Assembly: GCA_012033055.1 (NCBI GenBank)
Contig: JAAUPR010000007.1
Location: 7,861 to 42,492 of the forward strand
Direction of reading: 5' to 3'
Source: Limnothrix sp. RL_2_0
Lineage (GTDB): Bacteria > Cyanobacteriota > Cyanobacteriia > Cyanobacteriales > MRBY01
Length of the DNA: 34,632 nucleotides
Each line of letters opens with the position of its first letter. The stretch's first letter is position 1. Both the position numbers and the translations under genes were made by a program. Below, one piece after another: positions 1-34,632 of this stretch. The notes below the pieces were generated by a model. The model did not search any database and was not told the DNA's origin. It saw only the letters and a list, made by a program, of their open reading frames with translations.

Positions 1-1150
1 ATTTCCCCATTGGTTTGACCGCCGAGCATCCGCACCGCATAAACACCTTCTTTGATGTCTTTGATCATGTCCTCAAATGTGGTGTCACCCGGTTCAATGG
101 CGGTATTAGTCATGCGCACGATGGGGGGATAGCCCGCTTGGATGGCCCTCGCATTACCAGTAGGTTCTTCCTTCATTTTTCCAGCGGTTTCGCGGGAGTG
201 GAGTCGCTGGGTCAGAACGCCATCTTTGATTAAATATTTGCGCTGTCCGGGAACGCCTTCGTCGTCATATTTCATTGTGCCGGGGAGGTTGGGCAATGTG
301 GCATCGTCGATCACATTAAGCTGGGCAATGCCGAGGGGTTTACCGATGGTGAGGAGTTCCTGCATCCGGGGATTTTCGTAGACAAAATCGGCTTCGGATA
401 GATGTCCAAATGCTTCGTGGATAAATACTCCGGCTAAATAGGGGTCGAGTACAACGGTATATTGACCGCCTTTCACGGGGGTAGCATCCAGTTGGCGAAT
501 GGCTCTTTCTGCTGCGCCTTTAACGCGATCTTCGATGCCGATCAATACATTAAAATCACAGCGGGAATTAAGCGATTCAAAACCCTGCCGAACTACGCCG
601 TCTTCGCCTCTGGCGATCGCCCCAAATCTGCCATTCACATCGAGTCTTTCTTGGACAATGCAACTGCCGTTGGAGTTCACAAAATAGGTGGTGACGAACT
701 TGTCGCTGATGCTGCTCATCGTGGTCTGAATACGGGGGTCATAGTCCAGCAAAATTTGATTGTATTGCGCCACGAGATCCCGCTTTTCCTTGAGGGAAAC
801 GGTGCGGGGATCCTTTTGAATGTCCACCGGAACATAATCTTCAATCACACCGCTGGGAGCCAATTGGGTCGATTCTTTGCCGACGATCTTCGCTTGGGAT
901 ACCGCATCGATTAGGCGATCGCCCAGTTCTTCTAAGCCATTAAACGTGACAAAACTCCAGCCCCCCTGATGACAAGCCCGAATCCCGCCCGCCAGCGCAA
1001 AATTACGATTACTCCCGTCAAACTGTGCCCCACGGAAACTAATACTTGTCGATTCACTCTGCTGCACCCGCACCTCAAGGTAGTCAACATTGTCCTTCTG
1101 GGCGCGATCGCCAACTTCAGCGCATCAGTAATATCAGTATTCAAAGACAT
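1..1150 (-). CDS. tldD: TldD/PmbA-family metalloprotease, 3' end outside window, frameshifted near N-terminus
   Basis: TldD pairs with TldE/PmbA in a zinc protease that degrades or matures peptides in the cytoplasm. Translating the minus strand gives a continuous TldD-like chain from about 1103 to the window edge, with the zinc-binding helix HEAFGHLSEAD near 410-380 and the downstream GVPGQR segment. The chain leaves the window before its end (about 380 codons visible; family about 450-480). The start ATG at 1150 is good: an AAGGAG Shine-Dalgarno lies just upstream and overlaps the stop of the preceding gene. The frame opened by this ATG (MSLNTDITDALKLAIA) fails to join the main chain: one base is missing at about 1101-1111, inside or beside a HIP1 octamer. 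Adding one base gives AIAAQKDNVDYLEVRVQQ. In the main frame a TGA lies just upstream and only GTG codons (1073, 1067) could serve as late starts. This is a real frameshift or a sequence error. Confidence 0.85.
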
Positions 1151-1156
1151 AGGGAA

Positions 1157-2953
1157 TTACTCCTTAAGTTTAGATTCAGTAGAAATAGTCAAATCGTCAA
1201 TGTTCCAGAGGGAACCACCCAGAGCAGAATGCTGCACCCCATCAATCTTGTCGCGGACAGCAGCGAGGGAAAAATTATTCACCAAATAAATAAACGGTAA
1301 ATACTCCGCCGTTAGCTCTTGAGTGCGGTCATAAATCGCTTTCCGCTTATCCTGCTCAATTTCCTGCGCCCCTTTGATATACAAATCTGCAATTTCTTGC
1401 TCCCAGTCATCAATTTTACGATCTGTCAGGGGAGTTGTGCCGGGGCGAGCCTCCTGATTAAACATATGCAGATTACCGTCCGTAAACCAAACATTGGCCC
1501 CACCATGGGGTTCATTGCCCCCCGTCAAACCCAACATGTGACAATCCCAATCGAGGGAATTACTCAGCTTATCCACAAGGATATTGAAACCAATGGGTGC
1601 ATAATCCACCTCCATCCCAATCGCCTCTAAATCTTGCTCCACCTGGGTCGCCATCGACTCACGGATCTTATTCCCCGCATTAGTGATCAGCGAAAAACGT
1701 ACCGGGTTATTCTCTACATCAAATAATTTGCCCTGGTCGTCATAATAAAAACCTTCATCCAACAGGAGTTGCTTTGCCTTTTCTGGGTCGTAATCATAAC
1801 CCTGAACATTTTCATAAAAGAAAGGCGACTGTACCGAAATAGGAGAATCCTGCACTACCCCCAAACCTCGGTAGATATTGTTGACCATGCGCTGGCGATC
1901 TAGGGCATAGGCTGCGGCGCGGCGAAAATTGACGTTATTAAACCAAGCGGATTTGTGGGGTTCCACAAGGGGTTTGCCATCCCGTTTACCCGTATTTAGG
2001 TTAAAGGCCATGAAGGTCGTACCGTAGCTGGGGCCACCGTTATAGATAGTGAATTTACCTCGGTCTTCTTCTTTTTTCAGCAGCGAAAAATATTCGGGGC
2101 CAACGGAGGTGACATCAAGGTCACCAGAGCGAAATTGCAATAGGGTGGTGTCGGTATTGGGGACGATTTGCCAGACAACTTTCTGAACATAGGGTTTGGG
2201 CGCGTCCCAGTAGTTGGGATTGGGTTTGAAAATAATACGCTGTCCTACACGATAACTCTCAAGGAGATACCGTCCATTGCTGACTAATTCTGCAGGATCC
2301 GTGCTGACGCCCCATGTCCCAAGAAATAATGGATTGCCTTCTTGATCGAGGGTTTCGACGGATTTTTTGAGGATATGCTCTGGTAAGATTTCGAGTCCTG
2401 TGCTGTTGAGGAAGGGGGCAAAGGGTTCGGTGATGGTAAATCTAACTTGGCGATCGCCGACTTTAGAGACCACGGGTAATGTGCCAGCTTGGCCGACCCG
2501 GAGACCATCGCGAGAATTGGTAGGAATCTTTTCGTTGAGATAAATCTGGTTGTAGCTAAACAACACGTCATCGACGGTGAGGGGTTCGCCATCAGACCAT
2601 TTGAGATTATCTTTGAGGGTAAAAGTTAGGTTGAGTTTATCTCCCGAAAATTCCCAAGATTCCGCCAAACTGGGAACCGTCTCCCCCGTAATGGGATTTA
2701 GATCCACAAGTCCTTCATAAGTCAATCCAAAGACATTGGGGGACTCCGCTGATAGGGCTGGATTAAACGTCTTCGGGTCACTCAAAACACTAATGACGAT
2801 CTGATTTTCTGTTGCCCCCACACTCGCGCCATTACAAGCTGTAAGTAGGGTCGGAAAGGAGGTTAGGAGGGCGATCGCCGCTGCGAGACCAAGCCATTGC
2901 CACCATCGACGCTGTTGATTATGCTTACTCTTCGTCATCCCGTTGCTCTCCAT
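1157..2953 (-). CDS. ABC transporter substrate-binding lipoprotein, peptide/nickel (SBP_bac_5) family
   Basis: A 598-residue extracytoplasmic binding protein of the DppA/OppA class, expected to capture short peptides or a similar ligand for an ABC importer. The N-terminus has basic residues, a hydrophobic stretch and a lipobox LLTAC with the lipid-modified Cys at residue 40. Next comes the family pattern LKDNLKWSDGEPLTVDDVLF near residue 110, typical of SBP_bac_5. Length is normal. ATG 2953 has AGGA seven bases upstream; a second ATG five codons later (2938) is also possible. The start overlaps the end of the upstream membrane-protein gene, and the stop (AAG GAG TAA) forms the ribosome-binding site of tldD, so the three genes look co-translated. 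No permease or ATPase gene is in the window, so the partner transporter must be encoded elsewhere. The ligand is not known. Confidence 0.88.
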   Translation of the reverse strand: MESNGMTKSKHNQQRRWWQWLGLAAAIALLTSFPTLLTACNGASVGATENQIVISVLSDPKTFNPALSAESPNVFGLTYEGLVDLNPITGETVPSLAESWEFSGDKLNLTFTLKDNLKWSDGEPLTVDDVLFSYNQIYLNEKIPTNSRDGLRVGQAGTLPVVSKVGDRQVRFTITEPFAPFLNSTGLEILPEHILKKSVETLDQEGNPLFLGTWGVSTDPAELVSNGRYLLESYRVGQRIIFKPNPNYWDAPKPYVQKVVWQIVPNTDTTLLQFRSGDLDVTSVGPEYFSLLKKEEDRGKFTIYNGGPSYGTTFMAFNLNTGKRDGKPLVEPHKSAWFNNVNFRRAAAYALDRQRMVNNIYRGLGVVQDSPISVQSPFFYENVQGYDYDPEKAKQLLLDEGFYYDDQGKLFDVENNPVRFSLITNAGNKIRESMATQVEQDLEAIGMEVDYAPIGFNILVDKLSNSLDWDCHMLGLTGGNEPHGGANVWFTDGNLHMFNQEARPGTTPLTDRKIDDWEQEIADLYIKGAQEIEQDKRKAIYDRTQELTAEYLPFIYLVNNFSLAAVRDKIDGVQHSALGGSLWNIDDLTISTESKLKE

Positions 2954-3320
2954 CCAAACGTCCTAACTCATAAACACCACAGCCCGCACAGGCAATCACG
3001 CCTAGACTAATTGCCCAGCTTGATCCCAGCGTCAATTCTACGCCCCAGTTACAGAGCACCCCAAGGAGAAGAAACGGAAAAATACTTAAGATCGAGGCCG
3101 AAAAAGCACTCTTTCGCTCCCGCACTTCCTTATCTTTGTTGTAATCTTCTACCGAGAAATATAGCGATCGCTCCGCCCAGTTCATCCATCGCTCTAGCCC
3201 ATCGGTAATCCCTTCCCGTAACGAAGCAATCCCCACATACAGCGCAAAAGCCCATAGACAAGCACCCGCCACCGTAGTGGCTTCAAAGGGCAATTGAAAC
3301 TGTAAAAATTCACTAAGCAT
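2925..3320 (-). CDS. Small conserved-type membrane protein of unknown function
   Basis: A 131-residue protein with three likely membrane segments, at about residues 13-33, 72-95 and 100-118. Between the first two is a charged loop (WMNWAERSLYFSVEDYNKDK) rich in Trp, Glu and Lys, and the C-terminus is very acidic (EQRDDEE). I do not recognise a named family. It overlaps the start of the ABC binding-protein gene by 29 nt on the same strand, which argues that it is a real, co-translated gene. It could be an accessory of that system, but nothing in the sequence shows this. The ATG at 3320 is the first in frame. It is separated by 174 bp from gpgS upstream, so it may be the first gene of its own operon. 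Confidence 0.7.
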   Translation of the reverse strand: MLSEFLQFQLPFEATTVAGACLWAFALYVGIASLREGITDGLERWMNWAERSLYFSVEDYNKDKEVRERKSAFSASILSIFPFLLLGVLCNWGVELTLGSSWAISLGVIACAGCGVYELGRLDGEQRDDEE

Positions 3321-3494
3321 GGTGACGATGGAGCTTTAACGTTGTCTAAAGATTGTATCGATTGTGGTGGCTTTCAGCATCCTCCCAACCCCATGACCTA
3401 TCGCAATCCATAAAAAATCGCCCCCGAATAAAGGCGATCGCCGACAATTCCCATTCAATAAACAAGCGATCACAAAACCAGCAAAACACAGCCA

Positions 3495-4721
3495 TTAGGA
3501 CTTCGCATTCCGCTCCCTTGCCTCCGCCATATCCTGCTCTACCGCCAGCTGCAACAACTCCCGTAGATTAGGCATCACCGCCAAAGCCCTTGTCCAATCA
3601 GGAATACGCGAAGCAACCGGCTCCTTCAAGTAGCGATCAAAAGCCGCTGGAATCACTTTCTCAAAATTTTCAATGGTCATCTCCTCTAGGTGGCGATCGT
3701 AGGGAATGCCATTACAAGTCGCATCCACAAAATACTGACGAATCAAATCCTGAGCCACCCGACGAAACTTCACCTGTAGCGCCATCTGATGACCCTCCGA
3801 AAAAACCACCGATTCCGTCTCAGTTAGAGTCCGCAAAATCGATGCCAAAATCTCAGTACACATTTTTTGTAAACCCTGCTTCGGATTGTCGCCCACCTCC
3901 TTATGCTTGTGATCAAAGAAGCCCAAATCCACCTGAGAAATACGTTTCGGCGCAGCATTACGATAGACCTCCGCGAGCAAACCAACCTCCAATCCCCAGT
4001 CACAAGGAATACGTAAATTCACCGCCAACTCAGAAGTGAGGGCAAATTCCCCCGCCAAAGGATAACGATAGGAACGCAAGTATTGTAGATAAGCATTACG
4101 ACCCAAAACATCCTCTAAGGTGGCGAGGAGAGGCGCGACAAACAAACGCACAGCACGACCATTCATGGCACGGGTTTCGAGGCCGAGGCGGGTGTAATAA
4201 GCTTTGTTGTAGGCAATACCAAATTCCGGCTCGACGACGGGATAAAAAAGCTTCGCGACGAGGGAGCGGTCAAAAGTGACAATGTCTGCGTCGTGGAGGG
4301 CAATAATGCGGGCTTTCAGGGAAGACAAACCCAAACCGAGCCACACGGCCCAACCTTTACCTGCATAGTTCGAGAGATCTAGATTTCGGGCAGAAAGCTT
4401 ATTAATTAGCTCTTTAACCTTTAGACCATTAGTCCAAATAACGTTTACTTCTTGGGGCAGTTCGCTAAAAAATTCAACGGCGTGGCAATATTGTTCGGTT
4501 GTTTCTGCGTATAAACAAACATTGACGCAGTTGATATAGTGACAATCTTTGAGATGTTGCTTGATTTTTGTGAGGGCAGGACGCTCTAATTCTTCATACA
4601 AAGATGGGATAAGCAGTGCCATGGGGCTACTCTCCCGGAGACTCATTAACCTATTTTCTAGGTAGTGCAAGTCGGCATCGAAATCGTGGATAGTAGTGAT
4701 AAATTCTTGGCGAAAGTCCAT
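3495..4721 (-). CDS. gpgS: Glucosyl-3-phosphoglycerate synthase (GT81-type)
   Basis: Transfers glucose from a nucleotide sugar (NDP-glucose) to 3-phosphoglycerate, giving glucosyl-3-phosphoglycerate, the first step to the compatible solute glucosylglycerate. It acts in the cytosol. The product has 408 residues from the chosen ATG at 4721, which has AGGA nine bases upstream. An in-frame ATG at 4778 would add 19 residues that do not look conserved. The metal/nucleotide-sugar DxD motif is LHDADIV (D144, D146). The family pattern continues with GIAYNKAYYTR and, further on, SELAVNLRIPCDWGLEVGLL, as in GpgS/MpgS-type enzymes. It is divergent from a gene pair encoding a glucosylglycerate-phosphorylase-like enzyme and the matching phosphatase, which strongly supports the assignment. 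Mannosyl-3-phosphoglycerate synthase is a less likely alternative. The gene name rests on family resemblance and context. Confidence 0.85.
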   Translation of the reverse strand: MDFRQEFITTIHDFDADLHYLENRLMSLRESSPMALLIPSLYEELERPALTKIKQHLKDCHYINCVNVCLYAETTEQYCHAVEFFSELPQEVNVIWTNGLKVKELINKLSARNLDLSNYAGKGWAVWLGLGLSSLKARIIALHDADIVTFDRSLVAKLFYPVVEPEFGIAYNKAYYTRLGLETRAMNGRAVRLFVAPLLATLEDVLGRNAYLQYLRSYRYPLAGEFALTSELAVNLRIPCDWGLEVGLLAEVYRNAAPKRISQVDLGFFDHKHKEVGDNPKQGLQKMCTEILASILRTLTETESVVFSEGHQMALQVKFRRVAQDLIRQYFVDATCNGIPYDRHLEEMTIENFEKVIPAAFDRYLKEPVASRIPDWTRALAVMPNLRELLQLAVEQDMAEARERNAKS

Positions 4722-5015
4722 TGATTTTTTCCTGGCTAACGAGGCATCCCCACTTAAGGGTATCTCAAGTATTAGCATTACAAAATGTCACGAAAAAGTA
4801 GTTCTTGATACAGCGTTTCTAGGGCTGACTGCTAGTTTGAATTTTTGATGATGATATCCCAAACTATTGGGTGTTCTACATCTATTTGTTTTTGTGGAAA
4901 AGGTCGCTGAATTCTATGGAATTGAGAGGATTTTTGGGACTTCTCTTTGGGGTTTTTGTCGGGTTTTCTGCGTGTTGCAAATGGTGTAATGTATCCTTGT
5001 TTTAGTCTTTAAATT
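4722..5015. promoter_or_regulatory. Divergent intergenic region between gpgS and the phosphorylase gene
   Basis: This 294-bp AT-rich stretch must carry the promoters for both arms of the glucosylglycerate module. I see no convincing -35/-10 pair, inverted repeat or terminator. A TAATGT at about 4986-4991 could be a -10 for the plus-strand pair, but the matching -35 (TTTTCT) is poor. The plus-strand start at 5016 has no clear Shine-Dalgarno. Regulation by salt or nitrogen is expected from work on related strains, but no operator is evident. Confidence 0.35.
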
Positions 5016-6770
5016 ATGACCACTAACACTTCTCTGAGTCTTGGCGATCGCCTCAATTATTTTTTGCCGCTTCTCTATCCAGAGCATGATCCAAAAACTT
5101 TACTGAAGGAAATCGAGCAGGCGATCGCCCCCCATTTGAACACCACCACCGCCGACGAAGAACTATGGGATGAAACGACCATTTCCATGATCACCTACGG
5201 CGATACCCTACTGCCCCCCGCAGAGAGTCATACGACCCCCCTCCATGTCCTCAAAGAATTTTTGCAAACCAGACTCGACGACATCATCAGTTGCGTCCAT
5301 ATCCTGCCCTTTTTTCCCTACAGTTCCGACGACGGATTTGCCGTAATTGACTATCGCAAAGTTAATCCCAGCCTCGGTAGTTGGGATGACATTGTTGACA
5401 TCACCGATCAATTTGAAATGATGGCCGATCTCGTTATCAATCACATTTCCAGCGAATCCGATTGGTTTAAACAGTTCCTTTCTGGCGAAAAACCCGGCTG
5501 CGACTACTTCATTACCCTCGATCCCGCCACCGATTGCCAACAAGTTATCCGTCCCCGCAGTAGCCCCCTCCTCACCCCAGTAGAAACCAAAGACGGCACA
5601 AAACATGTCTGGACAACCTTTAGCGCCGACCAAGTAGACGTAAACTTCGCTAACCCCGACGTATTACTTGAATTTATTGATATCGTGCTGGGCTATTGCC
5701 AAAAAGGAATTCGCTTTATTCGTCTCGATGCCGTGGGATTCCTATGGAAACGCCTAAATACCCCCTGCATTCACCTGCCCGAAACCCATTTTGTGATTCA
5801 ACTCCTGCGGGAAATCTTAGCGACCACCTATCCGCGCACGGTGATTATTACAGAAACCAATGTCCCCAATTTAGAAAATCTCAGCTATTTTGGTCGGGGT
5901 AACGAAGCCCACATGATTTACAATTTCAGCCTGCCGCCCCTACTACTGAATGCCCTCATCCGTGGCGAAGCAAAGCACCTCAAAACTTGGATGAAAAGTA
6001 TGCCCCCCGCCCAAGAAGGTTGTGCCTATTTTAATTTCACCGCGTCCCACGATGGCATCGGTTTACGTCCCGCAGAAGGTTTGGTGGAAGGGGACGAATT
6101 TGGGCAATTGGTGGATACGATGGCTAAGTTTGGGGCAAAGATTAGTTACCGTACCCAGAGCGATGGTTCCCAAAGACCCTATGAGCTAAATATTGCCTTA
6201 TTTGATGCCCTCAAGGGGACAATTTACGGTGAGGATAAATGGCAAAAACAGCGGTTTGTTTGCTCCCAAGCGATCATGATGGCGTTGGAAGGGGTTCCGG
6301 CTTTTTATATTCATAGTCTGCTGGCGACCCCAAATGACAATGAAAAAGTTGCGGCGACGGGGCACAATCGCAGTATCAATCGCCACCAGTGGGATTATGC
6401 TGAATTATCGGCAAAATTGGATGATCCTGAGTCGGATCAGCATTGGGTATTTAACGAGATTAAACGTTTGATTGGGATTCGACGGCAGCAGCAGGCTTTT
6501 CACCCGAATGCGACTCAATATACCCTTGATTTCCAGAGTCCGGCTGTGTTTGGGTTATGGCGACAAAGTCGGAACCGTCGTCAAAGTATTTTTTGTATTT
6601 ATAATCTCAGCGATCGCCCCAAATCTATTTCGGTGTCCAATCTAAATTTGATTTGTACCGATGAATGGAATGACCTGTTGGGCAATGTGGTGATTGACGA
6701 AAATACCACAAAAATCAAACTGGCTCCTTATCAAATCGCTTGGATTACTAATGCTCCTGTGCTTCACTGA
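5016..6770 (+). CDS. GH13 sucrose-phosphorylase-like enzyme, probable glucosylglycerate phosphorylase
   Basis: A 584-residue glycoside hydrolase family 13 enzyme of the sucrose phosphorylase subgroup. The conserved regions are in order: DLVINHIS (138-145), RLDAVGF with the likely nucleophile D238, IITETNV with the likely acid/base E280, and ASHDGIGL with the transition-state Asp D346. Sucrose phosphorylases are about 490-500 residues; the longer chain resembles the glucosylglycerate phosphorylases of subfamily 18, which split glucosylglycerate with phosphate into glucose-1-phosphate and glycerate. Location beside gpgS and overlap with gpgP make that substrate more likely than sucrose. It is probably the recycling arm of the pathway. 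Sucrose phosphorylase activity remains possible and would need an assay. Confidence 0.82.
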   Translation: MTTNTSLSLGDRLNYFLPLLYPEHDPKTLLKEIEQAIAPHLNTTTADEELWDETTISMITYGDTLLPPAESHTTPLHVLKEFLQTRLDDIISCVHILPFFPYSSDDGFAVIDYRKVNPSLGSWDDIVDITDQFEMMADLVINHISSESDWFKQFLSGEKPGCDYFITLDPATDCQQVIRPRSSPLLTPVETKDGTKHVWTTFSADQVDVNFANPDVLLEFIDIVLGYCQKGIRFIRLDAVGFLWKRLNTPCIHLPETHFVIQLLREILATTYPRTVIITETNVPNLENLSYFGRGNEAHMIYNFSLPPLLLNALIRGEAKHLKTWMKSMPPAQEGCAYFNFTASHDGIGLRPAEGLVEGDEFGQLVDTMAKFGAKISYRTQSDGSQRPYELNIALFDALKGTIYGEDKWQKQRFVCSQAIMMALEGVPAFYIHSLLATPNDNEKVAATGHNRSINRHQWDYAELSAKLDDPESDQHWVFNEIKRLIGIRRQQQAFHPNATQYTLDFQSPAVFGLWRQSRNRRQSIFCIYNLSDRPKSISVSNLNLICTDEWNDLLGNVVIDENTTKIKLAPYQIAWITNAPVLH

Positions 6771-7599
6771 CCTCGATGGCACGCTGCTCAACCATGATGA
6801 CTATCGTTATGATGGGGCGATCGCCACGATCCAAAAACTGCAAAATTTGGGCATTCCGGTGATGCCCACCACGAGTAAAACGAAAGCTGAGGTGATTGAA
6901 CTCCGGGCGGCGTTGGGGTTGAACGATCCGTTTGTGGTGGAGAATGGCAGCGGTATTTTCCTTGAACCGGAGGATACCCGCTTTGATTTTTCTGCTTTAC
7001 TTGAATCCGAATCCCTCACCCTCACCGAAATTGACGGGCTACAAACGGTCACTCTCGGCGTAACCTACGACGCAGCTCGACAGGGATTACAGCACCTCTC
7101 TGAAAGTGTTGGCGCATCGCTACAAGGCTTTGGGGACTTAAGTTTGGCGGCATTGGGAGAGTTAACGGCTCTACCCGAAAAAGATCTACAACAAGCCTGC
7201 GATCGCCAGTTTAGTGAACCGTTTGTAAAACCGGATATTACCATCGAAAAAATGGCGGCGATCGCCCAAACCCAAAACCTACAAATCCTTGAAGGCAACC
7301 GTTTCTGTCACCTGCTCGGAGCCGGAGCCGCCAAAGGTCGTGCCGTTAAATTACTCACCAAAGCATGGCAACAGACCCACGAAAATTCCGCAGTAAAAAC
7401 CGTGGGTTTAGGAGATAGCCCCAATGATTTATCCATGCTCGAAGCCGTGGATTTTCCCATCGTTATTCCGGGCGTGAATGGGCCACACCTAGAACTGATT
7501 TCATACATTGAAAAATATGGTTGGCAAGTTGCGCCGGATACTGGCTGTAAAGGTTGGGCAAAAATGGTTGAACAAGTGCTGGAAAGTTCGTTGCCATAG
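6751..7599 (+). CDS. gpgP: Glucosyl-3-phosphoglycerate phosphatase (HAD, MpgP-like)
   Basis: Removes the phosphate from glucosyl-3-phosphoglycerate to yield glucosylglycerate. The 282-residue chain starts at ATG 6751 (MLLCFTDLDGTLLN); the longer in-frame start at 6694 would lie deep inside the upstream gene and precede motif I by a non-family extension. HAD motifs: I DLDGTLL (nucleophile and acid Asp), II TTSKTKAE, III KPDITIEK, IV GLGDSPNDLSML. The protein resembles mannosyl-3-phosphoglycerate phosphatases (Cof-type cap), so specificity may be broad. The start overlaps the phosphorylase stop by 20 nt, indicating translational coupling. The synthase gpgS is on the other arm. Good confidence in the family, moderate in the exact substrate. 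Confidence 0.83.
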   Translation: MLLCFTDLDGTLLNHDDYRYDGAIATIQKLQNLGIPVMPTTSKTKAEVIELRAALGLNDPFVVENGSGIFLEPEDTRFDFSALLESESLTLTEIDGLQTVTLGVTYDAARQGLQHLSESVGASLQGFGDLSLAALGELTALPEKDLQQACDRQFSEPFVKPDITIEKMAAIAQTQNLQILEGNRFCHLLGAGAAKGRAVKLLTKAWQQTHENSAVKTVGLGDSPNDLSMLEAVDFPIVIPGVNGPHLELISYIEKYGWQVAPDTGCKGWAKMVEQVLESSLP

Positions 7600-7627
7600 A
7601 AGCAGCAAGTCTTTCCGGACGAACACC

Positions 7628-7999
7628 CTAGGCGATCGCCTCAATCGTAACAATGCCATGTTGCGCCACCTCAATCTGTAACGCGTAACCCGCGAGTAGA
7701 CCCATACCAATTACCGGTTCCGTTTCAATACGATTTACCGGGATTTGACGATATTGATCATCCCAAATCACCCGCACTGCATAAATTTCAAAAACTGTTG
7801 TTCGCCCATCCCCCAAGGTCGCCTGTCCATTACCGATCCACGGTAAATGTAGTGACTTAATCAGTTGACTCGGCAAACTTAGAAACCCTGTGTATCCGGT
7901 GTCGATAACTGCATCAATAACCTGAGTTTGCTGAAAGTCATTTTCCAGCACAAGGCGTAATACAGCATCACCGTTAATATTGACTAGACCATGCATCAT
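7628..7999 (-). CDS. Clan AA (retropepsin-like) aspartic protease
   Basis: A 123-residue single-domain aspartic protease-like protein. The catalytic triplet is in AVIDTGYTGFLSLP (D33-T34-G35), and the second conserved part, EPVIGMGLLAGYALQI, matches the hydrophobic-hydrophobic-Gly strand of the fold. Such proteins are expected to dimerise to form one active site. It is encoded directly after a 91-residue protein, with a 4-nt ATGA overlap. The same two-gene arrangement is common in cyanobacteria and other bacteria, but I know of no proven function. No signal peptide or membrane segment is visible. It could act as one half of a toxin-antitoxin-like or regulatory pair; this is speculation. Confidence 0.75.
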   Translation of the reverse strand: MMHGLVNINGDAVLRLVLENDFQQTQVIDAVIDTGYTGFLSLPSQLIKSLHLPWIGNGQATLGDGRTTVFEIYAVRVIWDDQYRQIPVNRIETEPVIGMGLLAGYALQIEVAQHGIVTIEAIA

Positions 8000-8271
8000 G
8001 TAGATTTACTGAAACTCCGTGCACCCATGCGACAGATCACCGATTCACCAATGCGAATAATCCATGGTTGGGCATCCGGTTCTTGGTGAAATAATTGGGT
8101 CGTCGCAGAGAGAATATCATCAGCAATTTCAAAGACTTCCGTCTCTAAGTCAATGGCGACATATCTGCCGAGGTTGCCCCGCCCTATAGTTGGTTGGATC
8201 TGAGAGGCATAAATCTCTTCTCCTCGCTTAGCAAACTCTTCTGGTTCGTATAGGGGACGTCGCGTATACAT
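7996..8271 (-). CDS. Small protein paired with the clan AA protease
   Basis: A 91-residue acidic protein. Conserved-looking elements are RPLYEPEEFAKRGEEIYASQ near the N-terminus, YVAIDLETEVFEI in the middle and PWIIRIGESVICRMG near the C-terminus. From memory this matches a widespread small family found just upstream of clan AA proteases. Its stop overlaps the start of the protease gene (ATGA), so the two are translationally coupled. Function is unknown; it could be a substrate, inhibitor or antitoxin-like partner of the protease. The chosen start is the only reasonable ATG, at 8271. Confidence 0.65.
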   Translation of the reverse strand: MYTRRPLYEPEEFAKRGEEIYASQIQPTIGRGNLGRYVAIDLETEVFEIADDILSATTQLFHQEPDAQPWIIRIGESVICRMGARSFSKST

Positions 8272-8295
8272 TAAATTCTGGTTGTCTTCTAAAAG

Positions 8296-8565
8296 CTATT
8301 TTCTATTGTTTACAATGGCGATCGCCGGATTCCGGAGCAAGCACAGAGAATTATTCACGAAGCATACCGCTCTATAAATAGTAAAGTCTGTCGCCTGAAA
8401 TTCTTTAAGATCACCCTCATTTTTCTTAATACATCCCACAGTGAGGACTTGATTTTTAGAGATGATTGCAAAAACATAGGCGATCGCCAAACCCACTGCC
8501 AACCATATAAAACAGCCATTTTTCGGGGCCAATATGCTAGCTTTGGAGCAGAAATATCGCGGCAT
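8296..8565 (-). CDS. Doubtful small ORF with one membrane segment
   Basis: An 89-codon open frame with one hydrophobic segment (about residues 18-35) containing a HIP1 octamer. There is no Shine-Dalgarno, no recognisable family, and an overlapping open frame of similar length lies on the same strand. The 341-bp gap between the 91-residue gene (start 8271) and the Uma2 remnant (8613) otherwise shows nothing clear. It may be non-coding. Confidence 0.2.
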   Translation of the reverse strand: MPRYFCSKASILAPKNGCFIWLAVGLAIAYVFAIISKNQVLTVGCIKKNEGDLKEFQATDFTIYRAVCFVNNSLCLLRNPAIAIVNNRK

Positions 8566-8612
8566 TCAATCACACAGCAGTTCAGTTCGTTTAAATCAGG
8601 TTAATCAAAACC

Positions 8613-9182
8613 ATGACAACCCAAACTCTCGTGAAGCCTTTAACACCAGCAGCCTATTTAGAACAAGAAGTTGCCTCGGAAACACGCAATGAATATCGCA
8701 ACGGAGAAATCATCCCCATGGCAAGAGGCACACCAAAGCACAATCAAATTAGTGGAAATTCATATATCGCCCTCAAGCTAGCTCTAAAAAAATAACCCTA
8801 TGCCGTGTTTCATGTAGATCAGCGGTTATGGATTCCGGCGCAGCAAATCTATACTTATCCCGATGTGATGGTGACAGCAAAGCTTTTAACATTGCAAGAA
8901 GGGCACAAAGATACGGTGATAAATCCTTGTTTAATTGCGGAAGTTTTATCAAAGTCCACAAAAAATTATGATCGCAGCGAAAAGTTTCTTTACTATCGTT
9001 CTATCGCCAGTTTCAAAGAATATTTACTCATCGAACAAGATCGAATTTATGTCGAGCATTTCTATCAAATAGATCCTAAAAAATAGAGTTTGACAGAATA
9101 TACAGAAATTGATGATGTGATTGCTTTAGAGTCAGTGGGAATTGAGCTATCTTTAGATGATATTTATGAAGACACAGAGTGA
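8613..9182 (+). pseudogene. Uma2-family (DUF820) endonuclease-like gene with two in-frame stops
   Basis: Three consecutive segments in one reading frame form a single Uma2-type protein of about 190 codons. Segment one begins MTTQTLVKPLTPAAYLEQEV, segment two has the core WIPAQQIYTYPDVMV and IAEVLSKSTKNYDRSEKF, and the last ends LSLDDIYEDTE. They are split only by TAA at 8793-8795 and TAG at 9084-9086. The core carries the PD-(D/E)xK-like features of the family (YPDVMV; LIAEVLS). Each stop follows Lys-Lys, and each is one C-to-T change from a Gln codon (CAA, CAG), so the gene was probably inactivated by two transitions. An intact family member follows at 9397. Sequence error seems unlikely for two such substitutions. 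Natural readthrough cannot be excluded but has no support. Confidence 0.75.
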
Positions 9183-9268
9183 TTTTTGTCTTTTTGATTG
9201 CGTAATGATCAGAGGGGCGATCGCCCAGAAAAAACAACAATCAAAACCGAATCAAGACAGCATTTACC

Positions 9269-9394
9269 ATGCAGATTCCCATAGAAAATTTCTTCACAGA
9301 GTGGCGGGAATATTTACCGAAAGTGGCAGAGGGCGATCGCCCTAAAAATAAACCTATCAACTACAATCAAAACAGAACGCAGATATTTAAGTGA
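9269..9394 (+). CDS. Doubtful 41-codon ORF upstream of the intact Uma2 gene
   Basis: This frame encodes about 41 residues starting MQIPIENFFTEWREYLPKVA and stops three bases before the ATG of the next gene. The first 25 residues look protein-like, but a HIP1 site makes up part of the frame and no family is recognisable. The close spacing to the Uma2 gene would fit a leader peptide or small partner. I see no Shine-Dalgarno. Treat as a weak candidate. Confidence 0.2.
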   Translation: MQIPIENFFTEWREYLPKVAEGDRPKNKPINYNQNRTQIFK

Positions 9395-9396
9395 TT

Positions 9397-9945
9397 ATGA
9401 CTCTGGCGACTTATAAATGGACGGTAAAAAATTACCATCAAGCCATTGATGCGGGTTTGTTTGCTGATGAATCGGTTGAATTATTACGTGGAAATTTAGT
9501 TGTTATAGCACCAGAGCGGGAACCCCATGCTTATTACACTCGCAGCATTAGTCATTATTTACAAAGCTTGTTAGGCGATCGCGCTTTAGTTAGTGAAGCT
9601 CATCCAATTATCTTGCCGAATAATTCTGAGCCAGAACCTGATGTGGCGATCGCCCAGCCTTTAGGACGAGAATATTTAAATCATCACCCTTACCCTGAAA
9701 ATATTTTTTGGCTGATCGAATGTTCTCAAGCCACCCTAACTAAAGATTTAACCGAAAAGAAAGACATCTATGCAGAAGCGGGCATTCAAGAATATTGGGT
9801 AATTGATTTACAAAATCATCAATTAATTGTTTTCAAAGACTTGCAAAATAATTTATATACAACAGAGCAAATGTTCACAAATGGAGTAATTTCTCCTGTT
9901 AGTTTTCCTGATTTGCAAATACCTGTAACCGAGCTTCTTCAGTAG
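9397..9945 (+). CDS. Uma2-family (DUF820) endonuclease-like protein
   Basis: An intact family member of about 182 residues from ATG 9397 (a GTG at 9391 would add two). The family pattern is clear: DAGLFADESVELLRGNLV near the N-terminus, then PEPDVAIAQP, FWLIECSQATLTKDLTEK and GIQEYWVIDLQNHQLIVF. The Asp of PEPDVA, the Glu of LIECS and the Lys of TEKK sit where PD-(D/E)xK nuclease residues are expected. These genes are multi-copy in many cyanobacteria and move between genomes; their biological role is not established. The broken relative directly upstream is clearly divergent, so the two are not a recent tandem duplication. Confidence 0.85.
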   Translation: MTLATYKWTVKNYHQAIDAGLFADESVELLRGNLVVIAPEREPHAYYTRSISHYLQSLLGDRALVSEAHPIILPNNSEPEPDVAIAQPLGREYLNHHPYPENIFWLIECSQATLTKDLTEKKDIYAEAGIQEYWVIDLQNHQLIVFKDLQNNLYTTEQMFTNGVISPVSFPDLQIPVTELLQ

Positions 9946-9990
9946 GGGCGATCGCCCCCATCTTTCCCCACGAAATCTACAACTCTGTAG

Positions 9991-10062
9991 AATGTGTTAG
10001 CGAAGCGTAACGCATTGATCTTTCAATATCAAAAAGGCGCGTTACATTTCATTAACGCACCC
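9991..10062. repeat. Paired imperfect palindromes of the cyanobacterial GCGTTA type
   Basis: Two adjacent imperfect palindromes. The first (9991-10016) pairs AATGTGTTAGCG with GCGTAACGCATT. The second (about 10037-10062) pairs GGCGCGTTA with TAACGCACC around CATTTCAT. The TAACGCA / TGCGTTA words match a class of short dispersed palindromic repeats common between genes in cyanobacteria. There is no T-run, so a terminator role is unlikely. It lies between two convergent genes (Uma2, plus; HEPN-like, minus). Confidence 0.55.
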
Positions 10063-10106
10063 TATAAGATTGGTGCTCTACTTTGAATAGTCCAGATATA
10101 TTGTTT

Positions 10107-10844
10107 TTAATCGCCTGTTACGTTCGCGATCTGATGGACTTCGATCTTACTTAACTCTTCAGCATATGGATGATAGTATTCGTTTGCAATTTGAACAAAC
10201 AACGTAAATAAATTCGGAACTTCACTTCTTAGGCGTTCTGGAAAATCTGTCGTATGGTGACCCGATGTAGGATCGTCAGCATGAATAAATTCATTTCTGA
10301 TTCTTGCAGCTTCTTTCAATAGCTCATCTAAATCTTGAAAGCCAAACTTTTTAAGGTCTTCTTTCCACTTGCTTTGTGTGACAAATGGATAGCATTTGCC
10401 TTGTTTAGCCGAAACACTAGGAAATTGCTTTAACAGAAAATAAGCATATTCTTTTGAGTGAGGAGAAGGACAAAGTTGGACTCGAATTAGTTTCCATAAA
10501 CAATGATCTAAAAGAAGCTCAAACAGAGATCTAAATAAGATGACCATCATGGGTTTCCAGTCAGATATCGGTTTTTCTTTGACTCTAGGATTTCCTGATG
10601 TCCACATTTCTAAAATATTTTCTTCAAAATATTCTTCTAAAACTTTTGAAGGTTTTTGTTGATAATAATCTTCTAATAAAATCACATACTCGTAAGCAGA
10701 TTCTGGAAAATGAGCAACGGTTTCATCAGAAACTACTCCATAACCTGGACATTTTTGCCCCGCGAGATTGCGGTCTACATAACCGCAGTATAGGCACTCC
10801 TGATAATATGGAATGATAGATAGTAAAGCTTGGTTTGACTGCAT
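10107..10844 (-). CDS. HEPN-like protein with N-terminal Cys cluster, unknown function
   Basis: A 245-residue soluble protein. The N-terminus has a zinc-ribbon-like start, C17-x2-C20 then C32-P, but the position expected for a fourth Cys (C-P-x-C) carries Tyr35, so the site may be incomplete. Residues 95-245 look all-helical and contain RIRNEFIHAD, with R183-x4-H188, the pattern of HEPN domains in toxin and RNase proteins, preceded by a Leu/Glu-rich helix (DLDELLKEAA). HEPN proteins are often ribonucleases, but the motif also occurs by chance and in non-catalytic families. Base composition is AT-rich compared with alaS and suf. A ParD-type antitoxin fragment lies 19 bp upstream on the same strand. 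ATG 10844 is the first start; no strong Shine-Dalgarno is seen. Family not firmly recognised. Confidence 0.6.
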   Translation of the reverse strand: MQSNQALLSIIPYYQECLYCGYVDRNLAGQKCPGYGVVSDETVAHFPESAYEYVILLEDYYQQKPSKVLEEYFEENILEMWTSGNPRVKEKPISDWKPMMVILFRSLFELLLDHCLWKLIRVQLCPSPHSKEYAYFLLKQFPSVSAKQGKCYPFVTQSKWKEDLKKFGFQDLDELLKEAARIRNEFIHADDPTSGHHTTDFPERLRSEVPNLFTLFVQIANEYYHPYAEELSKIEVHQIANVTGD

Positions 10845-10863
10845 ACCCTAAAATGCCCATTCT

Positions 10864-10968
10864 CTAAATATTATTCTTTTTTTGATTTAACTTCGCTGCA
10901 CTTGAACACTGTCCAGTTGCAACCTTATCCGCCACAGTCTGTTCTTGGGCTAATGTTAGCGTGATCAT
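10864..10968 (-). pseudogene. N-terminal fragment of a ParD/CopG-type antitoxin
   Basis: Beginning at ATG 10968, the frame reads MITLTLAQEQTVADKVATGQ, then a Cys-Ser-Ser-Ala-Ala run that drifts into Lys/Asn and stops at 34 codons. The first 27 residues resemble the start of ParD-like antitoxins (LTxxQExxVxxKxATGxYxSAxEV), where a full protein would be about 70-90 residues. The strong ribosome-binding site GAGGTGAT (10973-10980) four bases before the ATG supports a formerly real start. No ParE toxin frame follows; the next gene is the HEPN-like one. The family call is from pattern memory. Confidence 0.5.
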
Positions 10969-11043
10969 GCAAATCACCTCAATTGATAGAACCTTTAGAC
11001 TAGAATTATCGTCTTTCTCCCCGAAGCCGAGCGCCCCATGTTT

Positions 11044-11073
11044 CCCCATCAAGTTCATGGAATGCCAAAATAG
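11044..11073 (+). repeat. Upstream block, copy 1 (before the DUF29 gene)
   Basis: This block of about 30 bp contains AAGTTC-ATGGAATGCCAAAATAGA and resembles the block at 11584-11613 before alaS (AAGTTCTACGGAATGTCACAATAGA), with one indel and a few substitutions. Each copy lies 33-45 bp before a start codon, which fits shared promoter or leader elements, with AAAATA/ACAATA as possible -10 regions. No clear -35 is visible. Confidence 0.4.
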
Positions 11074-11106
11074 AGGGGCAACCATATTGAGTCGCGACAT
11101 CTAATC

Positions 11107-11556
11107 ATGGAATCATCCCTACTGTACGAACAAGACATTTTGCTCTGGGTTGAAGATACTGTAGCCAAACTTAAGGCAAGGGATTTTGAAAATATAGATA
11201 TTGAGAATTTAATTGAAGAGGTAGAATCCTTGGGGATTTCGCAGAAGAAAGAATTAATCAGTCGGTTAATTGTGATTCTTGAGCATTTACTCAAACGGCT
11301 TTATGTTGATTCGTCTTATGATTTTCATGGTTGGGAGAGAACTGTCCGTACTCAACGCAATAATTTACAAGTTTTGATTGATCAAGTGCCGAGTCTCAAA
11401 CGATTATGGGATACAAGTTTTGATAAAGCGTGGAATATTGCCCTTAAAACTGTTTGTGAAGACTATCCTAATGTTGATTTTCCGACGGAATGGAGTTATT
11501 CACGAGAAATAGAAGCAATGCTTAACGAGAGATTTTGGCTAAATTCTGAAGGGTAA
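11107..11556 (+). CDS. DUF29 family protein
   Basis: A 149-residue protein of the DUF29 family, which is abundant and multi-copy in cyanobacteria and of unknown function. The family features are visible: LYEQDILLWVEDTVAKLKAR at the N-terminus, DIENLIEEVESLG, the helical LISRLIVILEHLLKRLY, and a Trp-containing core GWERTVRTQRNNL. Length is typical. No signal peptide or membrane segment is evident. DUF29 genes are often found among mobile and toxin-antitoxin genes, as here. The ATG at 11107 fits the conserved N-terminus. It lies between two similar upstream blocks, so it may have been inserted in front of alaS. Confidence 0.85.
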   Translation: MESSLLYEQDILLWVEDTVAKLKARDFENIDIENLIEEVESLGISQKKELISRLIVILEHLLKRLYVDSSYDFHGWERTVRTQRNNLQVLIDQVPSLKRLWDTSFDKAWNIALKTVCEDYPNVDFPTEWSYSREIEAMLNERFWLNSEG

Positions 11557-11583
11557 GTAAAAAGGCGATCGCCGCCCATGACT

Positions 11584-11613
11584 CTCCATAAGTTCTACGG
11601 AATGTCACAATAG
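11584..11613 (+). repeat. Upstream block, copy 2 (before alaS)
   Basis: This is the partner of the block at 11044-11073. The shared core is AGTTC, then GGAATG, then CA(A/C)AATAGA. The distance to the alaS ATG at 11656 is about 43 bp, similar to copy 1 and its gene. It could be the alaS promoter or leader, copied when the DUF29 gene arrived. Confidence 0.4.
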
Positions 11614-11655
11614 ATGCAGTAAAGTTTGTAAAGCGAAAATTTTCCTGTAAAACCC

Positions 11656-14289
11656 ATGTCTAGTGTGCCTCCTGTCCTCAGCGGAAGTGAAATCCGGTCA
11701 AAATTCCTCAACTTCTTCCACGAGCGGCAACACCCGATTCTGCCCAGCGCCTCCCTTGTGCCGGAAGATCCGACGGTGCTGTTAACCATTGCCGGAATGT
11801 TGCCCTTTAAGCCGATTTTCCTTGGACAGGAAGACCCCCCCGCCCCCCGTGCCACGACTTCCCAGAAATGTATTCGCACCAATGACATTGAGAATGTGGG
11901 ACGCACTGCCCGCCACCATACCTTTTTCGAGATGTTGGGGAATTTTAGTTTTGGGGACTATTTTAAAAAACAGGCGATCGCCTGGGCATGGGAGATATCG
12001 ACCGAGGTTTACAAACTTGACCCGAAAAATATTGTGGTCAGCGTGTTCCGCGAAGATGACGAAGCCTACAAAATTTGGCGCGACCAAGAAGGTGTGCCTG
12101 AATCTCGCATTATCCGGATGGGCGAAGAAGATAACTTTTGGAAATCGGGCGTAACGGGTCCTTGTGGCCCTTGCTCCGAGCTTTATTATGACTTCAAACC
12201 AGAGCTAGGCGATGAAAATATTGACCTTGAAGACGACAGCCGTTTTATCGAGTATTACAATCTCGTTTTCATGCAATACAACCGCGATGCAGAAGGCAAT
12301 TTAACGCCCCTCGCAAAGCAAAATATTGATACTGGCATGGGTCTGGAACGGATGGCACAAATCCTCCAGCGTGTACCGAATAATTACGAAACAGATCTAA
12401 TTTTTCCAATTATTGAAACAGCGGCAAAATTAGCAGGCATCGACTACAAAACGGCTGACGAAAAAACAAAAGTTTCCTTAAAAGTTATCGGTGATCATGT
12501 GCGTTCTGTTGTGCAAATGATTGCAGATGGCATCACGGCTTCCAACACGGATCGCGGCTATATTTTGCGTCGTTTAATTCGTCGGGTGGTGCGCCACGGC
12601 AAACTGATCGGCATCGAAAGTAACTTTATTCTTGCAGTCGCAGAAACAGCCATTCAAATGTTGGAAGAACCTTATCCCAATACTCGCGAGCGGGAGAGTT
12701 TTATTAAGCAAGAATTAGAGCGGGAAGAAAACAATTTCCTCAAAACTTTAGAGCGCGGCGAAAAACTGCTGGCTGAGATTATTGAGAAGGAAGAAAAACA
12801 AATTTCTGGTGTTGATGCCTTTACGCTTTTTGACACCTTTGGTTTCCCCTTTGAACTGACCCAAGAAATCGCAGAGGAACAAGGTTTAACTGTTGATGAA
12901 ACGGGTTATTATGAGGAGATGAAAAAGCAGCAAGAACGCTCTAAAGCTGCCCACGAAACCATTGATTTAACTGTCCAAGGAAGTTTAGATGAACTAGCCG
13001 AACGTATTCACCCAACCAAATTTGTTGGCTATACAAATCTGCAATCCCAAGTTCAAATTGAAGCGGTTTTAGTGGGGGGGCATCCAGTTGAACAGGCTGA
13101 AGTTGGTAGCGAAGTGCAACTCATTTGTAATAGCACGCCGTTCTATGCTGAGTCCGGTGGACAGATCGGCGATCGCGGTTATTTTTTGGGCGATAATCTC
13201 GTCGTTCGCATCGAAGATGTCAAAAAAGAATCCGGCTTTTTCGTCCATTACGGCAAAATTGAGCGGGGCACTTTAAACATTGGCGATACGGTAAATGCCA
13301 CTATTGATCGTGCTTGCCGCCGTCGTGCTCAAGCGAATCATACGGCAACTCACCTATTACAAGCGGCTTTAAAAAATATCGTTGATGACTCTATCGCTCA
13401 GGCGGGTTCTTTGGTAGATTTTGACCGCTTGCGATTCGACTTTAACTGTCCTCGTGCAATTACCGCCGACGAACTCGTACAAATCGAAGATCAGATTAAC
13501 GCATGGATTGCTGAAGCCCACGACACCCAAGTTGAAACCATGGCGATCGCCGATGCAAAGGCAAAAGGTGCAGTGGCAATGTTCGGTGAAAAGTACGGCG
13601 AAGAAGTGCGGGTGGTGGATGTCCCCGGCGTATCAATGGAGCTTTGTGGCGGAACCCATGTAAACAACACGGCTGAAATTGGTTTGTTTAAAATTGTTTC
13701 TGAAACCGGAATTTCCTCTGGTATCCGACGCATTGAGGCGATCGCCGGAGCATCAGTATTAGATTATTTGAAAGTCCGCGATCAAGTGGTCAAAGAATTG
13801 GGTGATAAATTCAAAGCCAAACCCGAAGAAATCACCGAGCGGGTCGAGAATATCCAAGCCGAATTGCGCGGTGTCCAAAAAGAGTTAGAAAAGGTAAAAG
13901 CAGAACTGGCGATCGCCAAATCAGAAGCCCTAATCAGCCAAGCCGAAACCGTCGGAGAATTCAAAATCCTCGTGGAAAATATGGGCGCCCTCGATGCCAA
14001 AGCCCTCCAAACCGCAGCAGAACGTTTACAACAAAAACTCGGTAATGCCGCCGTGGTTTTAGCCTCTATCCCAGAAGAAGGAAAAGTTTCCCTTGTCGCC
14101 GCTTTTGGGGAAGAAATTTATAAAGGCAAAAAACTCCAAGCCGGAAAATTTATCGGGGCGATCGCCAAGCTCTGTGGCGGTGGTGGCGGTGGTCGTCCGA
14201 ACCTAGCCCAAGCCGGGGGACGGGATGCCAGCAAACTACCAGAAGCCTTAGCACAAGCAAAAACACAGCTCATTGAAACTTTAGGCTAA
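11656..14289 (+). CDS. alaS: Alanyl-tRNA synthetase
   Basis: Charges tRNA-Ala with alanine in the cytoplasm and edits mischarged Ser and Gly. The 877-residue length is normal. The class II catalytic core is at the N-terminus (GSEIRSKFLNFF; then RATTSQKCIRTNDIENVG, the motif 2 region). The editing-domain zinc site is complete: H562-x3-H566 in NHTATHLL and C664-x3-H668 in CGGTHV. The C-terminal C-Ala part has a coiled coil (about 720-760) and the glycine-rich KLCGGGGGGRPNLAQAGG. ATG 11656 fits the family N-terminus. A strong terminator follows the stop, so alaS is probably monocistronic. Confidence 0.97.
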   Translation: MSSVPPVLSGSEIRSKFLNFFHERQHPILPSASLVPEDPTVLLTIAGMLPFKPIFLGQEDPPAPRATTSQKCIRTNDIENVGRTARHHTFFEMLGNFSFGDYFKKQAIAWAWEISTEVYKLDPKNIVVSVFREDDEAYKIWRDQEGVPESRIIRMGEEDNFWKSGVTGPCGPCSELYYDFKPELGDENIDLEDDSRFIEYYNLVFMQYNRDAEGNLTPLAKQNIDTGMGLERMAQILQRVPNNYETDLIFPIIETAAKLAGIDYKTADEKTKVSLKVIGDHVRSVVQMIADGITASNTDRGYILRRLIRRVVRHGKLIGIESNFILAVAETAIQMLEEPYPNTRERESFIKQELEREENNFLKTLERGEKLLAEIIEKEEKQISGVDAFTLFDTFGFPFELTQEIAEEQGLTVDETGYYEEMKKQQERSKAAHETIDLTVQGSLDELAERIHPTKFVGYTNLQSQVQIEAVLVGGHPVEQAEVGSEVQLICNSTPFYAESGGQIGDRGYFLGDNLVVRIEDVKKESGFFVHYGKIERGTLNIGDTVNATIDRACRRRAQANHTATHLLQAALKNIVDDSIAQAGSLVDFDRLRFDFNCPRAITADELVQIEDQINAWIAEAHDTQVETMAIADAKAKGAVAMFGEKYGEEVRVVDVPGVSMELCGGTHVNNTAEIGLFKIVSETGISSGIRRIEAIAGASVLDYLKVRDQVVKELGDKFKAKPEEITERVENIQAELRGVQKELEKVKAELAIAKSEALISQAETVGEFKILVENMGALDAKALQTAAERLQQKLGNAAVVLASIPEEGKVSLVAAFGEEIYKGKKLQAGKFIGAIAKLCGGGGGGRPNLAQAGGRDASKLPEALAQAKTQLIETLG

Positions 14290-14297
14290 AACAATAG

Positions 14298-14322
14298 GGT
14301 GGGGACATTTCCTCACCTTTTT
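14298..14322 (+). terminator. Rho-independent terminator of alaS
   Basis: An 8-bp stem (GGTGGGGA with TCCTCACC, one G-U pair) encloses a 4-nt loop (14306-14309) and is followed by TTTTT at 14318-14322. It begins 9 bp after the alaS stop codon. Confidence 0.8.
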
Positions 14323-14344
14323 ATTGCAATTAATACCAAAGCCG

Positions 14345-14756
14345 TTATGTAGGTAGCGGCAATGCAGATTCTGTTTTTGGCCACCAATGATAATTGGTCA
14401 ACCGTCGAATTTGCTCTTGAAATTTTTCACTTAAAATACAGCAACGTTTAGTAAGAGCTTCTTCTAAAGAATCTAAGGATGAAGGAGCCTAGTTCACTAT
14501 CGGTTCATCCACCAAAGACCATAATCGTTCCGCAGGCTGTAGTTCTGGGGAATAAGGGTGGTAAGAATAACAGCTCTAATCCTTCCGGTAACTCCAACTT
14601 ATCCGTGCGATGCCATCCAGCGTTATCCACAACCAACAGTACTTTCTTCTCCTTCCCTAACCCTTGCTGTTAAGCAAAGTCCCACAAAGATTCTCTGAGC
14701 CATTGATGATTCACCCTTGGCATCAGATGCCACTCCTTACCTATTTTGGCCTTCGG
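14345..14756 (-). pseudogene. IS630-type transposase remnant (C-terminal half)
   Basis: Read on the minus strand, this stretch encodes the end of an IS630-family DDE transposase. It contains KVLLVVDNAGWHR with the second catalytic Asp, then LELLFLPP and, after a shift of frame, YSPELQPAERLW with the catalytic Glu, then LTNYHWWP near the end. It is dead: stops occur at 14757-14759 (upstream limit), 14670-14672 and 14489-14491, and one extra base lies at about 14551-14558 between LPP and YSPE. The N-terminal half with the first catalytic Asp is missing. I found no terminal inverted repeats or TA target duplication. The remaining 14760-14983 holds no gene that I can see. Confidence 0.85.
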
Positions 14757-14992
14757 CTACCTTCCCCAATGAAAGATATTGATTGCTCTATGGGCTTTTG
14801 TTAAGAACTCTTTTGAATCCTTTAAAGAGCTGAAAAGAAAGGCATCGTAATACTCTTTTCCGACGTTTTTACTTTATTGCTTCACAATGTATAGCCGAGC
14901 GATACCGAACATCGCTACCCTTGAACAAAGAACTTTTGTGATTACTTTAAAGTGTTTAAATTTCTCTCTCCTAAAGCAATAGGTTGATGACA

Positions 14993-15319
14993 ATGATTTT
15001 GACTACAACAAATGATATTCAAGGCTTCGAAATTCTTGCTTATAAAGGCGTCGTTACGGCGGAAGTTGTTTACGGCACTAATGCTCTACGGGATTTTTTT
15101 GCAGGCATTCGCGACATTATCGGTGGACGCACGGGCAGCTACGAAAAGATTTTTGAGAAAGGTCACCAAGAAGCGATGGAGGAACTGGAACAGAGAGCCA
15201 AAAAGTTGGGCGCAGATGCTGTAATTGGGATAAATCTCGATACTGGCACGATCAATGTTGATGAAAAAGGGGTGTTGCTCCTCATTACTGCCTCAGGTAC
15301 GGCTGTGAAATTGCGCTAG
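14993..15319 (+). CDS. YbjQ/UPF0145 family protein
   Basis: A 109-residue protein of the YbjQ (UPF0145, heavy-metal-binding-like) family. It shows MILTTTNDIQGFEI at the start, the VxGxxVxG-like GVVTAEVVYG, a central Arg-Asp helix (LRDFFAGIRDIIGG) and the highly conserved end LGADAVIGINLD. Members form pentamers; the function is not established. ATG 14993 gives the family N-terminus; ATG 14987 and TTG 14984 in the same frame are alternatives, with AGG at 14981-14983 as a weak ribosome site. It stands alone, between the transposase remnant and the tRNA gene. Confidence 0.85.
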   Translation: MILTTTNDIQGFEILAYKGVVTAEVVYGTNALRDFFAGIRDIIGGRTGSYEKIFEKGHQEAMEELEQRAKKLGADAVIGINLDTGTINVDEKGVLLLITASGTAVKLR

Positions 15320-15383
15320 TTTCACCTGTGACAAATGACCTAGATAGATGGTCTTGTTTTACCGGTTATTTAAACAGATTGCT

Positions 15384-15415
15384 CAAAAAAATTCCGTCCA
15401 GTAATTTGGGCGGAA
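15384..15415 (-). terminator. Terminator of the tRNA-Gln gene
   Basis: On the minus strand TTCCGCCC pairs with GGACGGAA (one bulged base) around a short AT-rich loop, followed by a run of Ts (15384-15391). It lies about 20 bp past the tRNA 3' end, after an A-rich stretch. Confidence 0.7.
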
Positions 15416-15436
15416 CTGATTTTTCTTTTTTTTTGA

Positions 15437-15508
15437 CTGGGGTGCCAGGATTCGAACCTGGGAATGGCGGTACCAAAAACCGCTGCCTTACCGCTTGGCG
15501 ACACCCCA
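15437..15508 (-). tRNA. tRNA-Gln (anticodon UUG)
   Basis: The cloverleaf folds fully on the minus strand: acceptor TGGGGTG/CACCCCA, D-arm GCCAAGCGGTAAGGC, anticodon stem GCGGT/ACCGC with loop TTTTGGT (anticodon TTG), variable CATTC, and T-arm CCAGG-TTCGAAT-CCTGG. The discriminator base is G, as expected for glutamine. The CCA end is not encoded. Confidence 0.97.
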
Positions 15509-15543
15509 ATGGCGCGTTTAAAACTGATGTTTAAGCCTTTGGA

Positions 15544-15574
15544 ATTATAACTTCACTTCACTAGGATCTGTCAA
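15544..15574 (-). promoter_or_regulatory. Promoter of the tRNA-Gln gene
   Basis: On the minus strand, TTGACA (15574-15569) and TATAAT (15549-15544) are both exact consensus hexamers, but the spacer is 19 bp instead of 17. The -10 lies about 35 bp before the mature tRNA 5' end. Confidence 0.7.
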
Positions 15575-15689
15575 GATTTTTTGAAAATTAATTTTGAATC
15601 AGGTTTTTCCCATGGGCGATCGCCGTCAACCGTTGTCAAAAGCAAAAAAATTCGGTACACCTTGTACCGTTACCTTCACGAAATTATTG

Positions 15690-15995
15690 ATGTCAGATTC
15701 AGATCTTATTGCACAGCTCAAATCCGGTTCTGGGGATAGTCAGTGGCATGATCTCGCGCCCCATGCCGGACGGGATGCTTTGATTGTGGTGCATCCTTCC
15801 CTAGAACTGCTCATTGTGGGGGAGGCGATCGCCACGGATAATGCTGCCCTTGTTGGGAAATGGATGAACGGCGGGTTAATCCGCAAACCGACTTTAGAAG
15901 AGCTAGATGAATGGAGTCGTGATGCTGTCCGGAAATTCCCCACTTTGATCGTGCAACCCTTTGTTTTAATTAGCGGGTCGATCACCTTAGATTAA
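15690..15995 (+). CDS. DUF2288 family protein
   Basis: A protein of 101 residues from ATG 15690 (MSDSDLIAQLKSG). It carries the DUF2288 pattern: WHDLAPHAGRDALIVVHPSL, then LLIVGEAIATDNAALVGKW, then the end FPTLIVQPFVLISG. The function is unknown. The frame opens earlier, at 15594, but those 32 codons are compositionally odd and include a HIP1 site, so the shorter start is preferred. No strong ribosome site is seen. It is soluble and single-domain. Confidence 0.8.
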   Translation: MSDSDLIAQLKSGSGDSQWHDLAPHAGRDALIVVHPSLELLIVGEAIATDNAALVGKWMNGGLIRKPTLEELDEWSRDAVRKFPTLIVQPFVLISGSITLD

Positions 15996-16183
15996 TCTTC
16001 CTGAAATAAATCGGTAACTTACGTGAGTTGGCGGTGGATGGAGATGATATCCGTGGCTTAGGCTAAACTAATTGTTTGAGTCCGTCATGTCCTATGATCT
16101 GAACGGCACTATTGAAAAAAATTCGGGATTCTCCCCCCGGAGCCACGAAAAGTGACCGTGTAAGAGCAGTTTTGTCTGTGAAT

Positions 16184-16825
16184 ATGAATGATTCCGTGAG
16201 CGTAATGCCCAATTCTAGCCCTGCCCCAGCTTCCCCCCCGCCCAATCAAGCTTATTTGTTGGGTAATTTGCCCAATATTTTGCCGGAAGGTAAGGCTTTC
16301 CCCCGTCGGGCACAGCAGCAAATCGATCTCCTTTTATTAGCCCTTGAGGCGTTAGAACTAGGTGGATCTGAGTTGATGTTGGCCTCTGCAAAGCGCCTCG
16401 AACTCACGGAAATTATTCCCCATCGGGTTGCTCTGTGGCGGTTACGGTGTAGTAATCCTTGGCGGCGATCGCATACCCATCGCAATCTCACCCCGGACGA
16501 AGCTAAAGCTTTAATCCTAATTTTGGGCGATCGCTCCAAAAAACTAACGGCCCTACTCCGGCAACTCCTCATCGCCGAACAACAGCTCAGAGCCAGACAA
16601 CTGCCCCTCGACAATCATTTCCGCCTCTCCGAATACCTAGAGCGATTCCGTGTCCACTTCAGAAGCCGCATGAACTCTCGACGTGTCCGGGTGATGCTCT
16701 ACAACGAATCAAAACAAGACCTCAACGAACTAGCCCTCGATTTACTCAAAAAATTACTCTTTTGTACCGGAACCGTTGGCATCCAGCGATTGTGGGTCAG
16801 CCTTTTTGACGGAGAAGTGAGTTAA
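16184..16825 (+). CDS. DUF3038 family protein (cyanobacterial)
   Basis: A protein of about 213 residues belonging to a family largely restricted to cyanobacteria, of unknown function. It has a Pro/Ala/Ser-rich N-terminus, then QQQIDLLLLALEALELGG and LTEIIPHRVALWRLRCSNPW, then the C-terminal LALDLLKKLLFCTGTVGIQR and a hydrophobic end. ATG 16184 (MNDSVSVMPN) is chosen over the longer frame from 16112, whose first 24 codons look arbitrary; ATG 16205 is also possible. It lies 11 bp upstream of the DUF4335 gene, and the two neighbours are probably an operon. No membrane segment is evident. Confidence 0.8.
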   Translation: MNDSVSVMPNSSPAPASPPPNQAYLLGNLPNILPEGKAFPRRAQQQIDLLLLALEALELGGSELMLASAKRLELTEIIPHRVALWRLRCSNPWRRSHTHRNLTPDEAKALILILGDRSKKLTALLRQLLIAEQQLRARQLPLDNHFRLSEYLERFRVHFRSRMNSRRVRVMLYNESKQDLNELALDLLKKLLFCTGTVGIQRLWVSLFDGEVS

Positions 16826-16836
16826 GCACCAGCACC

Positions 16837-18205
16837 ATGAATATTCTTAGACAATACAACCTCCCCAACTGCACCCTGACCCTCGAAGGCTTTGACGATG
16901 GCACCGGTGGCACTGTCCAAACCTTAACGATCCTCTCCAATGTCGAATGTCGCTTTAAAACCTCCAATCAAGTTCTAAACGGCGGCAAGGTTTTTTTGAT
17001 CACCTCGTTCGTTCAGTGAGTGAATATGCCCAAGGCTTACTGAGTGGCTTAAGTCATCCCCTTGATCTTAGTGATAGCAACGACAAAGTTTTGATTGAAT
17101 CCATTGAGCCGACTAATGCCCACCGCCTACTTTGGCAACAAGATGGCTCGGATACAACAGATGCGGCTAAAAGTGAAGTACATCTCTCAACGGCGGAGTT
17201 GTTTGATTTGACGGAGGCGATTGATCAATTTTTAGCGGATGGTCTAACGCTGCCGAATTTTGTGCTGCCCTTGACTCCCTTGAGTCGCCGCTATTGTGTG
17301 CCGGAGCAATCCCTTTCTGAGCGAGTGACGCCGCCATTGATCGGTATTAGTGGTTTTGCGCTGACGGCTTTTGCTCTGTTCTTTATGCCTGTACCGGAAA
17401 AAGCACCTTCAGTGGAAGGGGAAGCGATTGATGGTAGTGGGGGCATTGAACAAACGACAGAGACAACGGAAGAGTCTGCACCTTCTGCCTCTCCAACATC
17501 TGAGGTCTCGGCAGCGGAATTGGATGAGTTGGTTGCTGCTGTGCCGAAGGTAGAGGATGGGCTGAGTATCGCATTGTTGCAAACTTATTTGTACCGGACT
17601 CTGGATAGTGCTTGGACTGAGCGGGCATTGGAACCGCCTGCGGCTTATCGTCTCTCGATCGCTACGGATGGCTCGATTGTGGGTTATCAGTCTATTGAAG
17701 GGACTAGTGAAGAGGTGGCAAATTCTACGCCTCTGCCGCAATTGACTTTTACGCCGGTTGATCAGCGATCGCCAGTAATGATCCAGTGGGTGAATTTCGG
17801 GTGGTCTTTGATGGTAATGAGCTTCAGGTGAGTCCTTGGGATGGTTTTGATGGGGAAGTTTCTTTTGATACGAGTTCCCTACGGGGGGAGGCCTTACGGG
17901 AGTTAGTGCTCAATACGCGACGATCTATTGTCGGGGCACTGAATGGTGAAGAAGTGGATACGAATAAGCCGCTGCGATACAACGTCGGTGTGACGGATGA
18001 TGGGGCGATCGCCTTTTATATTTCCGATAGTTCGCTGGCAGAATCTTCGGCGAGCAAAACACCTTTACCAGAACTCATTCAGCCGGAAGCTGCGGGGATT
18101 GTCCCCGGCGAGAGCCTTGTGCCCCAAAAGTCTCTAACGCAAGTCACCGTTGTTTTCAAACCGAATGGGGTAGTGGAAGTCAGTCCTTGGGCAGGGTATC
18201 GTTAG
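16837..18205 (+). pseudogene. DUF4335 family membrane protein, split by two single-base frameshifts
   Basis: Three frames joined end to end form one protein of about 456 residues. Segment 1 (16837-17019) begins MNILRQYNLPNCTLTLEGF. Segment 2 (about 17005-17780) contains a membrane helix (GISGFALTAFALFF, about 17350-17390) followed by a Ser/Thr/Glu-rich linker. Segment 3 (about 17776-18205) contains two copies of a short motif ending VSPW (VVFDGNELQVSPWDGF and VVFKPNGVVEVSPWAGY). Each break is one missing base: at the T7 run 16991-16997 (an eighth T gives KVFFDHLVRS) and at about 17775-17778 (one extra A gives SPVNDPVGEFRV). The first break sits on T-TTT-TTG in the correct phase for -1 slippage; the second has no slippery site. 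It may be a pseudogene or contain sequence errors. Confidence 0.75.
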
Positions 18206-18229
18206 AAATAATCGACTTGCCCTAAAGTC

Positions 18230-18823
18230 ATGACCTACAGCACCCAAGATCTCATTCGTATTCTCGATCAAGAACTGAAAGCAGCGTGGCGCGGCGATCG
18301 CCTACTATTATCCCCAGAAGATCGAGTCGGTGTGCCCATCGTGACCATGGCGCTGGATGCTGATCAAGTAGGCAAAGTATTTGCCTGTAAGGATTTCACC
18401 CAGCAAATTCACAAATACCAAATTGAGCAACAGGTCTCCGGTATTATTTGGCGCGACATTACGGTTGGTCAACACCATTTGCGCCTGCCAGAAATCCACC
18501 AGCAACTCATTGCCATCGAATCGGACAAAGCAATTTTGCAAATGGCAAAGGAATCAGTATTGCAATTTTGGTGGCAAGTGACCACAGATTTACATTTTTG
18601 GAAATTAGATAATTACCATTTACAAGTGCTGACTTTGGAAGAAGTTCACCTTGCGGGGCAATTGGCAGAATGGGCTGAATTAGACATTGGTCGCGACGAA
18701 TTTTACCTCGCCCTCTGTTGGGGTAACCCGAAGGAATGTCATTATCGCTGGTCTTATCCTGACTCCGGCTGCGATCGCCTCATTGCCGCCAGCTCAGAAC
18801 CCAAACAGCTCAATATCTTCTAG
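18230..18823 (+). CDS. Hypothetical protein, cyanobacterial type
   Basis: A 197-residue soluble protein lying 24 bp after the DUF4335 gene on the same strand. I do not recognise the family. Notable stretches are IRILDQELKAAWRGDRLLLS at the N-terminus, VLQFWWQVTTDLHFWKLDNY near residue 105-125 (rich in Trp and His) and AELDIGRDEFYLALCWGNPK further on. No signal peptide, membrane segment or metal motif is apparent. It converges with sufR, whose stop is 38 bp away. Confidence 0.7.
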   Translation: MTYSTQDLIRILDQELKAAWRGDRLLLSPEDRVGVPIVTMALDADQVGKVFACKDFTQQIHKYQIEQQVSGIIWRDITVGQHHLRLPEIHQQLIAIESDKAILQMAKESVLQFWWQVTTDLHFWKLDNYHLQVLTLEEVHLAGQLAEWAELDIGRDEFYLALCWGNPKECHYRWSYPDSGCDRLIAASSEPKQLNIF

Positions 18824-18861
18824 CAATATTTTTTTAAAAGATTTAAGCTCGTAACCCCAAC

Positions 18862-19506
18862 CTACTTATTGACCTGAATAATATAGCCACATTGATGTTC
18901 ACCCTCATTGATCCACTGGGTGCGTTCCACAGTACAGTCCGGTAAAATCGCCTCAAACATTTCCAACTCATTGCCACACACCACCGGAAAAGACTCCGCC
19001 ACCTCGGCGATCGCACAATGATGCTCCATCAATAAAAACCCTTCTTTGCCATGCGGATCAGCGGGAGCCACTTCTGCCATATAGCCCTCTTCCTTCCGCA
19101 AATTTACTAGCTGCGTCAGTCGCTCTAATAATGAACCCTGACCGAGGCGATCGCGATAATTTTCCGCCTTTTTCTGCCACTGCTTACGTAAAATCTCTTC
19201 CACCTGATCCTGACCCGCCGTTTCCACCATCGCATCCAAAAACGACACAGCAAAATCACTATAGCGATTAGGGAACTTGTTGCGACCCGCCTTACTCAGC
19301 CCATAAAAATAATTAGGACGACCCATACCCTCCTGCTGGGCACGATGAGCAATCAAGCCCTCCGACTCCAAATCCTTTAAATGGCGGCGCACAGCCTGAG
19401 GACTAATTTGTAAAGATTCCGCGAGTTGAATCGCCTTCGCTTGACCATGCTTTAGTAAATAATCCAGAATGTCTTGCTTGGTCGAACGAGTTTCAGAAAT
19501 AGTCAT
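18862..19506 (-). CDS. sufR: SufR, Fe-S-sensing repressor of the suf operon
   Basis: A DeoR/ArsR-like winged-helix repressor that, loaded with an Fe-S cluster, represses sufBCDS and itself. The helix-turn-helix is at residues 20-50 (AIQLAESLQISPQAVRRHLK), followed by a wing (GMGRPNYFYGL). The cluster ligands are C164, C177, C191 and C206, giving C-x12-C-x13-C-x14-C. The 214-residue length is normal. It is divergent from sufB, with a perfect SufR-type operator in the 196-bp gap between them. The ATG at 19506 gives the usual N-terminus. Confidence 0.95.
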   Translation of the reverse strand: MTISETRSTKQDILDYLLKHGQAKAIQLAESLQISPQAVRRHLKDLESEGLIAHRAQQEGMGRPNYFYGLSKAGRNKFPNRYSDFAVSFLDAMVETAGQDQVEEILRKQWQKKAENYRDRLGQGSLLERLTQLVNLRKEEGYMAEVAPADPHGKEGFLLMEHHCAIAEVAESFPVVCGNELEMFEAILPDCTVERTQWINEGEHQCGYIIQVNK

Positions 19507-19543
19507 GGATCAGCGGTCAGCAAAATAGACTGCAAATGATTGA

Positions 19544-19557
19544 CAACTTTTTTGTTG
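19544..19557. promoter_or_regulatory. SufR operator, perfect copy
   Basis: CAAC-TTTTTT-GTTG is an exact match to the reported SufR recognition pattern CAAC-N6-GTTG, flanked by A and T to give ACAAC/GTTGT. TTGACA at 19540-19545 overlaps its left arm and could be the sufB -35, with TACCTT (19564-19569) as a weak -10 at 18 bp. Binding here would block the promoter. Confidence 0.85.
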
Positions 19558-19583
19558 TTAAAGTACCTTAGAATAGACTAAAG

Positions 19584-19597
19584 CAATAAAGTTGTTG
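19584..19597. promoter_or_regulatory. Probable second SufR site, one mismatch
   Basis: CAAT-AAAGTT-GTTG differs from CAAC-N6-GTTG at one base. It begins exactly 40 bp after the first site, about four DNA turns, so both would face the same side of the helix. It lies downstream of the presumed -10 and before sufB. Confidence 0.5.
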
Positions 19598-19702
19598 TTT
19601 TAATCAATCATAATCGCGTTTACCGATTTGGACAACGCATCCGTTGCAAAAACGCAGCGAAAAATCTGAAGCTTACCCATCCTACAGAGACACACTCCAG
19701 CA

Positions 19703-21142
19703 ATGAGCGCGACTGTCAAAACCCTTGTTAACCAGCCATACAAATACGGTTTCGTCACAGATATCGAGACGGACAGTATTCCCCGTGGACTCAGCGAAGA
19801 TGTTGTCCGCCTGATTTCTGCCAAGAAAAACGAACCAGAGTTCATGCTGGAGTTTCGCCTCAAAGCCTACCGCCATTGGCTAAAAATGACCGAACCGGAA
19901 TGGGCGCACGTTAATTATCCGGCGATCGATTACCAAAATATCGTTTACTATTCCGCTCCCACCAAAGAAACCAAAAAAGTAGAGAGCCTCGACGACATTG
20001 ATCCCGCGCTCCTCGAAACCTTTGAAAAATTAGGCATTCCCCTCTCAGAACAAAAGCGCCTGTCTAACGTTGCCGTAGATGCAATTTTTGATAGTGTTTC
20101 CATCGCCACTACGTTTAAAAAAGACTTGGCAAAGCATGGCGTAATTTTCTGCTCCATCTCCGAAGCCCTGCAAGATCATCCCGAACTCATTCAGAAATAT
20201 TTAGGCACAGTTGTACCCACCGCTGACAACTTTTTCGCGGCATTAAATGCGGCAGTATTTAGTGATGGTTCCTTTGTTTTTATTCCAAAAGGCGTTAAAT
20301 GCCCCATGGAATTGTCCACCTACTTCCGCATTAACAACGGTGACACCGGACAATTTGAGCGCACTTTGATCGTTGCCGAAGAAGGCGCATCCGTGAGCTA
20401 CCTCGAAGGCTGTACAGCACCAATGTTCGATACCAATCAACTCCACGCCGCCGTTGTGGAACTCGTAGCCCTTGACAATGCAGACATCAAATATTCAACT
20501 GTGCAAAACTGGTTTGCTGGTGACGAGAATGGCAAAGGCGGCATTTACAACTTTGTAACTAAGCGTGGTTTATGCAAAGGTGTTAATTCCAAAATTTCTT
20601 GGACTCAAGTAGAAACAGGCTCTGCCATTACTTGGAAATATCCCAGTTGTGTGTTGCTTGGAGATAATTCTGTTGGCGAATTTTATTCTATTGCGCTGAC
20701 TAACAATATGCAGCAGGCTGACACGGGTACAAAGATGATTCACATCGGCAAAAATACCCGCAGTACCATTATTTCTAAAGGTATTTCCGCTGGGAAATCA
20801 AAGAATAGTTACCGTGGCTTGGTAAAAATGAATCCGAAAGCTGATGGTGCAAGAAATTATTCTCAGTGTGATTCGATGTTGCTGGGGGATACGGCTGAGG
20901 CGAATACTTTTCCTTATATTCAAGTGGACAATCAAAATGCCAAGGTGGAGCATGAAGCTTCTACGGCAAAAATTGGGGAAGAACAGCTTTTTTACTTTGC
21001 CCAGCGGGGTATTTCTGAAGAGGATGCGATTTCGATGCTTGTGAGTGGTTTCTGCAAAGATGTCCTGAGTGAGCTGCCCATGGAATTTGCTGCTGAAGCG
21101 GATAAGCTGTTGAGTCTGAAGCTAGAAGGCGCAGTGGGTTAA
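19703..21142 (+). CDS. sufB: SufB, Fe-S scaffold subunit
   Basis: The scaffold core of the SufBCD complex, on which nascent [4Fe-4S] clusters are built in the cytoplasm. It has 479 residues, typical for cyanobacteria and plastids. Visible features are [20 protein letters not shown] at the start, the SufB core [20 protein letters not shown], and the C-terminal segment [20 protein letters not shown] with [17 protein letters not shown] 19703 follows a 145-bp gap after the first operator. It is followed by sufC after 62 bp of AT-rich sequence, a gap with AAATATTTAATATTT that could mark a processing site. Confidence 0.96.
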
Positions 21143-21204
21143 GCCTGTCTTAATGGACAAATATTTAATATTTATTTTTTAGTAATTTTTGGATTGTTTT
21201 AGGA

Positions 21205-21978
21205 ATGAGCGACGTTATTTTATCGATTAAAAACTTGACTGCCAATGTCGATGGTCAACCGATTTTGAAAGGGGTGGATCTCGAAATCAAAGCGGGTGAA
21301 ATCCACGCCATTATGGGGCGGAATGGTTCTGGTAAAAGTACTTTATCAAAGATTATTGCGGGTCATCCTGAGTATGAAGTGACGGGCGGTGAGATTATTT
21401 ATAAGGGTGAAAATCTTCTGGAGAAGGAAGCGGAAGAACGGGCGCTTGATGGGATTTTTCTGGCGTTTCAATATCCCCTTGAGATTCCTGGTGTGAGTAA
21501 TTTGGATTTTCTCCGGGTTGCTTATAATGCGCAGCTCAAACATCTGGGCAAGGAAGAAATTGATGAGTTTGATTTTGAGGATCTCATTGAAGCAAAGCTT
21601 GAGGTTGTCAAAATGAATCCTAGTTTCCTTGGGAGAAGTCTAAATGAAGGTTTTTCTGGTGGGGAAAAGAAGCGGAATGAGATTCTGCAAATGGCTTTGT
21701 TAGAGCCTAGTTTGGGGATTCTTGATGAGATTGATTCGGGTTTAGATATTGATGCTTTGCGGATTGTTTCTGAGGGGGTCAATCAACTGGCTCATCCTGA
21801 GAATGCGTTTTTATTAATTACTCACTATCAGCGGTTGTTGGACTACATTACGCCTCAGTTTGTCCATGTGATGTATGACGGTCGTATTGTGAAGAGTGGT
21901 GGTAAGGAATTGGCGTTGGAGCTGGAAGAGACTGGCTATGATTTCTTGGATGAAAAGGTTGCTGCGGGGGTTGCGTAA
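21205..21978 (+). CDS. sufC: SufC, ATPase of the SufBCD complex
   Basis: An ABC-type ATPase that powers cluster assembly on SufB/SufD. The 257-residue protein has Walker [10 protein letters not shown] (38-46), the signature SGGEKKR (151-157), Walker [12 protein letters not shown] (D174, E175) and the switch histidine in [14 protein letters not shown] precedes ATG 21205 without the usual spacer, which is unusual but matches the conserved N-terminus [11 protein letters not shown]. sufD begins two bases after its stop, so the two are translationally coupled. Confidence 0.97.
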
Positions 21979-21980
21979 TT

Positions 21981-23357
21981 ATGTCGATAACTGCTTCTGA
22001 ACAGGCGATCGCCGCCATGGACAACATTACGATGTTGGACTTATCCCTTGCTCCTTTATTACGCTTGGCAGAGGAGGGGAACCCTGTTTTTAATGCGGGT
22101 AGTGCTGGCTGGTTAAGGGAAGTGCGTATCCAAGGAGCTTACCGAGTTTCCCACAGAGCTTTCCCCACTCGTAAAGATGAAGACTGGCGGGTTACGGATG
22201 TTTCCGTGCTGAGGAAAACGCATTTTCGCCAAGCTGCCCAGACTAGTATTCAATCCCACGAATTAGATGTTTTTGCTCTAGAAGAAACCGCTGCTAGCCG
22301 CATTGTCTTTGTGAATGGCATCTATGCCCCAGAATTTTCCGATACTTCGGCACTGCCCAAAGGTTTATATGTTGGCAACTTGGCTGGTTTGTCTGCTGAA
22401 TGTGCTGCCGATTTGGTGAATTATTTGAGCCAGCAAAGCCGTAATTTAGATGTGTTTGCTTCTCTGAATGATGCTGGGGTAAGGGATGTCGCGGTGATCT
22501 GGGCAGACAAAAATGTGGTGGTTGATCAGCCGATTCATATTTTGTTTATTGGTAAACCGGAAGATCAGCCCGTAGCGATGCAGTCCCGTTGTGTGGCGAT
22601 CGCCGAATCCGGTTCCAGTTTAAATTTGGTCGAATATTACGGCGCGGCGACCCAAGGTTGTTCTGATCACGATCAGCAGCTTTATTTTAATAACACCGTC
22701 ACGGAAGTATGGGTTAAAGCCAACGCCCAAATCAATCACGTGCGTATCCAGCGGGAAGGGGGTTCCGGTATTCAAATCGGTAATACGGCGATCGCCCAAG
22801 CCCAAGACAGCCGTTACCATCTCACCGAAGTCAACATGGGAGCACAACTTAGCCGCCATACCCTGACCCTCAATCAAAACGGCGCACAAACCGAAACCAT
22901 CCTCAAAGGCTTAACCATGGTGGGCGGCGAACAAACCAGCGATACCCACACCGCAGTGAATCTCCAGCATCCCCACGGCACAGTGGATCAGCTACATAAA
23001 TGCATTGTCGATGGTTCAGCCCGATCAATCTTTAACGGTAAAGTCGACGTGCCCCAAAACGCCCAAATGACCAACGCCGCCCAACTGAATCGCAATCTAC
23101 TGCTGTCCCCCAAAGCGCGAGTTGACACGAAACCAGAATTGCAAATCACCGCCGACAACGTGAAATGTACCCACGGCGCAACCGTCAGCCAACTCGAAGA
23201 CGATGAGATTTTTTATCTCCGTAGTCGCGGCCTAAACGAATACGATGCCCGCCATCTGCTCATTGATGCCTTCGCTGCCGAAATTTTAAACACCATTGCC
23301 ATCCCTTCCCTAAACACAGGACTGGTTAATTGCGTTGCCTGTCGCACCATTGACTAA
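21981..23357 (+). CDS. sufD: SufD, subunit of the SufBCD complex
   Basis: Partner of SufB in the assembly complex. 458 residues. The SufBD beta-helix core is recognisable, with MVGGEQTSDTHTAVNLQHPH, the conserved IFNGKVDVPQNAQ and TKPELQITADNVKCTHGATV, and at the end FYLRSRGLNEYDARHLLIDAF. The start at 21981 is two bases after sufC. An in-frame ATG 13 codons in (MDNITMLDLS) is a less likely start. Good conservation and a full-length frame. Confidence 0.95.
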   Translation: MSITASEQAIAAMDNITMLDLSLAPLLRLAEEGNPVFNAGSAGWLREVRIQGAYRVSHRAFPTRKDEDWRVTDVSVLRKTHFRQAAQTSIQSHELDVFALEETAASRIVFVNGIYAPEFSDTSALPKGLYVGNLAGLSAECAADLVNYLSQQSRNLDVFASLNDAGVRDVAVIWADKNVVVDQPIHILFIGKPEDQPVAMQSRCVAIAESGSSLNLVEYYGAATQGCSDHDQQLYFNNTVTEVWVKANAQINHVRIQREGGSGIQIGNTAIAQAQDSRYHLTEVNMGAQLSRHTLTLNQNGAQTETILKGLTMVGGEQTSDTHTAVNLQHPHGTVDQLHKCIVDGSARSIFNGKVDVPQNAQMTNAAQLNRNLLLSPKARVDTKPELQITADNVKCTHGATVSQLEDDEIFYLRSRGLNEYDARHLLIDAFAAEILNTIAIPSLNTGLVNCVACRTID

Positions 23358-23409
23358 ACCAAGCCCCGATTCCCTGCCCTATCCCTTAGCCCCGCTTTAG
23401 TAAATCTTC

Positions 23410-24675
23410 ATGGTCACAACCCAAACAAAACCCCTCGCGGATCAAGTGCGCGGTGATTTCCCAATCTTGCAACAGGAAGTCCACGGTAAGCCCCTTATTT
23501 ACTTTGACAATGCGGCAACCTCGCAAAAACCCCAAGCGGTTTTAGATGCCCTGTTAAATTATTACCAGCGGGATAATGCCAATGTTCACCGGGGAATTCA
23601 TACCCTCAGCGGCAGAGCAACGGACGGCTACGAAGGGGCAAGGGATAAGGTGGCGCAGTTTATTAACGCCGCTAGTCGTGATGAGATTGTTTATACGCGC
23701 AACGCCAGTGAAGCGATTAATATTGTTGCCTACACTTGGGGTCTAGCGAATCTTTCTGAAGGTGATGAAATCATTCTCTCGGTGATGGAACACCACAGTA
23801 ATATAGTGCCGTGGCAAATGATTGCCGAAAAAACGGGCGCAGTGCTGAGATATGTGCAGCTTACCGACACTGAAGAATTTGATTTTGAGCAATACGAAAG
23901 TCTTTTATCGGCGAAAACAAAGTTGGTTTCCGTTGTCCATGTTTCTAACACTTTGGGCAATGTAAATCCAGTTGAAAAAATTATTGAAGCAGCACGACGA
24001 TACGACACAAAAATATTAATTGATGCCTGCCAAAGTTTGCCCCATATGCCCATTGATGTGCAGGCGATGGATTGTGATTGGCTAGTGGGTTCTGGTCATA
24101 AAATGTGCGCCACCACTGGTATCGGTTTTCTCTACGGCAAAAAGGCAATTCTGGAAGCGATGCCGCCGTTTATGGGTGGTGGTGAAATGATCTCAGAAGT
24201 CTTTTTTGATCATTCTACTTACGGTAATCTCCCCCATAAGTTTGAAGCCGGAACCCCTGCCATCGGTGAGGCGATCGCCCTCGGAGCCGCAGTAGATTAT
24301 CTCTCTGGTATTGACATGGAGCGCATCCATGAATACGAAGCACAACTAACCGCCTATCTATTTAAACAGCTCACAAAAATTCCCAACCTAAAAATTTATG
24401 GTAAATACCCCGATGCTAACGGTGAAGGGCGAGCTGCTTTAGCCGCATTTAATGTTGAAGGTATCCATGCCAATGATCTCGCGACCTTACTAGACCATGA
24501 AGGCGTTGCGATTCGTTCTGGCCACCATTGCACCCAGCCTTTACATCGTCTGTTTAATGCCTCAGGAAGTGCCAGAGCTAGCCTTTATTTCTACAACACC
24601 TTTGCCGAAATTGATTCCTTTATCGCGGCGTTAAAAGAAACCATTGAGTTCTTTACCAGCATGGGTGACGAGTAA
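23410..24675 (+). CDS. sufS: SufS, group II cysteine desulfurase
   Basis: A PLP enzyme that takes sulfur from cysteine (giving alanine) and passes it to the SufBCD scaffold. 421 residues. The PLP lysine is K231 in [15 protein letters not shown]125-type residues lie in [11 protein letters not shown], and the catalytic cysteine is C374 in [11 protein letters not shown]. The fold-type I aminotransferase pattern is complete. It is the last gene of the sufBCDS cluster, 52 bp after sufD, and it lacks an attached sufE. No clear terminator was found in the 181 bp that follow. Confidence 0.96.
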
Positions 24676-24856
24676 GGTTAGACAGCTATTGAGTTCGATT
24701 TAAATGTAAACGATGTGCTCTCAAACCCTAAGGCAAGAGGATGCAGCGAAATTTGTCTTGAAGCTAAATGTGGATGGTCAATATTCCTTGATTAACCGAT
24801 TCATCTCCCCATAGCTGCATTTAGCCCATTATCCTTCCCCCAAACTCAAACTTTAA

Positions 24857-25777
24857 TTATCCAGGGGGGCGTTGACTGCGGGAACGGTGCTGTTGGCCGC
24901 CACTGGGACGTCGCTTCTGCTGTTGACTGCTGGATGAAGGATTACGTCTTGTCTTCGTATTCCCACCACCTTCATGACCAGAACGGTTCATCGCAGATTG
25001 AGAACGAGGTCGGGGAGGGCGAGCCGTTTGGGTACGGAAGCTGACATTACCGCCTTCTTCAGATTGCCGGAGAACTAACAATGGTGTGGGTTTTGCTTTT
25101 TGATCCCATTCTAGAATTGCGACGCGACCTTGTACTGTGGGCTGCCAATTTTCATGACCTTCGCCGGGATTCAAAAATGTTTCGATGCAGTCAATAATCT
25201 GGTCAACGGTACTGCTGGATGACTGGGTGGGTAATTTTGTGAGCTTAACATGTACCCGAAATAGTACGCCTTTGGCATGTTTACCTTGTCCATCATCGGT
25301 TTCGTAATGCAAGTCAAAGATTTCATCAACTTGGCGACCACTAGTCGCAATCCCTACTGTTGCGGTATCGGCTGTGCTTGGGCGCAGGGCAACGCTAATG
25401 ATTTGTTTGATCTTGATCTTCATCTGATTCACGATCGCCCCATGGAACATGCCTTCTTCCATGCGCATCCGAAGATAGTCGAGGTTAAAGTCCCGAGAGT
25501 GGACTAAATCCGGGTTGGTCTCCATCTTTTTGATGGTGGTTAGGGCTAGTTTGAGCTTTTTCTTGAGATCACGAATTTTGTATTGATCTAGTTTGAGGGC
25601 TTTTTCATGTTTTTCGGTGAGCATTTTGCCGTACCCAAACATGCCGACGGTGCTGAGAAAAAAGACTAATGTCAACACCATCCACAATGTAGATCCAGAC
25701 CCTGCGTTTTCTTCTGCTATGGGGGGAGTTGCCTGTTGGGCAATGATCGGTTGAACCGTAACCAAGGGTTGGGACAT
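24857..25777 (-). CDS. Membrane-anchored coiled-coil protein with a basic C-terminal tail
   Basis: A 306-residue protein of unknown function. It has one membrane helix at about residues 30-50 (LWMVLTLVFFLSTVGMFGYG), then a basic coiled coil (LDQYKIRDLKKKLKLALTTI) to about residue 85, then a soluble domain (about 95-235) containing FDLHYETDDGQGKHAKGVLF. The final 70 residues are a low-complexity Arg/Ser/Gln/Gly tail (for example SQRPPG at the end), likely disordered and possibly able to bind nucleic acid or membranes. ATG 25777 has AGGA ten bases upstream. I do not recognise the family. It is separate from the M15 gene upstream (125 bp). Confidence 0.65.
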   Translation of the reverse strand: MSQPLVTVQPIIAQQATPPIAEENAGSGSTLWMVLTLVFFLSTVGMFGYGKMLTEKHEKALKLDQYKIRDLKKKLKLALTTIKKMETNPDLVHSRDFNLDYLRMRMEEGMFHGAIVNQMKIKIKQIISVALRPSTADTATVGIATSGRQVDEIFDLHYETDDGQGKHAKGVLFRVHVKLTKLPTQSSSSTVDQIIDCIETFLNPGEGHENWQPTVQGRVAILEWDQKAKPTPLLVLRQSEEGGNVSFRTQTARPPRPRSQSAMNRSGHEGGGNTKTRRNPSSSSQQQKRRPSGGQQHRSRSQRPPG

Positions 25778-25902
25778 GGGAAGAATCCTAGGGGGTCTGG
25801 ATTAAGCAGAGAACAGCAGTGTCAATAATAGATTAGCAATTGCTTCCACTAAATATGTTGTTTCGCATAAAAAAGTTAAGTGATGAATTGATGAAGATTC
25901 TG

Positions 25903-27570
25903 CTAATTTCTCCAGCGGGCGCGGTAAGAGCGGGCATCGATGTGACCGAGATTGGGGAAGCTGCGGTATCGGCCTAAGCCACCGGGCCACCATGGATCTA
26001 ATGTCCAATAAATTTGGTTGCCAGATAGTCCATTGACGACAAAATCGATGGCATCGCCAACAATGTGACGGCTATTGATAGCGCCTCCGACGGCGCGGTT
26101 GACGGCGGGGGGACGATACCAACTGGTGACAATCATGGAACGGCCTAGGCGATCGCGAGCCTGTTGGGCGAGTTTGGCAATTCTGATCATCGCATCGACG
26201 GTGGTTTGGTTGGGGGGCATGCGCTTGCCGCCATGGGTTGCTTCTAGCCAAGTAAAGCTACCGTTGGGAATGATCGACATACTGAGGTTGGCGCGGACGG
26301 TTGCGACAGTCCAACGGCTGGGTCGTCGGGGCACAACAACAGTGATGGGTTGTACTGGCTCTACTACTTTTTTGGGGGGTTCGACAATAATTCGCTTGAG
26401 GTCTTCGGTAAGGCTGGCGATCGCCTGTTCACGGTTGGGCAGTTCGCGCCAGAGTTGTACCGCACGGATGAGAGATTCCCGTTGGTGTTCTTCATCTTGG
26501 TAAGCGCCCGGAACCCGTTTCATGAATGACACCAGTTCTTGATCGATTTGGTTAGCCAACTCACGCATCTTTTCCGCACTGCCACTGGCCGCTTGGAGTT
26601 GTGCTGGTTCGACCCCTAGGCTGGACAGTACACTTTGCCGGGAATCGAGCTGCCGCCATAGCCTCAGACCTTCCGTTAGCGCATTCCGCTGGGAACCCTT
26701 GCCCGCATAATAGTTCGCGACTTGGCCCACAAATTTCATGATTGCCGGATCAAGTACTTCAAGATTTTCCGCATTCAAATCTTCTTTTTCGAGGGCTTCA
26801 ATGGTCGCCTCGCGGGACTCTAGTTGGCGCCAGAGCTGGGCAAAACGAATTAAAGCTTCTCGTTGGTGGGGATAGCCACTGTAGTTGGGGGAGATGCGTT
26901 GGATAAAATGCTTCAGCAACAAATCCAGTTCGGACTCGTCAATGGTGGCACTATTTAAATCGGTGCCTTGAACCAAGGACTCAAGGACGGCATCATGGCT
27001 GTCTAGTTTGCGCCAAATGCGGACAGCTTCTAACATGGCTTCCCGCTGGTGGGATAAACCTTGGTAATATTTGCCGACCCGCTCGATGAATTGGATTAGA
27101 GCTTGGTCGAGGTGACTGAGATTTTTGGGTAATTCTGCGCCGTCATAATCGATGAGGATATCGGCTTTGTAGGCGGCAATGAGGGCATCGACATCGCTGG
27201 GTTCGAGACGGCCAATATTTTTTTCGGTGCTGTTGGGCAAGTAGCCTTTGGCAATGCGGGTTAAAAATTTATCGCTGTAACGTCCCTCATCCATATCCCA
27301 GAGGTCACTGCCTTCCCAGCCTTGGGAAATGAGATTGTCAGTCAGGGCACGGATGGTATTGGCGGCGTATTGGGTTTGCTCACCAAAGGTATCCAAATTA
27401 ATGGGAATTACTTGGTTGGCTGGGGTGATGCCTAATCCGGTGTCGCCATCGGCTAGCTGGGGAGTGCGGTGAACGGTGTTGAGGGCAGCCAAGATTGGTT
27501 TATGGATACCGACGCGTTCTGCTTCAATCAGATAGTCGTAGTTTTTTTGCTCTGGGTTGAGTTGACTCAT
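25903..27570 (-). CDS. M15A-like peptidase with four N-terminal helical repeats
   Basis: A protein of about 555 residues, ending in a peptidase M15A-type domain (D-Ala-D-Ala carboxypeptidase-like). Zinc-site residues are H502 and D509 in SRHIVGDAID and H543 in NLGHIDAR. The N-terminal part has the word HKPILAALN and then four repeats of about 65 residues with the pattern (S/H)QREAL...WRxLxS, seen in SHQREAMLEAVRIWRKLDS, PHQREALIRFAQLWRQLES, SQRNALTEGLRLWRQLDS and HQRESLIRAVQLWRELPN. These could bind cell-wall or protein partners. There is no clear signal peptide, which is odd for a wall enzyme. The start at 27570 (MSQLNPEQKNYD) is preferred over the frame start at 27639; no ribosome site is seen. 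Confidence 0.78.
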   Translation of the reverse strand: MSQLNPEQKNYDYLIEAERVGIHKPILAALNTVHRTPQLADGDTGLGITPANQVIPINLDTFGEQTQYAANTIRALTDNLISQGWEGSDLWDMDEGRYSDKFLTRIAKGYLPNSTEKNIGRLEPSDVDALIAAYKADILIDYDGAELPKNLSHLDQALIQFIERVGKYYQGLSHQREAMLEAVRIWRKLDSHDAVLESLVQGTDLNSATIDESELDLLLKHFIQRISPNYSGYPHQREALIRFAQLWRQLESREATIEALEKEDLNAENLEVLDPAIMKFVGQVANYYAGKGSQRNALTEGLRLWRQLDSRQSVLSSLGVEPAQLQAASGSAEKMRELANQIDQELVSFMKRVPGAYQDEEHQRESLIRAVQLWRELPNREQAIASLTEDLKRIIVEPPKKVVEPVQPITVVVPRRPSRWTVATVRANLSMSIIPNGSFTWLEATHGGKRMPPNQTTVDAMIRIAKLAQQARDRLGRSMIVTSWYRPPAVNRAVGGAINSRHIVGDAIDFVVNGLSGNQIYWTLDPWWPGGLGRYRSFPNLGHIDARSYRARWRN

Positions 27571-27725
27571 AGGAAATGGAGCGTCTTGGGGAATGGGGAG
27601 GCGAATCAAGATGCGAGTAAGTTTGACACCGCAATTCACTTGTTTCTAGCTTAGGTTTATTTTGCCGATAAAGGGCTTGTCGGCGCTGAAAAATCTGGGG
27701 AAAATAAAGAAAATACATATTTTTT

Positions 27726-27825
27726 CTGGCGATCGCCGCGCTGGGATTTTAGGTAATGGGCATGATGATATTTGTGTTGGTGATTTCACTGGCGATCGCC
27801 GTGCTGAGATTCTGAGTAGTGGGTA
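27726..27825 (+). repeat. Two 37-bp direct repeats, 63-bp period, upstream of speA
   Basis: Copies at 27726-27762 and 27789-27825 each begin CTGGCGATCGCCG and match at 30 of 37 positions by hand alignment. All seven differences are transitions. In the plus frame from 27662 they give SGDRRAGIL and TGDRRAEIL, repeating every 21 codons, with VGDFTGD between them, which looks like an FG-GAP/VCBS-type repeat. Two of the codon differences are silent (CGC/CGT, TTA/CTG). It may be a protein-coding remnant. Confidence 0.55.
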
Positions 27826-27845
27826 CATTTTTTTGAGGTCAACTT

Positions 27846-29792
27846 GTGGATGATGCTATGGACGATTCGCTTAGGGCATGGCACAGCTCTATGGATCAGC
27901 CTTGGACGGGGGCGGATAGCCGAGAACTTTATCGGATTGCGGGGTGGGGCGAGCCTTATTTTGACATCAATGCGGAGGGTCATGTGCAGGTCACGCCGAT
28001 GGGCAAGGAGACCGCAGGGGTTGACTTATTTAAGTTAGTGCAGCGCCTCGATGGGGAGGGGATTAAGCCACCTTTACTCTTACGTTTTCCTGACATTTTG
28101 GGCGATCGCCTCCACCGGTTACAGGATTGTTTTGATCAGGCGATCGCCCGTTATGGCTACGGCAATGAATACCGGGGTGTCTATCCGGTGAAGTGCAACC
28201 AATATCGCCATGTGGTCGCAGATGTAGTGCGGTTGGGACAGCCCTATAATTTCGGGTTGGAGGCGGGGTCAAAGCCAGAATTAATGTTGGCGATCGCCAT
28301 GCTCGATCCGTCCGTTGCCCCAAAATCATTACTCATCTGCAACGGCTACAAAGATGAAAACTATATTGAACTGGCTCTCCTCGCGACTCAATTGGGACAT
28401 CGGGCGATCATTGTGGTGGAACAGCCGGAAGAGTTGGCTTTCACCCTTGCCGTTAGCGAAAAAATGAATGTGCCTCCCCTCATCGGTTTACGGGCAAAAT
28501 TATCGAGTCAGGGCATCGGACGGTGGGGAAGTTCTTCCGGCGATCGCGCCAAATTCGGCTTAACTGTACCCCAAATTTTGCAGGCCGTAGACAGTTTAAA
28601 ACAAGCCAAGATGATCGACTGTTTGCAGCTACTCCACTACCATATCGGCTCCCAACTATCGGCCATTAGCGTCGTCAAAGCCGCGATCAGAGAAGCCTCC
28701 CAAATCTATGCCGAACTCGTACTCCTCGGCGCAAATATGCAATTTCTAGACGTGGGCGGCGGCTTGGCGGTGGATTATAACGGCTCAAAAAACAACTCCC
28801 CAGCCTCCAAAAACTACAACATGCAAAACTACGCTAACGACGTGGTGGCAACGGTCAAAGATACTTGCGACGAAAAAAATATCCCGGCTCCCATCCTCGT
28901 GAGTGAAAGTGGCCGGGCGATCGCCTCTCACCAGACCGTACTGATTTTCAACATTCTCCAGAGCCACAAAATTAATTCTGCCCCCCCGACACAAACCCAG
29001 CAAACAGAACCTTTAGCCCTCAGAAACTTGCGGGAAACCTACAACACCATCACCCCAGAAAATTGCCAAGAAGCCTACCACGATGCTGTGCAATTCAAAG
29101 AAGAAGCCATTAGCCTATTTAATTTGGGTTATCTCAGCCTCGGCGATCGCGCCTGTGCCGAAGAACTGTATTGGTCATGTTGCCAAAAAATTTCCACAAT
29201 TATTCAATCCCAACCCAGCACCCCTGAAGACTTAACCGAATTGCAGCAAAATATGGCGACCACTTATTATGCAAACCTTTCTATCTTTCAATCCATTCCT
29301 GATAGTTGGGCCATCCATCAACTCTTTCCAGTAATGCCAATCCATCGGTTAAACGAACAGCCACTTAACAAAGGCACAATTGTCGATCTGACCTGTGATA
29401 GCGATGGCAGAATCAATCACTTTATTGACCAACAAAACAATCAAAAAAAACTACTAGAACTCCATGAAGTACAGGGAAAGCCCTATTATTTAGGCTTATT
29501 TTTGATGGGAGCTTACCAAGAAACCATGGGCAATTTTCATAATCTTTTTGGTCGTATCCCAGTAGTCGATGTCACGATTACGAAAGAAGGCTATACCCTA
29601 GAAAAAGTGTTGCCAAACCAAACTATTCAAAATGTTCTATCAAAAGTTCAATATAGTCCAGATGAATTATTAAAGGGATTACAAAAAACAACATTTAAAG
29701 CGATCAAAAATGATTGCCTTACTAAAGAAAAAGCCGCACACTTAATTCAGACATATCAGACTAGCTTTAGTAACAGCACATACCTAGACTAA
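27846..29792 (+). CDS. speA: Biosynthetic arginine decarboxylase
   Basis: A PLP-dependent (fold type III) enzyme that converts arginine to agmatine, the entry to putrescine and polyamine synthesis. 648 residues, normal for SpeA. The PLP lysine is K116 in YRGVYPVKCNQY. HYHIGSQLS, the glycine-rich LDVGGGLAVDY, LVSESGRAI and the catalytic cysteine motif DLTCDSDGRI are all present. GTG 27846 is preferred because GAGG (27835-27838) lies seven bases upstream; ATG 27858 (MDDSLRAWHSS) is an alternative. The product is complete and ends about 70 bp before the convergent mscS gene. Confidence 0.95.
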   Translation: MDDAMDDSLRAWHSSMDQPWTGADSRELYRIAGWGEPYFDINAEGHVQVTPMGKETAGVDLFKLVQRLDGEGIKPPLLLRFPDILGDRLHRLQDCFDQAIARYGYGNEYRGVYPVKCNQYRHVVADVVRLGQPYNFGLEAGSKPELMLAIAMLDPSVAPKSLLICNGYKDENYIELALLATQLGHRAIIVVEQPEELAFTLAVSEKMNVPPLIGLRAKLSSQGIGRWGSSSGDRAKFGLTVPQILQAVDSLKQAKMIDCLQLLHYHIGSQLSAISVVKAAIREASQIYAELVLLGANMQFLDVGGGLAVDYNGSKNNSPASKNYNMQNYANDVVATVKDTCDEKNIPAPILVSESGRAIASHQTVLIFNILQSHKINSAPPTQTQQTEPLALRNLRETYNTITPENCQEAYHDAVQFKEEAISLFNLGYLSLGDRACAEELYWSCCQKISTIIQSQPSTPEDLTELQQNMATTYYANLSIFQSIPDSWAIHQLFPVMPIHRLNEQPLNKGTIVDLTCDSDGRINHFIDQQNNQKKLLELHEVQGKPYYLGLFLMGAYQETMGNFHNLFGRIPVVDVTITKEGYTLEKVLPNQTIQNVLSKVQYSPDELLKGLQKTTFKAIKNDCLTKEKAAHLIQTYQTSFSNSTYLD

Positions 29793-29861
29793 TTTTTCAA
29801 CTTGTTACTTTTGTCACTATCAACCTAGAAATTACTCGAAAATTTGTGTGAAAATGATCGA

Positions 29862-31577
29862 TTAGATAGTCACTGGAGACTGTACATAAACGGTGGGGTC
29901 TTCCATCGTAAAGACAATACCATGGCTGGCAAGGGACTTCGATATTTCTACACTTGCCAATTCCAGCAAACGTTTACGAACTTCAAAAGCATTATCCTGC
30001 GAGCCTAAAATTGTAAAACTAATTCTTAATCTTTTTCCTGTGTCATCAGCTTGAGAAATACTCGTACTATTCGTATCAACTCCAGACAAATAAGTTGTTT
30101 GGTCTAAGATTACCTGCTGTACTAATGCCCGTTCACGATCTTTTAAAACAGCTGGAAAATCCATATACAACAACACCATGATTTTCTTGGCGAGGGTGAC
30201 ATTTTCCACCTCTACATTCACGAGAATAGAGTTAGGCATCACAATAATTGTGCCTGTTCCAAGGGAGCGAATTTTTGTAGAACGCAGGCCAATATTTTCA
30301 ACTTTTCCTAATTCTCCACTAGGTAGACGAATATAATCCCCTGTAATAAAAGGACGGTCTAGATAGAGCACTAAGGTGGCAATTAATTGTTCTAGAATTT
30401 TCTGGGCAGCAAAGGCAACGGCTAAACCGACAATTCCTAAACTTGCCATTAAACCGATCAAATCAAAATTCAAGCTACTAGCAAAAGCCACTACTGCTAC
30501 AATGCCAATCAGTACATTGATTATTGTTTCAAGGACTAGGACGGCATCGTCACTTCCCGGACTAAAGCGTCCACCTATTTTAAATCCGTAAGCCCTTAAG
30601 TATCGACTGGATAATTTGACGGTTAACCAACACAGACTGCCAATTAAGGCCACATCAAAAGCAGGTTTAAGAAAGTTGTAAATGCTGGGAACTAAGGGTT
30701 CTAATAATGTTAAAGACCACCCAAAAAGCAGACTGGCTACGGCAAACTGTACTAGTGCTTCGCTGGGTTCAATGACTTCTTTGTAGAGGTTTGCTACAGT
30801 CTTGGGGGCTAGTTTTCTGATCCCTAATTTGAGTAGTGTCGTGGAGTAGTAACTAAGGGTAAATGAGATGCCGAGGGTGACAAAGAATACGAACCATTGA
30901 ACTTGATAAAACGGAACGAGTAATTGGTAGCGCAAGCTCCGTAATTGAGGGAACCATTCTGAGCTGACGATGGCGATCGCCAACCAACCTGACCCAAAGA
31001 TAATGTTGTAAATAATGCTTGTGTTGAATTTAAAAATACGGGCGGCGATGGCAATGCTGATTTGTAGAAAAATGATTGTAGCGGCGGCAATACCGATCCA
31101 GATTAGTCGTTGTAATAAATAGGCTGAAGTGCGTTCATGCTCTGCTTTGGCGATCGCCTTTTCAAGGATTGTTTCCCAACGATTTGCCTGTTGAATAGTC
31201 GAAAATCCCGGTGGTACATCATCTTCTGTGATCGTGAGAAGATATTCATCATTTAGGGTAATCGACATGGCACTATTTTTTTCATTTTGCTCCACATCAA
31301 ACGCAATATCTTGATCTGTGGCGATCGCCTCCTTGAGCAGTTGATTCGTATAGTTTGCTCGCCGACTAGCCTCAAAATTATCTGTGGCCTGCACATAAAA
31401 AAGAGCATTGCCATCTACCACTATCGGCGCACCGATATCAACAAAATTATTACTTAAACTTTGGGCTGGATTTTGAGCCGCAACGTTGGGAATAAAGATT
31501 AATAACCAACCTGCAAAAAATAATAAAAGCAACTTAAGAGCAGCCTGAAATAACTGCTTACATGGCGATAGGTACAT
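29862..31577 (-). CDS. MscS-family mechanosensitive channel, larger paralogue
   Basis: A channel protein with an N-terminal signal/membrane segment, a periplasmic loop domain (about residues 40-160), several membrane helices and the MscS core. The core is visible as LGIVGLAVAFAAQKILEQL (pore helix) followed by LYLDRPFITGDYI and VENIGLRSTKIRSL, typical of the small-conductance family. It opens under turgor to release solutes during osmotic downshift. The frame extends up to 31619; an ATG at 31577 is chosen because it begins just before the signal-like segment and reduces the overlap with the upstream paralogue. Its start lies within the end of the 381-codon gene, so the two are probably co-translated. 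Confidence 0.85.
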   Translation of the reverse strand: MYLSPCKQLFQAALKLLLLFFAGWLLIFIPNVAAQNPAQSLSNNFVDIGAPIVVDGNALFYVQATDNFEASRRANYTNQLLKEAIATDQDIAFDVEQNEKNSAMSITLNDEYLLTITEDDVPPGFSTIQQANRWETILEKAIAKAEHERTSAYLLQRLIWIGIAAATIIFLQISIAIAARIFKFNTSIIYNIIFGSGWLAIAIVSSEWFPQLRSLRYQLLVPFYQVQWFVFFVTLGISFTLSYYSTTLLKLGIRKLAPKTVANLYKEVIEPSEALVQFAVASLLFGWSLTLLEPLVPSIYNFLKPAFDVALIGSLCWLTVKLSSRYLRAYGFKIGGRFSPGSDDAVLVLETIINVLIGIVAVVAFASSLNFDLIGLMASLGIVGLAVAFAAQKILEQLIATLVLYLDRPFITGDYIRLPSGELGKVENIGLRSTKIRSLGTGTIIVMPNSILVNVEVENVTLAKKIMVLLYMDFPAVLKDRERALVQQVILDQTTYLSGVDTNSTSISQADDTGKRLRISFTILGSQDNAFEVRKRLLELASVEISKSLASHGIVFTMEDPTVYVQSPVTI

Positions 31578-32670
31578 CCACATAAATAGTCGGTTGATCC
31601 AAGATAAAAGAAATGTCATTACTTTGCAGTTGAGTTGTAATTTGCTGGGTCGCCAAATCTAATAATTGTCGTTTTAATTCCATCGATAACTCATCAGAGC
31701 CAAGAATGAAAAAAGAAATTTGTGCTTGCTTATCACCGAAAGCAATCTCTGTACTACGACCATCTAAACCGAAAATATCAGCGGTACTATTTTGCACAAT
31801 TTGACGAATAAGGGCTTGCTCATCAACGGAAATAATATTCGGGAGTTTTAATAGCATGACTGCCATCACTTTTTTGGCACCCGAATAGTTTTCAATAGTT
31901 GCTTGGGTGAGGGAGTTATTCGGAATGACGGTGAGAGTTCCTTTGCCTGAAGTACGGATTTTTGTAGACCTTAAACCAATACTTTCAACTCGACCAAATG
32001 TACCTTGTTTACCCTGTTGTCCATCGGATAAACCGATATAATCACCCACAACAAATGGGCGATCAAGGTTTAAAACAATGCCCCCTAAAAATTGTTCTAA
32101 TGTTTTCTGGGCAGCGAAGGCGATCGCCACACCACCCACTCCCAAACTGGCAAGAATACCCACCACATTGACGTTATGACCCACGCAAAAAATCAACACC
32201 ACTGTAATTGCAATCATGAAATCGCCAAAGTAGCGGAGCAAAAAAATAGATTCGCCCCGGACTTCTGGGTTTGATTTAAAAGTAGCGCCTAAAATCGTTT
32301 TGTTAAATAATTCTCTAAACAGTCGAGATAATAGCCAGCCACCTAAAATTGTGATGCCACCACTCAGGGTGAATTCAGTTAATTTGAGCCATCTGGTTTG
32401 GGGAAGCAGGATCACCATAACTTCCATAGCCACTAGGGAAATTAGTGCTAATGCCGTATTTCTAGATGCCACAATGACACGATGGTAGGTTTCGGCTAGG
32501 TAAGCGGGGGCAAGTCGATTTAATAGAATGTTTAAAAGAAAAATGAGCAGTATACCGATGAATATCCCCACCACTCCTGCGATGGCAATAACGATGACTT
32601 GTAGCAGGCGATCGCCATTACTTAAAACAAATTCTGATGCTTGGGAAAGTTCATTGATTTTTTCTGTCAT
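31558..32670 (-). CDS. MscS-family mechanosensitive channel, smaller paralogue
   Basis: A second MscS-type channel of about 370 residues. It has the same core as the larger neighbour: LGVGGVAIAFAAQKTLEQFL (pore region), LNLDRPFVVGDYIGL and ESIGLRSTKIRTS. There is no large N-terminal domain; the first helix begins at about residue 20. ATG 32670 (MTEKINELSQ) is chosen; the frame also opens at 32703. No strong ribosome site is visible. The product is full-length, and its 3' end overlaps the start of the larger channel gene. The two proteins differ in length but could form one or two channels. Confidence 0.85.
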   Translation of the reverse strand: MTEKINELSQASEFVLSNGDRLLQVIVIAIAGVVGIFIGILLIFLLNILLNRLAPAYLAETYHRVIVASRNTALALISLVAMEVMVILLPQTRWLKLTEFTLSGGITILGGWLLSRLFRELFNKTILGATFKSNPEVRGESIFLLRYFGDFMIAITVVLIFCVGHNVNVVGILASLGVGGVAIAFAAQKTLEQFLGGIVLNLDRPFVVGDYIGLSDGQQGKQGTFGRVESIGLRSTKIRTSGKGTLTVIPNNSLTQATIENYSGAKKVMAVMLLKLPNIISVDEQALIRQIVQNSTADIFGLDGRSTEIAFGDKQAQISFFILGSDELSMELKRQLLDLATQQITTQLQSNDISFILDQPTIYVDVPIAM

Positions 32671-32838
32671 AGCTAAATTAATTGTGAGAGTGATGAACAG
32701 CATCGAGCATATGATAACAATTCATCTTTTCTGTTTACTCACATCACTATTTCCACGAAAAAATGAGCTGTTAATTATTATTTTAACCAGCACAATCTAT
32801 TATCCAAAACATTCCAAAGACTAATCATTTACTCTGTC

Positions 32839-33972
32839 TTAAGCCTGATTTACATTCGTAATCTGAGATGGAATTAGACGATCCATCCAGGATTCAAAAA
32901 AAGTACGGTTTGCTTGTTGTGCCTCAAAATCATCCGTATCAAGGGGGTTCGGGACTAAACCCATCAGCGCAGCGCTGGTGACACAAAACATCGATTTTTG
33001 GAAAGTTTGGCAAATTTTAACGCGGATATCCTGTTCACTCCGACCGGTCTTGTCGTAGTACTTTTGCAAATAATCCGGTAGATAGTGGCGCATGTCCTGC
33101 ATCAACAGAGTGGGAGGAATGCCAGAGCCACCAATGGGCAGAGGATCGGCATACAGTGCGCCATAAGTAAATGTGGATTTTTCGGGGGGGATTTGAGCGG
33201 CTTGGGCATTGTAAGAAACTGTACCGGGGAATGGTGTGCCACGGAAAAAAATAGCTTCCACATAGGGAACGCCAGTATCCATGAGGAAGGTTATGCCTGC
33301 TGATTCTGGGATCAAATGGTAGGTTTTGCCGCCTAGTTCAACTTTGTAGGTGATGGGTTTCGCGGCATCGGCCACTAGGGCTGCCAAAATATGTTGGGTT
33401 ACATCGGAGGTGGATTTGATTTCTCCGGCATCGTAGCGATCGCTGAGGGCAAGAAACATGTCACTCATAACCCGCCAAAATTGCCCTAAACCTGTGTAAT
33501 AAGCCATCTGCCGAGTTTGCTCTAGTAAGAAATCTGGAAAGAGTTTATTTAGACTCAACATCAACGGATTATTTTTCCAACGGGCGGCGATCGCCTGCTT
33601 AGCAACAGCAATAAATTCCGGCGAATCCACATAGGCATCCAAACCACCGCCCCCATGCCAAAACATCGATCGCATACAATATTCCGCATACTCATAATTA
33701 ATGCGCTTGTGCCACCAAAATTGTCCTAATTTACCCGCATTAACTTCCCCATTAAAGTATTTAAAAAAGGGAAATAAATTGAGAAATTGCGACTCCGCCA
33801 CATAGTTTAAATTATTGGAATAAGCATCCAGCACAATGCCGTAGCTTTTTAAAATGCCCACCACTTCCATCACATTTTGATCGTTGTTGTCCAGCATCGG
33901 AAGCCCTTGCTCTAGGCGATGAACATATTTGGCGAGGGGGTGACGAGAAGGCTCTAAGACAGTGGTGACCAT
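32839..33972 (-). CDS. cupB: CO2 hydration protein (Chp/Cup family), probably CupB/ChpX
   Basis: A protein of about 377 residues that works with a specialised NDH-1 complex to convert CO2 to bicarbonate at the thylakoid membrane. Family features are VVGILKSYGIVLDAYSNNLN, FPFFKYFNGEVN and SMFWHGGGGLDAY. It directly follows an ndhD-type gene. The length (381 codons, or 377 from ATG 33972) and the absence of a cupS gene just downstream favour CupB (ChpX, with NdhF4/NdhD4) over CupA (ChpY, about 430 residues). Start: the frame opens with a TTG at 33984, but ATG 33972 has GGAAAGAG just upstream. Confidence 0.8.
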   Translation of the reverse strand: MVTTVLEPSRHPLAKYVHRLEQGLPMLDNNDQNVMEVVGILKSYGIVLDAYSNNLNYVAESQFLNLFPFFKYFNGEVNAGKLGQFWWHKRINYEYAEYCMRSMFWHGGGGLDAYVDSPEFIAVAKQAIAARWKNNPLMLSLNKLFPDFLLEQTRQMAYYTGLGQFWRVMSDMFLALSDRYDAGEIKSTSDVTQHILAALVADAAKPITYKVELGGKTYHLIPESAGITFLMDTGVPYVEAIFFRGTPFPGTVSYNAQAAQIPPEKSTFTYGALYADPLPIGGSGIPPTLLMQDMRHYLPDYLQKYYDKTGRSEQDIRVKICQTFQKSMFCVTSAALMGLVPNPLDTDDFEAQQANRTFFESWMDRLIPSQITNVNQA

Positions 33973-33998
33973 AGCTCTTTCCAATGTTTAATATTGAT

Positions 33999-34632
33999 TT
34001 ATTGTAGGGAATTTAAAGACAGTTCGACCTGAGCCGTAGGGGTAATTAATGCGGCTGTATCGGCCTCGCTCCAACGGATCATCCACTGGGGTTGTAAACC
34101 AAAAATAAACAGCAAAATCACCAGCACTACCGCCGGAAATTGATCTCCCCAATTGACTGGATCCATGGCGGCTAACTCCGGGGTCAGGCGACCAAAAAAG
34201 ACTTTGTTAATCATCAGCAGAAAATACACTGCCGTTAAACCAGTACCCACAAGACAGAGCAAAGTGGGGATGGGATAGGCGATAAAACTGCCCCGAAAAA
34301 TCAAAAATTCGGCGACAAAACCTGCCATGCCGGGAAGTCCTGCGCTCGCCATAACGCCAAGGATCATCAGCGCACCTGTAATGGGTAAACCCCGCTCTGG
34401 ATTGAGCAATCCCCGGAGATAATTCACATCGCGACTGCCGGTTTTTTTGTAGACAATACCCACGAGCAAAAAGAGTAAGCCGGAGATTAATCCGTGGCTA
34501 ATCATCTGGATTTCGGCGGCGGCTAAACTTATGGGGGTAGCGGCGGCGGCGGCGAGCAGAATAAATGCCATGTGGGCGATGGATGAGTAAGCTACGACTT
34601 TTTTCATGTCTGTTTGGGCGATCGCACAGGAT
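33999..34632 (-). CDS. ndhD: NAD(P)H dehydrogenase subunit NdhD, C-terminal part
   Basis: A proton-pumping subunit of NDH-1, truncated by the window edge; only about 211 codons of the usual 500 are visible. The frame is open to the last base, reading AIAQTDMKKVVAYSSIAHM, the conserved region of NdhD/NuoM. Several membrane helices follow. It lies 26 bp upstream of the CO2-hydration gene on the same strand, so this is most likely the NdhD4 (less likely NdhD3) subunit of the CO2-uptake complex. Which paralogue cannot be settled from this part. Confidence 0.85.
   Translation of the reverse strand, partial: SCAIAQTDMKKVVAYSSIAHMAFILLAAAAATPISLAAAEIQMISHGLISGLLFLLVGIVYKKTGSRDVNYLRGLLNPERGLPITGALMILGVMASAGLPGMAGFVAEFLIFRGSFIAYPIPTLLCLVGTGLTAVYFLLMINKVFFGRLTPELAAMDPVNWGDQFPAVVLVILLFIFGLQPQWMIRWSEADTAALITPTAQVELSLNSLQ

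What the first reader, a model, noticed from the sequence alone, without database searches (positions are those of the whole stretch)
10107..10844. HEPN-like protein with an incomplete zinc-ribbon start
R183-x4-H188 sits at the end of a Leu/Glu-rich helix, as in HEPN ribonucleases, while the N-terminus keeps three of four expected Cys. The gene sits in a patch of mobile and defence-type genes. A new HEPN effector would fit, but no partner gene is evident.
Basis: inference. Interest (0 to 1): 0.5.

Follow-up and report, generated by a model that had tools for sequence, protein, structure and literature searches.

The report
Orphan zinc-knuckle protein, possibly HEPN
A real cyanobacterial gene with no relatives that I could find sits in a frequently swapped slot beside alaS, and its far end weakly resembles HEPN RNA-cutting toxins, so it is a plausible but unproven new member of a known kind.

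Summary
Window 10844-10107 (-) encodes 245 residues with C17-x2-C20-x11-C32-P-x-Y35 and R183-N-E-F-I-H188. The frame looks coding (0 of 1000 random frames score as high).

HEPN is plausible, not proven. The only Pfam hit and the only PADLOC hit of the whole protein are HEPN models over the motif, both weak (E 0.022, below Pfam's cut-off; E 0.019). On a 105-aa piece both vanish when the motif is masked, and motif-keeping shuffles do not recreate them (0 of 9, 0 of 3). But controls also gave chance hits to other families at E 0.007-0.04, and 8% of shuffles contain such a motif. Structure models were too poor to show a fold.

No homologue was found, so conservation of R183 and H188 is untestable here.

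New context: the stretch upstream of alaS differs among six genomes of the genus; one carries a Pfam-recognised MNT-HepT (HEPN) pair there.

Most likely: a solo, lineage-restricted HEPN-like RNase effector with an eroded zinc knuckle. Zinc ribbon-HEPN fusions are already described.

The parts
10107..10844 (-). target gene, 245 aa orphan; degenerate zinc knuckle plus HEPN-like C-terminal region
10740..10796 (-). zinc knuckle C17-x2-C20-x11-C32-P-x-Y35 (fourth ligand position is Tyr; His45 at 10710-10712 is a possible substitute)
   Evidence: weak Pfam RUBY_RBDX match, E 0.038, over residues 16-33 of the first 50
10149..10568 (-). proposed HEPN-like helical region, residues about 93-232
   Evidence: inference from helices in low-confidence models and Pfam/PADLOC matches within residues 157-209
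10281..10298 (-). R183-N-E-F-I-H188, candidate RNase catalytic motif
   Evidence: both profile hits are lost from a 105-aa piece when it is masked
9951..10070 (.). dispersed intergenic repeat just downstream of the gene; holds a terminator-like hairpin (10063-10034, - strand)
   Evidence: 9 matches in the own genome including itself, 40 of 210 candidates scored; copies upstream of alaS in G005 and G003; hairpin (2 such sites found, 0.8 expected)
9391..9945 (+). Uma2 gene, left flank of the variable slot; 83-84% identical (protein) to Uma2 upstream of alaS in G003, G004 and G005
11107..11556 (+). DUF29 gene; a deleted remnant lies upstream of alaS in G005
11656..14289 (+). alaS, right flank of the variable slot

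Best explanation
A lineage-restricted accessory gene for a solo HEPN-like effector. An N-terminal rubredoxin-type zinc knuckle, with one ligand position lost, would bind a partner, RNA or trigger. The C-terminal helical domain would dimerise and cut RNA without metal, through R183 and H188, as a growth-arresting or abortive-infection toxin. Shown: the frame looks coding, the motif and knuckle residues are present, the HEPN profile signal depends on both motif and context, and the locus is a variable slot that holds a Pfam-recognised HEPN toxin pair in one relative. Inferred: the HEPN fold, the catalysis, the role in defence, and the function of the knuckle.
For: The single Pfam hit of the whole protein is HEPN_Apea (E 0.022; 0.0091 for the last 155 aa, 0.004 for the last 105 aa). 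The single PADLOC hit is CARF_HEPN_CSX20 (E 0.019; 0.0084 and 0.0037 for the same pieces). On the 105-aa piece, masking the motif removes both, and motif-keeping shuffles match no HEPN model (0 of 9 in Pfam, 0 of 3 in PADLOC). Of ten other frames that carry nearly the same motif, none matches a HEPN family at E 0.02 or better. N follows the catalytic R, which PMC3710099 section 6 calls typical. The low-confidence models agree on the helix order: a long helix ending near 123, helices 130-140 and 157-166, a helix 172-187 that ends at the motif, then helices within 201-232. The slot upstream of alaS holds an MNT gene plus a HepT-like RNase gene (Pfam E 7.4e-30) in G005.
Against: Profile scores are below Pfam's curated cut-off (15.6-18.0 against 24.4 bits). 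Chance hits of similar strength to unrelated families appear in my own controls: GREB1_C at E 0.038 in 1 of 9 shuffles, OGFr_N at E 0.007 and DUF2749 at E 0.044 among ten motif-bearing frames, one of which also matched HEPN_RiboL-PSP at E 0.15. The target's own pieces also gave DUF7515 (E 0.13) and DUF269 (E 0.15), and PHROGs gave a different weak hit, phrog_34202 of unknown function, E 0.038, residues 203-244; NCBIfam gave none. The whole-genome HEPN_Apea scan found sub-threshold matches in 8 other genomes of 40, one stronger than the target's (E 0.0032, with a stop inside), the rest about equal. Structure models are poor (mean pLDDT 48 and 55) and fold searches showed no HEPN structure that I recognised. 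No homologue was found, so nothing shows that R183 and H188 are under selection. No antitoxin or partner was seen.
Confidence: 0.38

Rival explanations
1. A helical protein of another, undescribed family with a rubredoxin-like zinc knuckle. The R-x4-H string at the end of an amphipathic helix is coincidence, and the protein is not a HEPN RNase.
For: An R-[NDH]-x3-5-H string occurs in 8% of shuffles. Nearly the same nine-residue string turned up in frames that look unrelated to HEPN, including four BadF/BcrA-type proteins (Pfam was run on one of them, E 6.5e-07, just under that family's cut-off). Profile hits are weak, and controls give unrelated chance hits at E 0.007-0.04. Fold searches found nothing meaningful.
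Against: Two separate libraries each return only a HEPN model for the full-length protein, and motif-keeping shuffles match none (0 of 9, 0 of 3).
Confidence: 0.4
2. A decaying accessory gene. The zinc knuckle has already lost a ligand and the protein no longer works, as with the broken Uma2 gene nearby.
For: Tyr35 stands at the fourth ligand position. A Uma2 frame at 8613-9182 has two in-frame stops before its end. In G005 the DUF29 gene survives only as its two ends. The five other genomes of the genus have no match to the target at E 1e-5.
Against: The 245-codon frame is intact and still has coding-like codon and amino-acid use; R183 and H188 are both kept.
Confidence: 0.15
3. A HEPN-fold protein that binds RNA or a partner without cutting, with the knuckle as the main functional part.
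For: Some HEPN domains are thought to be non-catalytic (PMC3710099 abstract and section 6).
Against: The R-N-x3-H motif is present, whereas that paper ties loss of activity to loss of the motif.
Confidence: 0.07

Closest known systems
Zinc ribbon-HEPN fusion Npun_R5629 (Nostoc punctiforme, species read from the locus tag), listed in Table 1 of PMC3710099 in the Swt1-like block
   Same: Same two parts, zinc ribbon and HEPN, in a cyanobacterium.
   Different: I did not obtain its sequence, and the table does not state the domain order; the target's zinc site is one ligand short, and the target found no match in the cyanobacterial genomes searched.
ApeA-like HEPN (Pfam PF18739)
   Same: Best Pfam match, over the motif helix (profile positions 69-108 of 136).
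   Different: Below cut-off. PMC3710099 describes a mostly beta N-terminal domain of about 300 aa fused to ApeA HEPN (passage); the target has only about 90 residues before its helical region.
HepT-MntA toxin-antitoxin pair
   Same: HEPN RNase with R-x4-H; a pair of this kind lies upstream of alaS in relative G005.
   Different: No MNT gene beside the target, and no detectable sequence similarity to that HepT.
CARF-HEPN Csx20 (PADLOC PDLC01843)
   Same: Only PADLOC match, at profile positions 321-373 of 498.
   Different: The rest of that model, including the CARF part, was not matched.
DUF4145 HEPN proteins with zinc ribbons (PF13643)
   Same: Some members combine HEPN with a zinc ribbon (PMC3710099 Table 1).
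   Different: The target gave no match to this family, although the scan drops most matches above E 0.1.

Membership tests
HEPN superfamily | R-x4-6-H motif, usually with N, D or H after the R | tested here: met
   R183-N184-E-F-I-H188; but such a string occurs in 8% of shuffles
HEPN superfamily | four-helix bundle with the motif on the third helix | tested here: inconclusive
   helix order fits, but the models are low confidence (pLDDT 48 and 55; pTM 0.45 each) and the fold searches gave only weak matches
HEPN superfamily | second acidic residue in E-x3-[KR] (many families) | tested here: inconclusive
   E162-DLK-K166 and E229-ELS-K233 exist, but so short a pattern means little
HEPN superfamily | R and H conserved among homologues | not testable with these tools
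   no homologue found
HEPN superfamily | metal-independent RNase activity | not testable with these tools
   needs the bench
ApeA-like HEPN (PF18739) | score over the curated cut-off of 24.4 bits | tested here: not met
   15.6 bits full length, at most 18.0 for a piece
ApeA-like HEPN (PF18739) | beta-rich N-terminal domain of about 300 aa (described as fused to ApeA HEPN; whether every member has it I do not know) | tested here: not met
   the whole target is 245 aa
HepT-MntA toxin-antitoxin | adjacent MNT nucleotidyltransferase gene | tested here: not met
   the neighbours are Uma2 and DUF29
rubredoxin-like zinc ribbon | two C-x2-C knuckles, four ligands (recalled) | tested here: not met
   C17, C20, C32 and Tyr35; a C-C-C-H site with His45 remains possible

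The most novel reading that the evidence does not exclude
A new, lineage-restricted HEPN RNase family in which a three-cysteine (or C-C-C-H) knuckle acts as a one-protein sensor that holds the RNase off without an antitoxin, carried as cargo in an alaS-flanking slot where the genus exchanges HEPN and other conflict genes.
Probability: 0.14. Interest if true: 0.55.

Novelty: new member of a known kind. Interest (0 to 1): 0.3.

Why it matters
If the HEPN reading is right, this is a solo RNase effector with no relatives found here, an example of how far HEPN toxins diverge, and the alaS-flanking slot would be a place to look for further conflict genes in this genus. If it is wrong, it is one more orphan gene in a variable slot.

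Tried and rejected
Homologue search. Whole protein: 1 of 60 relatives at E 1e-5 (itself); 1 of 386 genomes of the phylum at E 1e-3 (itself); 3 of 330 of the order at E 0.02 (itself, G332 and G1304; the G332 match at C3 is the one inspected as L026, the others were not inspected); 1 of 11 genomes reached through loci at E 0.1 (its match holds a stop codon, not inspected); 2 of 395 genomes of the phylum of G421 (reached from a record titled as a Proteobacteria MAG) and 2 of 345 of the phylum of G418 (Portibacter lacus) at E 0.01. The draws overlap in part. I read the alignments of those last four matches: two contain stop codons, one covers only residues before position 96, and one lies in a gene that I take, from recall, for dehydroquinate synthase (L082); its stretch reads IKNEIV and lacks both the Arg and the His. 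The C-terminal 155 aa gave 28 of 386 genomes at E 0.2. Of the 31 rows besides the target itself I looked at two (L026, L028), which read as unrelated by eye; the other 29 were not inspected. tblastn found none in phages or plasmids at E 0.1. Peptide-pattern scans gave no confirmed relative: genome contigs 14 stretches; viral contigs 2, 14, 3 and 11 stretches. The best match by sequence to a solved structure had E 0.53. NCBIfam gave none. PHROGs gave one weak hit of unknown function, E 0.038, residues 203-244, not followed up.

Motif scan. A DNA pattern for I-R-N-[DE]-F-[IV]-H-[AG]-[DN] gave 19 genome loci and a related pattern 2 viral loci. In 14 of the 19 an open frame holds the amino-acid motif. 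The best of these against the target was a 37-residue frame in L064 (E 0.0007 in that set of 14 preselected frames, alignment over residues 167-194); I took it for chance because the frame is so short. The rest matched little beyond the motif. In the two viral loci the motif lay in frames that look unrelated. I gave 10 of the 14 frames to Pfam, one of them cut to its first 260 residues. Two of those ten (L065, L071) look to me like genuine HEPN C-termini, from recall, yet matched no HEPN family, so Pfam's silence is weak evidence.

Structure. Two single-sequence AlphaFold2 jobs (pLDDT 48 and 55) and their fold searches gave no meaningful match, and I recognised no HEPN chain in the lists. The VIA lists cover only 73 and 20 chains preselected by Foldseek.

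Partner gene. The upstream same-strand ORF 10864-11100 scored marginally as coding (12 of 1000). The DNA 10845-11106 matched, besides itself, only by its last 79 bases in 1 of 33 other genomes (G005), just before the DUF29 start. I do not call it a gene.

Idea dropped: that the G004 cargo (469 aa, with R-T-N-S-T-H) is also HEPN. No Pfam or PADLOC family matched it.

Literature.. Two listed works on CoCoNuT restriction systems hold the words HEPN domain and zinc ribbon; I did not read them. One search found no paper with three of its four terms.

Full report
What is there. The minus strand of 10107-10844 encodes 245 residues with an ATG start and a TAA stop. The window lies in a genome of 4.13 Mb in 200 contigs. 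Palindromes of the form GGCGATCGCC and the gene content point to a cyanobacterium; that assignment rests on recall.

Is it a gene? Most likely yes. Compared with 1000 random frames of the same base composition, none reaches its codon score or its amino-acid score, trained on 13 other long ORFs of the window. It is AT-rich (36.3% G+C against 45.9% for the window), like its neighbours Uma2 (37.8%) and DUF29 (36.7%), which fits acquired accessory genes.

Is it HEPN? There is a signal, but it is thin. Pfam gives one family for the whole protein, HEPN_Apea at E 0.022 and 15.6 bits (cut-off 24.4), over residues 161-201. The last 155 and 105 residues give E 0.0091 and 0.004, next to other weak hits (DUF7515 E 0.13, DUF269 E 0.15). 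PADLOC gives one family, CARF_HEPN_CSX20 at E 0.019, over residues 157-209, and 0.0084 and 0.0037 for the pieces. As controls on the 105-aa piece I masked the six motif residues, and both HEPN hits vanished. I also shuffled the rest while keeping residues 180-190, and no HEPN hit appeared (0 of 9 in Pfam; 0 of the first 3 of those shuffles in PADLOC). Of ten other frames that carry nearly the same motif, none matched a HEPN family at E 0.02 or better, though one 59-aa chance frame matched HEPN_RiboL-PSP at E 0.15. So the signal is more than the motif.

Against it: the score is below the curated threshold, and the controls show that Pfam hits of this strength come by chance. One shuffle matched GREB1_C at E 0.038, and two motif-bearing frames matched OGFr_N at E 0.007 and DUF2749 at E 0.044. 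PHROGs gave a different weak hit of unknown function (E 0.038, residues 203-244), NCBIfam none. The whole-genome HEPN_Apea scan gave matches in 11 of 40 genomes at E 0.1, two of them over the cut-off; of the other nine one was the target (E 0.045), one was stronger but held a stop (E 0.0032), and seven were about as weak (E 0.03-0.09).

Structure. Two single-sequence AlphaFold2 models, the whole protein and residues 87-240, have mean pLDDT 48 and 55. Both show helices in an order that suits HEPN: a long helix ending near 123, helices 130-140 and 157-166, a helix 172-187 that ends at the motif, and helices within 201-232. Foldseek and VIA-align gave no meaningful match. This neither supports nor excludes HEPN.

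The N-terminus. C-x2-C-G-Y...K-C-P-G-Y-G resembles the start of a rubredoxin-type zinc ribbon; Pfam RUBY_RBDX matches residues 16-33 weakly (E 0.038). A C-x2-C-x8-25-C-P string occurs in only 0.2% of shuffles, so the knuckle is unlikely to be chance. Tyr35 breaks the usual four-ligand set; His45 could substitute, which is untested.

No relatives. No homologue was found in relatives, in samples of three phyla, in phages, plasmids, GTDB contigs or IMG/VR (counts and uninspected rows in Tried and rejected).

The locus. I compared 9-10 kb that hold the alaS start and its upstream side in the five other genomes of the genus by BLAST, and read ORF lists for about 2.7 to 7.3 kb of each. No two of the six arrangements are the same. 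The window has Uma2 - repeat - target - DUF29 - alaS. G004 has Uma2 (83% identical) - a 469-aa gene with no family match - alaS. G005 has Uma2, a small ORF and a PIN-domain gene, the repeat, a long helicase-like gene (named from recall), the two ends of a deleted DUF29, then an MNT gene and a HepT-like RNase gene (Pfam E 1.4e-16 and 7.4e-30), the repeat, a DUF3825 gene and alaS. G003 has DUF29, a protease-like gene, Uma2 (84%), an MNT gene without a HepT beside it, the repeat, a 235-aa gene, another repeat copy and alaS. G002 has DUF29, the protease-like gene and alaS. G001 has transporter-like genes, a cyanase-like gene and one further frame before alaS (names for the protease, transporter and cyanase are from recall; Pfam names). 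So the target sits in a slot of gene exchange, and in 1 of 5 relatives that slot holds a Pfam-recognised HEPN toxin with its antitoxin. This supports an accessory, conflict-type role by position only.

The repeat at 9951-10070 has 9 matches in the genome including itself (40 of 210 candidates scored) and recurs upstream of alaS in G005 and G003. It may have helped recombination; that is inference.

Mechanism proposed. By analogy with studied HEPN RNases, His188 would activate the RNA 2'-OH and Arg183 would steady the intermediate or hold the backbone, in a metal-free cut that leaves 2',3'-cyclic phosphate ends (PMC3710099, section 6 read). The knuckle would bind a trigger, RNA or partner. All of this is inferred for the target.

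Known kinds. PMC3710099 (abstract, section 5 part 1 of 2, section 6 and found passages seen) lists zinc ribbon-HEPN fusions, among them Npun_R5629, and zinc ribbons fused to DUF4145. In one search that paper was the only one holding any of the four searched names. HEPN/MNT pairs work through modification of HepT by the adenylyltransferase MntA (PMC7641770, start of the abstract in a listing only). The target is therefore at best a new, very divergent member of a known kind. It fails tested features of ApeA and of HepT-MntA, so I file it under neither.

Verdict. Observation confirmed; interpretation plausible and partly supported; function unproven. Interest 0.3.

Noticed in passing
window 8613-9182 (+): A second Uma2 gene is broken by two in-frame stops; its middle part is listed as an ORF (8805-9086, Pfam Uma2 E 8.5e-16)..
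   Followed up: partly
L088:7022-7432 (G003): An MNT gene stands directly against the dispersed repeat with no HepT gene beside it, while in G005 a similar MNT gene is followed by HepT and then the repeat; it looks like a toxin-less remnant..
   Followed up: partly
L086:7331-8740 (G004): A 469-aa gene between Uma2 and alaS matches no Pfam family at E 0.1 and no PADLOC family at E 1, and holds R-T-N-S-T-H in its C-terminal part; an unknown cargo in the same slot..
   Followed up: partly
L085:7284-7498 (G005): DUF29 survives only as its first 27 codons and its stop region, so the gene lost its middle..
   Followed up: yes
window 7628-8271 (-): Two overlapping small genes, the downstream one like a retropepsin-type aspartic protease (from recall); no Pfam match to either at E 0.01..
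   Followed up: no
window 18862-21142: A winged-helix regulator divergent from sufB, presumably SufR (named from recall)..
   Followed up: no
L072, L073, L074, L075: Four Bacteroidetes proteins of BadF/BcrA type carry Q-I-R-N-E-F-[IV]-H-G-N, showing that the HEPN-like string alone is not diagnostic; Pfam was run on one of the four (L074, E 6.5e-07, just under the cut-off)..
   Followed up: partly
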